DNA of 64,000 nucleotides from Polynucleobacter sp. MG-27-Goln-C1 (lineage in GTDB: Bacteria > Pseudomonadota > Gammaproteobacteria > Burkholderiales > Burkholderiaceae): NCBI RefSeq assembly GCF_018881905.1, contig NZ_JACVPM010000002.1, forward strand, positions 310,001-374,000. Reading direction: 5' to 3'. A program made the translations under genes and the position numbers. Positions 1 through 64,000 of this stretch are shown here, piece after piece; positions within the stretch are counted from its first letter, which is position 1; each line of letters begins with the position of its first letter. The notes under the pieces were generated by a model that ran no database searches, was not told where the DNA came from, and saw nothing but the letters and a program-made list of their open reading frames with translations.

Positions 1-119
1 GCAACCCTAAATCTGTACTCTAATAAATAGGGAAGTAAATCACGAATGACTTTCCAGTCGTTTCCCGATGATGGCTTTGGATTTCCTGCCGAATGGTGAT
101 GCCCTGATGAATGTCTCAT
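1..119 (-). CDS. ABC exporter, Atm1-like, N-terminus only (runs off the window)
   Basis: Reading the minus strand from an ATG at 119 gives 39 open codons that leave the window. The peptide has a polar, His-rich start followed by WKVIRDLLPYLLEYRFRV. That amphipathic segment ahead of the first membrane helix is what I associate with Atm1/HMT1-type half-transporters (fused membrane and ATPase domains, exporting glutathione-bound metal or sulfur compounds). The gene starts 24 bases after the nudB stop, so it is probably the last member of the aspS-nudB transcript. Only the N-terminus is visible; no Walker motif can be checked, so the family call is an inference. Confidence 0.5.
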   Translation of the reverse strand, partial: MRHSSGHHHSAGNPKPSSGNDWKVIRDLLPYLLEYRFRV

Positions 120-143
120 CGCTCTATCTTAGTCACTTCCACT

Positions 144-587
144 CTAGTGCGCAGAGAATAACTTCAAAATTGCTTCGCCATTACTGCGAGAGAAACATTT
201 GCTAGCAGCATCAGCAAAAGGTAGCCACTGATAAGCTACATGCTCTCTAGGGGCCAATTGAACTTGCGTGTCATCGGGTACTAGTAATGAAAACCAATGC
301 TCAGCATTTCTAGTTACGCCAGGGGCATAGCGGTGACGCCACTGCGGATAGATCTCATACTCGATCTGATGGCGCATATTTTGCAAGGAACCTGCTGGAA
401 GAGAATCAACATCAATCCCCGTCTCTTCAAGGACTTCCCGCGCAGCAGCTACACCGAGATCCTCGTCAAGGGAATCCACACTGCCAGTAACAGATTGCCA
501 GAAATTGGCTTTATCGGCCCGCTCTATTAGCAAGACCTCCCCATTCGATTTGTGAATAACTACTAAAACCGAAATGGGGATTTTCAA
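144..587 (-). CDS. nudB: Dihydroneopterin triphosphate diphosphatase (Nudix)
   Basis: A 147-residue Nudix hydrolase. NudB removes pyrophosphate from dihydroneopterin triphosphate, an early step of folate synthesis. The Nudix box is visible at about residues 36-59: a Gly, then an acidic residue, then REVLEETGI. The gap between the first Gly and first Glu is six residues rather than the textbook five, a one-residue longer loop that I believe is usual for betaproteobacterial NudB. The start is a TTG at 587, preceded by AGGG at a good distance; no ATG fits, and MKIPISVLVVIH matches the family N-terminus. It follows aspS by 21 bases in the same direction, the common arrangement. Another Nudix substrate cannot be excluded. 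Confidence 0.85.
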   Translation of the reverse strand: MKIPISVLVVIHKSNGEVLLIERADKANFWQSVTGSVDSLDEDLGVAAAREVLEETGIDVDSLPAGSLQNMRHQIEYEIYPQWRHRYAPGVTRNAEHWFSLLVPDDTQVQLAPREHVAYQWLPFADAASKCFSRSNGEAILKLFSAH

Positions 588-608
588 GATGCCCTAAGAC
601 TTTCCTGC

Positions 609-2408
609 TTAAGCAGCTGGAGCAGCTTGGCGCAAACGAATATGCAATTCTTTTAACTGACGCTCATCCACTGGGCTAGGAGCCTGTGTCAATAAGCACT
701 GTGCACGTTGCGTTTTAGGGAAGGCGATCACATCACGAATAGACTCAGCACCGGTCATCATAGTGACGATACGATCCAGGCCAAACGCAATACCACCATG
801 CGGAGGCGCACCATATTGCAAGGCATCTAACAAGAATCCAAACTTGGCCTGCGCTTCTTCAGCGCCGATCTTCAAGGCACGGAATACCTGGCTCTGAACT
901 ACCTCTTGGTGAATACGGACTGATCCGCCACCAATCTCGCTGCCGTTCAAAACCATGTCATAGGCTTTAGCTAAGCACTTACCAGGATTTGATTCGAGGT
1001 ACTGCATGTGCTCATCTTTAGGGCTAGTGAATGGATGGTGACATGCGACCCAACGGGCATTGTCGTCATCGTATTCAAACATTGGGAAATCAACTACCCA
1101 CAATGGCTTCCAACCTTCAGTAGATAGACCATGCTCTTTACCCCAAGCGGAATGACCAATCTTCAAACGCAAGCCACCGATAGCGTCATTGACTACTTTT
1201 TCTTTATCAGCACCGAAGAAAATAATGTCGCCATCTTTAGCACCAGTGCGCTTCAAGATGCCTTCAATCGCAGCATCATGCAAGTTCTTCACGATAGGTG
1301 ATTGCAAACCATTGCGACCTTCAGCAACAGAATTCACCTTGATCCAAGCTAAACCTTTGGCGCCATAGATTGCTACAAATTGAGTGTAGTCATCAATTTC
1401 ACTACGGCTAATTTCAGCACCGCCAGGTACGCATAAACCAACTACGCGCCCACCCTCTTGGTTTGCTGCGCCAGAGAACACCTTGAAATCCACATCTTTC
1501 ATCAAGTCAGTCAATTCGGTGAATTCAAAATTCACACGCAGATCTGGCTTATCTGAACCGAAGCGCGCCATACCTTCTGAATAAGGCATCGTTGGGAATG
1601 GATTAGGCAACTCAACATTCATGGTGGTTTTGAAAATATGACGAATCATATTTTCAAATAATTCACGGATTTCTAATTCATCTAGGAAGGCTGTTTCACA
1701 GTCGATCTGTGTAAATTCAGGCTGACGGTCAGCACGCAAATCTTCATCACGGAAACACTTCGTAATTTGGTAGTAACGATCAAATCCAGCCACCATCAAC
1801 AACTGTTTAAACAACTGAGGGGACTGCGGCAAGGCAAAGAACTGACCATCATGAACACGTGAAGGAACTAAATAGTCGCGCGCACCTTCAGGAGTGCTCT
1901 TCGTCAACATCGGCGTTTCAATATCAATAAAACCAGCAGCATCTAAGTAGCGACGGCATTCCATGGCAACGTTGTAACGTAAACGCAAATTCTTTTGCAT
2001 TTGCGGGCGACGCAAATCCAGTACGCGATGGGTTAAGCGAGTGGTCTCGGATAAATTCTCATCTTCCAATTGGAATGGAGGAGTAATAGATGCATTGAGA
2101 ATGACTAAGCTATGGCAAAGCACTTCAATCTTTCCGCTCACTAAATCATTGTTCTCAGTGCCAGCAGGACGCGCGCGTACCAAACCTTTGATCTGAATAC
2201 AAAACTCATTACGAACCTGCTCAGCCAATGCAAACATCTCTGGGCGATCTGGATCGCAGACTACCTGAACAAAACCTTGGTGATCACGTAAGTCAATAAA
2301 GATCACCCCGCCGTGGTCACGGCGACGATTCACCCAACCAGAGAGAGTAATTTCTTGACCAATGAGTGATTCGGTTACCTGACCGCAGGTATGGCTTCGC
2401 ATCGACAT
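609..2408 (-). CDS. aspS: Aspartate--tRNA ligase (probably Asp/Asn non-discriminating)
   Basis: Class II aminoacyl-tRNA synthetase of 599 residues, the usual bacterial length. Visible are the N-terminal OB-fold that reads the anticodon (about residues 1-105), motif 2 ([14 protein letters not shown]), the bacterial GAD insertion in the middle, and motif 3 ([13 protein letters not shown]) near the C-terminus. ATG at 2408 has AGGA eight bases upstream. The OB-fold carries His32 in RRRDHGG and Gly83 in PAGTEN; this pair is known from the Pseudomonas aeruginosa enzyme that charges both tRNA-Asp and tRNA-Asn, so I infer relaxed specificity and dependence on GatCAB for Asn-tRNA. It lies 16 bases after the DUF502 gene and is probably cotranscribed with it and nudB. 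Confidence 0.97.
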
Positions 2409-2424
2409 AACAATTTCCTATAAA

Positions 2425-3078
2425 TCAAAGATGGCGGTTTGACCCAATAGCGGTCAAACCAGTTGAACTGGTGGGGGGAACGGATCCCATTGAAACAATA
2501 TGTTTGAGCGCCTCTTCGACACTCATCTCTAATTCAATGGTGTGCGCACGTGGGACGATCATAAAAAATCCAGAGGTTGGATTTGGCGTAGTTGGTAGAA
2601 ATACATTGACGTAATCCTCACCTAACTTCGCAGCAACTTCTTTTGCTGGCATACCAGTCTGAAACGCAATTGCCCAAGAATCTGCATGTGGATAGCGAAT
2701 TAATAGTGCTTTACTAAAAGCTTGGCCACTGCCAGAGAACAGAGTTGAGGATACTTGTTGAACGCTGGAATAGATTGATCTCACAATCGGAATGCGGTTC
2801 ATGAAGCGATTCCACACCTTCATCCACCACTGTCCTGCAAAGCTAATTGCGAGTAAGCCGGTAACCATAATGACCGACACCACAATCAAAATACCTACAC
2901 CTGGTAACTCACGGAAATGCTGTAAATCACCGGCAAACTGATTTGGGAAGACGGCAATAATGGCATGCATTACAGAGCCAAAAACACCGTCGAGCAGGCC
3001 CAGACCCCATGCAATCACCCAAATGGTGATTGACATCGGTGCCCACACCAAAATGCCTGCAATAAAGTATTTTTTCAT
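2425..3078 (-). CDS. DUF502 family inner-membrane protein
   Basis: A 217-residue protein of the DUF502 family, function unknown. Two hydrophobic helices are clear: residues about 5-30 (from MKKYFIAGILVWAP) and about 60-85 (GVGILIVVSVIMVTGLLAI). These are followed by a soluble domain containing the family pattern PxxxSIYSSVQQV and a stretch FLPTTPNPTSGFFMIVP. ATG at 3078 has a TAGG ribosome-binding site. It sits directly upstream of aspS, as in other Burkholderiales, but this position says nothing clear about its job. The 64 bases between it and ubiB hold no recognisable terminator, so it may belong to the ubi transcript. Confidence 0.85.
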   Translation of the reverse strand: MKKYFIAGILVWAPMSITIWVIAWGLGLLDGVFGSVMHAIIAVFPNQFAGDLQHFRELPGVGILIVVSVIMVTGLLAISFAGQWWMKVWNRFMNRIPIVRSIYSSVQQVSSTLFSGSGQAFSKALLIRYPHADSWAIAFQTGMPAKEVAAKLGEDYVNVFLPTTPNPTSGFFMIVPRAHTIELEMSVEEALKHIVSMGSVPPTSSTGLTAIGSNRHL

Positions 3079-3142
3079 TTGCCTATGCTTACGCCTTGCC
3101 TAACCTGGCATTTTAGCGGTTTAAGCGACGGCTGGGGACAGT

Positions 3143-4729
3143 CTAGTAAAGACCAAGACCGATTATCAGAATCCCAGCCAAAAAGCCGCCCGCAAACAGC
3201 AAAGCCCCCACTAAGAGGCGGTGAGTGCGTCTTTCCTGCAATAAAAGGCCTTTTAAGACCTCTAATTCAGCGTTTTGATCCCTTTGGGGGGCTCGGGCTT
3301 GCGCCAAACTCTCAGCAATTAGCCGTGGCAAGGTTGGCAAAATTTGTGCCCAACTTGGCGCCTCAGCCTTGATGCCATCCACCAAAGCCCTCCAACCCAA
3401 CTGCTGACTGACCCATTTTTCCAAAATTGGCTTAGCAGTCTTCCAGAGGTCCATATCTGGATCAAGCTGGCGAGCAAGACCTTCGACATTGAGCAAAGTC
3501 TTCTGGAGCAAAGTGAGTTGCGGCTGAATTTCCACCTTGAAGCGACGGGAGGTCTGGAATAAACGCATCAGCACGATCCCCAAGGAAATTTCCTTTAAAG
3601 GGCGATCAAAGTAAGGTTCGCAAACGGAGCGTATTGCACCTTCAAGTTCTTCAACGCGTGTATTTGCCGGAACCCAGCCAGACTCAATATGCAATTCGGC
3701 GACACGACGGTAATCGCGATTAAAGAAGGCTAAGAAATTTAATGCCAGGTAACTTTTGTCAGACTGACTCAGTGCGCCAACAATCCCGAAATCCAAAGAA
3801 ATAAATCGACCAAATGTTTCTGGCTCGAGGCTAATCATAATGTTGCCAGGATGCATGTCGGCATGAAAGAAGCCATGCTCAAATACTTGTGTGAAAAATA
3901 TTTCTACGCCATCAGCGGCAAGTTTTTTGAAGTCAACGCCAGCAGCGCGCAACTCCGCTGTTCGCCCAATCGAGATGCCATCCATCCTTTCCATCACGAT
4001 GACATTGGTGTGACATAAATCCCAATACATCTCTGGAATCATTAACTTTTTAGAGTCAACAAAATAGCGACGCAACTGACTTGCATTTGCCGCTTCACGC
4101 ATGAGATCTAATTCATCATGCAAATAGGTATCAAACTCTGCAACATTCTCTCGGGGCTTTAGGCGACGACCATCCGCCGAGAGTCTCTCAATAATTTTTG
4201 CTAAGTCATAGAGCAAAGCAAGATCGCCATCAATGATTGGCAAGATACCTGGGCGCAGAACTTTAACCGCTACTGCACGGCCTTCCCACTCCGGATGCTT
4301 CTCAGTGCCGCGCAGTAAGCCAAAGTGCACTTGGGCTACAGAGGCACTAGCTACGGGGGTTGCATCAAAACTAATAAATACTTCTTCGATGGATTGCCCC
4401 ATCGCCTGCTCAATCAAGCGACAAGATTCGGCATTAGAAAACGGTGGGACTTGATCTTGCAACTTCGCCAATTCATTAGCAATATCTTCTGGCAATAAAT
4501 CACGTCGAGTAGAGAGTACCTGTCCAAATTTGACGAAGATTGGACCCAGCGCTTCTAAGGTCAAACGAATGCGCTCGCCTCTAGGCAGAGACTGCCCCGG
4601 CGAAGTCCAGCAAAGAATAGTTAACAGACCACGACGAATACCGGGTTTCAGAATATCGCGTAGCAATGGCAATAAGCCATAACGCCATGCTGTGAAGAAA
4701 ATAAAGGAAAGACGAGCTAAACGACGCAC
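3143..4729 (-). CDS. ubiB: Ubiquinone biosynthesis protein UbiB (ABC1/ADCK ATPase)
   Basis: A 528-residue member of the ABC1/ADCK atypical kinase family, which helps ubiquinone-precursor hydroxylation as part of the Ubi complex at the inner membrane. The diagnostic KxGQ motif is present (KFGQVLSTR, about residue 67), followed by kinase-like motifs: [18 protein letters not shown] and LDFGIVG. A hydrophobic C-terminal anchor ([19 protein letters not shown]) fits the usual membrane tail. The start is GTG at 4729, six bases after the ubiJ stop, with AAAGG about nine bases upstream. UbiJ and UbiB being adjacent supports the assignment. Confidence 0.95.
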
Positions 4730-4735
4730 AATGAA

Positions 4736-5353
4736 TTAACCTTTTCGCTCTAAAAGTTGGATGCGCTTTTCCACTCGATCAACCGCATCACGCAATGCGC
4801 TTAACTCATTTTTGCGAATCATAAAATCTCGTTTACTCAAAAGTACTTTTCTTTCTTCGCTGACGTACTCCACTACGTTTTCCAGTAGATCAGTCGCAGC
4901 TGACTTCCCGGCGGAAATAAATTTCTTTCCCTGACGAACAGCAAAGTTAGCGGGAGCATCTCCAATGAAGCGCGCTAGATCCTCTTCGTACTCCCACCGA
5001 ATCTGACCTGCTAAGCGACCCAATAGTTGAGCCAAGTCAGCGTCGCCAGTAATCTTGACTGACTTCATTGCCTGCTCTCGTAAACCGCCAGGTCCACCAG
5101 CCAAAGCGCTTAGCGCTTCAGGAGATACCTCAAGCTCAAGAGAGGGGTTATCAATATTCGCCAAAGAGACTAAAGAGCCCTCGGGCGTTAATTCAAAGCA
5201 AAGCTGGCCAATTGGCAGACTCAATAAAATCACTTTACCGGCATGCCGTGCTAACTCCGCCATAGCCCAGGGCTCAGCCTTCAGGACGTGATTGATCCCT
5301 CGGCAAGCAGCAGAGGCTGCGATATGGTGGGTAGCGGGAGATGCGGTGGTCAT
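4736..5353 (-). CDS. ubiJ: Ubiquinone biosynthesis accessory factor UbiJ (SCP2 domain)
   Basis: About 205 residues with an N-terminal sterol-carrier (SCP2-like) lipid-binding domain (about residues 10-115, with LCFELTPEGSL) and a C-terminal charged helix likely to form a coiled coil (DAVDRVEKRIQLLERKG). UbiJ carries ubiquinone intermediates to the Ubi enzymes and is usually encoded between ubiE and ubiB, as here. A longer reading from TTG at 5374 is possible, but those codons lie inside a terminator hairpin; I prefer the ATG at 5353 (MTTASPATHH). No good Shine-Dalgarno site is visible for either. Sequence conservation in this family is low, so the name leans on context. Confidence 0.82.
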   Translation of the reverse strand: MTTASPATHHIAASAACRGINHVLKAEPWAMAELARHAGKVILLSLPIGQLCFELTPEGSLVSLANIDNPSLELEVSPEALSALAGGPGGLREQAMKSVKITGDADLAQLLGRLAGQIRWEYEEDLARFIGDAPANFAVRQGKKFISAGKSAATDLLENVVEYVSEERKVLLSKRDFMIRKNELSALRDAVDRVEKRIQLLERKG

Positions 5354-5359
5354 AAGTGT

Positions 5360-5382
5360 AAAAAACCCGCACAAGTGCGGGC
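5360..5382 (-). terminator. Rho-independent terminator after the Tim44-domain gene
   Basis: Read on the minus strand, CCCGCAC and GTGCGGG form a compact hairpin followed by six T residues. It lies 24 bases after the Tim44-domain stop, and its T-run ends only six bases before the ubiJ ATG. Transcription of ubiJ-ubiB must therefore read through or start very close by. Confidence 0.8.
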
Positions 5383-5405
5383 TTTCAATGGAAAGTACCT
5401 CAAGC

Positions 5406-6317
5406 TTAAACCAACTGAGAAATACCCGCTAGTACCCAGCCTCCAGGGCCGTTTACTGGCTTACTTAAATTCCAAATTTCAGAGAAATTATTCGCCTGTG
5501 CACCTACTTGCTCACGAATCATGCCTGTGAACTGCACGCTACAGTAATAAGTATTGTCGGTTGTCTCAATCCCGATGAGTTGCGCATTGAGTGTCACAAC
5601 ATCGGTTTGATTAGCGCTGTCAGCTCGACCCGCAAGATCCTGCTCAATTGTGGCGAACATCTCTGGGGTGGTGTATTCACGCAAAGCTGCCAGGTCTCCC
5701 TGATCCCACGCTTTTTGCAAGCCTGAAAAATATTGCTTCGCATTGTCTAAAAATGCGTACTCATCAAATCCTGGCGGCAAGGTGGATTGAAATGGTGCCG
5801 GCTCACTGGATACACCACCAAATGCATTTGCAGCCGGAGTAAATGCGGGCTCTTGCCTCGGGGCTTGATCCACATTTGCGCGCTGCATTCCCTGAGAGCT
5901 AACTTGAGGGCCCTTATTGGCACCAGATAAGGCAGGCAACAATCTTCTCATCACAAACATGATGGCAAAGCCTGCTAGAACCGCAATTAACAATCCAGTA
6001 ATCAATGAAGATGCGGCTTCACCCATACCAAAATGAGACAAGAGATATCCAATACCAAGGCCTGCAGCAAGTCCACCCAGAATGCCACCCATACCGCCAA
6101 AGCGGCTTGGTGCTGGCGCCTGAGGAGCTGCAGCTGGTGTCGCTGGCTGCGCTTGTTGAGCTGGTTTTTGTACAGGAGCGGCTTGCTTTTGCATTGGTGC
6201 GCTTGGTGCCTTGCCGATACTTCTTCCACCACCTAAACGGGCGGCATCAGCATGACCAACGGTAGCAAATATTAAGCTGACACTTAATAGAACTGCCTTG
6301 AAAAAATGCTTGTTCAT
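5406..6317 (-). CDS. Exported Tim44-domain protein
   Basis: A 303-residue protein with a signal peptide or N-terminal anchor (LSVSLIFATVGHADA, cleavage near residue 25), a low-complexity Pro/Ala/Gln-rich linker (about residues 40-75), two hydrophobic Gly/Ala-rich segments (about 75-125), and a C-terminal Tim44-like domain (about 180-303). In mitochondria Tim44 tethers the import motor to the membrane; the bacterial role is not settled. ATG at 6317 has AGGGGAT about eight bases upstream. It interrupts the otherwise classic ubiE-ubiJ-ubiB order and is followed by its own terminator. Confidence 0.85.
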   Translation of the reverse strand: MNKHFFKAVLLSVSLIFATVGHADAARLGGGRSIGKAPSAPMQKQAAPVQKPAQQAQPATPAAAPQAPAPSRFGGMGGILGGLAAGLGIGYLLSHFGMGEAASSLITGLLIAVLAGFAIMFVMRRLLPALSGANKGPQVSSQGMQRANVDQAPRQEPAFTPAANAFGGVSSEPAPFQSTLPPGFDEYAFLDNAKQYFSGLQKAWDQGDLAALREYTTPEMFATIEQDLAGRADSANQTDVVTLNAQLIGIETTDNTYYCSVQFTGMIREQVGAQANNFSEIWNLSKPVNGPGGWVLAGISQLV

Positions 6318-6373
6318 ATTTTTATCCCCTATAAAACTACTTTAATTCTGGACTGCTAAAAACTACAAATTCA

Positions 6374-7117
6374 CTAGTATTTAATACCAATATGGAGTGC
6401 AACGATACCCCCAGTCATTCTATGGGTATCGACCTCATCAAAACCGACCCCCAGCATGATGTCTTTAAGGGCTTCAGCATCTGGATGCATACGAATGGAT
6501 TCAGCTAGATAACGATAACTCTCAGAATCTTGGGCAATTTTTTCACCCAACCAAGGCAATACTTTGAATGAATAAGTGTCGTACACCGGCTGTAAAAAAG
6601 CATCTGGCTTAGAGAACTCCAGCACCAATACTCGGCCGCCCGGCTTAATCACCCGCAGCATCTCTTTTAAAGCAACATCTTTATGAGTCATATTGCGCAG
6701 ACCAAAGGCTACCGTCACCACATCAAAGTGAGCAGTTGGAAAAGGGATTTTCTCTGCATCAAACTGAACGCAAGGCAAAGCCAAGCCCTGATCTAAAAGA
6801 CGATCACGACCAACGCCCAACATCGAAGCGTTAATGTCGCTTAACCATACTTGAGCCTCTGGGTTATGCCCCCAAGCTGCTGCACGAGCAAAGGCGGCAG
6901 CTAAGTCACCGGTACCGCCAGCGATATCTAATACCTTTTGTCCAGGGCGAACTTGCGCACGAGCAATCGTGACCTTCTTCCATAAGCGATGAAGACCAAA
7001 TGACATTAGGTCATTCATGACATCGTATTTGCTAGCTACAGAATGAAATACTTCTGCAACCTTGCCTGCTTTTTCTGCTTCATCGACGCTTTGGTATCCA
7101 AAGTGAGTCTTACTCAT
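6374..7117 (-). CDS. ubiE: Ubiquinone/menaquinone C-methyltransferase UbiE
   Basis: A 247-residue SAM-dependent methyltransferase, standard length. The SAM-binding motif [11 protein letters not shown] (about residues 62-72) and the family signatures [17 protein letters not shown] and [13 protein letters not shown] are clear, as is the C-terminal [12 protein letters not shown]. It methylates the demethoxy-quinone ring during ubiquinone synthesis, working with the ubiJ and ubiB products encoded downstream. It starts 26 bases after the DUF971 gene, suggesting one transcript with that gene and possibly the oxidoreductase upstream. Confidence 0.97.
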
Positions 7118-7143
7118 ATTCTTAGCTCTATCTATTTGAATGC

Positions 7144-7533
7144 TTAATGACTACCGCAAGACTTACCACCAGCAACACTCATTGGAGTATCACGATCTAC
7201 ACCAGCAGCCGCCAATTTGTCCAAGTGTTCTTTCCAGAGCGCTTCATGGTTCTCGCATAAGAATTGCAAGTAGTCCCAGGAATACAAACCAGAATCATGT
7301 CCATCTGAAAATGAAGGCTTCAGAGCGTAATGGCCTACCGGCTCAATATTGGCGATGAGCACCTCACGCTTACCAGTTTGCAAAGTTTCTTGTCCTGGGC
7401 CGTGACCCTGCACCTCAGCCGAAGGAGATACCACCCTTAAGAACTCAAAAGGAAGGCGATAAGTATTGCCATTCTCATAACTGAGCTCTAGAACTTTTGA
7501 CTGCTGATGCACTACAACATTAGTTGGAATCAT
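7144..7533 (-). CDS. DUF971 domain protein (GBBH-like N-terminal domain)
   Basis: A 129-residue protein of the DUF971 family, which resembles the N-terminal domain of gamma-butyrobetaine hydroxylase. Visible are [20 protein letters not shown] and the conserved [18 protein letters not shown]. The extreme C-terminus, GKSCGSH, is a Cys/His tail that could bind metal. A longer frame extends to 7593, but it would lie wholly inside the upstream oxidoreductase gene; I chose ATG at 7533, which overlaps that gene's stop as TAATG, a typical translational coupling. It precedes ubiE, so a link to quinone or Fe-S metabolism is possible but unproven. Confidence 0.88.
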
Positions 7534-10500
7534 TAAACCAATACCCTCTCGATACCGCCTTGGTTTGCCTTGGCAACATAATCTTGCATCCAATCAGGGC
7601 CCAATAATTTCTGCGCCATTTCAACGACGATGTAGTCAGCCGTCGTACCACTATCCGCATCAAAACGAGTGAGACCTTGCAGGCAAGATGGGCAGCTGGT
7701 GAGCACTTTGACATCACCAGTGAAATCATCTTTGCGCAATTCATTGGCGCCCTTCTCCATTTCAATCTGCTTACGGAAGCGCACTTGAGTTGAAATATCG
7801 GGACGTGTTACTGCAAGCGTGCCAGATTCACCGCAACAGCGATCATTCTTCTGAATAGCTTTGCCATCTTCTGACTGAATCAACTCATTCACTGTCTTCA
7901 ATGGATCTTGCAATTTCATCGGCGAGTGGCATGGATCGTGGTACATATACTTCACACCAGTCACGTTCGAAAGTTTGACGCCCTTTTCAAGCAGGTACTC
8001 ATGGATATCAATAATGCGACAACCTGGGAAGATTTGTTCAAACTGATAGCCCGCCAACTGGTCATAACAAGTGCCACATGAAACTACGACAGTCTTGATA
8101 TCCAAGTAATTTAGGGTATTGGCTACGCGATGGAAAAGAACACGGTTGTCCGTGATCATCTTCTCTGCTTTATCAAAGTCACCATTACCACGCTGTGGGT
8201 AGCCACAACAGAGGTAACCCGGAGGCAATACAGTCTGCACGCCGACATTCCACAACATTGCCTGTGTAGCTAAACCCACCTGTGAGAACAAACGCTCAGA
8301 ACCGCACCCCGGGAAATAAAACACGGCTTCTGTATCTGCAGAAGTGGTTTTTGGATCGCGAATAATGGGAACGTAATTTGCATCCTCAATATCCAAAAGT
8401 GCGCGAGCTGTTTTCTTAGGCAAGTTACCAGGCATCTTCTTATTCACAAAGAAAATAACCTGCTCTTTTATATTCGGCTTTGTGACCGTCGCAGGCGGAT
8501 GGGCAGTTTGCTTACGCGCTAATTTACGGAAAACATCGTTACCCAAACGCTGAAGCTTATAACCCCAACCAATCATGGTCTTGCGAACTAACTTGATGGT
8601 GTCTGGATCGGTAGCATTCAAGAAGAGCATGGATGCGGCAGTTCCAGGATTAAAACGCTGCTGACCCATCTTGCGTAACAAGTTACGCATATTCATAGTG
8701 ACATCGCCAAAATCAATATTGACTGGGCATGGTGTCAAACACTTATGACATACAGTGCAGTGTGCCGCTACGTCATCAAACATCTCCCAATGTCGAATCG
8801 ATACGCCACGACGCGTTTGCTCTTCATATAAGAAAGCTTCAATCAATAAAGAAGTTGCCAAAATTTTGTCACGTGGGCTGTAAAGCAAATTCGCACGCGG
8901 TACATGTGTAGAGCAGACCGGCTTGCACTTACCGCAACGTAAACAATCTTTCACGCTATCGGCAATCGCACCAATATCACTCTGCTGCATGATGATGGAC
9001 TCATGACCCATCAAACCAAAACTCGGAGTGTAAGCAATGCTGAGATCAGCATTCGGCATTAACTTGCCCTTATTGAAGCGGCCCTCTGGATCTACGCGAT
9101 TTTTATAAGCTCGGAAATCCTTAAGCTCTTCCTCAGTCAAGTACTCTAGCTTCGTAATACCAATACCATGCTCACCAGAAATTACACCATCTAATGAACG
9201 AGCCAATTTCATGATCCGATCAACAGCGCGATGTGCATCTTGCAACATCTCGTAGTCATCTGAATTCACTGGAATATTGGTATGAACATTACCGTCGCCA
9301 GCATGCATATGCAGCGCTACAAACACCCGCTTACGCAATACATTTTTATGGATAGTTTCTAACTCATTGAGGATAGGCTCAAATGCCAAGCCGCCAAAAA
9401 TGATTCTGAGCTCAGAACGAACTTCCGTCTTCCAGGAGGCGCGTAGGCTGTAATCCTGCAAGCCTGGGAAGTAGGTATCCATCTCCTTGAGCCATACAGA
9501 CCAATTTGTCCGCACCTTAGCAATCAACTCTAGCGCTTGCTGTACACGATCACCTAAGATTTCAGCGCTAGGGATTTCATAGTCTTCATCATTCTTGCCA
9601 AGCGGCAAGGCGCTCTTTTTCAGGAAAGCCTCGAGAGCATCTAAAACTTGTAATTTATTTTTGAGAGAGAGTTCGATATTGATGCGCTCAATACCGTTGG
9701 TGTACTCACCCATACGTGGCAATGGAATCACCACATCTTCATTGATCTTAAAGGCATTGGTATGACGGGCAATTGCAGCAGTGCGCGCACGATCCAACCA
9801 AAACTTCTTGCGCGCTTCTGCACTAACCGCCACGAAGCCTTCGCCCACTCGGTTGTTGGCCATGCGCACGACTTCACTGGTTGCTGCGGCTACAGCCTCT
9901 TCATCATCACCAGCGATATCGCCAATCAATACCATCTTCGGCAAAGCATTGCGCTTGGATTTAGTTGAGTAACCAACCGCCCTCAAATAGCGATCATCTA
10001 AATGCTCTAAGCCAGCAAGGATTGGTCCGCCATCCTTACTTAAGCCATCAAGATAGGCTTTGATTTCTACGATGCTAGGAATTGCCTCTTGCGCTTGACC
10101 AAAAAACTCCAAGCAAACAGTGCGCATGAACTTCGGCATGCGATGCAAAATCCAAGTAGCGCTCATAATTAATCCGTCGCAACCTTCTTTTTGAACGCCG
10201 GGCAAGCCTGATAAAAATTTATCAGTCACATCTTTACCCAAACCTTCTTTACGGAAGCGCTTGCCTTCTACTTCTAAAATTTCTGTTTTGAGAATGCGTT
10301 CGCCTGGCTCACTTGAACCATCAGACCAAGTCAGCTGAAAGCGTACTTTTTCTGCAACGTGAATTTTTCCCAGATTATGTTCAAGGCGCTCAATATCCAG
10401 CCAATTACCCTCTGGATCCACCATGCGCCAGCTGGCTAAATTATCAAGTGCAGTGCCCCACAAGACTGCTTTTTTACCGCCCGCGTTCATCGCAATATTG

Positions 10501-11372
10501 CCACCGATACAACTCGCATCAGCTGAAGTCGGATCGACCGCAAACACAAGCCCAGCGCGCTCTGCGGCATCAGAGACTCTGCGAGTGACTACACCAGCAC
10601 CAGTAAATATCGTAGACACTTCATGATCTACGCCCGGCAAACGTTTGAGTTTGACTGCATCGATTTGCTCAAGCTTCTCGGTGTTAATTACTGCCGACAT
10701 AGCGTAGAGAGGAATGGCACCACCGGTGTAACCAGTGCCACCTCCACGAGGAATGATGGTTAAACCTAATTCAACACAAGCTTTCACTAAGCCAGGGATT
10801 TCAGATTCGTAATCCGGCTTGAGAACTACCAGCGGAAACTCAACACGCCAGTCGGTTGCATCGGTTACGTGCGCTGCACGTGAGACACCATCAAAACAAA
10901 TATTGTCTGCAGCAGTGATGCGGCCAAGTTCCTTGCGAGCTCGTTTACGAATCTCTGTAACTTCCTTAAAGCCTTGCTCAAAATTTTCAACTGCGCGATG
11001 TGCGGCTTTCAGCAAAATCTGAACTTGCTCGACGGATTCACCGCTAGATCTTTTCTTTACTTCGCCAAGACGATGCCATAGAGCATCAATCAATAATTGA
11101 CGACGATTGGCGTTATCCAATAAGTCATCTTGCAAGAAAGGATTGCGTTGTACTACCCAGATGTCGCCCAATACTTCGAACAACATACGAGCTGAGCGGC
11201 CAGTACGGCGAACCCCACGCAGATCATTCAGAACGCGCCAGGACTCCTCGCCCAATAAGCGAATAACGATTTCACGATCGGAAAAGGAGGTGTAGTTGTA
11301 GGGGATTTCGCGGAGGCGGGGTGAGCCCGCTTCGGCATCCAGCAACTGGTTCAAAGCTAATGGAGCGTTCAT
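7533..11372 (-). CDS. Large FAD-linked oxidase / Fe-S oxidoreductase with DUF3683
   Basis: A 1279-residue multidomain enzyme. Order: DUF3683 (about residues 20-150, [20 protein letters not shown]), a PCMH-type FAD-binding domain with [10 protein letters not shown] (about 209-218), an FAD-linked oxidase C-terminal domain containing [15 protein letters not shown] and GEHGIGITK, two 4Fe-4S sites near residues 810 ([11 protein letters not shown]) and 872 ([12 protein letters not shown]), then two CCG cysteine-rich domains (YFPGCGSE...LCCGYP near 1020; HDPCHSP...RCCGESGT near 1146). This joins the features of GlpD/GlcD-like and GlcF/LldE-like subunits in one chain, consistent with a D-2-hydroxyacid (D-lactate-like) dehydrogenase feeding the quinone pool; the substrate is not readable. 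The open frame extends to 11489, but [11 protein letters not shown] at ATG 11372 is the family-like start. Confidence 0.87.
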
Positions 11373-11495
11373 AGCGTCATATTTGATAAATATGCATTTT
11401 AATTGAGGGAACTTGATATTGGCAGGAAACCAAGAAAGATGTTGGCCTAAGGCGATAAACCCTTGCAAATCTAAGGGCTTAGAGCCCATTCATGG

Positions 11496-11501
11496 TACGC
11501 T
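11496..11501 (+). promoter_or_regulatory. -10-like element six bases before ilvA (leaderless candidate)
   Basis: TACGCT preceded by TGG (an extended -10 pattern) lies exactly six bases before the ilvA ATG at 11508, and no Shine-Dalgarno sequence is present. Transcription would start at or next to the A of the start codon. No convincing -35 is visible. Confidence 0.55.
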
Positions 11502-11507
11502 CATCGC

Positions 11508-13028
11508 ATGGCAACGAACTATTTAAAGAAAATTTTATCGGCCCGAGTCTACGATGTGGCCAGGGAAACAGAGCTCCAAGTAGCCCCCGAACTCACCAAG
11601 CGCTTAGGTAACCAAGTTTTACTGAAAAGAGAGGATAACCAGCCGGTTTTCTCCTTTAAATTGCGTGGCGCCTATAACAAAATGGCCCATTTACCCCCGG
11701 AAGCCCTAAAACGGGGGGTTATCGCAGCCTCTGCAGGCAATCATGCCCAAGGCGTAGCCTTAGCGGCAGCCAAAATGAAGTGCAAAGCGGTCATCGTGAT
11801 GCCCCTCACTACTCCCAGCGTCAAAATTGATGCAGTCAAAGCCCGCGGCGGGTCCTGGGTTGAGGTAATTTTGCATGGCGAATCCTATAGCGACGCCTTC
11901 AAATACTCTGAACTGTTAGAGAAAAAACGGGGTTTGACCTTTGTTCATCCTTTTGATGACCCTGATGTCATCGCTGGACAAGGAACAATTGCCCAAGAAA
12001 TTTTTCAGCAATACCAAGAACCGATTGATGCCATTTTTGTTGCCATCGGTGGTGGTGGCCTCATCGCTGGCATTGGCGAATATGTCAAAGCAGTCAGCCC
12101 TAAAACCAAAGTGATTGGCGTTCAGTCGGTAGACTCAGATGCAATGAGACGTTCGCTCGAAGCCAACAAACGCATTGAGATGAAAGATGTAGGTCTTTTT
12201 TCCGATGGCACCGCAGTCAAGCTGGTTGGCAAAGAAACTTTCCGTATTTGTAAACGCGTAGTAGATGACATCATCACTGTCGATACTGATGAGATCTGCG
12301 CCGCCATCAATGATGTCTTCACGGATACCCGCAGCATTCTGGAGCCTGCTGGCGCCTTAGCTATTGCAGGCATGAAGAAATACGTCGAGAAGCACCGCCT
12401 GAAAAAGAAAACATTGGTAGCGATTGCGTGTGGTGCCAATATGAACTTCAGTCGCCTGCGCTTTGTCGCTGAGCGTGCCGATGTCGGAGAATTCCGTGAA
12501 GCTGTTTTTGCCGTCACCATTCCTGAAGAGCGTGGATCCTTTAGACGCTTCTGCGAATTACTCGGCAATCGTAATGTCACTGAATTTAATTACCGCATCG
12601 CCGACCAAAGCGAAGCGCATATTTTTGTGGGGATCGGCACACAAAAGGCGGCCGACAGCACCACCATTGCAAAGCATTTTCGTAAAGCAAAATTTGCGAC
12701 GATCGATCTAACGCATGATGAACTAGCGAAGTCACATCTGCGCCATATGGTGGGCGGCCGCTCCACTCTTGCACAAGATGAACTCCTATATCGCTTTGAA
12801 TTTCCAGAGCGTCCAGGCGCACTGATGAAGTTCCTTACCAGCATGGCGCCCAATTGGAATATCAGTCTTTTCCATTACCGCAATCATGGCGCAGACTACG
12901 GTCGCATCTTGGTAGGCCTTCAGGTTCCCAAGAATGAGCAGAAGAAATTTCAAACTTTCTTAGCCTCACTTGGATATCCACACTGGAATGAAACTGATAA
13001 CCCAGCTTATCGTTTGTTCCTCAAATGA
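11508..13028 (+). CDS. ilvA: Threonine ammonia-lyase, biosynthetic
   Basis: A 506-residue PLP enzyme that deaminates threonine to 2-oxobutanoate, the first step toward isoleucine. The PLP lysine is Lys51 in FSFKLRGAYNK; phosphate-binding GGGGLIAG and SAGNHAQG are also present. The C-terminal third (about residues 335-506) holds two ACT-like regulatory repeats (EERGSFRRFCELLG, then FPERPGALMKFL), which identifies the long, isoleucine-inhibited biosynthetic form rather than the short catabolic TdcB. It diverges from the large oxidoreductase gene with 135 bases between the starts, and the two genes downstream follow closely. Confidence 0.96.
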   Translation: MATNYLKKILSARVYDVARETELQVAPELTKRLGNQVLLKREDNQPVFSFKLRGAYNKMAHLPPEALKRGVIAASAGNHAQGVALAAAKMKCKAVIVMPLTTPSVKIDAVKARGGSWVEVILHGESYSDAFKYSELLEKKRGLTFVHPFDDPDVIAGQGTIAQEIFQQYQEPIDAIFVAIGGGGLIAGIGEYVKAVSPKTKVIGVQSVDSDAMRRSLEANKRIEMKDVGLFSDGTAVKLVGKETFRICKRVVDDIITVDTDEICAAINDVFTDTRSILEPAGALAIAGMKKYVEKHRLKKKTLVAIACGANMNFSRLRFVAERADVGEFREAVFAVTIPEERGSFRRFCELLGNRNVTEFNYRIADQSEAHIFVGIGTQKAADSTTIAKHFRKAKFATIDLTHDELAKSHLRHMVGGRSTLAQDELLYRFEFPERPGALMKFLTSMAPNWNISLFHYRNHGADYGRILVGLQVPKNEQKKFQTFLASLGYPHWNETDNPAYRLFLK

Positions 13029-13041
13029 GATGTAACTCGTA

Positions 13042-13950
13042 ATGTCATACACACTCACCGGGAAACTCGTCGTTGCGATTTCATCGCGCGCACTGTTTGA
13101 TTTCGAGGAAGAGAATCGCATCTTTGAATCTACCGATGACAGCGCTTATATGAAACTGCAATTAGAGCGTTTATCTAAAGCGGCTCAAACCGGCGTTGCA
13201 TTTCCATTGGTAAAGAAGTTGCTCGCTTTCAATGAAGAAGGTGAGCAACGCGTTGAAGTGGTCATTCTCTCCCGCAATGACCCAGTGAGCGGCTTACGCG
13301 TATTCCGCTCGGCTGAGCACCATGGCCTGCATTTAGAGCGTGGCGTATTTACCAGAGGGCGTCCGCCCTATCACTACCTGCGCTCGCTACACGCCAACTT
13401 GTTTCTCTCGGCAAATGAAGATGATGTGCGCGCCACGATTGATGCAGGTTTTCCTGCGGCGCGCGTTTATCCAGAATCCAGTAAAACTGCAGAGTCTCAT
13501 CCAAATGAAATCCGCATCGCATTTGACGGAGATGCTGTTCTTTTCTCCGATGAAGCAGAGCAAGTATTTCAGAGCGAAGGCTTAGTAGCTTTTGTGGATC
13601 ATGAAAGCAAGAAAGCTGCGATCCCTCTGCCACCAGGTCCATTCAAGCCTTTGCTTGAAGCGCTGCATCGCTTGCAACGTAGCACCAGCGAAAAAGGTAT
13701 GCGTATTCGTACTGCCTTAGTTACCGCTCGCTCTGCACCTGCACATGAACGTGCCATTCGCACCTTGATGGCTTGGGGTATCGATGTTGATGAAGCCATG
13801 TTCCTCGGCGGACTCTCCAAGAGCGAATTCCTCCGCGAGTTTGAACCAGACTTTTTCTTTGATGACCAAACAGGTCACTGCCAATCTGCTGCCTCAGTAG
13901 CGCCTACTGGTCACGTTGTATCTGGCGTTTCTAATAAACCTAAAAGCTAA
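13042..13950 (+). CDS. Cytosolic 5'-nucleotidase (NT5C1-type)
   Basis: A 302-residue protein of the 5'-nucleotidase family related to eukaryotic cytosolic 5'-nucleotidase 1 (AMP/dNMP hydrolysis). Features are the early LVVAISSRALFDFEEEN, HGLHLERGVFTRG, the HAD-like Asp pair in IRIAFDGDAVLFSDE (about residue 160), and FFFDDQTGHC near the C-terminus. The start lies 13 bases after ilvA, and its stop overlaps the queF start, so ilvA, this gene and queF are probably one transcript. Physiological substrate is an inference from the family. Confidence 0.85.
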   Translation: MSYTLTGKLVVAISSRALFDFEEENRIFESTDDSAYMKLQLERLSKAAQTGVAFPLVKKLLAFNEEGEQRVEVVILSRNDPVSGLRVFRSAEHHGLHLERGVFTRGRPPYHYLRSLHANLFLSANEDDVRATIDAGFPAARVYPESSKTAESHPNEIRIAFDGDAVLFSDEAEQVFQSEGLVAFVDHESKKAAIPLPPGPFKPLLEALHRLQRSTSEKGMRIRTALVTARSAPAHERAIRTLMAWGIDVDEAMFLGGLSKSEFLREFEPDFFFDDQTGHCQSAASVAPTGHVVSGVSNKPKS

Positions 13951-14777
13951 TGTCCACCATTCCACTTGGCCAGGCAACACAATATCCCGATCAATATGAT
14001 CCGAGCCTACTCTTTCCTATTCCGCGTTCTGAGAATCGCCTTAAGCTAGACATCAAACCCAATCAAGCATTACCGTTTGTAGGCGTTGATATTTGGAATG
14101 CCTTTGAGCTTGGCTGGCTCAATAAAAAAGGGAAACCCCAGATCGCTTTGGCAGAGTTTCAGATTCCAGCAGACTCGCCCAATATGATTGAATCTAAGTC
14201 ATTCAAGCTCTACCTCAATAGCCTGAATAGCGCCCGCTTCGAAGATGAAGCTGAAGTGCGCGAAAGATTGATTACGGATTTGTCCACAGTAGCAGGCAGC
14301 AAAATTACAACTCGCATTAATCCAACTGAAGCGGTTGCCAAAAAAGGAATGCAGGAAATGAGTGGCGTCCTCATGGACCGCCTGGATATTGAGATCGATC
14401 CGAGCCTGTCTGCCGATCCTAGCTTACTAGAAGTAAATGAATCTTTTGGACCGATTGAGCAATGCTTAGTTTCCCATCTACTCAAATCAAATTGTCCAGT
14501 GACCGGCCAACCAGATTGGGCAAGCGTACAAATTCGCTATCAAGGTCGTCCGATCCTAGAAGAAGGCCTACTGCGTTACCTGATTGGATTCAGGCAAAAA
14601 GGTGAGTTTCATGAACATTGTGTTGAAACTATCTTCTGCGACATCAAGCGCCAGTGCAAGCCGGAGAAACTTTCTGTCTATGCTCGTTATACAAGACGTG
14701 GAGGACTAGATATCAACCCTTTCCGTACCGATCACAACGCACCTTGGCCAGACAATACCCGCCACGCTAGGCAATAA
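13950..14777 (+). CDS. queF: NADPH-dependent 7-cyano-7-deazaguanine reductase
   Basis: A 275-residue long-form QueF, which reduces preQ0 to preQ1 in queuosine synthesis. The signature ESKSFKLYLNS, which binds NADPH, is present near residue 80, and the catalytic Cys/Asp pair is in SNCPVTGQPDW (about residues 179-189). The C-terminal RGGLDINPFR is typical. Its ATG overlaps the preceding stop as TAATG. It meets the next, opposite-strand gene stop-to-stop with no intervening base. Confidence 0.96.
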   Translation: MSTIPLGQATQYPDQYDPSLLFPIPRSENRLKLDIKPNQALPFVGVDIWNAFELGWLNKKGKPQIALAEFQIPADSPNMIESKSFKLYLNSLNSARFEDEAEVRERLITDLSTVAGSKITTRINPTEAVAKKGMQEMSGVLMDRLDIEIDPSLSADPSLLEVNESFGPIEQCLVSHLLKSNCPVTGQPDWASVQIRYQGRPILEEGLLRYLIGFRQKGEFHEHCVETIFCDIKRQCKPEKLSVYARYTRRGGLDINPFRTDHNAPWPDNTRHARQ

Positions 14778-16019
14778 CTAAGGCTCGAGCACCTGTTTTG
14801 ATGGTGCTAAGCTGGGACCGTAAATCAGCTCAAGATTTTTTTGAATACTGGGCACTTGCAAGAAACAGCTTTTAACTAGTGATGGGTTTGCATACCAAGC
14901 ATCACCACCTTTGGCTTCATCAACGAATGACTTCATGACGATGGCGCTATCGACATCATCAAGTCCAGCCGTCTTTAGTTTTGTAAATCCTAAAGAGCAA
15001 GCTTTTGCTAAATCAGAGCCTTCTGCCTTAGTAATACGTTGTAGCAAACTAGGGGCTGAACTATTTAAGATCTGCATAAAATTTTGGCCCGAGCCAGGCA
15101 TCTGGAAGTTCAAAATATATTCAGATGAAAGATTTTCTCGACTCGCCAATCCTTCGATATGGGAGACTGTTGGATAAAACACGCTACGGAAAAATTGAAA
15201 CTCCAACTTCACAGTAAATAGCAATTGCTTTTCTGATTTAGGATCTTTTTGTAATTGCAGAATTTGCTTGTCAGTGAGGCTACCAACACTTTGGTCCGCT
15301 TTGTAAACTTGGATTTCAACTGCTTGAATCCCTTTGCGCAATTCTGACCAACTAAAAGTAACGGGAACCTTAGCATCTACCATTCCCTGCAAAAGACTAT
15401 TAGCTTTCTTTTGGGTCTCACCCACTACCGAATTTCCAACTGTTGCTGAAATCCCGCCAATCGCCGCTGCTGAACCACCAGTTGCCACAATGGCAGCAGC
15501 CCCCAACAGCAATTTGGCAGACCCAATGAAATCCTGATTAGAGTCGCTCGAACTTCGGACATTCAACACTAAAGACAGTGCACCTGGGTTGAATATGGAA
15601 TAAGTTCCAAGTACCGTCATGGGGACTATGGATAAAGGCGTAGTGCTCAATGAGGCACACTCAGAGCCGCCCTCTCTGCCATCAAAGGTCGCGATCGGAA
15701 TTTCTAACTTATCGAGCTTACCCTTGAAGCCCTGAGTCACAACTGATAACACCAGTTGTGTTTTATCTGATCCCCAAAAACTCCGACTAGCCATTTGCGT
15801 ACAACTACTCACAGGAATCACTTCAGAGCTAATCGTGAGGTATCCATCATTACCTCGCCCATCATGCAACCAATCTGGGGGCTCCCCCTTAACAAAAGAG
15901 GGGTTCATATCTGGAAAGAAAAACGGTGCTGCAAAGGATGACTGAGGCAAAGCAGTAATGCAAATGGCTATACATGCCAAAAGTGGAGATTTGATTATCC
16001 CTGGGAAATTCATAGGCAT
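14778..16019 (-). CDS. Exported protein of unknown function
   Basis: A 413-residue protein I do not recognise. It has a clear signal peptide (basic start, hydrophobic PLLACIAICITALP, likely cleavage after SSFA near residue 30), so it is probably periplasmic or exported. Residues about 165-200 form a Gly/Ala-rich hydrophobic stretch that could insert in a membrane or pack as a glycine zipper. Cysteines occur near residues 57, 118, 339 and 385. Two possible starts (ATG 16019 and 16013) differ by two codons. It stands alone between queF (convergent, stops abutting) and the ssb terminator; the context gives no functional hint. Codon use looks like its neighbours, so nothing suggests recent transfer. 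Confidence 0.75.
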   Translation of the reverse strand: MPMNFPGIIKSPLLACIAICITALPQSSFAAPFFFPDMNPSFVKGEPPDWLHDGRGNDGYLTISSEVIPVSSCTQMASRSFWGSDKTQLVLSVVTQGFKGKLDKLEIPIATFDGREGGSECASLSTTPLSIVPMTVLGTYSIFNPGALSLVLNVRSSSDSNQDFIGSAKLLLGAAAIVATGGSAAAIGGISATVGNSVVGETQKKANSLLQGMVDAKVPVTFSWSELRKGIQAVEIQVYKADQSVGSLTDKQILQLQKDPKSEKQLLFTVKLEFQFFRSVFYPTVSHIEGLASRENLSSEYILNFQMPGSGQNFMQILNSSAPSLLQRITKAEGSDLAKACSLGFTKLKTAGLDDVDSAIVMKSFVDEAKGGDAWYANPSLVKSCFLQVPSIQKNLELIYGPSLAPSKQVLEP

Positions 16020-16066
16020 ATTTTAAGGTGAATATAGAGAATCGAGCATTTGCAGGCACCTACATC

Positions 16067-16104
16067 AAAAAGAAAACCCCAGGAAGCGCCTGCTTGCTGG
16101 GGTT
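16067..16104 (-). terminator. Rho-independent terminator of ssb
   Basis: On the minus strand AACCCCAG pairs with CTGGGGTT, with a second inner stem AAGC/GCTT, followed by TTCTTTTT. It lies 36 bases downstream of the ssb stop and also separates ssb from the start of the next minus-strand gene. Confidence 0.85.
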
Positions 16105-16140
16105 CATCGCTACGCAGTCATACGACTGCTGATACACCAA

Positions 16141-16596
16141 TTAAAACGGAATATCGTCATCCATTGCACCGAGGGATGCAGCGTTTGAAGATGCTGGCGC
16201 AGACTGCTCAGCCGGCTTTGAGCGGCTATAGCTTTCACCACCATCACCACTGCCACCTACTGGCTTACCACCAAGCATTTGCATTGTTTCCGCAACGATC
16301 TCAGTAGAATATTTTTCCTGGCCACTGGCATCAGTCCATTTACGCGTACGCAAACGACCTTCCACATAAACCTGTGAACCTTTTTTGAGATATTGACCAG
16401 CGATCTCTGCAAGCTTTCCAAAGAATGCAACACGGTGCCATTCTGTGGTTTCTTTCATTTCGCCAGACTGTTTATCTTTGTAACGATCTGATGTCGCTAC
16501 TGAAATGTTTGTTACGGCGTCGCCGCTTGGCATGTAACGTGTTTCTGGGTCACGCCCTACGTTACCTACGATGATGACCTTATTTACCGAAGCCAT
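16141..16596 (-). CDS. ssb: Single-stranded DNA-binding protein
   Basis: A 151-residue SSB. The N-terminal OB-fold (about residues 1-110) starts [18 protein letters not shown] and includes [16 protein letters not shown] Gly/Ser-rich linker follows and the protein ends with the acidic tip MDDDIPF, which recruits partner repair and replication proteins. ATG at 16596 has GGGAG at good distance. It lies downstream of an MFS gene and near uvrA, a grouping common in betaproteobacteria; its own terminator follows. Confidence 0.98.
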
Positions 16597-16676
16597 GTTG
16601 TCTCCCGAAGAAAAATACTACTGTTATTACTACTAAAAATAAACTACTCGCTTAAATTAAACCAATGAAGCTACGG

Positions 16677-17861
16677 TTATGTACTTGCCGCCACATCCTT
16701 TGATTCTGAAGCCCTTGTTGGCATCGAACCCATCGACCAGGCAATTATAAGCCAGCATAAAAGTAGTGCTGCGCCCATCACAAAGACTGATAAATCACCA
16801 TGGCTATCCATCAAGTAACCCCCAATTACAGCGCCTGTAAAGAGGCCAATCGATTGAGTGGTGTTGTAAACACCCAATGCAGTACCTTTAGATTCTTTGG
16901 CAAAGCGGGAGACTAATGATGGTTGCAGCGCTTCAAGTAAGTTAAAGCCAACAAAGTAAATCAATAAAGCAATCGCGATGGATGTAATCGAAGCGGTATT
17001 TGTAAACAACACTTCGGCAATCAAAAGCAAAACAATTGCTGCCAATAGGATTGTTCTTAGCTGCTGTTTCTTTTCACCAAAAATTAAGATTGGCGCCATC
17101 AAGAAAAAAGATAGCAAAACAACTGGAAGATAAACCTGCCAATGAGATGCTAATGGCAGGCCCGCTTGCACCAATAAACGCGGCACTACTAAGAACATCG
17201 CTACTTGAGTTGCATGCAATACAAACACGCCTGCATTCAGACGCATCAACTCAGGACGCAAAAATACTTCTTTCAAACTCGCTTGTTGCACCTTGGCCTC
17301 AGGCTTAGTGCTTGGTAGAACATAGTAGGCAACAAACATCGCTCCAATACCCAACAGCGCAAGCACTAGAAAAATTCCACCCAAACTAATTAAGCGATAA
17401 ATTGGCGCAGCAATCACAAGTGATAGTGCGAATGAAAGTGCAATACTGCCACCCACTAAGGCCATGGCACGGGTGCGAACCTGCTCACGCGTCAAATCAG
17501 CAACCCAGGCAGAGATCGCAGCTGAAACCGCGCCGGCGCCCATTACCCCGCGACCGATAGCAATCCAGAGAAGATCGTCTTGAGCAGCGCAAATTAAGGC
17601 GCCCGCTACAAATAAAGAAAGTCCCCATAAAACGACTGGTTTTCGACCAATGCGGTCAGAAAGTCGGCCTAAGGGGATGTAGAAGCAGGCCTGAACAATA
17701 TTGAAGATTCCAAGGGTTAATCCAACCCAAAGGGCATGCTCGCCACCAGGCAAGCCCCGTGCATGAATGCTGAAAACCGGCAAAAGCAGGAACAGGCCCA
17801 GCATACGGAGGCCAAATATGCCTGCTAAGGCCAGAGTGGAGCGAAGTTCAGAAGGATTCAT
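16677..17861 (-). CDS. MFS transporter, DHA1-like
   Basis: A 394-residue major facilitator with about twelve hydrophobic segments. The MFS motif A is visible between helices 2 and 3 (GRLSDRIGRKP, about residues 63-73), and helix 4 has GRGVMGAGAVSAA. The length and N-terminal half resemble the YajR/DHA1 drug:proton antiporters, but substrate is unknown. It diverges from uvrA with 37 bases between starts and precedes ssb by 80 bases. TAATAT on the minus strand, eleven bases before the ATG, is a possible -10. Confidence 0.85.
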   Translation of the reverse strand: MNPSELRSTLALAGIFGLRMLGLFLLLPVFSIHARGLPGGEHALWVGLTLGIFNIVQACFYIPLGRLSDRIGRKPVVLWGLSLFVAGALICAAQDDLLWIAIGRGVMGAGAVSAAISAWVADLTREQVRTRAMALVGGSIALSFALSLVIAAPIYRLISLGGIFLVLALLGIGAMFVAYYVLPSTKPEAKVQQASLKEVFLRPELMRLNAGVFVLHATQVAMFLVVPRLLVQAGLPLASHWQVYLPVVLLSFFLMAPILIFGEKKQQLRTILLAAIVLLLIAEVLFTNTASITSIAIALLIYFVGFNLLEALQPSLVSRFAKESKGTALGVYNTTQSIGLFTGAVIGGYLMDSHGDLSVFVMGAALLLCWLIIAWSMGSMPTRASESKDVAAST

Positions 17862-17898
17862 GGGAAAGGGCTATATTAACAAGTTACGCTAAAAAATC

Positions 17899-20787
17899 AT
17901 GAATAACGAAATTAAGATCCGCGGTGCGCGCACGCACAACCTCAAAAACATCAATCTAGATATCCCTAGAGAGAAATTGGTCGTTTTGACCGGCCTGTCT
18001 GGCTCCGGCAAAAGCTCCTTGGCTTTTGACACCCTGTATGCCGAGGGCCAACGTCGCTATGTTGAGTCACTGTCTGCCTACGCACGTCAGTTTTTGCAAT
18101 TAATGGAAAAGCCAGACGTCGATACGATTGAAGGCCTCTCCCCCGCAATCTCAATTGAGCAAAAAGCTACCAGCCACAATCCCCGATCAACTGTGGGTAC
18201 GGTTACAGAAATTCATGATTACCTGCGCTTATTATTTGCCCGCGCTGGAACGCCACATTGCCCAGAACATGATTTGCCACTAGAGGCGCAAAGCGTATCT
18301 CAAATGGTGGATACCGTTTTGGCCATGCCTGAAGATACGAAGCTGATGATCTTGGCTCCAGTAGTTAGCGAGCGTAAAGGTGAGTTCGTCGATTTATTCC
18401 AAGATTTGCAAGCGCAAGGCTTTGTACGCTTCCGTGTGCGCTCTGGTGGCGGCACAACCAATACTGCTAAAGCAGAGATCTTTGAAGTGGATCAACTACC
18501 AGCCCTGAAGAAGAACGATAAGCACTCGATTGAAGTCGTTGTTGATCGCATTAAAGTACGTCCGGATATTCAGCAGCGTTTGGCAGAGTCGTTTGAGACT
18601 GCATTGCGTCTTGCTGACGGCAAAGCCATGATCGTCAATATGGACACCGGCAAAGAGATGATTTTCTCTAGCAAATTTGCCTGCCCAATTTGTTCGTATT
18701 CCTTACAAGAACTTGAGCCACGCCTATTCTCATTTAATAACCCGATGGGTGCATGCCCATCCTGTGATGGCTTAGGTCATCAATCTTTCTTCGATCCAAA
18801 ACGGATTGTTGCCCACCCAGATTTATCTCTAGCATCTGGCGCTATCAAGGGATGGGATCGTCGCAATCAGTTTTACTTCAAACTCTTGCAGACCCTTGCA
18901 AAGCATGGCGGCTTTGATGTCGAGAAGCCTTTTGAGACTCTGAATAAGAAACAACAAGACCTCATTTTGCTAGGCTCAGGTGATATCACCATTCCATTTG
19001 AATACATTAATGAGCGTGGCAAAAACAGTATTCGCGAGCATGCTTTTGAAGGCATTGTTGCCAACTTTGAGCGTCGCTATCGTGAGACTGATTCAGCAAC
19101 AGTCCGGGAGGAATTGTCACGCTATCAAAATGTACAGACTTGCCCAGCATGTAGTGGCAGTCGCCTACGCAAGGAAGCGCGCTTTGTTAAAGTCGGCGAT
19201 GGTAAACAATCCCGTGCTATTTATGAAATCAGCGCCCTCCCTTTAAAAGAAGCTAAAGAATATTTTGAGTCTTTAGAACTCAAAGGTGCCAAACGAGAAA
19301 TCGCTGACAAGATTGTGAAGGAGATTGGTTCACGTCTACGCTTCCTCAATGATGTGGGCTTGGACTACCTCTCACTTGAGCGCAGTGCCGATACCCTCTC
19401 CGGCGGTGAAGCGCAGCGCATTCGCTTGGCCTCTCAGATTGGTTCCGGCCTCACCGGTGTCATGTATGTATTAGACGAACCATCAATTGGTTTACATCAG
19501 CGCGATAACGATAGGCTTATTGGCACCCTGAAGCATTTACGTGACTTAGGTAATAGTGTTTTAGTGGTTGAACATGATGAAGACATGATTCGCGCCTCTG
19601 ACTATGTCATCGACATTGGTCCTGGCGCTGGCGTACATGGCGGTGAAGTCGTTGCTGAAGGAACTCCTGCAGAAGTAGAGGCTAATCCAAAGTCCTTAAC
19701 TGGCGCCTACTTATCTGGTCGAGAGTGGATTGCCGTTCCAGAAAAACGCATTCCAGTAAATGACAAGTTTTTAGAAATCATCGGCGCACGTAGTAACAAC
19801 TTGCAATCCGTTCACGCCAAGATTCCAGTCGGCCTATTAACCTGCGTCACGGGCGTATCTGGCTCTGGTAAATCAACACTGATTAACGACACTCTGCACC
19901 ACGCAGTTGCGCAACATATCTATGGTTCGAATGCAGAGCCGGCAGCGCACGATGCAATCAAAGGCTTAGAGAATTTTGACAAAGTCATCAGTGTTGACCA
20001 ATCCCCAATTGGTAGAACACCCCGCTCTAACCCCGCCACTTACACTGGATTATTTACACCAATCAGAGAACTCTTTTGCGGCGTACCTGCTGCGCGCGAG
20101 CGGGGGTATGAAGCCGGGCGTTTTTCCTTTAACGTCAAAGGGGGTCGTTGTGATGCCTGCGAAGGTGATGGCGTTATTAAAGTAGAAATGCATTTCTTAC
20201 CCGATGTCTATGTACCTTGCGATGTCTGTCACGGAAAACGTTATAACCGTGAAACTTTAGACATTCGATATAAAGGTAAGAATATTCATGAAGTACTCTC
20301 GATGACTATCGAGCAAGCCCATGAATTCTTTGAGGCAGTTCCGATCGTCAAACGCAAACTCAAAACTTTGCTCGATGTTGGCTTAGGCTACGTCAAGCTA
20401 GGTCAAAGCGCTACGACCTTATCTGGTGGTGAAGCGCAACGCGTCAAACTCTCTTTAGAACTTTCTAAACGTGATACCGGCAGAACTCTCTACATCTTGG
20501 ATGAGCCAACTACGGGCTTACATTTCCATGATATTCAGTTGCTACTAAGCGTTCTTCAGACCCTCAAGAAACAAGGCAACACGATCGTCATTATTGAGCA
20601 TAATTTGGATGTGATCAAAACTGCCGATTGGATTATTGACTTGGGCCCTAAAGGTGGCGCTGGCGGCGGACAGATTATTGCCACTGGCACACCAGAAGAA
20701 GTTGCTAAGAACGAAGCCAGCTTTACCGGCCACTACTTAGCGCCACTGCTGGTTCGTAAACCAGCGCCTGCAAAAAAGAAAAAGTAA
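17899..20787 (+). CDS. uvrA: Excinuclease ABC subunit A
   Basis: A 962-residue UvrA, the damage-recognition ATPase of nucleotide excision repair. It has two ABC ATPase modules: Walker [10 protein letters not shown] at residues 32-40 and [10 protein letters not shown] in the second half, each with a signature ([11 protein letters not shown] and [11 protein letters not shown]). Zinc modules are CPIC...CPSC in the first half and CDAC...CDVC in the second. The C-terminus is Lys-rich (PAPAKKKK). No Shine-Dalgarno site is evident; TACGCT lies eight bases before the ATG, so a very short leader is possible. Confidence 0.98.
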
Positions 20788-20812
20788 TTCAAAATAAATC
20801 TGTTGAGTTACA

Positions 20813-22795
20813 TCATCCAAGCAATTTAGATTCGGCTAAATCAGTCGCTTCTGAATTGCCTGAGAGCACCAGGATGTCGTTAGCTTGTAAACGCAAGTCT
20901 GGGGTGAGATCTAATTTGACATAGTCAGCGCCACCAACTTTTCGCCTGACTGCTTGTACGCTCACACCTTCATTTTCAAGATGCAACTCTTCAAGAGTCT
21001 GTCCAATACTGGCTGACTCCGGAAGCAAAGTAACCGAATGTAAACGCCATGACTCCTTGGAGTCCACTTCATCTGCAACACCACGGAAGTAACCACGCAG
21101 TAGGCTATAGCGAGCTTCGCGTGCACTTGTAATACGACGTACTACCTTACGCATAGGTACGCCCATCATCAACAAGACGTGTGAGGCCATCATGAGACTG
21201 CCCTCAATTAACTCGGGGACTACCTCAGTCGCACCAGCAGCTTGTAGCTTTGCTAAATCCGCATCATCTTTTGTACGCACCAATACCGTCATGCCAGGGC
21301 GAAGGCGCTCGACTTGATGCAATACCTTAAATGTTGCCGGGGTATCTGCATAGGTAATCACCACTGCCTTTGCCCTCGATAAGCCGGCAGCTACTAAATA
21401 ATTTTCTCGACTAGCATCACCATAGACTACGTTGTCACCAGCAGCGGCGGCCTCTTTTACGCGATCTGGATCCATGTCTAAAGCAATGTAGGGAATTTTT
21501 TCTTGATCGAGCATGCGAGCTAAGCTTTGACCTGAGCGACCAAACCCACAAATGACGACATGGTTTTCTGTGCGGACACTTTTTGCCGCTACACGTGTCA
21601 GTGCCAGCGATTGCAATAGCCACTCATTACTCGAGAAGCGCATCGCAATACGATCGCTATATTGAATCAAGAATGGTGCGCCAAACATGGAGAGCAACAT
21701 TGCCGCCAATACCGCTTGACTCAAAGCGGGATCGATCAAATCCAAACCATCGATTTGGTTTAAGAGAACGAAGCCGAATTCACCAGCCTGCGCTAAACAT
21801 AAACCCGTCCGAATAGAGATGCCAGGGCTTGAGCCAAAAGCGCGTGACAGTAAAGCAATCAAACCAAACTTAAAGACTAGAGGTCCAATCAGCAAGAGAA
21901 GGACAAGCATCCACTGTTGATAGATCACCTCGAAATCAAGCAACATACCAACGGTAATAAAGAAGAGACCCAAGAGCACATCCCTAAAGGGCTTGACGTC
22001 CTCTTCCACTTGATGGCGATAAGGCGTCTCTGCAATCAACATGCCTGCCAAGAAAGCCCCGAGCGCTAGTGATAAGCCAAAGTGCTCAGTAAGGCCCGCC
22101 ATACCCAAAACAATAAGCAAAAGGTTGAGCATGAAGAGCTCTTGGGAGCGCAACTTGGCGACCAAACTAAACCAACGACTCATTAAGGTTTGGCCAATTA
22201 CAAAAATCAGAACTAAGGCCACTGTAATTTTGATAGAAGCTGCGGATAGCGCCAAAAATAGATCCCCGGGATTCTTGCCCAGTGAGGGCAACAAAATCAA
22301 CAGGAATACCACTGCCAAATCTTGGAATAACAAAATACCGATGATGTTGCGACCATGCTCGGTTTCGATTTCTGAGCGATCAGCAATGAGTTTGGTGACA
22401 ATGGCAGTTGAAGACATTGCTAAGGCGCCTCCCAGAGCAATGGCAGCCTGCCAAGAAATTGGGTAAATCCAGTTCATTAGCAAGCTAGCGGGGACTGCCA
22501 GGAGCATAGTCAAAATGACCTGACTGCCTCCCAAGCCAAATACAATGGTTCGCATAGCCCGCAGCTTATGGAGATTGAATTCTAGGCCAATCGAAAACAT
22601 CAAGAAAACCACGCCAAATTCAGCTAAATACTTTACTGTGGCGGAATCATTGGCCAAACCAAGGGCATGCGGCCCAATTAGGACGCCGATGGCTAGATAG
22701 CCCAAAATAGGGGGTAGCCCAAAATAGCGGAAAATAACTACCCCGGCCACTCCGGAGGCCAGCAAGATGAGAGTTAACTGAAGGACTGACGGCAT
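20813..22795 (-). CDS. Monovalent cation:proton antiporter-2 (CPA2), KefB-like with RCK domain
   Basis: A 660-residue protein with an N-terminal Na+/H+ exchanger domain of about twelve helices (residues about 1-385), an RCK/TrkA-N nucleotide-binding domain starting at VVICGFGRSGQSLARML (about residue 408), and a TrkA-C domain at the C-terminus. This is the layout of KefB/KefC K+ efflux and YbaL-type antiporters; the transported ion cannot be read. GGGGTGAG just before the ATG is a strong ribosome-binding site. It diverges from kdsD with only 11 bases between start codons and converges on uvrA. Confidence 0.9.
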   Translation of the reverse strand: MPSVLQLTLILLASGVAGVVIFRYFGLPPILGYLAIGVLIGPHALGLANDSATVKYLAEFGVVFLMFSIGLEFNLHKLRAMRTIVFGLGGSQVILTMLLAVPASLLMNWIYPISWQAAIALGGALAMSSTAIVTKLIADRSEIETEHGRNIIGILLFQDLAVVFLLILLPSLGKNPGDLFLALSAASIKITVALVLIFVIGQTLMSRWFSLVAKLRSQELFMLNLLLIVLGMAGLTEHFGLSLALGAFLAGMLIAETPYRHQVEEDVKPFRDVLLGLFFITVGMLLDFEVIYQQWMLVLLLLIGPLVFKFGLIALLSRAFGSSPGISIRTGLCLAQAGEFGFVLLNQIDGLDLIDPALSQAVLAAMLLSMFGAPFLIQYSDRIAMRFSSNEWLLQSLALTRVAAKSVRTENHVVICGFGRSGQSLARMLDQEKIPYIALDMDPDRVKEAAAAGDNVVYGDASRENYLVAAGLSRAKAVVITYADTPATFKVLHQVERLRPGMTVLVRTKDDADLAKLQAAGATEVVPELIEGSLMMASHVLLMMGVPMRKVVRRITSAREARYSLLRGYFRGVADEVDSKESWRLHSVTLLPESASIGQTLEELHLENEGVSVQAVRRKVGGADYVKLDLTPDLRLQANDILVLSGNSEATDLAESKLLG

Positions 22796-22800
22796 ATACT
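22795..22800 (+). promoter_or_regulatory. -10-like element six bases before kdsD (leaderless candidate)
   Basis: TATACT ends exactly six bases before the kdsD ATG at 22807. It overlaps the first base of the antiporter start codon on the other strand. No Shine-Dalgarno sequence precedes kdsD. Confidence 0.6.
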
Positions 22801-22806
22801 CACCCC

Positions 22807-23799
22807 ATGATAGCTAAGACTCGTGACCGAACCCTAAAGCTTGCGCGTGACACTCTCACTATTGAGGCTGCTGCACTGCACACAATGCGTGATCGCCTTG
22901 AAGGCGCGAACGCGGATGCCCTCGTATTGGCAGTAGATCTACTGCACTCCTGCAAAGGACGCATTGTCGTCTCTGGAATTGGCAAATCTGGTCATATTGC
23001 TCGAAAAATTGCAGCTACCTTTGCTTCTACTGGCTCACCCGCTTTTTTTGTCCACCCTGCGGAAGCCAGTCATGGCGACCTTGGGATGGTGACTCGTGAT
23101 GATGTCTTTGTTGCACTCTCTAATTCAGGTGAGACCGACGAGCTGCTCACTATCGTACCGATCGTTAAGCGCACTGGCGCAAAACTGATTGCATTTACCG
23201 GTGCGCCAAATTCTTCTTTAGCAAAGTTGGCAGATGCTCATTTAGATACCAGCGTTGAAAAAGAAGCTTGCCCACTTAACTTAGCACCAACCACCAGCAC
23301 AACCGCAGCACTAGCTATGGGCGACGCTCTAGCCGTTGCTCTTTTAGACGCTCGCGGCTTTCAAGCTGAAGATTTTCAACGCTCACACCCAGGCGGTCGC
23401 TTGGGTCGTAAACAACTCATGCATGTCAGTGAAGTCATGCGCAACCTTGATGAGACTCCTAAGATTGCAATCTCCGCATCACTGCAAGATGCTTTACTCG
23501 AGATGACTGCTAAGCGCATGGGCATGGTGGTTACTTTAGATAAGGCAAATAAAGTTGCCGGCATTTTTACTGATGGTGACTTACGTCGCCTATTAGAGAA
23601 GAGCACCAATTTAGATGGCCTCACTTTAGAAAAAGCGATTACCTCAGCACCGCGCACAATTCCTCCGGAGCTACTAGCAGAAGAGGCTATTGAGATGATG
23701 GAAAAACATCGTATCAATCATTTGGTGGTAACCGATCCAAACGGCGCACTGCTTGGTGCATTGAACCTGCATGATCTATTTGCCGCCAAGGTTATTTAA
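22807..23799 (+). CDS. kdsD: Arabinose-5-phosphate isomerase
   Basis: A 330-residue protein with an SIS sugar-isomerase domain (about residues 40-175; GIGKSGHIARKIAATF and SHGDLGMV) and two CBS domains (about 205-330; MRNLDETPKIA, then EEAIEMMEKHRINHLVVTD). The SIS-CBS-CBS order and HPGGRLGRK are diagnostic of the KpsF/GutQ/KdsD family, which turns ribulose-5-phosphate into arabinose-5-phosphate for KDO, a core LPS sugar. Being followed by kdsC and lptC-A-B supports KdsD over other SIS proteins. Confidence 0.96.
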   Translation: MIAKTRDRTLKLARDTLTIEAAALHTMRDRLEGANADALVLAVDLLHSCKGRIVVSGIGKSGHIARKIAATFASTGSPAFFVHPAEASHGDLGMVTRDDVFVALSNSGETDELLTIVPIVKRTGAKLIAFTGAPNSSLAKLADAHLDTSVEKEACPLNLAPTTSTTAALAMGDALAVALLDARGFQAEDFQRSHPGGRLGRKQLMHVSEVMRNLDETPKIAISASLQDALLEMTAKRMGMVVTLDKANKVAGIFTDGDLRRLLEKSTNLDGLTLEKAITSAPRTIPPELLAEEAIEMMEKHRINHLVVTDPNGALLGALNLHDLFAAKVI

Positions 23800-23838
23800 G
23801 CTACTTACTTACCAACAAATCATTCATTTACTCAACCT

Positions 23839-24411
23839 ATGCCTAGCGCCTTTAACGTTCACAACACCAACCCTCTAAGTCAATATCCACAGGCTTGGGA
23901 GCGCGCTGGAGCAGTTAAGCTTCTTGTTCTGGATGTTGATGGCGTACTGACAAATGGCCAGGTATTTATTGGCGAAAACGGCAAAGAATCTCTGAAGGCT
24001 TTTGATATTCAAGATGGATTGGGAATCAAGCTGTTAGAAAAAATTGGTATTCCAACAGCCATCATCACTGGACGTAGTTCCAAAATGGTTTTAGCCCGCT
24101 GCGATGAGCTAGGTATCAAGCACGTGCACATGGGCGTTGAAAATAAGGCTGCAGCCCTGGAAAAGATTTTGCAATCACTTGGACTGAAGTCATTCGACTG
24201 CGCTGTGATGGGTGATGATTGGCCTGATTTTCAGATGATGAAGTCTGCAGGCTTAAAGGTATGCCCCTCACAAGGGCATGATGCTGTAAAAGAAACTGCT
24301 CACTTTGTTACAACGAGATCCGGCGGTAGTGGCGCTGTGCGTGAAGTCTGCGATCTGATCCTTAAAGCGCAAAACCGCTACGATGAATTACTTTCTCAGG
24401 CGCGCGCTTAA
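23839..24411 (+). CDS. kdsC: 3-deoxy-D-manno-octulosonate 8-phosphate phosphatase
   Basis: A 190-residue HAD phosphatase lacking a large cap domain, as expected for KdsC, which acts as a tetramer to release KDO. The nucleophile motif LDVDGVLTNG has Asp32 and Asp34; GRSSKMVLARCDELG and MGDDWPDFQMMKSAG are the other HAD motifs. It begins 39 bases after kdsD without a Shine-Dalgarno sequence; TTTACT lies six bases before the ATG and might be an internal promoter. It belongs to the kdsD-kdsC-lptC-lptA-lptB run. Confidence 0.96.
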   Translation: MPSAFNVHNTNPLSQYPQAWERAGAVKLLVLDVDGVLTNGQVFIGENGKESLKAFDIQDGLGIKLLEKIGIPTAIITGRSSKMVLARCDELGIKHVHMGVENKAAALEKILQSLGLKSFDCAVMGDDWPDFQMMKSAGLKVCPSQGHDAVKETAHFVTTRSGGSGAVREVCDLILKAQNRYDELLSQARA

Positions 24412-24422
24412 GGTCTTTGGCA

Positions 24423-25067
24423 ATGCAACTGAATGCCCAACAAATCAAACTGAGTATCTGGCGTGCCTTATTACGTCTCATGCCTTTGATCTTGATGGGC
24501 ACACTAACCCTCGTCACATTTTGGCTAGTCAAGAAAAGTGCGCCAGCAGAAAAATCTGCCATCGAACGCGTCCGCTTACATGAGCCCGATTACATTATCA
24601 GCAATGGCGCCTTGTCTGCACTCAATGAATCTGGCAACACTAAATATCGAGTATTAGGCAAGAAGGTGATTCACTATGACGATGATGCTTCAATCGATAT
24701 TGAAACGCCTCGGATCCGCTTGTTCCCACCTGAAAAATCACCCGTTACCGTCAAAGCAGATACAGGTCATTTGGATGGTGACCTAACCATTCTCGATCTT
24801 ATTGATAACGCCGAAATTTTTCGTCCTCCTCAAGCAGCTTCAGCAACTGAGCCTGCAAGACCTCGCATGCTTGCACGCTCCTCGTATTTCAAAGTGCTCA
24901 TCAACGATGACGTTATTGAGACTGATAAACCCATTACGCTTGAGCAAGGTGTATCTGTTATGCGCTCAACTGATGGTGGCGTATTTAACAATATCGAACA
25001 AAGCATGGTTTTATCTGGGCAGGTAAGAGGCCGTATCGAGCGCGTTCAACCTGGAGTGCAGCCATGA
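24423..25067 (+). CDS. lptC: LPS export protein LptC
   Basis: About 214 residues: one N-terminal transmembrane helix (LLRLMPLILMGTLTLVTFWLV) and a periplasmic beta-jellyroll OstA-like domain (about residues 50-205). LptC links the LptBFG transporter in the inner membrane to the LptA bridge. The open frame reaches back to a TTG at 24417, but ATG at 24423 with AGG upstream is preferred. Its end overlaps lptA by four bases (ATGA), indicating coupled translation. Confidence 0.92.
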   Translation: MQLNAQQIKLSIWRALLRLMPLILMGTLTLVTFWLVKKSAPAEKSAIERVRLHEPDYIISNGALSALNESGNTKYRVLGKKVIHYDDDASIDIETPRIRLFPPEKSPVTVKADTGHLDGDLTILDLIDNAEIFRPPQAASATEPARPRMLARSSYFKVLINDDVIETDKPITLEQGVSVMRSTDGGVFNNIEQSMVLSGQVRGRIERVQPGVQP

Positions 25068-25621
25068 TCTGCCTGCGTAAACTCGGTCTATCTTTTGCGC
25101 TATTGACAGCCTGTTTTATTACCGCTACTCATGCTGAAAAAGCGGATCAAGATAAACCGGTTATTTTGGAAGCTGAAAAAGTTTCCGTGAATGACGTGCA
25201 GCAGGTTTATGAGCTTGATGGTCGGGTACTCTTAACCAAAGGTAGTATTTTGATTACCGGCGAAAAAGGTAACATCAAAGTTGATCCTGAGGGCTATGAA
25301 TACGTTGATGTTCAGGGCAATCCTGAATCCACTGCCAGCTTTAGACAAAGACGTGAAGGGCCTGCCAATGAGTTCATGCAGGGTCGCGGTCAAACAGTTA
25401 CCTACAATGCAAAAACTGAACTCCTTACTCTGACTGGGGATGCCAGCTTAAAGCGTCTGCACAATATGCAAATGCTGGATCAATTACGTGGCTGGAAAAT
25501 TGACTACGACGATGTTCAGCAAAGCTATAAAGTCTCGCCGCCCGCAAACGCCAAAGCCGAAGACCTCCCGCTGGCTAGAGCCATCCTTTCACCAAGAAGA
25601 AAAGCTACACTAGAGAAATGA
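25064..25621 (+). CDS. lptA: LPS transport periplasmic protein LptA
   Basis: A 185-residue protein with a signal peptide ([18 protein letters not shown], cleavage near residue 24) and an OstA/LptA beta-jellyroll domain (about residues 35-165, with [19 protein letters not shown]). LptA forms the periplasmic bridge that carries LPS to the outer membrane. Both ends overlap neighbours by four bases (lptC upstream, lptB downstream), so the three genes are tightly coupled. Confidence 0.94.
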
Positions 25622-26385
25622 CCACGGACTCCAGCAACAATCAAAACTCGGCAACCTTAAGCGCGCAGCATCTTCAAAAGCGCTATGGATCTCGTACAGT
25701 GGTACGCGACGTATCGATAGAGGTAAAGTGCGGCGAAGTGGTTGGACTCCTAGGTCCGAATGGCGCCGGCAAAACAACTTCGTTCTACATGATTGTTGGG
25801 CTTGTTCCTCTAGATGGTGGCAGTATTGTTCTAGACGGTACTGACATCACCCATCTTCCGATTCATGAACGCGCCCGCATGGGCTTGTCCTATCTCCCGC
25901 AAGAAGCTTCCGTATTCCGCAAGCTCAATGTGGCTGAAAATATTCAAGCCGTATTAGAACTACAAGTGCAAGGCGGTAAGCCATTAAGCAAGGCGGAGAT
26001 AGCACATCGCTTAGATGAGCTCTTGGGCGAACTCCAAATCAGCCATCTTCGCGACAACCCTGCTCTCTCTCTGTCCGGAGGCGAACGTCGTCGTGTTGAG
26101 ATTGCTAGAGCCCTAGCCTCCCAACCTAAGTTCATTCTGCTGGATGAGCCTTTTGCCGGTGTTGATCCCATTGCAGTTGGAGAGATTCAGCGGATTGTGC
26201 GCTTCTTAAGAGACCGGCAAATTGGCGTCCTCATCACCGACCACAATGTTCGAGAAACTTTAGGCATCTGTGACCACGCCTACATCATCAGCGAAGGTAG
26301 CGTGCTCGCATCTGGCAAGCCAGACCAAATCATTGAGAATGATGCCGTCAGAAGAGTTTACCTAGGCGAAAACTTCCGCATGTAA
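25618..26385 (+). CDS. lptB: LPS export ABC transporter ATP-binding protein LptB
   Basis: A 255-residue ABC ATPase. Walker A is [11 protein letters not shown] (about residue 47), the signature [17 protein letters not shown] (about 155), Walker [11 protein letters not shown], and the H-loop [11 protein letters not shown]. The DHNVRETL and [15 protein letters not shown] motifs are specific to LptB. It powers LPS extraction with LptF/LptG, which are not in this window. In many proteobacteria rpoN follows immediately; here there are 189 non-coding bases and then hpf. Confidence 0.97.
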
Positions 26386-26508
26386 ATATTCAGATTTTTG
26401 AGTATTTATTAAATAAAATGATCTGCCCCCTTGGTTTTCAGCAAAATCGCTGATACGCTGGAGGCTCATGAAGTTCATTTCCGTATAAACAAGTACAACA
26501 TTACAGGG

Positions 26509-26555
26509 GCATGCTGCGCACCCCGGGTAATTATTTGCGCATGCATTTTGTTTTG
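26509..26555 (+). terminator. Probable terminator in the lptB-hpf gap
   Basis: GCATG and CGCA on the left pair with TGCGCATGC on the right (nine base pairs with a three-base bulge), followed by ATTTTGTTTTG. This fits an imperfect Rho-independent terminator or attenuator between lptB and hpf. The rest of the 26386-26574 gap holds an AT-rich stretch and a tiny frame (26468-26488, MKFISV) behind a perfect GGAGG. Confidence 0.45.
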
Positions 26556-26574
26556 CTATGAATAGGAGCTGCTG

Positions 26575-26898
26575 ATGAATCTGAAAATTAATAGCCGTCA
26601 TGTTGAAGTTACTCCAGCCATGCGTTCCCACCTCGAAGCCGGGTTAGCCAAAATTCGCAAACACTTTGACCATGTCCTAGATGCTTCTGCATTTTTGATT
26701 GTCGATAACGCCAAAGAAAAAAATCTTCGTCAAGCAGCAGAGATCACGATTCACCTCAAAGGCAAGGATCTTTTTGCTGAAGCGCATAACGCTGATCTCT
26801 ATCATGCTATGGATGCGGTGGTGGATAAACTTGAACGTCAAGTAGTCAAGCACAAAGAAAAAATCCAAGATCATCACCACGAAAAACATTTTGAGTGA
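26575..26898 (+). CDS. hpf: Ribosome hibernation-promoting factor (short HPF/YfiA)
   Basis: A 107-residue protein beginning MNLKINSRHVEVTPAMRSHL, the beta-alpha-beta fold of the HPF/YfiA family, with ITIHLKGKDLFAEA and DLYHAMDAVVDKLERQV. It binds the decoding centre and promotes inactive 100S ribosomes in stationary phase. The short length, with a His/Lys-rich tail, marks the short HPF form. AGGAG lies six bases before the ATG. It is usually found next to rpoN, which is absent here. Confidence 0.95.
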   Translation: MNLKINSRHVEVTPAMRSHLEAGLAKIRKHFDHVLDASAFLIVDNAKEKNLRQAAEITIHLKGKDLFAEAHNADLYHAMDAVVDKLERQVVKHKEKIQDHHHEKHFE

Positions 26899-26917
26899 TG
26901 CTTAGCGTCAGGACACC

Positions 26918-26923
26918 TATAAT
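26918..26923 (+). promoter_or_regulatory. Probable -10 element of ptsN
   Basis: A perfect TATAAT sits in the 33-base gap between hpf and ptsN, eight bases before the ptsN ATG. No good -35 at 16-18 bases is visible. It would give ptsN and the genes after it their own transcript with a leader of only one or two bases. Confidence 0.5.
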
Positions 26924-26931
26924 CAACCGAC

Positions 26932-27390
26932 ATGAATGCCCTGACCAATCTTTTCGCATTAGACCGCATTGCCTTAAATAGCCCGTGTAAAAATCGGGCT
27001 GAGGCATTTGCGGCCGCAGGACAACTCTTTGCCAAGCAAGCGGGATTAGAAGCTGAAGCAATTGTTGGCTTCTTAAACGCTCGTGAGGACCTGGGCTCAA
27101 CTGCATTAGGTGCTGGCGTAGCCATCCCCCATGGTCGCGTAAAGGGACTCAAGCAACCGATTGCCGCCTTCGTCAAATTAAAAGAGCAAATTGAATTTGC
27201 CGCACCCGATGGTGAAGCTGTTTCTATTTTGATTTTTTTGCTCGTACCAGAAAAAGCAACTCAGCAGCATCTAGAAATTCTGTCCTCGATTGCACAACTC
27301 CTATCTGACCAAGATGCCCGTAAGTCACTTGCCTCAGAAGATAGTCCAGAGAAGGTGTGCCAGCTGCTACAAACTTGGGGCTCAGCTTGA
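26932..27390 (+). CDS. ptsN: PTS IIA-like nitrogen regulatory protein (EIIA-Ntr)
   Basis: A 152-residue EIIA domain of the fructose/nitrogen type. The phosphorylated histidine is His67 in [10 protein letters not shown], and the preceding [10 protein letters not shown] is typical. EIIA-Ntr receives phosphate from HPr/NPr and regulates nitrogen, carbon and potassium responses rather than sugar uptake. It is followed by hprK and rapZ, the common proteobacterial order. Its stop (TGA at 27388) overlaps the likely TTG start of hprK. Confidence 0.95.
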
Positions 27391-28376
27391 CCACCCAGCC
27401 CTTACTCCTTGAGGGAGTTACAGCCCAGCAGATCTTTGATGACAATGTATCTGACTTAAAACTCTCTTGGATTGGCGGCCTAGAGGGTGCAGACCGCAAA
27501 TTTCTACCAGAAGCTGTTAAAGCAGCCGCAGCTAGCTCGGATCTAGTGGGCCACTTAAACCTGATTCACCCGAGCCGTATTCAGATTTTTGGTGAACAAG
27601 AGGTTTACTATCATGCCGAACTAGAGCCAAAGCAAAGACAAGAGCAGATCTCCAGCTTAATTTCTAAGACGCCTCCTTGTGTCATTGTGGCTGATGGCAA
27701 AGCAGCTGACGCCGATCTACAACTCTTTTGCCAAAGATCCTCAACCCCACTTTTTACAACCGCTATCTCAGCCGCTGAGGTAATTGATCACCTGCGCACC
27801 TATCTCACTAAGATTGGTGCGCCTCAGATCACCATGCATGGTGTATTTATGGACATCTTAGGCTTAGGAGTCTTAATCATGGGTGAATCTGGTTTAGGCA
27901 AAAGCGAATTGGGTCTAGAGCTGATTTCTCGTGGTCACGGTTTGGTAGCTGATGATGCTGTGGACTTTGCTCGTCTCGGCCCAGACTATATTGAGGGTCG
28001 TTGCCCTGTGATCTTGCGGAACCTCTTAGAGGTTCGTGGACTGGGATTATTGGATATTCGCACCATCTTTGGTGAAACAGCCGTTCGCCGTAAATTGAAG
28101 TTACGTTTGATAGTTCAGTTGGTTCGTCGTAATGATGGTGAGTTTGAGCGCCTTCCTTTGGAAGCGCAGCACATTAGCGTGTTGGGTATCCCGATCAGAA
28201 CCGTCAAAATTCAGGTGGCTGCAGGGCGCAACTTAGCGGTTCTCGTAGAAGCCGCAGTGCGCAATACTATTTTGCAATTACGCGGCATTGATACCTTAAA
28301 AGAATTCATGGAGCGCCAGCGTTTACAAATGAATGCTGAGGCTGAATCTTCTAAGTCACAAGGTCGACTGATTTAA
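27387..28376 (+). CDS. hprK: HPr kinase/phosphorylase
   Basis: About 329 residues. The P-loop GESGLGKSE is at residues 166-174; the family signature [20 protein letters not shown] follows about 55 residues later. HprK phosphorylates HPr on Ser46 and reverses it. The frame reaches back to GTG 27357 inside ptsN, but TTG 27387 gives [20 protein letters not shown], closer to homologues, has GGGG at a proper distance and overlaps the ptsN stop by four bases. The start is therefore likely but not certain. The target HPr, with Ser46 intact, is encoded at 60530-60799. Confidence 0.93.
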
Positions 28377-28377
28377 T

Positions 28378-29268
28378 ATGCAAATCAATCTGATTACCGG
28401 CATCTCCGGCTCAGGTAAATCAGTTGCTCTGAGGGCCTTTGAGGATGCAGGCTATGACTGTGTAGACAATCTTCCGGTCACCCTTCTAGAAAGCCTCATC
28501 ACTACGCTAGAAAACGAAAAGAGCGAGCGTGTTGCGGTAGCTATTGATGCTCGTCGTGGTCAATCCATTTCGGAGCTACCCCAGATCCTAGAAAACCTAC
28601 GCCGTAACCATCAAGTGCGAGTTGTTTTCTTAAACGCTGATACCAATACGCTGATCCAGCGCTTCTCTGAGACTCGTCGTCGCCATCCACTCTCCGGAAA
28701 AACACAACAGACCCAAGCCGCTACCTTGATCGAGGCAATTGATAAGGAGCGTAGTCTCTTAGAGCCCTTGCGTAGTCAAGCCCATAGTATTGATACCAGC
28801 AATCTACCTGCCCATGCGCTGCGCTCATGGATACAAGATCTTCTCAAAGATAAGCCTCAAGGGCTTAGCGTGATTTTTGAATCTTTTGGATTTAAAAAAG
28901 GTTTGCCGAGCGAAGCAGACCTCGTATTTGACGTTCGCTGTCTACCCAACCCACACTACGACAAAGTATTACGTCCTCTATCTGGGAAAGACCAACCCGT
29001 TCGCGAGTTCTTGGAAAAAATCCCTGAAGTCGTCAGCATGGAAAATGACATTATTCAATTCATTGAAAAATGGTTACCCCACTATATTGCGGATGGTCGC
29101 AGCTATCTGACTGTTGCTATCGGCTGTACTGGCGGACAACATCGCTCAGTCTATCTAGTGAGTCGCATCATTGCGCATTTTCTGCCACAAAAAGATTTGG
29201 CAGCACTCCAGATTAATTTCTTAAGTCGTCACCGCGAGCTAGATTCAATCCCTGCAACAGCAGTTTGA
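28378..29268 (+). CDS. rapZ: RNase adapter protein RapZ
   Basis: A 296-residue protein with an N-terminal P-loop (GISGSGKS, residues 8-15) and the C-terminal domain containing FESFGFKKGLP, DVRCLPNPHYDKVLRPLSG and AIGCTGGQHRSVYL. In enterobacteria RapZ guides RNase E to the GlmZ RNA and controls glucosamine-6-phosphate synthesis; in this lineage that role is inferred. It starts two bases after hprK. Its last 56 bases overlap the end of the opposite-strand mutY gene. Confidence 0.95.
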   Translation: MQINLITGISGSGKSVALRAFEDAGYDCVDNLPVTLLESLITTLENEKSERVAVAIDARRGQSISELPQILENLRRNHQVRVVFLNADTNTLIQRFSETRRRHPLSGKTQQTQAATLIEAIDKERSLLEPLRSQAHSIDTSNLPAHALRSWIQDLLKDKPQGLSVIFESFGFKKGLPSEADLVFDVRCLPNPHYDKVLRPLSGKDQPVREFLEKIPEVVSMENDIIQFIEKWLPHYIADGRSYLTVAIGCTGGQHRSVYLVSRIIAHFLPQKDLAALQINFLSRHRELDSIPATAV

Positions 29269-30373
29269 TTGGTTGAGGTAAGCCGTACTTTCCGAGCTGA
29301 CGCAAGGGAACCCACTTCAAGTCATCGCCCGAGAATGTCACAGCATCGCTTGAAGTTACATGCCAAATCTGCATCCATAAACGTCGATGCGTAAAGATAT
29401 GCTTAATCTCCACTCCTCGCTCAATGGGTTTGCAACTCTTTAAAGTGCTAGAGATCTTTTCATCTGGCAGCACAAGCTGAAATAACTCCTTCGTAGTCAA
29501 AGCAAGTAGATTGTTGACTGAAGGTTTAACGTTTTTTTCTTTAGCTCGCCAAGAAGACTCTGGTAAAGACCACAGTCCGCCCCAGATAGCTTTGTCTGGA
29601 CGCCTTTGCAGCAAAACCGAATCGCCATGCCTGAGTAACAACATATCGCAATTAAATTCAGGGGATTTTGCTTTGATTACTTTACGAGGCAATAGCAATA
29701 CTTGATCACTGAGATTGGCTTGGCATTCTTTTTCAAATGGGCATTTCTTTTCACCACTCAAACACACAGGCTTGCGAGAGGTGCACCAGGTTGCCCCAAA
29801 ATCCATCAGGGCCTGTGTATATACCGGCATATCCACACCTTTTTTTGGAAGGAGTGTTTTGGCGATCAACCACAATGCATCGTTTACTGATTTTTCTTGG
29901 ATGGCGCCCTCTATGCCAAATAGTCTTGCCAAAATCCGCTTGACGTTCGCATCCAGAATTGGCGCCCGCCCATAAAATGCAAAAGCCGCTATGGCGCCTG
30001 CAGTCGATCTACCAATGCCCTTAAGTTGCTCGAGCAATACTGGGTCAGCAGGAAACTTTCCTCCAAACTCCATCATGACTTGCTTGGCACAGGCATGAAG
30101 GTTGCGAGCACGTGTGTAGTAGCCGAGCCCCGCCCATTCTGCCAAGACATCATCTAAGGGCGCAGCAGCCAACTTCTTAACGGTCGGAAAACGTTTCATG
30201 AAGCGGGGATAGCGCTCCAGAACAGTAGCCACTTGAGTTTGTTGCAACATGATTTCAGAAACCCATACTGCGTAGGGATCTCGAATACTTTGCCATGGCA
30301 AGCCTTGACGCCCATCCTTGCCATGCCAAGCGATGAGCTTGGTGGCGAAGTTCTTAATCAGCGCTTCTGACAT
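29213..30373 (-). CDS. mutY: A/G-specific adenine glycosylase
   Basis: A 386-residue MutY, which removes adenine mispaired with 8-oxoguanine. The helix-hairpin-helix is LEQLKGIGRSTAGAIAAFA; the catalytic acid is in PILDANVKRI, and the recognition segment is SEIMLQQTQV. The C-terminal half is the Nudix-like 8-oxoG recognition domain (FNCDMLLLRHGDSVLLQRRP, WGGLWSLPE). The Fe-S cysteines are spaced C-X6-C-X6-C-X5-C rather than C-X6-C-X2-C-X5-C, an insertion of four residues. ATG 30373 is preferred over TTG 30382. It overlaps mutM by 16 bases, so the two 8-oxoG repair genes are coupled. Confidence 0.95.
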   Translation of the reverse strand: MSEALIKNFATKLIAWHGKDGRQGLPWQSIRDPYAVWVSEIMLQQTQVATVLERYPRFMKRFPTVKKLAAAPLDDVLAEWAGLGYYTRARNLHACAKQVMMEFGGKFPADPVLLEQLKGIGRSTAGAIAAFAFYGRAPILDANVKRILARLFGIEGAIQEKSVNDALWLIAKTLLPKKGVDMPVYTQALMDFGATWCTSRKPVCLSGEKKCPFEKECQANLSDQVLLLPRKVIKAKSPEFNCDMLLLRHGDSVLLQRRPDKAIWGGLWSLPESSWRAKEKNVKPSVNNLLALTTKELFQLVLPDEKISSTLKSCKPIERGVEIKHIFTHRRLWMQIWHVTSSDAVTFSGDDLKWVPLRQLGKYGLPQPIKLLLQGLNLARGDDLRN

Positions 30374-31194
30374 TGGGGACAAAAATAAGTAGATCGTTGA
30401 CCTTGCACTATTTGCTTAATCGGCGTCTTGCATACCTTGCAAGGTTGATCTTTACGATCATAAACTTTGGTTTGCACCATGAAGTGCCCTGGGTCACCTT
30501 CGCTATTTACAAAATCTTTTAAGGTGCTACCGCCGGCAGCAATTGCTTTTTTCAAAATCGATCTCACTGCAGCAGCGAGTCGAGAACACTGCGGACGAGT
30601 GAGCTTTCCAGCAGCCTTTGCCGGATGAATTCCCGCCTCAAACAAACTTTCTGAGCAATAGATGTTGCCTACACCCACCACAGCTTGGCCTGCCAATAGA
30701 AACTGCTTCACGGCAACGCTGCGCTTGCGTGAGCATTGATACAAGACTTCTGCGCCAAGTTCACCCTCAAACTCGGATGAAAAAGGTTCGACCCCGAGTT
30801 TTTGTAATAGCGCGTAGCTCTCAATCGGCCCCTTAGATTTTGAGTGCCATAAAACAGCGCCAAACTTTCGGGGGTCATGCAAACGCAAACTCAGCTTGCC
30901 AAACTCAAAGGTCACGCGATCATGCAGCTTCAGGGGATCACTGCCAGGTAGCACGCGCAATGTTCCCGTCATGCCTAGGTGCAGCAATAGGTGACCGGCA
31001 TCGAACTCCATTAAGAGATATTTGCCTCGGCGCTCAATTCCCAAGACTTTCTGACCAGAGAGCAGCGTATTTAAATTGCTCGGCACTGGCCAACGCAAGC
31101 GACCATCAATAATTTTGACTGCACTCACCCTACGGCCCTCTAAATGGGGAGCAATACCCAATCGGGTAACTTCGACTTCTGGGAGTTCTGGCAT
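30358..31194 (-). CDS. mutM: Formamidopyrimidine-DNA glycosylase
   Basis: A 278-residue Fpg/MutM that excises 8-oxoguanine. The N-terminal catalytic PELPEVEV is intact (Pro2, Glu3 after Met removal), the helix-two-turn-helix region has GVGNIYCSESLFEAGIHP, and the C-terminal zinc finger reads C-X2-C-X16-C-X2-C (CKVC...CPQC). It is the first gene of the mutM-mutY pair. TACAAT lies exactly six bases before the ATG on the minus strand, without a Shine-Dalgarno site. Confidence 0.97.
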   Translation of the reverse strand: MPELPEVEVTRLGIAPHLEGRRVSAVKIIDGRLRWPVPSNLNTLLSGQKVLGIERRGKYLLMEFDAGHLLLHLGMTGTLRVLPGSDPLKLHDRVTFEFGKLSLRLHDPRKFGAVLWHSKSKGPIESYALLQKLGVEPFSSEFEGELGAEVLYQCSRKRSVAVKQFLLAGQAVVGVGNIYCSESLFEAGIHPAKAAGKLTRPQCSRLAAAVRSILKKAIAAGGSTLKDFVNSEGDPGHFMVQTKVYDRKDQPCKVCKTPIKQIVQGQRSTYFCPQCQKR

Positions 31195-31200
31195 GAATGA

Positions 31201-31206
31201 ATTGTA
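31201..31206 (-). promoter_or_regulatory. -10-like element six bases before mutM (leaderless candidate)
   Basis: Minus-strand TACAAT followed by six bases and the mutM ATG at 31194. The divergent TPR-LolB gene has the same arrangement 12 bases away on the other strand. Confidence 0.6.
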
Positions 31207-31217
31207 GATTCGCGGAT

Positions 31218-31223
31218 TAGAAT
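31218..31223 (+). promoter_or_regulatory. -10-like element six bases before the TPR-LolB gene (leaderless candidate)
   Basis: TAGAAT followed by GTGCTC and the ATG at 31230. There is no Shine-Dalgarno sequence. The whole divergent intergenic space is only 35 bases, so both -35 regions must lie at or inside the opposite gene. Confidence 0.55.
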
Positions 31224-31229
31224 GTGCTC

Positions 31230-32717
31230 ATGACCAAATTTTCATTAAAGCCTTCTTTAAGGGCCTTATTGCTCGCAGCTGGACTTGGATTAAGTCTTTC
31301 CTCCAATCATGCTGGCGCCAAAACCAGCAGCCTTGATAGCGGCCAAGCTGTATTTGAGGTCTTGGCCTCGGAGATCGCACTACAACGCGGTGAAGCAGGC
31401 CTGGCCTACAACACCTATTTAGAGCTTGCTCGACAGCTAGATGACCCTCGTTTGGCACAAAGGGCTATGGAGATCGCTATCACTGCAGGCGCGCCCGATC
31501 TGGCGCTCCAAGCCGCACAAACTTGGGATAGCTTAGCGGGGCCAAAACAAACCAAACCTAAAGAAGTACTCGTCACCCTCTTAATCCTGAATCAACGCTG
31601 GTCAGATGCAGTCAAGCCCGCGATCTCACTATTGAATCAGCAGACTCCAGCGCAGCGTGAAATTACTTTGCTGCAGATTCAGGCACTACTAGCTAAGGCT
31701 ACTGATGAATCAGAAGCCTTAAGAGCTTTCTACGAAATAGTATCCGCAGTGAAACCGGAGCCAAAAGATCCAGGGCTGCTCTACACCTACGCTATGTCTG
31801 CTGAAAAGTCAGGACAAATCGAAGTGATGGAGAAAACTCTACGCGAAATCTTGCGCAAGAATCCAAATGACGTTAACAGTCTTAACGCACTTGGTTACTC
31901 GCTAGCTGATCGTAACCAAAAATTACCAGAAGCATTTAAGCTCATTAGCAAAGCGCATCAACTCTCCCCTAAAGATGGTTTTATTTTGGATAGTCTTGGT
32001 TGGGTGAACTTTCGCATGGGTAAAAATGCGCTAGCACTTGAACAACTGCAACAAGCATTTAATATGAAGCCCGAGGCAGACATTGCCGCGCATATTGGCG
32101 AAGTACTGTGGGTCATGAATCGCCCAATCGAAGCTGAAGATATGTGGCGCAAAGGACAGCAATTAGATGCCAACAATCCCACTCTCAAAGAAACTTTGAA
32201 GCGCTTAAAGCCAGATTGGTCAGTTGCGGATACCGCCCTCAAAGGCTCATGGGATGGGCGTTTCTCTGTAAAGATCACTGGACTTACCGAAAGCAAAAAT
32301 CAAGGTGGTTCAGGCGGATTTACTTTGACTCAAGATGCGCTTACGGATGTATTGGAAATTCGTAATCCTATTGGTGGATCGATTGCCAAAATTACGATTA
32401 AGCCTGGTGAAGCAATTCTTGAGCGTGATGGTCAATTCACTACGGCAATTGATGCTGACACCCTTATTCAAAATACATTAGGACTTCCGCTTCCTGCTCG
32501 TGGTTTATCTGACTGGTTGCGCGGACAAACGCGCCCCGGTAGCACTGCGAGCGTCGAGCAAAACGCAAAGGGACAAGTCAGCAAAATTACGCAAGATGGC
32601 TGGACCTTGAATTACAACTGGAACAATGCTCAGCGTTTAGAAAAACTCACAATGACTCGCAGTTCCAATATCGGGTCGATTGATATCCGCTTGGTTTTTG
32701 ATACTCCGAACGAGTGA
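31230..32717 (+). CDS. lolB: TPR protein fused to a LolB outer-membrane lipoprotein insertase domain
   Basis: A 495-residue chain. Residues 1-30 form a signal peptide (LRALLLAAGLGLSLSSNHAGA) with no lipobox cysteine. Residues about 35-328 are helical TPR-like repeats (clearest: NALGYSLADRNQKLPEAFKL, then DSLGWVNFRMGKNALALEQL). Residues about 339-495 match LolB: SWDGRFSV, VLEIRNPIGGSIAKI, LGLPLPARGLSDWLRGQ, QDGWTLNYN and IDIRLVF. LolB normally is a separate lipoprotein that receives lipoproteins from LolA and inserts them in the outer membrane. Position directly before ispE is the conserved lolB locus, supporting the call. The residue matching the E. coli loop Leu68 is Ile381. ATG 31230 is chosen over GTG 31224. 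Confidence 0.85.
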   Translation: MTKFSLKPSLRALLLAAGLGLSLSSNHAGAKTSSLDSGQAVFEVLASEIALQRGEAGLAYNTYLELARQLDDPRLAQRAMEIAITAGAPDLALQAAQTWDSLAGPKQTKPKEVLVTLLILNQRWSDAVKPAISLLNQQTPAQREITLLQIQALLAKATDESEALRAFYEIVSAVKPEPKDPGLLYTYAMSAEKSGQIEVMEKTLREILRKNPNDVNSLNALGYSLADRNQKLPEAFKLISKAHQLSPKDGFILDSLGWVNFRMGKNALALEQLQQAFNMKPEADIAAHIGEVLWVMNRPIEAEDMWRKGQQLDANNPTLKETLKRLKPDWSVADTALKGSWDGRFSVKITGLTESKNQGGSGGFTLTQDALTDVLEIRNPIGGSIAKITIKPGEAILERDGQFTTAIDADTLIQNTLGLPLPARGLSDWLRGQTRPGSTASVEQNAKGQVSKITQDGWTLNYNWNNAQRLEKLTMTRSSNIGSIDIRLVFDTPNE

Positions 32718-32724
32718 TGTGTGA

Positions 32725-33600
32725 ATGATGAGTAATGCGATAGAACTTCGTTGCCCCGCAAAGCTCAATCTTTTTCTACATATTGTTGGGCGCCGTAATG
32801 ATGGCTACCATCTACTGCAATCTGTTTTTCAGTTGATTGATTGGTGTGATGTACTCACCTTGAAGCTTATTCCAGAAAACGAGGTTCGTCGTATCGACCC
32901 TATTCCTGGAGTCCCTCCTGAGCAAGACTTAGTCGTTCGCGCAGCCCAACTCCTCAAAGAGCACTGCAAGATTGATCGGGGGGTCGAAATCGGCCTCGAG
33001 AAAAATATTCCGATGGGAGCAGGCCTCGGCGGCGGATCCTCTGATGCAGCATCTACCCTCATTGGTCTTAATGCACTTTGGGATCTGCATCTCGATATCG
33101 CTACCCTCTGCCAGCTTGGCCTAAAACTCGGTGCCGATGTGCCATTTTTCATCTTTGGCCGAAATGCCTTTGTTGAGGGGGTTGGAGAGAAATTACAAGC
33201 AATATCCTTGGAAACCCAAGACTTTGTAGTGATCTTCCCCAACCAGGGAATTGCGACCGCTCAGATTTTTCAAGACCCTCAATTGACCCGAGATCACGCT
33301 CCGATTACAATAGATCGCTTTCTTGCATCGCCAAGGTCATATCAATCAAATGATTGTCAGGCAGTAGCGGTGCAGAAATGTCCTGAAGTGAAGCAAGCAT
33401 TAGATTGGATTTACAAGGCAGTGCCGGGTTCGGCGCCTTGCATGTCTGGCTCTGGAAGTAGCGTTTTTGCCGCCTTAGACCCTAAGACGGACACCGCGAA
33501 TCTGGAAATTCTTCTGCAAAATCTTCCAAAAGGATGGATAGGTCGAATTGTTCGGGGGCTAAATAAAAATCCCGCTTACAATTTGATTTCTTCAGATTGA
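32725..33600 (+). CDS. ispE: 4-diphosphocytidyl-2-C-methyl-D-erythritol kinase
   Basis: A 291-residue GHMP kinase of the MEP isoprenoid pathway. CPAKLNLFLHIVGRRNDGYH near the N-terminus is the IspE signature; the ATP-binding loop is PMGAGLGGGSSDAAS (about residues 93-107) and the C-terminal motif is MSGSGSSVFA. It starts seven bases after the TPR-LolB gene, with ATGs at 32725 and 32728, and its stop is only five bases before the tRNA-Gln gene. Confidence 0.96.
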   Translation: MMSNAIELRCPAKLNLFLHIVGRRNDGYHLLQSVFQLIDWCDVLTLKLIPENEVRRIDPIPGVPPEQDLVVRAAQLLKEHCKIDRGVEIGLEKNIPMGAGLGGGSSDAASTLIGLNALWDLHLDIATLCQLGLKLGADVPFFIFGRNAFVEGVGEKLQAISLETQDFVVIFPNQGIATAQIFQDPQLTRDHAPITIDRFLASPRSYQSNDCQAVAVQKCPEVKQALDWIYKAVPGSAPCMSGSGSSVFAALDPKTDTANLEILLQNLPKGWIGRIVRGLNKNPAYNLISSD

Positions 33601-33605
33601 CCTGT

Positions 33606-33682
33606 AGGGGAATCGCCAAGCTGGTTAAGGCACTGGATTTTGATTCCAGCATGCGAAGGTTCGAATCCTTCTTCCCCTGCCA
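33606..33682 (+). tRNA. tRNA-Gln (anticodon UUG)
   Basis: A 77-base cloverleaf. The acceptor arms AGGGGAA (33606-33612) and TTCCCCT (33672-33678) pair fully; discriminator G and an encoded CCA end follow. The anticodon stem CTGGA/TCCAG encloses TTTTGAT, giving anticodon TTG at 33640-33642, which reads CAA. The T arm contains GGTTCGAATCC. It lies between ispE and prs on the same strand, so it is probably cut from a longer mRNA. Confidence 0.97.
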
Positions 33683-33743
33683 ACCACTGTAGATACGACC
33701 AAAAGACATCCATTCGACCCACACCAAAATTCCAAAATCACCT

Positions 33744-34712
33744 ATGTCCGCCCCAATGAACGCTGATTTACTGACTCTTTTCACAGGCAATGCAAATCCG
33801 GTTTTGGCCCATGCGGTAGCCAAAGAGCTCAACCTCCCAATGGGAAAAGCATTCGTTGGTCGATTCTCTGATGGTGAAATCCAGGTAGAAATTCAAGAAA
33901 ACGTTCGCGGTAAAAACGTGGTTGTTATCCAATCCACTTGCGCTCCAACAAACGATAGTTTGATGGAGCTCATGATCATGATTGATGCCCTAAAACGAGC
34001 ATCAGCAAGCCGCATAACCGCAGTGATCCCTTACTTCGGTTATGCCAGACAAGATCGTCGCCCGCGCTCAGCCCGGGTTGCTATTTCAGCCAGAATCGTT
34101 GCAAACATGCTCCAGTCCGTTGCCGGCGTTGAGCGAGTTTTAACCATGGATCTCCATGCTGACCAAATTCAGGGTTTCTTCGATATCCCAGTAGATAACA
34201 TTTATGCCTCCCCAGTTCTATTGGCTGATCTAGAAGCTCAAAAAACCAAAAAAGATCTCATCATCGTTTCACCAGATATCGGCGGTGTAGTTCGCGCCCG
34301 CGCGATGGCTAAGCAGTTGGGTACAGATTTGGCGATTATTGATAAACGCCGCCCTAAGGCAAACGTGTCAGAAGTAATGCACCTTATCGGCGAAGTAGAA
34401 GGCCGCCATTGCGTCATCATGGATGACATCATTGATACCGGCGGAACGCTCTGTAAAGCCGCTGAGGCGCTAAAAGAACGTGGCGCTAAGGGCGTTACCG
34501 CCTACTGTACTCATGCCGTCCTGTCCGGCGGTGCTGTTGCCCGTATTGCCGCCTCAGAATTAGATGAATTAGTCGTTACTGACACTATTCCATTGACTCC
34601 AGAGGCAATGAAGGTGTCAAAAATTCGCCAATTAAGCGTTGCCCCCATCCTTGCTGAGACCCTTTCCCGCATTAGCAAGGGTGATTCAGTGATGTCGATG
34701 TTCGCTGAATAA
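33744..34712 (+). CDS. prs: Ribose-phosphate pyrophosphokinase
   Basis: A 322-residue PRPP synthetase. It has [18 protein letters not shown] near the N-terminus, the ATP loop region [14 protein letters not shown], the PRPP-binding signature [14 protein letters not shown], and [15 protein letters not shown]. It makes PRPP for nucleotides, His, Trp and NAD. No Shine-Dalgarno sequence is evident. The neighbour order lolB-ispE-tRNA-prs-rplY-pth is conserved in related genomes; a terminator follows directly after the stop. Confidence 0.98.
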
Positions 34713-34745
34713 GCCAAAAACAGCGTTTCTATCCCTGTTTTTGGC
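34713..34745 (+). terminator. Rho-independent terminator after prs
   Basis: GCCAAAAACAG and CTGTTTTTGGC form an 11-base-pair perfect stem beginning at the base after the prs stop, followed by a T-rich stretch (AGTTTTGAGCCTTTT). Confidence 0.8.
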
Positions 34746-34786
34746 AGTTTTGAGCCTTTTCTAGGCAAAAACCGTCATTCCCACGA

Positions 34787-34792
34787 TATAAT
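34787..34792 (+). promoter_or_regulatory. -10 element of rplY
   Basis: A perfect TATAAT lies 56 bases before the rplY ATG, after the prs terminator; the -35 at 17 bases is poor (GGCAAA). It gives rplY a leader of about 50 bases with a good AGGA Shine-Dalgarno site, in contrast to the many leaderless-looking starts in this window. Confidence 0.55.
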
Positions 34793-34848
34793 CAAAGGCT
34801 TTTCTGTTTGGTCGCGAACGGAAATTAACCTTAATTTAGGAATTCGAT

Positions 34849-35487
34849 ATGAAAGTAGTAGCCTTTGAAAGAAGCGTACAGGGAACGGGTGCGAGCCGCC
34901 GTCTGCGCAACTCCGGTAAAACTCCGGGCATCATCTACGGCGGTAAAGACGCCGTAACTGTAATTGAGTTGGATCACAACGCACTGTTTCATGCTCTCCG
35001 TAAGGAAGCATTCCACTCATCCATCCTTGATCTCGAAATCGGCGGCAAAGCACAAAAAGTGTTGTTGCGCGATTACCAGATGCATCCATTCAAGCCTTTG
35101 GTTCTGCACATCGACTTCCAGCGCGTTTCTGCGACTGAAAAAGTTCACATGCGCGTTCCATTGCACTTCATCAACGCTGACACTTCAGCTGCAGTGAAAT
35201 TGCAAGGCGCTGTAATCAGCCACATCTCAACCGAATTGGAAGTTTCTTGCTTGCCAGCAGACTTGCCAGAATTCATTGAAGTGGATCTGAACAAGATTGA
35301 AGTCGGTCATGGCATCCACGCTAAAGACATCGCATTGCCAAAAGGCGTTACCTTGGTATTGCATGTTGAGCAAGAAAATCCAGTATTAGCTAACGCACGT
35401 ATCCCAGCAGTGAAATCTGCCGATACTGAAGCTGCTCCTGCAGCTGCTGCTGCTCCTGCTGCTGAAGCCCCAAAGGACAAAGCTTAA
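34849..35487 (+). CDS. rplY: 50S ribosomal protein L25 (Ctc form)
   Basis: A 212-residue L25. The N-terminal 5S rRNA-binding domain (about residues 1-92, with [20 protein letters not shown]) is followed by the TL5/Ctc C-terminal domain (about 95-185) and an Ala/Pro-rich tail. E. coli has only the N-terminal domain, so this is the long Ctc type. AGGA lies seven bases before the ATG, fitting a highly expressed gene, and a strong terminator follows. Confidence 0.97.
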
Positions 35488-35515
35488 TTATTTAAGCCCT
35501 ATCTTTGCGACAGAG

Positions 35516-35546
35516 GAAGCCCGCTTACAAGCGGGTTTTCTTTTTT
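35516..35546 (+). terminator. Rho-independent terminator after rplY
   Basis: GCCCGCTT and AAGCGGGT form a GC-rich hairpin followed by TTTTCTTTTTT, 30 bases after the rplY stop. Confidence 0.88.
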
Positions 35547-35565
35547 GCGGAAATACTTTTATCCT

Positions 35566-35571
35566 TAAGCT
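35566..35571 (+). promoter_or_regulatory. -10-like element six bases before pth (leaderless candidate)
   Basis: TAAGCT (TANNNT) followed by CTCATC and the pth ATG at 35578, just after the rplY terminator. No Shine-Dalgarno sequence is present. A weak TTGCGG lies 15 bases upstream. Confidence 0.45.
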
Positions 35572-35577
35572 CTCATC

Positions 35578-36174
35578 ATGACTAAATTAATTGTTGGCCT
35601 CGGCAATCCTGGCGAAGAACACATAGAAGATCGGCACAATGCTGGCTTCTGGTTTGTTGACGCCCTTGCAAAACAATTGAGTACCCGCTTTGAAACTGAA
35701 AAACGTTTTCATGGGAAAGTAGCAAAATCTAAATGGGAAGGTGAAGATCTTTTCTTACTTAAGCCCAGCACTTATATGAACCTCAGCGGTCAAGCTGTAG
35801 GCGCGCTGTGCCGCTTCCATAAAATTACGCCCAAAGATGTGCTGGTAGTCCAGGATGAGCTAGATCTCAAACCCGGCACTGCACGTATCAAGCTCGGTGG
35901 TGGCACTGGCGGGCACAATGGGCTGAAGGATATTCAAGCCCATCTGGGAACCCCTGAATACTGGCGCCTTCGCCTAGGTATTGGCCACCCACGAGACCTC
36001 GCCGCAGAAGGTGCGCGCGTAATGGATGTTGCTGACTATGTATTAAGAAGGCCTTTACAGGCAGAGCAAAAACAGATTGATGCCAGTATTGAAGATGGTT
36101 TGGGGATTCTGCCCTTATTTCTAAAGGGCGATGCTCAGGCAGCGATGCTGGAGCTACATTCAAAAACAAATTAG
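35578..36174 (+). CDS. pth: Peptidyl-tRNA hydrolase
   Basis: A 198-residue Pth, which recycles peptidyl-tRNAs released from stalled ribosomes. The N-terminus KLIVGLGNPGEEHIEDRHNA carries the catalytic His near residue 20, and KPSTYMNLSG, QDELDLKPG and GGTGGHNGLKDI are all present. It meets the ferredoxin gene tail-to-tail with four bases between stops. Confidence 0.98.
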   Translation: MTKLIVGLGNPGEEHIEDRHNAGFWFVDALAKQLSTRFETEKRFHGKVAKSKWEGEDLFLLKPSTYMNLSGQAVGALCRFHKITPKDVLVVQDELDLKPGTARIKLGGGTGGHNGLKDIQAHLGTPEYWRLRLGIGHPRDLAAEGARVMDVADYVLRRPLQAEQKQIDASIEDGLGILPLFLKGDAQAAMLELHSKTN

Positions 36175-36178
36175 GACA

Positions 36179-36457
<279 letters not shown>

Positions 36458-36466
36458 CTACCAGCC

Positions 36467-36979
<513 letters not shown>

Positions 36980-36997
36980 TCAGCTACAGGCAAGAGT

Positions 36998-37648
36998 TTA
37001 GCCCCTCTTAGAGCGAAATAGACAAGCTTTTACCTGCCCAGCCTCTAAGTATTTTCCACAATGCCAGTCCGGCACTAAAGCCTCGATCTGCTCACGAGAG
37101 CGACTGGCCGGAAACTCCACGTAAATCCCTCCGCCAGCGCTGTCATCGCAAACGCGAGCAGCCTCTATCAGCGCTTGATTGAATAAGGCCTCTTCCTGGA
37201 AGGGTGGATCAATAAAAATCAAATTGCTCGAGCGGTCGGCTTGTCGCTTTAAAAACTCCAAACTATCTCGGTGCAAAATTTCGACCACTCCAGGAGCGGG
37301 AGATGACTGAAGTAAGGCAAAGTTTGCCAAAAGCTTGGCATGGGCCTTCTTATCTTTTTCTAGCAAGGTCACTGAATAAGCGTGTCGTGATGCCGCCTCA
37401 AAACCTAAAGCGCCAGTACCGGCAAATAAATCCAAGCACTTCAAACCCACCAGATCCTGCCCAAGCCAATTGAATAAGGTTTCACGAACACGATCTGTGG
37501 TGGGACGTAGGCCAGATAGATCCAGCACACTCAGCAAACGACTGCGCCACACTCCACCAATAATGCGAATTTTCTGAGGGAGCTCGGAATGCTTGCCTGG
37601 CGCAGCAGGCTTAACTGGCTTATTTATTTTTAGCCCCCAAGACCACAA
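36998..37648 (-). CDS. rsmD: 16S rRNA (guanine966-N2)-methyltransferase RsmD
   Basis: About 216 residues. The SAM site LDLFAGTGALGFEAASR and the catalytic IFIDPPF are clear, as is the RsmD-specific IIGGVWRSRLLSVLDLSGLR. It methylates G966 of 16S rRNA. The only start in frame before the conserved core is TTG at 37648, which overlaps the upstream peptidase gene by 29 bases and directly follows an in-frame stop; no ATG or GTG is available, so the exact start is uncertain. Confidence 0.93.
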   Translation of the reverse strand: MWSWGLKINKPVKPAAPGKHSELPQKIRIIGGVWRSRLLSVLDLSGLRPTTDRVRETLFNWLGQDLVGLKCLDLFAGTGALGFEAASRHAYSVTLLEKDKKAHAKLLANFALLQSSPAPGVVEILHRDSLEFLKRQADRSSNLIFIDPPFQEEALFNQALIEAARVCDDSAGGGIYVEFPASRSREQIEALVPDWHCGKYLEAGQVKACLFRSKRG

Positions 37649-38966
37649 TCTTCATTCGATCCATGGCTAAGTACTTTTGGAACGCTGCCTTTACTTGCTC
37701 AAGGCTGACCGCTTCCACTTGCTTAGTCCACACCTCCATCGTGTCGAGAGGCAAATTATTCCAAGCAATTGAGGAAACATTATCGAGCAACTTGCGGTTG
37801 TTATCAATTCTCAAAGGGTAGCCATTCATCAAATTCGCTTTAGCGGCATCGAGCTCAGATTGCGTGGGTCCATCAGCAATAAATTGCGCAATGGAAGAAC
37901 TCATCACCTCTAGTGCCAAAGCTGCCTGATCATTCTTGGTTTGCAATCCCGCCTGAAAAATCCCCGCATCCTTTCCAGGCGCAAAGTAGCTAAACACACT
38001 GTAGGCCAGGCCACGCTTTTCACGAACCTCTGACATGAGACGGGATACAAAGCCACCGCCGCCCAAGACATAGTTCCCCACTAACAATGGAAAATAGTCG
38101 GGGTTGCTACGGGTTACTGCAGTCATTCCCATACTGATATGCGCTTGCTGTGAATCAAATGGAATGGTGACCTCACGTTGACTTAAAGGCTCTACTGGTG
38201 AGCGCTCAAAAGCCGGCAACTTGGCAATAGCAGGTCCAGACTGCGGCACTCTTTGCAATAAACCTTGAACAATTTCAGCAGCCTCTGCTTTACTCACGTC
38301 GCCTACGATACTGACAATCATTCGATCGCCGCGGTAAAACTGTTTATGGAACTGCTGCAAGTCAGTTGCGCTGATATTGGTAATACTTTGTACCGTTGGT
38401 GAATTAGCTAACGGATAGCTTCCATAAACCAATTTTCTAAAACGGCGATCTAGGACTGACTCTGGCTTTGTCTCTGACTCTAGCAATGCAGTTGTCATTC
38501 TTTGCTTCTCGCGCACCAAGATTTTGGCATCGTAAGTGGGGGCGCTCAACATGGCCGATCCCAACTGAACAGCGCGATCACGTAAATCTTTGCGACTTAA
38601 AGTTCGAATGCGCATGACAGCGCGCTCACCGCTGACAGTAATGCCAAAGTTTGCACCCAAGTCTGCAATCTCATCGGCGATCTGCGCCTCTGTCAGTAAA
38701 CCCTTCTCTGACTTTGCGCCATAGTTCATCAGTTGACCAGTTACTGTAGCTAAGCCACTCTTTGCCGCTGGATCATAGCGATCACCCGCATCAATACTGA
38801 TCTCGATATCCACCATAGGCAAGGCTTTAGTTTGGACTAAGTAAGCTTGCGCGCCCTTGACGGGCTCTAGTTTTTCAATCGGCAATATTGCATGGGCAGA
38901 GGTACTAACCCCCGCTATCAGAACGAATGCAAGACTAGCTTGCTTGAGCAATTTATTTAGCAGCAC
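37620..38966 (-). CDS. M16 family peptidase-like protein, non-catalytic subunit
   Basis: About 448 residues, with a signal peptide (LKQASLAFVLIAGVSTSAHA, cleavage near residue 26) and two M16-type halves. The HXXEH zinc motif is absent, while the Arg/Tyr-bearing C-terminal loop VREKRGLAYSVFSYF is kept. This fits the B subunit of a heterodimeric periplasmic M16 protease whose A subunit is the preceding gene. The frame reaches ATG 38990, but GTG 38966 has a strong AAGGAG seven bases upstream and yields a clean signal peptide, so I chose it. It overlaps the A gene by 14 bases. Confidence 0.88.
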   Translation of the reverse strand: MLLNKLLKQASLAFVLIAGVSTSAHAILPIEKLEPVKGAQAYLVQTKALPMVDIEISIDAGDRYDPAAKSGLATVTGQLMNYGAKSEKGLLTEAQIADEIADLGANFGITVSGERAVMRIRTLSRKDLRDRAVQLGSAMLSAPTYDAKILVREKQRMTTALLESETKPESVLDRRFRKLVYGSYPLANSPTVQSITNISATDLQQFHKQFYRGDRMIVSIVGDVSKAEAAEIVQGLLQRVPQSGPAIAKLPAFERSPVEPLSQREVTIPFDSQQAHISMGMTAVTRSNPDYFPLLVGNYVLGGGGFVSRLMSEVREKRGLAYSVFSYFAPGKDAGIFQAGLQTKNDQAALALEVMSSSIAQFIADGPTQSELDAAKANLMNGYPLRIDNNRKLLDNVSSIAWNNLPLDTMEVWTKQVEAVSLEQVKAAFQKYLAMDRMKIVVLGAKNK

Positions 38967-40338
38967 GATTGTCTCCTTGCTTACTCTCATTGGATTGACG
39001 CGCCTGCGGATCTAAAACTGCAACTGTTAAACCTTCATCGACCAAATATTTTTTTGCAACAGCTTGAACTTGTGCAGGAGTAATTGCTTGCATCCTCTCC
39101 AACATCACATCAATATCTCGCCATGAGAATCCAGCCATCTCTGTACTGCCGATTTCCATTGCCTGACCAAAGATCGAATCTCGCTTATAAATTTGATCAG
39201 ACAAAATACGCACCTTGATGCGCTTGAGCTCTGACTCCAGAATTCCCTTATCGACAATTTCTTTTAGAGCCTTCCGAATACTGCTCTCAGCCTGCTCTAC
39301 TGTTTTGCCCTTAGCCATACTGGTGCTAATTAAAAAGAGTTCTGGCCCTCTTGAGATCATGTCGTAACCCACACCCACATCGTTAACTACCCGCTCTTGC
39401 TTTACCATCGTGCGGTTTAAGCGAGCGTTGTCATAACCATCAAGTACTGCAGCTAATAACTCCAGCGCATACGGCTCATCATCTTCTAACTTGCCCACTT
39501 GTAACTTGGGAACCTTCCATGCCATTGCAAGCTGTGCGCTATCTGCTGGCGCTTTCACTTGCACCCGCTTAATACCTTTTTGTGGCGGCTCGATCTGTGG
39601 TTTACGTTCAGGTAACGCTCTTGCAGAAGCGACCCCATAATATTTTTCTACTTGCTGCAAAATAGCTTTAGGGTCCACGTCACCCGCAATAACGACTGTG
39701 GCGTTATTAGGTTTGTACCAACTGCGATACCAATCACGTGCATCAGTAGCTTTCATATTGACCAGGTCATTCATCCACCCCACTACCGGATGACGATAAG
39801 GTGAGCTCATATAAGCAGTAGCCATGAGTGACTCATTTAGAAGGCTACTTGGATTATCCTCAGTACGCAGACGACGCTCTTCCATCACTACCTGAATTTC
39901 TTTCAAGAACTCTGCATCATCAAAGTTGAGGTTAGACATGCGATCAGCCTCTAGCTTCATCACCTCATCTAGCTTGGACTTTTCTACCTGCTGAAAATAG
40001 GCTGTGTAATCGCGGGAGGTGAATGCATTTTCTCGACCGCCAACTGCCGCAACTAAGCGAGAGAACTCTCCTGACTTAACCTTGTCAGTGCCCTTAAACA
40101 TCATATGCTCGAGCACATGGGCTACACCAGTCTTACCATTTACCTCATCCATTGAGCCAGCGCGGTACCAAACCATATGCGCAACCGTCGGCGCCCGATG
40201 ATCCTCACGCACAATCAACTTAAGACCATTAGACAGTTGAAACTCGTGGGTATTTGCTAGACCTGCGTCTGTGGCTGCCCAGGCGCTGGGACAGCAGAGC
40301 ATCAAATAGAAAGAAAAGCGTAATAAAGTGGAGCGCAT
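38953..40338 (-). CDS. M16 family zinc metallopeptidase, catalytic subunit
   Basis: About 461 residues, exported (signal peptide LLRFSFYLMLCCPSAWA, cleavage near residue 21). The inverted zinc site HVLEH lies near residue 75, with the downstream Glu in the EIQVVMEERRLR segment. The family includes mitochondrial processing peptidase and insulysin; substrates of the bacterial periplasmic pairs are mostly unknown. ATG 40338 is preferred to GTG 40350. It diverges from ftsY with 60 bases between starts. Confidence 0.92.
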   Translation of the reverse strand: MRSTLLRFSFYLMLCCPSAWAATDAGLANTHEFQLSNGLKLIVREDHRAPTVAHMVWYRAGSMDEVNGKTGVAHVLEHMMFKGTDKVKSGEFSRLVAAVGGRENAFTSRDYTAYFQQVEKSKLDEVMKLEADRMSNLNFDDAEFLKEIQVVMEERRLRTEDNPSSLLNESLMATAYMSSPYRHPVVGWMNDLVNMKATDARDWYRSWYKPNNATVVIAGDVDPKAILQQVEKYYGVASARALPERKPQIEPPQKGIKRVQVKAPADSAQLAMAWKVPKLQVGKLEDDEPYALELLAAVLDGYDNARLNRTMVKQERVVNDVGVGYDMISRGPELFLISTSMAKGKTVEQAESSIRKALKEIVDKGILESELKRIKVRILSDQIYKRDSIFGQAMEIGSTEMAGFSWRDIDVMLERMQAITPAQVQAVAKKYLVDEGLTVAVLDPQARQSNESKQGDNRAAK

Positions 40339-40398
40339 CTGTAAGATCACCTATCCCTAAATTAAATTGATAAGATGCAAGATTAAATTGTATCGATT

Positions 40399-41289
40399 AT
40401 GTTCGGCCTACGTAAAACCCTCGGATCCCTATTTAAATCCAATCAGACTGATGAAGCCTGGTTTGATGCCCTAGAAGAATCTCTCATTCTGAGCGACGTG
40501 GGCCTACCTACGACTGAACAACTGATTAGCAAACTACGTAAAGCCGCTAAATCAGAAAAAGCTAGCAGCCCAGAAGATCTCAAGCAACTGCTCATTCATG
40601 AGGTAGCAAGTCTCTTAAAGCCCTTGGAGCCAATCCCCAATCCTTTGTACGTTCATGATCAAAAGACCACGCCAGAGGTGTGGCTAGTAATTGGCGTTAA
40701 TGGTGCGGGCAAGACCACCACCATCGGCAAGCTCTGCAAACTCTTTCAATCACAAGGTAAATCCGTTTTACTAGCAGCCGGAGATACTTTCCGCGCAGCG
40801 GCACGTAACCAGCTTCTTGAATGGGGTGGCCGTAATCAAGTCGACGTGATCATGCAAGAGAGTGGAGATGCAGCAGCCGTGGCACACGATGCCATTCATG
40901 CAGCGATTTCTCGCAAGAGCGATATTCTGATTATTGATACCGCTGGCAGACTCGCTACTCAAGACCATCTCATGGAGGAGCTGAAGAAGGTGAAAAGAGT
41001 CATCGGCAAGGCCCTTCCTGGGGCACCTCACCAGACTTTGCTCGTTCTTGATGGCAATACAGGTCAAAACGGTTTAAGCCAAGTAAAGGCCTTTCATGCT
41101 GCTCTAGGGCTTTCTGCCTTAATCGTGACCAAATTGGATGGCACTGCTAAAGGCGGGGTCATTTGCGCACTCGCCCACACCCTCAGCAATGGGCCAAAAC
41201 CAGCAGTTTTAGCCTTAGGCAAAGGCGAGGGAATTGATGATTTAGCCCCCTTTACAGCCGCCCAATATTCATCTGAATTATTCAATTAA
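40399..41289 (+). CDS. ftsY: Signal recognition particle receptor FtsY
   Basis: A 296-residue SRP receptor GTPase without the long acidic N-terminal A domain of E. coli FtsY. The G1 loop is GVNGAGKTTTIGKL (residues 99-112), followed by AAGDTFRAAARNQL, IIDTAGRL, TKLDGTAKGG and LGKGEGIDDLAPF. It docks SRP-ribosome complexes at the inner membrane. No clear Shine-Dalgarno sequence precedes the ATG. Adjacency to rsmD/coaD (divergent) and rpoH (same strand) echoes the ftsY-ftsE-ftsX-rpoH locus of other proteobacteria; ftsE and ftsX are missing between them here. Confidence 0.97.
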   Translation: MFGLRKTLGSLFKSNQTDEAWFDALEESLILSDVGLPTTEQLISKLRKAAKSEKASSPEDLKQLLIHEVASLLKPLEPIPNPLYVHDQKTTPEVWLVIGVNGAGKTTTIGKLCKLFQSQGKSVLLAAGDTFRAAARNQLLEWGGRNQVDVIMQESGDAAAVAHDAIHAAISRKSDILIIDTAGRLATQDHLMEELKKVKRVIGKALPGAPHQTLLVLDGNTGQNGLSQVKAFHAALGLSALIVTKLDGTAKGGVICALAHTLSNGPKPAVLALGKGEGIDDLAPFTAAQYSSELFN

Positions 41290-41317
41290 ATCATAGGCTT
41301 ATAGAAGTAAAAAACCA

Positions 41318-41344
41318 TTAGCACTCTCTTGACAAGAGTGCTAA
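41318..41344 (+). promoter_or_regulatory. CIRCE operator (HrcA site) overlapping the rpoH promoter
   Basis: TTAGCACTC at 41318-41326 and GAGTGCTAA at 41336-41344 are perfect inverted repeats separated by nine bases, exactly the CIRCE consensus bound by the HrcA repressor. The spacer contains TTGACA (41329-41334), a perfect -35 hexamer, and TAAAAT (41341-41346, partly in the right arm) could serve as a -10 with TTAGCA as its -35. Either way the operator covers the promoter, 40 bases before rpoH. A site here implies that rpoH is de-repressed when HrcA is inactivated by heat. Confidence 0.93.
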
Positions 41345-41383
41345 AATAGAACCCTACTAATACCTAAAATATATAAAAAGATA

Positions 41384-42325
41384 ATGGTTCAAAAGAAAGC
41401 ATACAAACCGCAATTGCAAGCACGGCAAACATTGCCAGCAGCGCAGACTGCTGCGGCTTCGCTTGCCTTTCCGATGTTGCCTTCCCTTGGGGTTGGCACA
41501 CTCGACTCTTATATCTCGTACGTCAATCGCGTACCTATGCTCAGTGCCGCAGAGGAACTTCACCTCGCGCAGGAATTTCGTCGCACTGAAAATGTGGATG
41601 CTGCGAAAACTTTGGTTCTCTCGCACCTCCGTTTGGTGGTGTCTGTTGCTCGCCAGTATTTAGGCTATGGCATTCCACATGCCGACCTCATTCAAGAAGG
41701 CAATATCGGCTTGATGAAGGCTGTAAAACGCTACGACCCTAACCAAGGTGCACGCTTAGTCTCTTACGCAATCCATTGGATTAAGGCAGAGATTCATGAG
41801 TACATTCTTAAGAACTGGCGTTTAGTTAAAGTTGCAACAACTAAAGCGCAACGCAAGCTGTTCTTTAATTTACGCAGCAACAAACCTACTTTGGCTGCGC
41901 TGACACCAAATGAAGTTGAGGCATTAGCTAAGGCTCTGGATGTCAAAGGCTCGGACGTTAAAGAAATGGAAATGCGTCTAGCTGGTGGTGATATTGCCTT
42001 AGAGGGCGACGACACTGATGATGAGTCAGCCTATGCACCGATTCAGTGGCTGGCTGATAACAGTCAAGAGCCTACTGAGATGATGGCTGCTGCTGCAACT
42101 GATGCTCTACATGGCCCTCAATTAGATCAAGCACTCATGGCTTTGGATGAGCGTAGTCGCAACATCGTCCAATCACGTTGGCTGGCAATGGATGCGGATG
42201 GTAAGGGTACAAAGACTTTGCATGATCTCGCTAGTGAATATGGCATCTCTGCAGAGCGTGTTCGTCAGATTGAGACTGCTGCTCTCAAAAAGATGCGCAG
42301 CCTCTTGCAAACAGAAGCTGCATAA
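41384..42325 (+). CDS. rpoH: RNA polymerase heat-shock sigma factor sigma-32
   Basis: A 313-residue sigma-70 family factor. The RpoH box QRKLFFNLR identifies it. Region 2 includes LVVSVARQYLGYGIPHADLI and YAIHWIKAEIHEYIL; region 4 ends with the helix-turn-helix EYGISAERVRQIETAALKKM. An N-terminal extension of about 30 Ala/Gln-rich residues is longer than in E. coli. It directs transcription of chaperone and protease genes. The ATG has no clear Shine-Dalgarno sequence and lies in an A/T-rich leader. A CIRCE operator lies just upstream. Confidence 0.96.
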   Translation: MVQKKAYKPQLQARQTLPAAQTAAASLAFPMLPSLGVGTLDSYISYVNRVPMLSAAEELHLAQEFRRTENVDAAKTLVLSHLRLVVSVARQYLGYGIPHADLIQEGNIGLMKAVKRYDPNQGARLVSYAIHWIKAEIHEYILKNWRLVKVATTKAQRKLFFNLRSNKPTLAALTPNEVEALAKALDVKGSDVKEMEMRLAGGDIALEGDDTDDESAYAPIQWLADNSQEPTEMMAAAATDALHGPQLDQALMALDERSRNIVQSRWLAMDADGKGTKTLHDLASEYGISAERVRQIETAALKKMRSLLQTEAA

Positions 42326-42346
42326 GCAGCTTTCCTCTCTCAGCTT

Positions 42347-42958
42347 TTACTTCAGCAATTCCTTCAAGTCTTGCGCCAAGGTCTCAGGACCTTGCGCATG
42401 CTTGATATAAAGACGTAAATGACCCTCTGGATCAAATGCGTAGCTTCCTGCTGTGTGATCTATGGTGTATGAACCAGGACTAGTACCAGGTACCTTCTTG
42501 TAATAAATCTTGAAGTCTTTGGTGACCTTTTCTAAAGCAGCTTCATCAGCTGGGCGCAAGCCCAAGAAACGGGAATCAAATGCGGGGACATACTGCTTCA
42601 GAATGCTTGCGCTATCTCGCTCAGGATCTACTGTTACAAACAATACCTGCACCTTATCAGCCTGTGGTCCCAATAGAGTCATGACCTGCTGCATCTCAGT
42701 CAGCGTCGTAGGGCATACATCTGGACACTGAGTATAGCCAAAGAACATCACAACTGCTTTGCCTTTAAAGTCAGCCATGGTCCTTACTTTCCCATCAGGA
42801 TCAAGCAAGCTAAAGTCTGTACCGAATGCTTTGCTGCCAGTAATGTCAACATTCTTAAAGCTTGGCTTAGGACTGCAAGCTGCCAAAGCTAAACCAATGA
42901 GCGATAACATCAGGATGCGTGCAATGCGCATAGAAATTTTTGATAAATTCATATTCAT
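42347..42958 (-). CDS. SCO1/SenC family copper chaperone (lipoprotein)
   Basis: A 203-residue SCO protein with a lipoprotein signal peptide (lipobox LAAC, Cys28) and a thioredoxin-like domain. The copper ligands are present: CPDVC in GYTQCPDVCPTTL and the distal His in IDHTAGSYAFDP. It delivers copper, or reduces the cysteines, for the CuA site of oxidase subunit II. It follows ctaB with one base between stop and start, so it belongs to the heme A/assembly operon, and converges on rpoH. Confidence 0.93.
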   Translation of the reverse strand: MNMNLSKISMRIARILMLSLIGLALAACSPKPSFKNVDITGSKAFGTDFSLLDPDGKVRTMADFKGKAVVMFFGYTQCPDVCPTTLTEMQQVMTLLGPQADKVQVLFVTVDPERDSASILKQYVPAFDSRFLGLRPADEAALEKVTKDFKIYYKKVPGTSPGSYTIDHTAGSYAFDPEGHLRLYIKHAQGPETLAQDLKELLK

Positions 42959-42959
42959 C

Positions 42960-43853
42960 TCACATGCAATAGTGATCGATTAATAGCGCTGCAAACAGCA
43001 AAGATAAATACGTAATCGAAAAACGGAATGTTTTCTTCGCCAACTCATCGCTATAAGAAACAAATAGAGCAATCACATAAGCCAAGAACATCAGACCTAA
43101 AATGATTGCGGAGACTAAATACACCAGCCCACTCATACCGTAGATGTAAGGCAGCAAAGTAGCTGCAATCAAAATCAGGGTGTACAGCAAAATGTTGAGC
43201 AGCGTAAAGCGCTCACCATGAGTTACCGGTAACATCGGCAAACCACTTTGCACATAGTCATCACGCCGATATAGAGCGAGCGCCCAAAAGTGCGGCGGCG
43301 TCCAAACAAAAATAATCAGCACTAAGAGCCAAGCTTCTGCAGACAGGCTATTCGTGACTGCCGCCCAACCTAGAGCTGGCGGCATCGCGCCAGATAGTCC
43401 ACCAATCACAATATTTTGTGGTGTAGCAGGCTTAAGCAGCCAGGTATAAATCACAGCGTAACCTACAAAAGTTGCTACTGTGAGCCACATCGTTAATGGA
43501 TTGCAGAAGTTCCACAAGATGACCATTCCCAAACTACCGAGAACAATCGAAAAAATAGTAATGTGAAAAGGTGTTACCTCACCCGTGGCAGATGGCCTCC
43601 AAGAGGTACGCTTCATCTTTGCATCAACAGCCTGTTCAATCAAACAGTTCATTGCAAACGCTGCACCCGCCAATAACCATATACCAACTATTCCACCAAT
43701 GAGCACTGGGTAAGGCACCATGCCAGGGGTAGCCAAGAACATTCCAATCACTGCGCAGAAAACTGCTAGCTGAGTGACGCGGGGCTTGGTGAGAACCCAG
43801 TATTGACGCCAACGCGGCATCGCTCCAGGAGTGGAAGAGGTGGGGCTACTCAT
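42960..43853 (-). CDS. ctaB: Protoheme IX farnesyltransferase (heme O synthase)
   Basis: A 297-residue UbiA-family membrane prenyltransferase with about eight or nine helices. The Asp-rich prenyl-diphosphate site is [15 protein letters not shown], and [17 protein letters not shown] and [19 protein letters not shown] are the other conserved loops. It makes heme O from heme B, the step before CtaA. Its ATG overlaps the ctaA stop by four bases. The call covers both names in use, ctaB and cyoE; the aa3/caa3 oxidase context favours ctaB. Confidence 0.96.
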
Positions 43854-44980
43854 AATGATTTAACCATCTTAATATGAACGGGGGCACTCCAAGAGGACCA
43901 CTGGGTCAGGCGAACCAAACAGAACACCAGAGCTGCGGAACCGCCGGTATGCATCAAGGCAGCAAGAAGCGGCCACTGAAAAACGACATTCGAAATACCC
44001 GTAAGGGCTTGAAGAATCAGTAAGCCTAGTAATAACTTAGCAATCTTGCCCATTCCGGATAATGCAGCATTACTTAACTGAAGAGCGCTCACTCCCAATA
44101 AGCTGAGGTCTGCAATAGCAACTACAGCAAACACGCGATGCGCCCAATGGATTGTTTGCAAGGCAACAGGAGAAATAGATTCACCTTGAGCATTCAGGCC
44201 CAGCGCACGCCAAAGAGTAAAACCAGCCTGCCAATCTGTTTCCGGCAAAAATGTTCCCATGCAGGTCGGAAAATCAGGGCATGCTAATACCGCGTAATTT
44301 GTACTCACCCATGCACCCAAAAATATTTGAATGCTGAGGGCGACCGCAGCAAGAAAGAGCAACTTTGCAGAAAGTGGCTTAGGTTGAAAGCGAAGTGCTG
44401 AGGAAGACTTTTCTTCCCACTCTTGCTGCGCATAAGTCGTTAAGGAGGCCAGCAAAACTAGAGCCAACATTAAGTGGATAGTCACAATGATGGGTTGTAA
44501 TTTGAGCGTCACTGTCCAAGCACCAAATGCTCCCTGAATGCACACCAAAACCAGCAAGCACAGGCTGCCCAACAATGGCTTTGTACCCAAGCTCTTCAAC
44601 TTACTAAAAGCTAAACCCACCTGAATCAAAATTAATGCACCAACAGTCATTGCTAAATAACGATGAATCATTTCAATCCAGGCCTTAATCACCGTCACAG
44701 GGCCCGTAGGCATATTGGCCTCAGCAAGCTGTATCTCGCCGATCGCATGCCATGGGTTTGAGGTGCCATAGCAACCAGGCCAATCTGGGCAACCCAAGCC
44801 AGAATCCGTAAGACGAGTGAAAGCACCGAACACAATTAAGTCGAAAGTCATGAAGACCAAAACCCAATTGAGCTTTTGGAAAAAGCTATAACCCGGCCTG
44901 GTCCAGAGATAGAGCAAAGGTAGACCTGCAAAGACAATTGCAATTGCAGCTAACTCCCCGAGCAATAAGAAACTACTCAT
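43850..44980 (-). CDS. ctaA: Heme A synthase (COX15/CtaA)
   Basis: A 376-residue membrane protein of about eight helices with conserved histidines in [29 protein letters not shown] and [13 protein letters not shown]. It oxidises the C8 methyl of heme O to make heme A for the oxidase encoded nearby. The cysteine-bearing loops [12 protein letters not shown] and [11 protein letters not shown], typical of the COX15 type, are present. It overlaps both neighbours by four bases (ATGA). Confidence 0.95.
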
Positions 44981-45636
44981 TGCAATTGCTCGCCCTTACG
45001 ATTGAGGCGCAGTAGTTTTTCGAGATCTTTTTTGATGCTGCCAAATTCCTTCGGTGAGTTAGTCACCGGAAAAACCATCATCTTGGCTGGACTCGGATCG
45101 ATCAACTGAATCTTCTGCCCTGCGCCATCACGATTAAGCCAAACATCAAACTCAGACTTCAACTGAGGATCTGCGGGCAAACTGAGAATCTGAAATCCTG
45201 CAGTCTTTTCATCATAAGCCAGCAATACCTCAGGGTCTACTGGCTTCCCATCTGTATTAACCCAAACCAACTGAACGCGACCACTCTCGCGGCCGACAGC
45301 AATACGCAACTGGCGCATTAAAAATAAAGCCTCAAGGCAAGATTCGTTTTGAATGGTGCACTCGCCAGCCGGTCTAGCTACTAGCAAAGTCCATTTGCCA
45401 TTAAAAGGAATATCAAACCAAGCTGGATTCACATCTTGCACAGGCTGAACAAGGGTTCCGAAATTTGTTTTTCCACCCTCTGGCTTAAAGACGTAATACG
45501 CCAAATAAGAAGCGATCACCGGTGCTGCACATGCAAGCAATAAAAATAGCATTTGCAGACGACCGCGACGAGTCTGCGCGTTAATCGCCGATGAATCCAT
45601 TTGCGAAGCTGGGATTAATAACTCTTTATCACTCAC
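44977..45636 (-). CDS. Membrane-anchored protein of the oxidase-assembly operon, unknown role
   Basis: A 219-residue protein found in this operon position in betaproteobacteria, but without an established name. One transmembrane helix (LQMLFLLLACAAPVIASYLAYYVF, residues about 28-51) leads to a periplasmic domain. The segment GKWTLLVARPAGECTIQNES with a second Cys after six residues, then LFLMRQLRIAVGRESGRVQL, looks like a diverged SCO/thioredoxin fold with C-X6-C in place of CXXXC. It is coupled by four-base overlaps to the Surf1 gene upstream and ctaA downstream. A role in copper or redox handling during oxidase assembly is an inference. Confidence 0.75.
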   Translation of the reverse strand: MSDKELLIPASQMDSSAINAQTRRGRLQMLFLLLACAAPVIASYLAYYVFKPEGGKTNFGTLVQPVQDVNPAWFDIPFNGKWTLLVARPAGECTIQNESCLEALFLMRQLRIAVGRESGRVQLVWVNTDGKPVDPEVLLAYDEKTAGFQILSLPADPQLKSEFDVWLNRDGAGQKIQLIDPSPAKMMVFPVTNSPKEFGSIKKDLEKLLRLNRKGEQLQ

Positions 45637-46409
45637 ACTCTATCTCCATTCACAGCAAGCTCTCGCCGATATTTCATGAGGCCATTGATGAGCCAAAATA
45701 AAAATCCAGCCAATGCCAAAGCAAACCACTGAAAGGCATAAGCATAATGGCGATCGACGCCATTTGTTGGGGAGGGCCAATTTCTAACTAAACCATCTTT
45801 TTTGGCTGAATCGGATTCACGAACAATAAATGGCAACTGCTTCCACCCATGACTTTGGGCTTCGAGCGCTAAATCAAAATTTTGCTCAATTCTAGGACTC
45901 GCTTTCGTATCACTTTTTTGGCCCAACTCATAAACCCTTCCCGGGTGGGGAAAGGCAACCCCTTCAATAGCCACCACTTCATCTGGGGTATTGATTGGAG
46001 GTAGTTCAGTACGATTTTCATTATTCCGAGGAGCCCAGCCTCGATTGACCCAAACAACGGCATCCTGACCATGTAATTTCAGGGGCATCATCACATAAAA
46101 CCCAGACTGGCCTGCACTGCCAGCCCCACCATCCGGAATAGGACGAGGGCGGTTATCTAGCCAAATAGCCTCAGCTGGGATAAAGCGGCCGCGAGCAAGA
46201 ATACGACGCTCTGCAGCCTGCTCTAAGGTCAAACTATCGGTATTGGCATTCAGTACGGGCATTTGCAGCTTCGCAGCCAGAGAGTCACCCAAGCGAATCT
46301 TTTGATCTGCCCGATTTAGTTGCCAAATACCCGCGCTACAGCCCACCAAAATCACCAGCAGGGCTGATAAAGTAGCAACTATACGACTAGTAATTAAGCT
46401 AGAAAACAT
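45633..46409 (-). CDS. SURF1 family cytochrome oxidase assembly protein
   Basis: About 258 residues, with a transmembrane helix at each end (near residues 10-28 and FQWFALALAGFLFWLINGLM near the C-terminus) and the periplasmic SURF1 domain between. The characteristic IWLDNRPRP, GFYVMMPLKLHG, VWVNRGWAPRNNENR and HYAYAFQWF segments are clear. It aids insertion of heme A into subunit I. ATG 46409 is preferred to GTG 46415. It diverges from a small membrane-protein gene with 20 bases between starts. Confidence 0.93.
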   Translation of the reverse strand: MFSSLITSRIVATLSALLVILVGCSAGIWQLNRADQKIRLGDSLAAKLQMPVLNANTDSLTLEQAAERRILARGRFIPAEAIWLDNRPRPIPDGGAGSAGQSGFYVMMPLKLHGQDAVVWVNRGWAPRNNENRTELPPINTPDEVVAIEGVAFPHPGRVYELGQKSDTKASPRIEQNFDLALEAQSHGWKQLPFIVRESDSAKKDGLVRNWPSPTNGVDRHYAYAFQWFALALAGFLFWLINGLMKYRRELAVNGDRV

Positions 46410-46429
46410 ATTCACAAGGGTACTTTGAG

Positions 46430-46642
46430 ATGAAATGGATTATTCCAGTTGCACTGCTAATGATTGTAGGAAGCTTGGGCTCTGCTCTCTACTTCATGAT
46501 GAAGGATAAGGGCGGTAGCTCAAGAATGGTTCAGTCTCTCATGCTACGTATTGGACTTTCAATAGTTCTGTTTCTTGGTATCTTGATTGCCCACTATTTT
46601 GGCTATATTGAAGCTACTGGTGTTCGGGTAGGAACAAGCTAA
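46430..46642 (+). CDS. Twin-transmembrane protein, DUF2909
   Basis: A 70-residue protein with two helices (about residues 3-22 and 42-62) around a short basic loop containing MMKDKGGSSRMV. It matches the DUF2909 twin-transmembrane family regularly found beside oxidase genes. Its function is unknown; a small oxidase-associated or assembly role is only suggested by location. It is the one plus-strand gene in the oxidase cluster and ends at a shared terminator. Confidence 0.85.
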   Translation: MKWIIPVALLMIVGSLGSALYFMMKDKGGSSRMVQSLMLRIGLSIVLFLGILIAHYFGYIEATGVRVGTS

Positions 46643-46668
46643 GCAAAATAAAATCGGTAACCCAAAAT

Positions 46669-46700
46669 AAATCGGGGCTTAACGCCCCGATTTTTTATTT
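46669..46700. terminator. Bidirectional terminator between the DUF2909 gene and ctaE
   Basis: AAATCGGGGC and GCCCCGATTT form a perfect 10-base-pair stem with a five-base loop. On the plus strand it is followed by TTTATTT and on the minus strand by TTATTTT, so it can stop both convergent transcripts. Confidence 0.9.
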
Positions 46701-46702
46701 CC

Positions 46703-47557
46703 TTACATCCAGTAAACGGCGATGTAGAGACCGAGCCAGACAACGTCAACGAAGTGCCAGTACCAAGCAGCACCTTCAAACGCAAAATGGTTTTCAGCAG
46801 TAAAGTCGCCACGAATCATACGACGCAACACAATCGCCAACATCAAGCCACCGAGGAATACGTGGAAGCCGTGGAAACCAGTCAACATAAAAAATGTTGA
46901 ACCATAAACACCTGAAGTCAACTTCAAGTTCAAGGCATGGTATGCATGGTAGTACTCATACATCTGAAAGCCTAAGAAGATAATGCCGAGACCTACAGTT
47001 GCAGCCAAACCATAAATGGCTTTCTTCATGTGGTTTTCACGAAGCGCATGGTGAGCATAAGTAACTGTTACGCCTGAGCTCAAGAGCAACAAAGTATTAA
47101 TGGTTGGGATTGGCCATGGGCCCATCGTTGTAAATTTCTCAACCAAACCTGCAGGGCCATCATTAGGCCAAACTGCTGTGAAGTTGGGCCAGAGTAATTT
47201 GCTCTCTACATCACCCATCCAAGGCATCGCAATATTGCGCGCATAGAACAAAGCAGCAAAGAAAGCGCCGAAGAACATGATCTCAGAGAAGATGAACCAA
47301 GCCATCGACCAGCGATAAGAAATATCGACGTTTACACCATTTTTGCCGGCATTAGACTCAGCAATAGTGTCTCCAAACCAGTTGTAGAGAACAAACAAAA
47401 CCCAGAGTACGCCAACTGCAGTTACTGGGCCGCCCCAAGCTGCATGGTTTACCCAGCCAGACATACCAGCGCCAAAGGCAAGCAAACCCAGAGCTGCTGC
47501 AGCTGGATGACTGGATAGTCCAGGAACGAAATAGTAAGGGGTTGAATTGGATGACAT
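46703..47557 (-). CDS. ctaE: Cytochrome c oxidase subunit III
   Basis: A 284-residue subunit III with seven predicted helices. MAWFIFSEIMFFGAFFAALF, MYEYYHAYHALNLKLTSGVY and ending WYWHFVDVVWLGLYIAVYWM are diagnostic. The reading frame extends to a TTG at 47575, but ATG 47557 (MSSNSTPYYFVPG) has a purine-rich ribosome-binding site. It is the last structural gene of the oxidase operon and is followed by a strong terminator. Confidence 0.97.
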   Translation of the reverse strand: MSSNSTPYYFVPGLSSHPAAAALGLLAFGAGMSGWVNHAAWGGPVTAVGVLWVLFVLYNWFGDTIAESNAGKNGVNVDISYRWSMAWFIFSEIMFFGAFFAALFYARNIAMPWMGDVESKLLWPNFTAVWPNDGPAGLVEKFTTMGPWPIPTINTLLLLSSGVTVTYAHHALRENHMKKAIYGLAATVGLGIIFLGFQMYEYYHAYHALNLKLTSGVYGSTFFMLTGFHGFHVFLGGLMLAIVLRRMIRGDFTAENHFAFEGAAWYWHFVDVVWLGLYIAVYWM

Positions 47558-47586
47558 CTTATTCTCTCTATTCAATCAAAAAATAA

Positions 47587-47781
47587 TCAATGGGACACAA
47601 CTGCTTTAACTATCAAAAGGAGTGCGCCCATAAAAATCAAGGCACCTAATACTCCCGCAATAATAATGTGGATAAAACTTAATGAAGCTACATCTTCCTG
47701 CAATCCTGATTTTTTACGCACACCCAAAAAAGCCCACAACACTGCGATCATGGATTGCATAAAAGTACTTTTCTTACTCAT
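47587..47781 (-). CDS. DUF2970 domain small membrane protein
   Basis: A 64-residue protein: a soluble N-terminus with MQSMIAVLWAFLGVRKKSG and a single C-terminal helix (HIIIAGVLGALIFMGALLLI). This is the DUF2970 family, found between ctaG and ctaE in betaproteobacteria. Its role is unknown, presumably oxidase assembly or stability. It overlaps ctaG by four bases. Confidence 0.88.
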   Translation of the reverse strand: MSKKSTFMQSMIAVLWAFLGVRKKSGLQEDVASLSFIHIIIAGVLGALIFMGALLLIVKAVVSH

Positions 47782-48371
47782 GACACCGATTTCGATTTAG
47801 GAGTTGTTGAGCCCGCTGGCTGCTGACCAACTCCTAACTCAAAGAAGGTGTACGACAAAGTAATGGTTTTCACATCAGCCGGCAGTCCCGCATCAATCAC
47901 GAACACTACTGGCATCTTTTTCATTTCATGAGCTGCCAAAGTTTGCTGCTGAAAACAAAAACACTCTAATTTGGTAAAGAACTCCATGGCGCTTTTAGGC
48001 GCATAACTTGGAATTGCTTGAGCCTCTACAGAGCGATTCAAATTATTGGTTACTTCATAAACAATCTCTGTCATCTCGCCAGGATGCACTTCTAAAAAGT
48101 TCTTTACCGGACGAAATGTAAATGGGCCGCGGCTATTGGAGTCAAACTCGATAGTCACCTTGCGGGAGTAATCGACCTGAGTATTGCCAACCTTATTAGC
48201 GCTATAGGCTCGAATGCCATAGTCATTCTTGCTAGTGATCACATTAATGCCGGTAACCTCGCACAATGCCTTATACATCGGCACCAATGCGTAACCAAAA
48301 CCAAACATCATCACTGAAGCGATCAATAGCTTGAGTAAGATTTGGCGGTTAATAGAGGCAATAGCGGACAT
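47778..48371 (-). CDS. ctaG: Cytochrome c oxidase assembly protein CtaG (Cox11)
   Basis: A 197-residue Cox11-type CuB chaperone. One N-terminal helix (LLKLLIASVMMFGFGYALVP) is followed by a periplasmic Ig-like domain with the copper-binding CFCFQQQTL near residue 138. It delivers Cu to the CuB site of subunit I. It lies 14 bases after the small assembly-protein gene and overlaps the DUF2970 gene. This is the Cox11 CtaG, not the unrelated Bacillus CtaG. Confidence 0.96.
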   Translation of the reverse strand: MSAIASINRQILLKLLIASVMMFGFGYALVPMYKALCEVTGINVITSKNDYGIRAYSANKVGNTQVDYSRKVTIEFDSNSRGPFTFRPVKNFLEVHPGEMTEIVYEVTNNLNRSVEAQAIPSYAPKSAMEFFTKLECFCFQQQTLAAHEMKKMPVVFVIDAGLPADVKTITLSYTFFELGVGQQPAGSTTPKSKSVS

Positions 48372-48385
48372 ATTGATGATGAGCC

Positions 48386-48517
48386 TTAACCCAGTAAGCT
48401 CCGCTTAAGCAAAATGCCAACAAAGAACACAATAGCAACACTCAAAAGGATAAAACCCAATCTGCGATTACCGGCAGATTGGGATTTGTGTGCGGCTACT
48501 TTAGATTCCTGCAGCAT
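48386..48517 (-). CDS. Small cytochrome oxidase assembly protein (43 aa)
   Basis: A short gene read directly from the sequence. ATG 48517 to TAA 48386 gives 43 residues: a polar, basic N-terminus (MLQESKVAAHKSQSAGNRR) and one hydrophobic helix (LGFILLSVAIVFFVGILL) ending KRSLLG. The single-helix layout and position between ctaD and ctaG match the 'cytochrome oxidase small assembly protein' of betaproteobacteria. Its start overlaps the end of ctaD by 17 bases, so translation is probably coupled; no strong Shine-Dalgarno sequence is visible. Confidence 0.82.
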   Translation of the reverse strand: MLQESKVAAHKSQSAGNRRLGFILLSVAIVFFVGILLKRSLLG

Positions 48518-50120
48518 TTAACTCTGCAGCATTAGGAGGAGTTTCAAATGTGTGGTGTGGCGCTGGTGAAGGCACAGTCCACTCCAAACCTTTGGCGCCA
48601 TCCCATGGCTTCATTGGCGCTTTTTCGCCTTTGCCGTTGTAAGCTGGCAAGACAACAAAGAGTAAGAAATAAACTTGGGACAAACCAAAACCGAGTGCAC
48701 CAATAGAAGCAACCATATTGAAATCGGCAAACTGGGTTGGGTAATCAGCATAACGACGTGGCATACCTGCCAAGCCCAAGAAATGCATTGGGAAGAACGT
48801 TACGTTGAAGAAAATCATGGAAGTCCAAAAGTGGATCTTGCCGCGAGTTTCACTAGCCATATAGCCAGTCCACTTTGGACACCAGTAGTAGAAGCCAGCA
48901 AACATGGCGAATAATGAGCCTGCTACCAATACATAGTGGAAGTGAGCAACAACGTAATAAGTATCTTGCACACCAATATCAATTGGCGCCATTGCCAAGA
49001 TCAAGCCTGTGAAACCACCCATTGTGAATACGAAAATAAAACCAACTGCCCACAACATTGGAGTTTCGAATGTCATCGAACCCTTCCACATAGTTGCTAC
49101 CCAGTTGAAAATCTTCACGCCAGTTGGCACGGCGATCAACATTGTGGCGTACATGAAGAACAGCTGACCTGTTACAGGCATACCTGTTGCAAACATGTGG
49201 TGAGCCCAAACGATGAATGACAAGATCGCAATAGATGCAGTCGCATAAACCATTGAGCTATAGCCAAACAAAGTTTTTCTGGAGAACGCGGGGATGATCT
49301 CACTCACAATTCCGAATGCTGGAAGAATCATGATGTACACCTCTGGGTGACCAAAGAACCAGAAAATATGCTGGAACATGATTGGGTCACCACCGCCAAC
49401 TGCGGAGAAGAAAGAAGTACCGAAATGACGATCTGTCAGAACCATGGTGATTGCACCAGCCAATACAGGCATTACGGCAATCAACAAATAAGCAGTAATC
49501 AACCAAGTCCAGCAGAACATTGGCATCTTCATCAATGTCAGGCCAGGAGCGCGCATGTTCAAGATGGTCACGATGATGTTAATCGAACCCATGATGGAAG
49601 AAGCACCCAATAAGTGGAGTGCAAAAATAGCCATGTCTAAACCTGGGCCCATTTGTGAGGTCAATGGAGCGTACAAAGTCCAACCACCAGCAGGTGCACC
49701 GCCAGGAGCTAAGAATGAACCGAACAACAAGCAAGCTGCTACTGGAAGAATCCAAAAGCTAAAGTTGTTCATACGAGCAAAAGCCATATCGGATGCGCCG
49801 ATTTGCAAAGGAATCATCCAGTTTGCAAATCCAACGAATGCCGGCATGATTGCACCGAACACCATTACCAAACCGTGCATGGTGGTTAACTGGTTAAAGA
49901 ACTCAGGGCGCAAAAATTGCAAACCTGGTTGGAACAATTCCAAACGAATACCCAGCGCCATCACACCACCAGCTAATAAGCTGACGAATGAGAAGATCAG
50001 ATACATCGTGCCGATGTCTTTGTGGTTGGTTGCAAACAACCAACGACGCCAACCATGTGGCGTGTGATCATCATGCGCGTGGTCGTGTGCGTGATCGTGG
50101 GTGGTAGAGACTGTGCTCAT
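48501..50120 (-). CDS. ctaD: Cytochrome c oxidase subunit I
   Basis: A 539-residue heme-copper oxidase core with twelve helices. The heme and CuB ligand regions are evident: TTMHGLVMVFG (heme a His), FWFFGHPEVYIMILPAFG (CuB His and the cross-linked Tyr), VWAHHMFATGMP (CuB His pair) and VVAHFHYVLVAGSLFA (heme a3/a His). The N-terminus is unusually His/Asp-rich (THDHAHDHAHDDHTPHGW), which may bind metal. It is second in the ctaC-ctaD operon, 40 bases after ctaC. Confidence 0.98.
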   Translation of the reverse strand: MSTVSTTHDHAHDHAHDDHTPHGWRRWLFATNHKDIGTMYLIFSFVSLLAGGVMALGIRLELFQPGLQFLRPEFFNQLTTMHGLVMVFGAIMPAFVGFANWMIPLQIGASDMAFARMNNFSFWILPVAACLLFGSFLAPGGAPAGGWTLYAPLTSQMGPGLDMAIFALHLLGASSIMGSINIIVTILNMRAPGLTLMKMPMFCWTWLITAYLLIAVMPVLAGAITMVLTDRHFGTSFFSAVGGGDPIMFQHIFWFFGHPEVYIMILPAFGIVSEIIPAFSRKTLFGYSSMVYATASIAILSFIVWAHHMFATGMPVTGQLFFMYATMLIAVPTGVKIFNWVATMWKGSMTFETPMLWAVGFIFVFTMGGFTGLILAMAPIDIGVQDTYYVVAHFHYVLVAGSLFAMFAGFYYWCPKWTGYMASETRGKIHFWTSMIFFNVTFFPMHFLGLAGMPRRYADYPTQFADFNMVASIGALGFGLSQVYFLLFVVLPAYNGKGEKAPMKPWDGAKGLEWTVPSPAPHHTFETPPNAAELNAAGI

Positions 50121-50160
50121 GGATTACTCCGGTTTAGTTTGATCTGTATTAATAAATAAA

Positions 50161-51318
50161 TTACTTGCCAGCGCGTGCAGAAACAATATCTTGGGTCTGA
50201 ATCAGCTCGCCCGTTTTATTGCCCCAAGCATTGCGGGTATATGTCATCACAGCAGCGATATCGCCATCAGAAATTACACCAGCCCACTTCGGCATCGCAC
50301 CCTTACCATTGATAAGAATGTTGTATTGACCAGCTTTTGGTCCATTAACAACCTTGCTGCCATCTAAAGCCGGGAACGCGCCCGCGCCTTTGCCATTAGG
50401 CTGATGACATGCTGCGCAGTTAGCCGCATAGACTTTGGCACCACGCTCTTTTTGCTCGTCCAAGGTGTAAACCTTAGTTGGGTCATCAGATGCCCCACCC
50501 ATTTCTTTTTTCTTCTCTGCCACCCACTTGGTGTAGTCCTCTTCTGAGACTACATTGACCACGATAGGCATGAAGGCATGTTCAGCACCACACAACTCTG
50601 AACATTGGCCGCGATAAGTACCAATTTTGTCAGCGCGGAACCAGGCATCACGAACAAAACCAGGGATCGCATCTTGCTTAACGCCAAATGCTGGGATGGT
50701 CCATGAATGAATCACATCATTCGCAGTGGTAATGATGCGAATCTTTTTACCAACTGGTACAACCATTTCGTTATCGACTTCCATCAAATATGTATTTGAT
50801 TTAGGAGCCAAGTTATTAATGGATTCACGTGAAGTAGTCAGGGTAGACAAGAAACTAATGCCTTCGCCCTCACCCTTGATGTAGTCGTAACCCCATTTCC
50901 ACTGATAACCAGTAGTCTTAATAGTGATATCAGAGTTGGTAGTGTCTTTCATCGCCACAACAGTTTTTGTTGCTGGCAAAGCCATACCGATAACGATCAG
51001 CAATGGGATAACTGTCCAAATGATCTCAACAGTAGTACTTTCGTGGAAAGAGGCAGATTTAGCGCCTAATGATTTGCGATGCTTGAGGATTGAATAGAAC
51101 ATCACCCCAAAAACACCCACAAAAATCACCGCACAAATGATCAACATCATCCAATGCAACCAATGGATTTCTTGCATGATTTTGGTTGCTGGGGCAGTGA
51201 AATTCAACTGCATGACAGCAGGGCCGCCCGGCATATTTTCAGCCGCATGCGCAAATGCAGTGCCAAAGGCTGCTACTAAATAGAGCGAAGCCCTAGTGAC
51301 TTTTCCAAATAAATTCAT
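50161..51318 (-). CDS. ctaC: Cytochrome c oxidase subunit II with C-terminal cytochrome c domain (caa3-type)
   Basis: A 385-residue subunit II. After a signal peptide (cleavage near AFAHA, residue 25) come two helices (about residues 50-72 and 95-115), the cupredoxin domain with the CuA ligands (CSELCGAEHAFM, about 240-251, plus the upstream His in NDVIHSWTIP), and a cytochrome c domain with the heme site CAACHQ (about 306-311) and axial Met in GAMPKWAG. The fused cytochrome makes this a caa3-like oxidase. It heads the operon and has a recognisable promoter about 90 bases upstream. Confidence 0.97.
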   Translation of the reverse strand: MNLFGKVTRASLYLVAAFGTAFAHAAENMPGGPAVMQLNFTAPATKIMQEIHWLHWMMLIICAVIFVGVFGVMFYSILKHRKSLGAKSASFHESTTVEIIWTVIPLLIVIGMALPATKTVVAMKDTTNSDITIKTTGYQWKWGYDYIKGEGEGISFLSTLTTSRESINNLAPKSNTYLMEVDNEMVVPVGKKIRIITTANDVIHSWTIPAFGVKQDAIPGFVRDAWFRADKIGTYRGQCSELCGAEHAFMPIVVNVVSEEDYTKWVAEKKKEMGGASDDPTKVYTLDEQKERGAKVYAANCAACHQPNGKGAGAFPALDGSKVVNGPKAGQYNILINGKGAMPKWAGVISDGDIAAVMTYTRNAWGNKTGELIQTQDIVSARAGK

Positions 51319-51408
51319 CTTATTCTCTGTTTATTGTCGTGAACTTCTGCAGCTATAAAGCCCCAGAAAGCCCAAAAAAGCGGTATCAAGCCAATACATC
51401 TAGCCGTG

Positions 51409-51437
51409 ATTATAGGGTTAATTATGCTCAACAACAA
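51409..51437 (-). promoter_or_regulatory. Promoter of the cytochrome oxidase operon
   Basis: On the minus strand TTGTTG (51437-51432), a 17-base spacer and TATAAT (51414-51409) form a good sigma-70 promoter in the 181-base gap before ctaC. It predicts a leader of roughly 80 bases. I saw no other element in this gap, which otherwise reads as non-coding. Confidence 0.65.
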
Positions 51438-51499
51438 ACCCGGTTAACTAAGCCAGCCTCAATCTTGACAATGGTTTAAAAGATAGTGAATACTCACAC

Positions 51500-52303
51500 T
51501 TAAGCAGAATCACTCCTAGTCTTGCGTCCGATTTGATTTGGATCAATATAGGCAACATGATCTTGGGCCCTAGCAAGGTGCTTACCTAAGGCCCAAGCAT
51601 GCCCATAAACAATCTCTAAAGTGAGCTTTTTGGGCAATTGAGTGCTTAGGGGGCTGTTTTGATCGGCGGGGCCTAGCAAATTTAATGACCTGGCATCGGT
51701 TAGCAGAATGGCATCAGACTCATAGTCCAAACCCAAGAATTCCATGTCCATTACCGGGTCTGAAAAACGTTCGCCTAGGAGGGCATCCCCCATATCGTGC
51801 ATATCCCAGGGGCTGGCCAACTTTTGAAGCGGCAATTGCTGCGCCAAAGGTTCGGAGTTGAGCTCTTTGGCAGTGTCAGGACCTAAATAACTCAAAGTTA
51901 GTAGCCCACCTTCTTTGAGCACTCGCCAGCACTCTTGCAAGAAATGCTTAGGATCAGCTAAGTCCTGAATCAAGAGAACGCTGACTACTAAATCGACAGA
52001 ATTGTTAGGGAGATTAATGCGGCCCGTTTTCTTGTAGTCATCAAGAGAAATCTGGGATGCCGACTTCATTCTTGAATTCCAAAAACGGGACACCCTCAGC
52101 TTCAATAAATCAAAACCTGATAGCTCGCATTCTGGCGCACTGTGAAAACGAATCCCCGGAAAACGTTTTGTCAGAAAAGGGGCATGGGCTCCAGGGAAAT
52201 CTGGAATCAATAGGACATCCTTTGCCTCCAACTTCACGATGTCTAATTTTTGCAACATGCGAGCTGCAATTTCATCCTGAAGCCATCTGATTGATTGGGT
52301 CAT
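51500..52303 (-). CDS. SAM-dependent methyltransferase, BioC-like
   Basis: About 267 residues. The methyltransferase core is recognisable but divergent: the usual glycine motif I is replaced by LLIPDFPGAHAPFL, while LPNNSVDLVVSVLLIQDLAD (motif III/IV) and WRVLKEGGLLTLSYLGPDT (motif V/VI) are kept. Overall pattern resembles the BioC-like proteins encoded beside comF in betaproteobacteria; substrate unknown. The open frame extends to ATG 52402, but that would overlap the 5' end of the opposite comF gene. The internal ATG at 52303 removes the overlap and lies six bases after a TATACT, so I chose it; the loss of motif I glycines leaves activity in doubt. Confidence 0.8.
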   Translation of the reverse strand: MTQSIRWLQDEIAARMLQKLDIVKLEAKDVLLIPDFPGAHAPFLTKRFPGIRFHSAPECELSGFDLLKLRVSRFWNSRMKSASQISLDDYKKTGRINLPNNSVDLVVSVLLIQDLADPKHFLQECWRVLKEGGLLTLSYLGPDTAKELNSEPLAQQLPLQKLASPWDMHDMGDALLGERFSDPVMDMEFLGLDYESDAILLTDARSLNLLGPADQNSPLSTQLPKKLTLEIVYGHAWALGKHLARAQDHVAYIDPNQIGRKTRSDSA

Positions 52304-52309
52304 TGGCTC

Positions 52310-52317
52310 AGTATACT
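52310..52317. promoter_or_regulatory. Palindromic -10-like element shared by two divergent genes
   Basis: AGTATACT is self-complementary, so it reads as TATACT on both strands. On the minus strand (52315-52310) it lies six bases before the methyltransferase ATG at 52303; on the plus strand (52312-52317) nine bases before the comF ATG at 52327. Neither gene has a Shine-Dalgarno sequence. Confidence 0.5.
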
Positions 52318-52326
52318 CAGCGGCCC

Positions 52327-53088
52327 ATGCATCTAATAGAGAATATTTTTCAATCAATTTGTTCTCACCTATTACCAAGCTCATGTATTGTTTGCGGGGC
52401 ATTCCAGCGACGCACTCTCTGCCTTGATTGCTTCATCAAGTTGCAATCAGATCAACTATCAAATTATGAATGCTGCAAGCAATGCGGCCTCACCCTTGAA
52501 GCAAAAGAGTTAAAAGAAAAACGTTGTCGAGAGTGCATCACTAACCCGCCCTACTTCGACGAAACTTACTGCCTAGATCGATACGATGGCAGACTGCAGC
52601 CTGCTTTGCATCAATTGAAATATCAGCGTCGACTTGCATGTGCACATGGCCTGGCTACGACATGGAATGCCCTGATTGCACAGGGTTTAACAACAGCCCA
52701 GGCAGACTATCTTCTACCAGTACCGTTGAGCCAAGAAAAACTATGCGCCAGAGGTTTTAATCAAAGCTGGGAATTGGCTAGGCGGATTGACTGTGACAAA
52801 TACATTCATAAAAACCCACATACCTTGAAGCGTCACCACCACACTCAGCATCAAGCCAATGAGAACCGAGCTAATCGTCACATAGCTATTCAAGACATGT
52901 TTTATATCAACCCACAGTATCGGGGCTTGCTAGAGTCTGCCTCAGTCATTGTGTTTGATGATGTCATGACTAGCGGGGCAACCTTAAATGAAATCGCTCG
53001 CGTATTGAAGGACAATGGTGTATCTCATGTTATTAATTGGGTTCTACTGAGAACACTTCGTCCATCACAAAGATCAGAGCATGTTTAA
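52327..53088 (+). CDS. ComF family phosphoribosyltransferase-like protein
   Basis: A 253-residue ComF protein. An N-terminal zinc-finger-like region with paired cysteines (CIVCGAF, TLCLDCF, CCKQCG, CREC) precedes a type I phosphoribosyltransferase domain whose PRPP loop is VFDDVMTSGATLNE near the C-terminus. ComF proteins are linked to DNA uptake in competence and possibly nucleotide salvage. The frame reaches back to a TTG at 52291, but ATG 52327 fits the family start. Its end overlaps trmL by eight bases. Confidence 0.88.
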   Translation: MHLIENIFQSICSHLLPSSCIVCGAFQRRTLCLDCFIKLQSDQLSNYECCKQCGLTLEAKELKEKRCRECITNPPYFDETYCLDRYDGRLQPALHQLKYQRRLACAHGLATTWNALIAQGLTTAQADYLLPVPLSQEKLCARGFNQSWELARRIDCDKYIHKNPHTLKRHHHTQHQANENRANRHIAIQDMFYINPQYRGLLESASVIVFDDVMTSGATLNEIARVLKDNGVSHVINWVLLRTLRPSQRSEHV

Positions 53089-53551
53089 CATTGTTTTATT
53101 CGAACCAGAAATTCCGCCCAATACAGGCAACATCATTCGCCTCTGTGCAAACACGGGTGCAAAGTTACACCTCGTAGAGCCCTTGGGTTTCCCCATGGAG
53201 GATGCCAAACTTCGCAGAGCAGGACTGGACTATCACGAGTTCGCCAAAGTAAAGGTTCATAAAAACTGGGCACAATTTCTGATTGATGAAAATCCCAAAC
53301 CTGAACGCATGTTTGCATTAACGACTAAGGGATCTGGGAAATTTCATGATGGCAAATATTTACCGGAAGATTATTTTGTTTTTGGTTCAGAAACCAAAGG
53401 CATCACCGAAGAAGTCAGAAGCTCAATTCCAACACCCAATCAAGTTCGCCTAGCGATGCAAGATAGCAGTCGTAGCTTGAATCTCTCGAATACAGTAGCG
53501 ATTGTTGTTTATGAAGCATGGCGCCAAAACGGATTGCTTGGCGGAAGTTAA
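53081..53551 (+). CDS. trmL: tRNA (cytidine(34)-2'-O)-methyltransferase TrmL
   Basis: A 156-residue SPOUT methyltransferase. PEIPPNTGNIIRLCANTG, FVFGSETKGI and the knot signature IPTPNQVRLAMQDSSRSLNL are clear. It methylates the wobble base of certain leucine tRNAs. The start overlaps comF by eight bases, implying cotranscription. It converges on gpsA with five bases between the stops. Confidence 0.95.
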   Translation: MFNIVLFEPEIPPNTGNIIRLCANTGAKLHLVEPLGFPMEDAKLRRAGLDYHEFAKVKVHKNWAQFLIDENPKPERMFALTTKGSGKFHDGKYLPEDYFVFGSETKGITEEVRSSIPTPNQVRLAMQDSSRSLNLSNTVAIVVYEAWRQNGLLGGS

Positions 53552-53556
53552 GAAAC

Positions 53557-54579
53557 TTAAACTTCGACCTTGGGATCGCGCCCCATGAGTTTTTTCACAG
53601 CTTCATGCGGTGAAAGTTTTCCAGATAAAACCTCACCCATCATGGTAGTAATTGGCATCTCAACACCTAAGCGTGTCGCCAGATTACCAACCGCAGAGGC
53701 ACACAGCACACCCTCAGCAACATGTCCTAAGTTGCCCAAAATTTCAGGTAGAGGTTTTCCGGCAGCAAGCGCTAAGCCAACACGGCGATTACGAGAGAGA
53801 TCCCCAGTAGCAGTCAAAATCAAATCGCCTACTCCAGTTAATCCCATACATGTCTCTGGTCTGCCGCCAGCAGCTTTTACCAAACGCATCATTTCTGCAA
53901 GGCCACGCGTTAATACTGCAGCGCGTGCATTTAAGCCAAGGTCTAGCCCATCACCAATCCCAGCTGCAATTGCTAAAACGTTTTTAATGGCACCGCCTAA
54001 TTCAACACCAACTAAATCATCGCTGGCATAGATGCGCATATTGCCATGATGGAAAGCGCCTTGAACAATGTCGCATAAGGCATTCGACTTGCTGGCGATA
54101 GTTAATGCGCAAGGCATACCATTCCCAACTTCTTGCGCAAAACTTGGTCCTGATAGAGCACCGTAAGAATGATGAAGGCCATGACTGTGCAACTGGTCTT
54201 CCCGGTCTACTACTTGATGCGGTAATAAGGTTGTACTGGGCTCCAAGCCCTTACACAGCCAAACAATATTGAGCGGGTGTTTAGCGATGCGTAGTACCTG
54301 TGCCACTGTTTCCGACAAACCTGACATCGGAGTAGCAATTACCAAAAGATCGTTTGCCGAAAGGCGTTCAATAGCCCGCTCAAAACTTACTTCTAATTGC
54401 AAGCCCTTTGGCAAGATAACGCCAGGCAGATAGTCTGCATTTTCGCCAGACTTTTCTATACCCTCTAACTGCTCAGCGCTTCGCGACCACAAACAAACAT
54501 CGCCAGCCTGAAGATGGCGCGCTGCTTGCGCGGCCATAGCAGTGCCCCAAGAACCAGCTCCAAGCAGCGTCACTTTCAT
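53557..54579 (-). CDS. gpsA: Glycerol-3-phosphate dehydrogenase [NAD(P)+]
   Basis: A 340-residue enzyme making sn-glycerol-3-phosphate for phospholipids. The nucleotide-binding GAGSWGTAMA is at residues 7-16, the catalytic Lys lies in LGGAIKNVLAIAAGIGDGL, and LSGPSFAQEVGNGMP and GLTGVGDLILTATGDLSRNR are further family motifs. It is the last gene of the rhodanese-grxC-secB-gpsA run; secB-gpsA is a widely conserved pair. Confidence 0.98.
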   Translation of the reverse strand: MKVTLLGAGSWGTAMAAQAARHLQAGDVCLWSRSAEQLEGIEKSGENADYLPGVILPKGLQLEVSFERAIERLSANDLLVIATPMSGLSETVAQVLRIAKHPLNIVWLCKGLEPSTTLLPHQVVDREDQLHSHGLHHSYGALSGPSFAQEVGNGMPCALTIASKSNALCDIVQGAFHHGNMRIYASDDLVGVELGGAIKNVLAIAAGIGDGLDLGLNARAAVLTRGLAEMMRLVKAAGGRPETCMGLTGVGDLILTATGDLSRNRRVGLALAAGKPLPEILGNLGHVAEGVLCASAVGNLATRLGVEMPITTMMGEVLSGKLSPHEAVKKLMGRDPKVEV

Positions 54580-54605
54580 GATCTGTGGGCTTTAACTAAA
54601 TTGAC

Positions 54606-55127
54606 TCAGTGAGGAAGAATGATTTTGCTTTCATCCGTAGAGCTACTTTCCGTTGCAGCGGCTTGCGCAGCCTGCATGATGCGGTGTTCATACATACCGT
54701 GGAAGTTGATCTCATTCAGATGAATTGGCTGGAAACCAGCGCGGCTAATAGTGTCAGCAATATTCGAGCGCAAGTAAGGATACAAAATCGTTGGGCAAGC
54801 AATGCCTAACATTGGATCAATTTGCTCTGGTGGAATATTGTTAAATTCAAAGATACCCGCTTGCTTAGCTTCAACCAAAAAGAGCACCTTGCTTTCGACT
54901 TTGGCTGTCACTGTTCCAATTAAGGCAACCTCAAAAATTTCATCGCTCAAGCGTGTAACTGCAACATCTACCTCAACCTCAACTTGAGGCTCAGCCGCAA
55001 CCAATAAAATTTGTGGTGCATTCGGTTGCTCTAAAGACAGGTCCTTGAGGTAAATACGTTGGATGCGGAAGCCAGGCTCTTTTGAGTTATCAGCTGCATC
55101 TGGAGCGGAAGTAGTTTGTTCAGTCAT
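54606..55127 (-). CDS. secB: Protein-export chaperone SecB
   Basis: A 173-residue SecB. After a Ser/Thr/Asp-rich start it shows [39 protein letters not shown] and the conserved [20 protein letters not shown]. It keeps secretory preproteins unfolded and hands them to SecA. It lies between grxC (23 bases upstream) and gpsA (26 bases downstream), the usual order. Confidence 0.97.
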
Positions 55128-55150
55128 GGGAAACTTTCTGAGTAAATTTT

Positions 55151-55405
55151 TTAAGCTAAGAGTGGATCAAGTTGGCCGGCGCGATCTAGTGCAACTAGAT
55201 CGTCATAACCACCAACATGGGTTTCACCAATGTAAATTTGCGGCACAGTACGGCGACCTGTACGAGTCATCATGATCTCGCGCTGCGCAGGATCATGATC
55301 AATTAGGATCTTCTCTAGATTTGCCACGCCCTTCTTCTGCAACAACTTCTCTGCCATAACGCAGTAGGGACAAACTTGGGTGCTATACATCGTAACTTGT
55401 GGCAT
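55151..55405 (-). CDS. grxC: Glutaredoxin 3
   Basis: An 84-residue glutaredoxin with the dithiol active site CPYC at residues 12-15, the cis-Pro in [20 protein letters not shown], and the length of bacterial Grx3. It reduces protein disulfides using glutathione, for which both synthesis genes occur at 61245-63510. It is 17 bases after the rhodanese gene. Confidence 0.97.
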
Positions 55406-55422
55406 ATCGAAGACCCGCTGAA

Positions 55423-55836
55423 TTATTTGACTAATGGCAAGGCTGCAGCCTGCCAGCCCTGAACGCCGCCATCCAAGACCGCAACTTCAGAGAACCCTAA
55501 TTTCTTCAATTCTGGAACTACCTTGCGGGCACTCATACCTGAGTGGCAAACCAAAATGATGGGATTTTTACGGTCCAGCTTGAGCTTATCGATTCCGGAC
55601 GGGATTTGCTCGGCCAAAAGATGTTTTGCACCAGGCAGGTGACCAGCCTTAAAGTCGGATTCTGGACGTAAGTCCAAAACAGCTGCTTTACGGCGATTCA
55701 TCCAAATAGTTGCTTCTGTAGGCGATAAGCCTTTTCCGCTAATAAGCGTAGATAATGTGGGGAAGAAGAGTGCTGCGCCCGAAACAAGCAGGAGGGCGAT
55801 AAGCGCTAAATTATCAATTTGCGTGAGAAAGTTCAT
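55423..55836 (-). CDS. Membrane-anchored rhodanese-like protein
   Basis: About 137 residues: an N-terminal helix (ALIALLLVSGAALFFPTLSTL) and a single rhodanese domain with active-site Cys in ILVCHSGMSARK (about residue 98). This resembles YibN-type proteins encoded beside grxC-secB. The substrate is unknown. The frame starts with GTG-ATG; ATG 55836 is preferred because a perfect TATAAT ends six bases upstream, suggesting a leaderless transcript. Confidence 0.9.
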   Translation of the reverse strand: MNFLTQIDNLALIALLLVSGAALFFPTLSTLISGKGLSPTEATIWMNRRKAAVLDLRPESDFKAGHLPGAKHLLAEQIPSGIDKLKLDRKNPIILVCHSGMSARKVVPELKKLGFSEVAVLDGGVQGWQAAALPLVK

Positions 55837-55842
55837 CACCGG

Positions 55843-55852
55843 ATTATAGAAT
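55843..55852. promoter_or_regulatory. Overlapping divergent -10 elements of the rhodanese gene and gpmA
   Basis: Minus-strand TATAAT (55848-55843) is six bases before the rhodanese ATG at 55836. Plus-strand TAGAAT (55847-55852) is six bases before the gpmA ATG at 55859. The two hexamers share two base pairs, so the promoters should exclude each other. Neither gene has a Shine-Dalgarno site. Confidence 0.6.
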
Positions 55853-55858
55853 GGCTCT

Positions 55859-56548
55859 ATGAAACAACTTGTCCTTATTCGTCATGGCGAATCCGCCTGG
55901 AACCTTGAAAACCGCTTCACTGGCTGGGCGGACGTTGACTTAACCCCAAAAGGCACCGAACAGGCCCTTGCTGCCGGAGAAAACCTCCGTAAAGCAGGCT
56001 ATGAATTTGATGTGGCCTACACCTCAGTTCTCAGACGAGCCATCCGCACCCTGTGGCATGTTCAAGATACTATGGACCTCATGTGGCTGCCCGTAGTCCA
56101 CAGCTGGAGACTGAACGAACGCCACTATGGCGCCCTCACCGGCCTGAATAAAGCTGAAACAGCGCAGCAGTACGGAGATGCCCAAGTTCATATTTGGCGT
56201 CGCTCCTACGACGTACGCCCACCCCTCTTAGAAAAAGAAGATGAGCGCAATCCACAAAATGATCGACGTTACGAAAAACTCAGTGCATCTGATATTCCTT
56301 TAGGCGAGTGCCTCAAAGATAACGTCGAGCGCGTATTGCCTCTTTGGAATGAATCTATTGCTCCCGCTCTCAAAGCAGGTAAGCGCGTATTACTTGTCGC
56401 ACATGGCAATAGCATTCGCTCTTTAATTAAGTATCTCGACCAGGTTTCTGACGAAGACATTATGGAAATCAACGTTCCTAATGGCATCCCGCTTGTTTAT
56501 GAGCTCGATGACAACCTCAAGCCCATTCAGCATTTTTATTTGGATTAA
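55859..56548 (+). CDS. gpmA: 2,3-bisphosphoglycerate-dependent phosphoglycerate mutase
   Basis: A 229-residue glycolytic mutase. [10 protein letters not shown] carries the phospho-accepting His9; [34 protein letters not shown] and [14 protein letters not shown] (second His) match the BPG-dependent family. It interconverts 3- and 2-phosphoglycerate. It is followed after 14 bases by the S41 peptidase gene, probably in one transcript. Confidence 0.97.
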
Positions 56549-56562
56549 GGTAAAACAGAAGC

Positions 56563-57996
56563 ATGCGCGTATTTTTCAAGAACTTTGCCCTAGTCTCTGT
56601 CGGCCTCATCGCCGGGGTTGCAGCCACCATTCAACTATCAGCCACCGCCCAGCAGGGTGCAACGCTGCCTTTGGATGAGCTGCGGACATTATCGAATGTC
56701 TTTGCTCAAATCAAACGTGAGTACGTTGAGCCAATTGAAGACAAACAGTTACTGACCGATGCCGTCAAAGGTATGGTGAGCAGTCTTGATCCGCACTCTA
56801 CCTATCTTGATAAAAAAGATTTCTCTGAAATGCAAGAACAAACCAGTGGCAAGTTTGCTGGTCTTGGAATTGAGATCACTTCAGAAGATGGCGTTGTTAA
56901 AGTGCTTAACCCAATTGAAGATAGTCCTGCGGCACGTGCTGGCTTACAAGCTGGCGATCTTATTACTCGCTTAGATGACAAGCCTGTTCGCGGCATGTCA
57001 CTGGATAAAGCCGTGCGCACCATGCGCGGTACACCAGGTACAAAAATTACTTTGACCGTCTTCCGCAAAAGTGAAGAGCGCAGCTTCCCAGTAACAATTA
57101 CTCGCGCTGAAATTAAAGTGCAGTCCGTTAAAGCCAAAATTCTGGATAACGATATTGCCTGGGTGAGAGTCACCAGCTTTCAAGAGCGTACGGTTCCGGA
57201 TCTTGCAAAAAAATTAACCGAGCTAGCAAATCAAGATCCCAAAATGAAGGGCATCATTCTTGACCTGAGAAACAATGGTGGTGGCTTGCTACAAGGCGCC
57301 GTCGGCGTTGCCGCTGCTTTCTTGCCGGCAGATGCTGTGATCGTTTCGACCAAGGGTCAGACAGCTGACTCCAAGCAAGTGTTCAATGCAACACCAGCAA
57401 TGTACCGTCTCAGTGAGCCTGGCGATCCCTTAGCTGGCGTGCCAGCGATGTACAAAAAACTACCGATGGTTGTTTTAGTAAATGCCTATTCCGCTTCCGC
57501 CTCTGAAATTGTGGCTGGCGCATTACAAGATTACAAACGCGCAACCATCATTGGCAAGACTACTTTTGGTAAAGGCTCTGTGCAAACAGTCCGCCCACTG
57601 ACTAATGATTCTGCACTGAAAATCACTACCGCCTACTACTACACACCGAGTGGTAAATCGATTCAAGCTTATGGCGTCAAACCGGATATCGCAGTTGATC
57701 AAAATAAAGATGGCGATCCGGATGATGTATTAATTACCCGCGAAGTTGATAGCGAGAAGCATTTGCGTAACAAGCAATCATCAGAAGAAAAACTGGTTGC
57801 CGATCGTGAAAAACGCCGCCTAGAAGAGCTTCAGCGCATTGAAGAAAAAAATGCCAAGAAGACTCCTGAAGAGAAAGAAAAAGAAAAGTCTAAGAAGCCT
57901 GTCGAGCTCGGCAGTGCAGATGACTTTATGCTTTCTCAGGCAGTTGCATTTATTAATGGTGAGCCTGTAAAACGCTCCGCCTCTAAGCTAGAGTAA
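56563..57996 (+). CDS. C-terminal processing peptidase (S41 family, CtpA-like)
   Basis: A 477-residue periplasmic protease. An N-terminal helix/signal (ALVSVGLIAGVAATIQLSAT) is followed by a PDZ domain (about residues 95-185), then the S41 catalytic core: the Ser/Lys pair is Ser312 in SASASEIVAGAL and Lys337 in TTFGKGSVQ, 25 residues apart as in CtpA. The C-terminus (about 395-450) is a highly charged Lys/Glu-rich helix likely to be coiled coil. It trims or degrades periplasmic proteins; particular targets are unknown. Confidence 0.95.
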   Translation: MRVFFKNFALVSVGLIAGVAATIQLSATAQQGATLPLDELRTLSNVFAQIKREYVEPIEDKQLLTDAVKGMVSSLDPHSTYLDKKDFSEMQEQTSGKFAGLGIEITSEDGVVKVLNPIEDSPAARAGLQAGDLITRLDDKPVRGMSLDKAVRTMRGTPGTKITLTVFRKSEERSFPVTITRAEIKVQSVKAKILDNDIAWVRVTSFQERTVPDLAKKLTELANQDPKMKGIILDLRNNGGGLLQGAVGVAAAFLPADAVIVSTKGQTADSKQVFNATPAMYRLSEPGDPLAGVPAMYKKLPMVVLVNAYSASASEIVAGALQDYKRATIIGKTTFGKGSVQTVRPLTNDSALKITTAYYYTPSGKSIQAYGVKPDIAVDQNKDGDPDDVLITREVDSEKHLRNKQSSEEKLVADREKRRLEELQRIEEKNAKKTPEEKEKEKSKKPVELGSADDFMLSQAVAFINGEPVKRSASKLE

Positions 57997-58018
57997 GTTC
58001 TAGCAATTAGGCATACAT

Positions 58019-58771
58019 ATGAATGATGAGCAGCTACTTCGCTACTCGCGGCATTTACTGCTAGAAGAAATTGATGTTGCTGGCCAAGAAAAGCTTCTTG
58101 GCTCGCACATCCTCATCATTGGTGCCGGTGGGCTGGGAAGCGCGGCCGCACCCTATTTAGCTGCAGCCGGCGTAGGAAAAATAATGCTGCTTGATCATGA
58201 CAAAGTCGAGCTCACTAATTTGCAACGACAAATCATGCATAGCCAGAACTCCATCGGTAAAAGTAAGGTGGAATCAGGAAAGCAATTTTTGCAAAGCATC
58301 AATCCCACCCTCACGATTAACGCAATCGCAGAGAAGGCAACTGAGAATTTATTGCAAGAACTCTTGCCATCGGTAAATCTCGTTTTGGATTGCACTGATA
58401 ACTTTGCTACCCGCCAGCTCATTAATGCAGCCTGCTTTACTCATAAGCTGCCACTCGTATCTGGATCTGCCCTCAAATTTGATGGTCAATTGAGCGTCTT
58501 TGATTTTCGGAGTACAGCATCACCCTGCTATGCCTGCCTTTTTTCTCCGGAAGAACAGTTTGAAGAAGTTAGCTGTGCCAGCATGGGCATCTTCTCTCCG
58601 TTGGTTGGCATTATTGGTGCGATGCAAGCAGCCCAAGCACTTCAGGTATTGATTGGCTTTGGTAAGCCTTTAGTGGGAAGAATGTTGCTTTGGAATGCAC
58701 TCAATACTCAGATTGATGAGATTAGTATTTCTCGCAATCCCACATGCAAGGTTTGCGGCTCCCAACACTAG
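58019..58771 (+). CDS. moeB: MoeB/ThiF family adenylyltransferase
   Basis: A 250-residue E1-like enzyme without a rhodanese extension. ATP binding is by GAGGLGSAAAPYLAAAGVG, and NLQRQIMHSQNSIGKSK and DCTDNFATRQLINAAC are conserved. Structural zinc cysteines occur as CYAC and CKVC, the last near the C-terminus. MoeB adenylates MoaD for molybdopterin, ThiF adenylates ThiS for thiamine; sequence alone does not separate them and no moa or thi genes are nearby. AGG lies seven bases before the ATG. Confidence 0.85.
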   Translation: MNDEQLLRYSRHLLLEEIDVAGQEKLLGSHILIIGAGGLGSAAAPYLAAAGVGKIMLLDHDKVELTNLQRQIMHSQNSIGKSKVESGKQFLQSINPTLTINAIAEKATENLLQELLPSVNLVLDCTDNFATRQLINAACFTHKLPLVSGSALKFDGQLSVFDFRSTASPCYACLFSPEEQFEEVSCASMGIFSPLVGIIGAMQAAQALQVLIGFGKPLVGRMLLWNALNTQIDEISISRNPTCKVCGSQH

Positions 58772-58775
58772 GGGG

Positions 58776-60527
58776 TTAAGAGAGCAAGCGCTCTAATGCT
58801 TTGGCCTGCTCTTCGGGTTCATAGGCACGCAGGACTCTAGGAACGCGGGCTTTTAGTAGACCCACATTTGCCTTTAGGATCTCACGCTTGACTAACAAGA
58901 GTTGGCTAAAGTGCATTGAGAAATCTGTTAGGCCGAGCGCAAGTAATAGCTTTGTTAGTGCAGGATCGCCAGCCATCTCACCGCAAACAGCAACCGGCAC
59001 ATCTGCTCGCTTCGCTTGATCGATGATGCTAGATAGCAAATTCAAAATAGCGGGATGTAAAGGGTCATATAAATGTGCCACCGCGTGATCTGCGCGATCA
59101 ATTGCCAAGGTGTACTGAATTAAGTCATTAGTGCCAATCGAAAGAAAATCAAATCGATTAATAAATAACGGCAGCATCAATGCAGCCGCTGGAATTTCAA
59201 TCATGGCACCAACTTGAATATTCGGATTAAATGCTTTGCCGCGCTGATGTAATTGCTGCTTTGCTTTTTCAATCAATCTAAATGTTTCATCGATCTCTTT
59301 AGCATGCGCCAACATCGGGATCATGATCCGTGCCTGACCATGTGCTGACGCGCGCAAGATAGCTCGGAGTTGCGTTAAAAAGATTTCAGGCTCGGTCAAG
59401 GACCAGCGAATCGCGCGCAACCCCAGTGGTGATGTCCCAGTCTGAGAAATATCGCCTCCACCACCCAATGCCTTATCAGCACCAACGTCAATGGTTCTAA
59501 TATTGACAGGCAGGCCATGCATTAAATCAACTACACGACGATATTCTTGATACTGCTGCTCTTCATCGGGCAAGGCTTGCTTGCGATCCATAAATAAAAA
59601 TTCAGAGCGAAATAAGCCAACACCTACAGCACCTAACTTCACTGCCTGAATAGCATCCTCTGGAAGCTCAATGTTGGCAAACAACTCAATCTCAACCCGG
59701 TCAGCTGTTTCCGTCTTGGCGTGCTTTAGCTGTTTTAGTTTACGAGCCTCTTTTAAGGCTTGAACTTGTAGCTTTCGATATTCGGCAAGGAGTTGTTCAT
59801 CTGGAGCAACAACGACAACCCCATGCTCTCCATCCAATATCAGCCAATCACCATGACGAATCATTTCGCTGGCATGTCGCACGCCGACTACTGCAGGGAT
59901 TTCCATACTGCGCGCGACAATGGCGGTATGAGATGTCTTACCACCAAGATCCGTTACAAAACCTGTAAAAGCATGATCTTTGAAGCGCAGCATGTCATGA
60001 GGAGCAATATCGTGGGCAACAATAATCGACTCAATGCCGATATCGCTTGCAGGCAAAAAATCGGCATCATTTAAAGAGTCTTTTTTCTGAGCATTTAAAG
60101 CCTTAATTACACGCTCAGCCACCTGTCGAATATCGTTGGCACGCTCTTTTAAATAAGCATCCTCAATATCAGCAAATTGCCCTAAAAGATCATTCAGCTC
60201 GGTTGTTAACGCCCAAGCAGCATTTAATCTTTGAGTACGAATTAATTTAATCGGCTTCTCAGCTAAAGCTGGGTCTGCCAGAATCATGGCATGCACATCC
60301 AAGAATGCGGCCATTTCTTGGGGCGCATCTTTAGGCAATCCTTGACGTAATTGGGCCAACTCGAGGCGCACCTGCTCAAAAGCATCCAATAACTTTTGAG
60401 CTTCAGCCTCTTCTTTGCCAGCTTCAATTAAGTAATGACTAACCTCTAATGCTGCACGCGATATCAGTACGGCTTTGCCAATGGCAATACCCTTAGATAC
60501 TGCTATTCCGTGCAAAGCAAAAGTCAT
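58776..60527 (-). CDS. ptsI: Phosphoenolpyruvate--protein phosphotransferase (Enzyme I)
   Basis: A 583-residue EI, standard length. The phosphorylated His200 is in LGGKTSHTAIVARSMEIPAV; the PEP-binding domain includes GLFRSEFLFMDR, MIPMLAHAKEI, SIGTNDLIQYTLAIDR and the catalytic Cys in VAVCGEMAGDP. It passes phosphate from PEP to HPr. It ends the gshA-gshB-EIIA-ptsH-ptsI run and starts two bases after ptsH. No sugar permease is visible. Confidence 0.97.
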   Translation of the reverse strand: MTFALHGIAVSKGIAIGKAVLISRAALEVSHYLIEAGKEEAEAQKLLDAFEQVRLELAQLRQGLPKDAPQEMAAFLDVHAMILADPALAEKPIKLIRTQRLNAAWALTTELNDLLGQFADIEDAYLKERANDIRQVAERVIKALNAQKKDSLNDADFLPASDIGIESIIVAHDIAPHDMLRFKDHAFTGFVTDLGGKTSHTAIVARSMEIPAVVGVRHASEMIRHGDWLILDGEHGVVVVAPDEQLLAEYRKLQVQALKEARKLKQLKHAKTETADRVEIELFANIELPEDAIQAVKLGAVGVGLFRSEFLFMDRKQALPDEEQQYQEYRRVVDLMHGLPVNIRTIDVGADKALGGGGDISQTGTSPLGLRAIRWSLTEPEIFLTQLRAILRASAHGQARIMIPMLAHAKEIDETFRLIEKAKQQLHQRGKAFNPNIQVGAMIEIPAAALMLPLFINRFDFLSIGTNDLIQYTLAIDRADHAVAHLYDPLHPAILNLLSSIIDQAKRADVPVAVCGEMAGDPALTKLLLALGLTDFSMHFSQLLLVKREILKANVGLLKARVPRVLRAYEPEEQAKALERLLS

Positions 60528-60529
60528 CC

Positions 60530-60799
60530 TTATTCGCCCTCACCAAATCGATCGTTGATCAATGCAGTTAGGGCTTGCATTGCCTCATCTTCTTTTTCGC
60601 CGACAGTTTCTAGTGTCACAGTGCTACCGATTCCAGCGGCCAGCATCATGACGCCCATAATGCTCTTAGCATTAATTTGACGGCCATTGCGTGACAACAA
60701 TATTTCACACGGAAATTCAGCCGCAAGCTGAGATAGCTTCGCAGATGCGCGAGCATGCAATCCCAACTTATTAATAATTTCGATTTCTGCAATAGGCAT
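60530..60799 (-). CDS. ptsH: Phosphocarrier protein HPr
   Basis: An 89-residue HPr. His15, the site phosphorylated by EI, is in KLGLHARASAKL; Ser46, the regulatory site for HPr kinase, is in NAKSIMGVMML. Both sites are intact, and hprK is encoded at 27387-28376, so the protein can in principle be controlled by both routes. It starts eight bases after the EIIA gene. Confidence 0.97.
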   Translation of the reverse strand: MPIAEIEIINKLGLHARASAKLSQLAAEFPCEILLSRNGRQINAKSIMGVMMLAAGIGSTVTLETVGEKEDEAMQALTALINDRFGEGE

Positions 60800-60807
60800 A
60801 GTGGGTC

Positions 60808-61242
60808 CTATTTCTCCGTAGTAGCTTGTGGGGCCTTAGAGCCCAAACGTAGAATGCCATTTTGGCCACCTTGGAGCGCCTTTTGAGCCAACTCTTCCAG
60901 GCTCTCACCACGATGAGAGATGCAACGCATCAACATGGGTAAATTGAGTCCCGCCAACACAATCACTGGTGCATTCAAACCAGACAGTGGTCCTAAGGCT
61001 TCAAGCTTAGATGCCACATTGGCTGGGGTAGCGCCCATCACATCAGTCAGAATCAAAACGCCCTGACCTGTATTAACGCCATATGCCGCCTTTAACACTC
61101 GATCAAAGCTAGCTTTTGTGTCTTCGTAGGGCGGAATGTCGACAGCCCTCACTCTCTCCGGCACCACACCAAATGCATGCTCTGCAAAACCGAGCATCGC
61201 ACTTGCCACCGGGGTGTGGGCAACTATTACGATTCCAACCAT
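60808..61242 (-). CDS. PTS EIIA component of the mannose family
   Basis: A 144-residue EIIA-Man domain: MVGIVIVAHTPVASAMLGFA carries the phosphorylated His9, and GVLILTDVMGATPANVASKL is the second family motif. In sugar-transporting systems it is joined to IIB, IIC and IID; none is visible here, so it is probably a regulatory acceptor. It starts two bases after gshB and precedes ptsH. Confidence 0.93.
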   Translation of the reverse strand: MVGIVIVAHTPVASAMLGFAEHAFGVVPERVRAVDIPPYEDTKASFDRVLKAAYGVNTGQGVLILTDVMGATPANVASKLEALGPLSGLNAPVIVLAGLNLPMLMRCISHRGESLEELAQKALQGGQNGILRLGSKAPQATTEK

Positions 61243-61244
61243 TT

Positions 61245-62186
61245 TTATGCCAATGCCTTTTCAAGCTCTGTTAACCAAAATTTCGGAACATCAAATCCAC
61301 TTTGCTCAGTAATTTCTACAAAACAGGTTGGGCTGGTCACATTAATTTCTGTGACATAAGCACCAATTAAATCTAATCCTACCAAGAACAAACCGCGGGC
61401 ATTCAAAATTGGGGCGAGACGCTCTGCAACCTTCAACTCGGCATCTGTCAGAGGCATAGCCACTCCTTTGCCACCGGCAGCCAAGTTACCTCGGATTTCG
61501 CTACCCTGCGGAATGCGAGCCAATGCGAATGGCACTACCTTGCCACCAATCAGCAAGACCCGCTTATCGCCTTGAGCTATCTCAGGCAAGAATTTCTGCA
61601 CCATCAAAGTACGTGCACCATTCTCGCCAAGCGTCTCCACAATACTGGCAAGATTTAAGCCATCAGACCCTACACGAAACACACCCATACCACCCATGCC
61701 ATCTAAAGGCTTAATCACAATATCTTGATGCTCTTGATGAAACAACTCAATTGCACTGAGTTCGCGGGTGATCAAAGTTGGCGGAATAAGTTCTGGAAAT
61801 TCAGTAATGGATATTTTTTCAGAATGGTCCCGAATAGCCATTGGACTGTTAAATACGTTTGCACCCTGACGAACTGCAGCAGACAATAACCAAGTGGTAT
61901 TGAGGTATTCAATATCAAATGGTGGATCTGTGCGCATCATGACTGCGTTAAAAGTATTTAATGGGCGATCTTCTACGGGGCCCAATTCAAACCAGGCAGT
62001 ACCGCTTGGCTTAATGTCGAGAGACTGGCAATCAGCCACTACAAAATCATCTCTCCACAGAATATTGCGACTTTGACAAAACCACAATTGATGCCCTGCC
62101 TCTTGCGCAACTCGCATCATTGCCAAGGTGGAATCTTTACTAATCTTGAAAGACTCCAAAGGGTCAGCAATGAAAAGGAGATTCAT
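61245..62186 (-). CDS. gshB: Glutathione synthase
   Basis: A 313-residue ATP-grasp ligase joining glycine to gamma-glutamylcysteine. MNLLFIADPLESFKISKDST matches the GshB N-terminus, and KPLDGMGGMGVFRV is the ATP-grasp loop; NVTSPTCFVEI near the C-terminus is conserved. A longer frame starts at ATG 62201, but 62186 fits homologues better. It follows gshA by 25 bases. Confidence 0.97.
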   Translation of the reverse strand: MNLLFIADPLESFKISKDSTLAMMRVAQEAGHQLWFCQSRNILWRDDFVVADCQSLDIKPSGTAWFELGPVEDRPLNTFNAVMMRTDPPFDIEYLNTTWLLSAAVRQGANVFNSPMAIRDHSEKISITEFPELIPPTLITRELSAIELFHQEHQDIVIKPLDGMGGMGVFRVGSDGLNLASIVETLGENGARTLMVQKFLPEIAQGDKRVLLIGGKVVPFALARIPQGSEIRGNLAAGGKGVAMPLTDAELKVAERLAPILNARGLFLVGLDLIGAYVTEINVTSPTCFVEITEQSGFDVPKFWLTELEKALA

Positions 62187-62211
62187 CTTATGTCCGAGCA
62201 TTCAAATAAAG

Positions 62212-63510
62212 TTAAGCAGCTTCAGCATTAGGATCGGAGCGCTCCAGCTCTAAAGAAGCAGCCAATAAAGCCAGGCGAGCGACAACGCCATAAAGATAAA
62301 AGCGATTTGGCGGTGCGCTACCAGGCTTGGCGCCTAGGTCTGGCATGGAGTTTTGCTCGAACGCCAGAGGCACAAAATGCATGCCCGGCGCGTTCAGATT
62401 CTCATCGGGGCCACGGTCTGTGTGTACGCGATAGAAGCCGCCGATTACATAACGGTCGATCATGTACACCACTGGCTCAGCGACGGCCTCATTCACTTTC
62501 TCGAAGGTATAAACACCTTCCTGAATCAATACATCGCTTACCTCAAGACCTTCTTTGACGACACTCATCTTATTGCGGTCTTTGCGATTCAAGCCTTTGA
62601 GCTGGGCAGGATCATTCACCACCATCACACCCATACCATATGTACCAGCATCTGCTTTGACAACGACATATGGTTTTTCTTTAATGCCGTACTCACGGTA
62701 TTTCTTGGCAGTTTTCTTAAGAACTTTCTCTACAGCAGCTTGTAATTCTTCCTCACCCTTACGCTCATGGAAATTCACATTAGAGCAACTAGCAAAGTAA
62801 GGATTAATCATCCAAGGATCAATATCCACTACCTTCGCAAATTTCTTCGCGACTTCGTCGTAGGCAGCAAAGTGATTTGACTTGCGGCGTACATGCCAAC
62901 CAGCATGCAGGCCCGGCAATAGATATTGCTCATGCAGATTTTCTAAGATCGGAGGAATGCCTGCCGACAAATCATTGTTCAACAAAATTGAACAAGGATC
63001 AAAATCTTTCAATCCCAATCGCTGCTTCTTCAAACCCAAACGAGATAAAGGCTCCATCAAGAGACGATTGCCATCAGGCAAATCAATCCAAGTTGGCTTT
63101 TTAATTTCATCTGACAAAGTACCCAGACGCACATTGAGGCCTGCTTGACGCAAGATCGAAGATAGGCGCGCAATATTCTGCAAGTAGAAGGTATTGCGAG
63201 TATGTCGCTCAGGTATCAACAGTAAATTTTTTGCTTCAGGACAAATCTTCTCAATTGCCGCCATTGCCGCCTGAACTGCCAAAGGCAACATCTGTGGAGA
63301 TAGATTATTAAAACCACCCGGAAAGAGATTGGTGTCGACCGGGGCTAGCTTAAAGCCAGCATTACGCAGATCAACTGAACAGTAGAACGGCGGAGTGTGC
63401 TCCTGCCACTCAAGCCTGAACCAGCGCTCAATAGTTGGGGTTGCTTCTAATACCTTCGACTCGAGATCGAGAAGAGGGCCGCTAAGGGCAGTGATGAGAT
63501 GTGGAACCAT
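62212..63510 (-). CDS. gshA: Glutamate--cysteine ligase (Acidithiobacillus-type GshA)
   Basis: A 432-residue GshA of the non-enterobacterial type found in betaproteobacteria and Acidithiobacillus. Recognisable stretches are PPFYCSVDLRNAGFKLAPVD, TNLFPGGFNNLS, LLIPERHTRNTFYLQN and VVKADAGTYGMGVMVV. It catalyses the first, rate-limiting step of glutathione synthesis. On the minus strand TACAAT lies six bases before the ATG. It heads the operon gshA-gshB-EIIA-ptsH-ptsI. Confidence 0.93.
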   Translation of the reverse strand: MVPHLITALSGPLLDLESKVLEATPTIERWFRLEWQEHTPPFYCSVDLRNAGFKLAPVDTNLFPGGFNNLSPQMLPLAVQAAMAAIEKICPEAKNLLLIPERHTRNTFYLQNIARLSSILRQAGLNVRLGTLSDEIKKPTWIDLPDGNRLLMEPLSRLGLKKQRLGLKDFDPCSILLNNDLSAGIPPILENLHEQYLLPGLHAGWHVRRKSNHFAAYDEVAKKFAKVVDIDPWMINPYFASCSNVNFHERKGEEELQAAVEKVLKKTAKKYREYGIKEKPYVVVKADAGTYGMGVMVVNDPAQLKGLNRKDRNKMSVVKEGLEVSDVLIQEGVYTFEKVNEAVAEPVVYMIDRYVIGGFYRVHTDRGPDENLNAPGMHFVPLAFEQNSMPDLGAKPGSAPPNRFYLYGVVARLALLAASLELERSDPNAEAA

Positions 63511-63516
63511 TCCACC

Positions 63517-63522
63517 ATTGTA
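63517..63522 (-). promoter_or_regulatory. -10-like element six bases before gshA (leaderless candidate)
   Basis: Minus-strand TACAAT followed by GGTGGA and the gshA ATG at 63510. GGTGGA abuts the ATG and is too close to act as a normal Shine-Dalgarno site. Confidence 0.55.
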
Positions 63523-63540
63523 AGATTTTTAAAAGAAAGA

Positions 63541-63562
63541 CGCGGAATCCGAGGATCCCGCG
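63541..63562 (-). terminator. Second hairpin downstream of the ammonium transporter gene
   Basis: On the minus strand GCGGGATCC pairs with GGATTCCGC across a two-base loop (one G-T pair), followed by the pyrimidine-rich TCTTTCTTTT. Together with the hairpin at 63570-63597 it makes a tandem terminator insulating gshA. Confidence 0.6.
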
Positions 63563-63569
63563 CTTAAAA

Positions 63570-63597
63570 ACTGGGCAGCTAACTAAAGCCGCCCAGT
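63570..63597 (-). terminator. Rho-independent terminator after the ammonium transporter gene
   Basis: On the minus strand ACTGGGC pairs with GCCCAGT, followed by TTTTTA, 19 bases after the stop codon of the transporter gene. Confidence 0.85.
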
Positions 63598-63615
63598 GAG
63601 GGGTAAAACAGCTAA

Positions 63616-64000
63616 TTAAGACTCGTAAGCGGACTCACCGTGGGAGCTGATATCCAAACCTTCGCGCTCTTCATCTTCCTTAACGCGGAGACCGATCACC
63701 ATATCAACCAATTTGTAGGCGATATAAGAAACCACGCCAGACCAAATTAGGGTAACGATGACGCCTTGGCTCTGAATCCACAATTGGCTAGCGATAGAGT
63801 AATCAGGAGCCGCAGCATTCGCTACATAATCCCAAATACCTGTTCCGCCTAAAGCTGGATCTGCGAACACACCAGTTAACAAAGCGCCCAAGATACCGCC
63901 AACGCCATGCACACCGAATACGTCCAAGCTGTCATCTGAACCCAAAATCTTCTTGAGACCAGAAACACCCCACAAGCAAACTACACCAGCAGCAGCACCG
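63616..64000 (-). CDS. amt: Ammonium transporter, C-terminal part (runs off the window)
   Basis: The last 128 or so codons of an Amt/AmtB channel. VFGVHGVGGILGALLTGVFA carries the His of the conserved pore region; a final transmembrane helix (GVIVTLIWSGVVSYIAYKLV) and the cytoplasmic tail GLRVKEDEEREGLDISSHGE follow. That tail is where the PII protein GlnK docks in AmtB. The reading frame continues upstream to the window edge. The gene is upstream of gshA on the same strand but separated by two terminators. Confidence 0.95.
   Translation of the reverse strand, partial: GAAAGVVCLWGVSGLKKILGSDDSLDVFGVHGVGGILGALLTGVFADPALGGTGIWDYVANAAAPDYSIASQLWIQSQGVIVTLIWSGVVSYIAYKLVDMVIGLRVKEDEEREGLDISSHGESAYES

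Follow-up and report, generated by a model that had tools for sequence, protein, structure and literature searches.

The window, a 64,000-nucleotide stretch of Polynucleobacter sp. MG-27-Goln-C1 DNA, encodes a 313-aa sigma factor, RpoH (sigma32), on the forward strand at 41384–42325. Its identity was assigned by matches above cut-off to the equivalog model TIGR02392 (384.3 bits, cut-off 323.1) and to NF005143 (399.3 bits, cut-off 241). A CIRCE element, TTAGCACTC-TCTTGACAA-GAGTGCTAA, was located by pattern match in the 64-kb window at 41318–41344, 39 bp before the rpoH ATG. The ORF upstream of it (40399–41289), which we take from its sequence to be ftsY, stops 28 bp before the element. The left arm TTAGCACTC (41318–41326) and right arm GAGTGCTAA (41336–41344), both on the forward strand, match the HrcA/CIRCE regulon operator pattern TTAGCACTC-N9-GAGTGCTAA exactly and enclose the spacer TCTTGACAA (41327–41335, forward strand), which is variable among relatives. 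No second match with up to three mismatches occurs in the window, and 100 dinucleotide shuffles of the window gave a mean of 0.05 matches at that threshold. The exact CIRCE described in the sequence-only reading, with 0 mismatches, is confirmed.

Three sets of rpoH loci were compared. The named set holds 80 titled loci, the best 80 of at least 590 relatives, drawn from Burkholderiales and from other groups, Methyloversatilis and Aromatoleum among them, and is no random sample; the nearest titled relatives in it are Polynucleobacter. One of its loci has no upstream sequence present. The order sample comprises 120 genomes, with several per family, and 117 of these encode RpoH over cut-off in 118 copies. 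The class sample comprises 143 genomes, one per family, of which 128 encode RpoH over cut-off.

The operator lies upstream of rpoH and over its predicted promoter. An extended -10, TG-C-TAAAAT (41339–41347, forward strand), is predicted to be fused to the right arm, with the TG at 41339–41340 and the -10 hexamer at 41342–41347. The first six bases of the left arm (TTAGCA) double as a weak -35-like hexamer, with 18 bp between it and this -10. The start site is predicted about 7 nt past the -10, which would leave a short leader at 41354–41383 on the forward strand. Folding of the leader and gene start (41354–41460) gave no structure above shuffles (z-score 0.15), and Rfam had no match in 41000–42000 up to E 1; an RNA thermometer in the rpoH leader is unsupported.

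The bases that complete the -10 are conserved at rpoH. In the 80 contexts made up of the window and 79 loci drawn from the best 80 of at least 590 relatives, 73 have A at base 29 and all have T at base 30, counting from the CIRCE start. A further 153 rpoH contexts with enough flank, 76 from the order and 77 from the class, were set against 31 groESL contexts picked by a GroES motif. NAT comes directly after the right arm in 113/153 rpoH contexts versus 1/31 groESL contexts, and T is the third base after this arm in 143/153 versus 3/31. The right-arm TG is invariant (153/153). Among the 40 rpoH sites without NAT, 20 read ACT, and CTTGAA is found upstream in 18/31 groESL contexts. The operator right arm plus NAT reads TG-C-TAA-NAT, which is the predicted extended -10 of rpoH.

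The spacer contains a perfect TTGACA (41329–41334, forward strand), as the same reading had noted. Its presence holds, and a role as the -35 does not: it is probably no functional -35, because only 7 bp separate it from TAAAAT (41342–41347), the likely -10, because it is found in close relatives only, and because the -10 uses the right arm. Within the 80 contexts (best 80 of at least 590 relatives) it occurs in the window and L006–L011 only, which are five Polynucleobacter and one uncultured beta proteobacterium; two more genomes of that genus, G031 and G076, also have it. The exact hexamer in these nine close sequences, some of which may be the same strain, would fit a promoter in which TTGACA is the rpoH -35 and the -10 lies further downstream. 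That arrangement is improbable, since at 16–18 bp downstream in the window there is no good -10 (ACCCTA, CCCTAC, CCTACT). Nor does TTGACA occur in the remaining 73 contexts of the named set (best 80 of at least 590 relatives) or in the order (76) and class (77) contexts, most of which retain the right-arm -10.

The genome of the window (2,009,108 bases, 11 contigs, completeness 99.99 %) encodes a single intact hrcA, identified by TIGR00331 (294.4 bits, cut-off 197.2) and also matched by PF01628. At up to three mismatches CIRCE occurs in two places, at rpoH (0 mismatches) and upstream of groES (1 mismatch), and a control pattern (CIRCE read backwards) occurs in one place. No CIRCE was found at hrcA, grpE, or dnaK in the whole genome at this threshold. 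An exact sigma32-type promoter, CTTGAAA-N13-CCCCAT, precedes grpE; the one at dnaK has a single mismatch, in the -35, and groES has CTTGAAA-N13-ACCTAT directly before its CIRCE. The same promoter search found none upstream of rpoH or dnaJ, and upstream of hrcA only weak candidates with 2 mismatches in each box; allowing up to one mismatch per box, the pattern has 12 sites on both strands of the 64-kb window. Autoregulation of rpoH by sigma32 was rejected, as no upstream site has up to two mismatches to CTTGAAA and up to two to CCCCAT/CCCTAT. About 90 bp before the groESL CIRCE there is a pair of ORFs whose translations resemble an IS3-type transposase (L003 7014–8221; G000:C2:221013–222220).

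Since CIRCE is found only at groESL and rpoH, and sigma32-type promoters are found at grpE and dnaK, any HrcA control of grpE and dnaK would have to run through RpoH. The earlier proposal that HrcA controls RpoH, which controls other chaperone genes, would have failed had hrcA been absent. It is supported by the intact hrcA, by the further CIRCE upstream of groES, by the sigma32-type promoters at groES, grpE, and dnaK, and by two genome samples in which CIRCE at rpoH mostly tracks hrcA losses.

CIRCE with up to two mismatches precedes rpoH in 79/79 relatives with upstream sequence (best 80 of at least 590), and in this set the nine spacer bases vary. In the order sample, CIRCE lies 59–230 bases before the RpoH match in 103/118 copies at up to three mismatches and in 101/118 at up to two. 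Counted by genome at up to three mismatches, the site is present in 101/104 order genomes with intact hrcA versus 1/12 without. The three misses despite hrcA (G009, G026, G073) have rpoH sites with 4 mismatches, and the one exception without hrcA (G052) is a genome 84 % complete. A further genome, G085, has an hrcA remnant with an inner stop and no rpoH CIRCE. Order genomes without hrcA belong to families f3, f4, f20, f25, f34, f40, f41, and f44, and other members of f4, f25, and f34 retain both hrcA and CIRCE. Anywhere in the genome, CIRCE at up to two mismatches is absent from 11/12 order genomes without hrcA and from 3/107 with intact hrcA (G006, G030, G073). The backward pattern occurs in 7/120 order genomes versus CIRCE in 105/120.

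The class sample gave a similar result. The rpoH site (up to three mismatches) is present in 86/92 genomes with hrcA versus 9/36 without (Fisher 1.6e-14, with this and the other Fisher tests counting genomes as independent), leaving 6/92 genomes with hrcA that have no rpoH CIRCE. Four of the nine genomes with the site and no hrcA are 62–85 % complete; the other five, G135, G194 (3 mismatches), G213, G246, and G253, have a listed completeness of 97–99 %. CIRCE anywhere at up to two mismatches was found in 99/101 class genomes with hrcA versus 9/42 without, the 42 being the genomes outside the 101 listed hrcA matches. The backward pattern was found in 3/143 genomes, and in 620 bases of even composition a site with up to three mismatches is expected by chance with a probability of about 2e-4. 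In other classes of the phylum, 0/19 genomes have an rpoH CIRCE at up to three mismatches and the best has 6; these 19 are part of the listed genomes, with one rpoH copy taken from each, though several have more.

Loss of the operator where the repressor is lost is thus a strong association with exceptions (9/36 in the class, 1/12 in the order). These data indicate that CIRCE at rpoH is widespread in the class, is usually lost with HrcA, and is not particular to this lineage. HrcA control of rpoH is very likely because of site prevalence with versus without hrcA in the relatives, the order, and the class. With high confidence, we take the rpoH CIRCE for a functional HrcA operator overlapping the promoter of that gene.

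The sequences show the pair of CIRCE sites, the intact hrcA, the sigma32-type promoters, the conservation of the site, its overlap with the -10, and its co-loss with hrcA. That HrcA binds and represses, that it depends on GroEL, and where rpoH transcription starts are inferred, and the following course of events is proposed. At normal temperature, HrcA on CIRCE would cover the -10 (TGC-TAAAAT, right arm), and housekeeping RNA polymerase would make little rpoH mRNA. Free GroEL would keep HrcA active. Unfolded protein would draw GroEL off and release HrcA, and groESL (directly) and rpoH would be transcribed together. RpoH would then act at the sigma32-type promoters of grpE, dnaK, and groESL and raise their transcription. 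HrcA would thereby repress groESL by two routes, one direct and one by way of RpoH; the circuit would be a coherent feed-forward loop with feedback from GroEL.

Two other roles for the element were considered. Once transcribed, a perfect inverted repeat can fold back on itself, and the leader CIRCE of groE and dnaK in Bacillus has been proposed as an mRNA stability element, so CIRCE might act mainly as a hairpin in the rpoH leader and not as a promoter operator. The predicted -10 uses the right arm and would therefore place CIRCE outside the transcript from this promoter, upstream of its start, and the loss of CIRCE alongside hrcA suggests that its role is to bind HrcA; we give the hairpin very little credence. 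It would be equally surprising if rpoH were controlled mainly after transcription, by a leader thermometer and DnaK-dependent stability, with CIRCE a relic. E. coli sigma32 is controlled mainly after transcription, which speaks for such a scheme. However, the leader and gene start show neither structure above shuffles nor an Rfam match, and a relic would hardly keep an exact palindrome beside a varying spacer and vanish with hrcA. Control of RpoH protein stability could act in addition to the favored HrcA operator.

Many rpoH upstream regions also carry a sigmaE-type promoter motif. The pattern GAAC-N2-N15-17-TCNNA occurs in 51/87 order contexts (the 76 plus 11 from further loci), 54/77 class contexts, and 0/31 groESL contexts, and in 23/80 named-set contexts (best 80 of at least 590 relatives), there mostly at other distances. 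Shuffled left flanks gave 1.2, 1.3, 0.2, and 1.1 matches for order, class, groESL, and named set, respectively. With a strict GGAACTT (up to one mismatch), the -10 starts at the terminal TC of the CIRCE left arm in 41/49 order and 33/39 class matches. In the named set (best 80 of at least 590 relatives) this overlap is found in 3/29, the match being mostly further upstream, and an information-content scan of that set showed no sigmaE element. The sigmaE label is based on the generally known consensus and on co-occurrence with RpoE. In the class, the motif is present in 53/65 contexts with RpoE over cut-off versus 1/9 without (p 6e-5), leaving out 3/77 contexts with a borderline RpoE. In the order, it is present in 50/80 with RpoE versus 1/6 without (1/87 dropped; p 0.04), a weak test in which three of the six RpoE-less contexts come from one genus and variants such as GAAACTT are uncounted.

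The genome of the window has no RpoE over cut-off (best match 25.7 bits, cut-off 236.15), and its rpoH has no sigmaE-type motif resembling GGAACTT-N15-17-TCNNA. The order sample includes two further genomes from this genus, and both have only weak RpoE hits below cut-off and no motif. Where hrcA and the rpoH CIRCE are lost and RpoE is kept, the sigmaE half is found in 2/5 class genomes (G121 and G196; not G175, G222, or G257) and 2/4 order genomes (G034 and G115; not G040 or G089). These surviving sigmaE halves carry scraps of the CIRCE left arm. Across the 33 class genomes without an rpoH CIRCE, the motif is present in 4/10 with RpoE and 0/16 without (7 are borderline), and shuffled stretches would give about 1.9 motifs in these 33.

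We lean toward reading the region as a composite switch typical of the class, the Gammaproteobacteria in the wide sense to which the genome of the window belongs. The CIRCE left arm would give the TC of a sigmaE-type -10 (GGAACTT-16-TCNNA), the right arm would give an extended sigma70-type -10 (TGCTAANAT), and HrcA would gate the input to sigma32 from the cytoplasm as well as from envelope stress. The two halves would decay separately: where RpoE is lost, as in Polynucleobacter, the sigmaE half disappears and the palindrome stays, and loss of HrcA removes the palindrome and the sigmaE half stays in some lineages.

HrcA/CIRCE controls groESL and dnaK in Bacillus, Caulobacter, and others. The same repressor family and operator would act here; in contrast to those systems, the target in the window is a sigma factor gene and an operator arm is predicted to be part of the -10. 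E. coli rpoH has several promoters, one of them sigmaE-dependent (P3 type), and many relatives of the window likewise have a sigmaE-type promoter motif at rpoH. Unlike the genome of the window, the E. coli control genome has no HrcA match. A further difference from E. coli is that the sigmaE-type -10 of the relatives is interlocked with CIRCE, and the genome of the window is without both RpoE over cut-off and the motif.

CIRCE upstream of rpoH as such has a precedent: in the part of PMC545781 available, a 2004 account of Geobacter sulfurreducens, an HrcA/CIRCE site is predicted upstream of rpoH (Table 8). As in the window, that CIRCE is exact (-51 from the translation start) and groESL is also a target; hrcA-grpE-dnaK-dnaJ has a CIRCE there too, and hrcA, grpE, and dnaK have none in the genome of the window. 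The same part of PMC545781 contains no discussion that we found of promoter overlap or co-loss with hrcA. Among its references is a 2003 survey covering beta-, gamma-, and epsilon-proteobacteria, which may well include this rpoH wiring. Open-licence PMC texts yielded none on CIRCE, HrcA, and rpoH in beta-proteobacteria, none on CIRCE or HrcA "upstream of rpoH", and none joining CIRCE, HrcA, Ralstonia, and Burkholderia. The interlocked sigmaE, CIRCE, and extended -10 layout with its separate decay was not met in the open-licence texts surveyed; the layout may already be in print.

The usual teaching presents HrcA and sigma32 as two heat-shock systems that work in parallel. Our data indicate that HrcA stands above sigma32 in most sampled families of the class that keep HrcA, and that arrangements without HrcA over sigma32 accompany HrcA loss. 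The element would be a clear case of the same bases serving as operator and promoter, and losses of HrcA and RpoE, which appear to remove different halves of it, provide a natural experiment.

Minor variations of the rpoH upstream region were also observed. In G129 (L327), a second CIRCE-like palindrome lies immediately before the first. G047 (L176, L183) has two rpoH copies with CIRCE at both, and G151 (L313) has two copies with CIRCE at one only.
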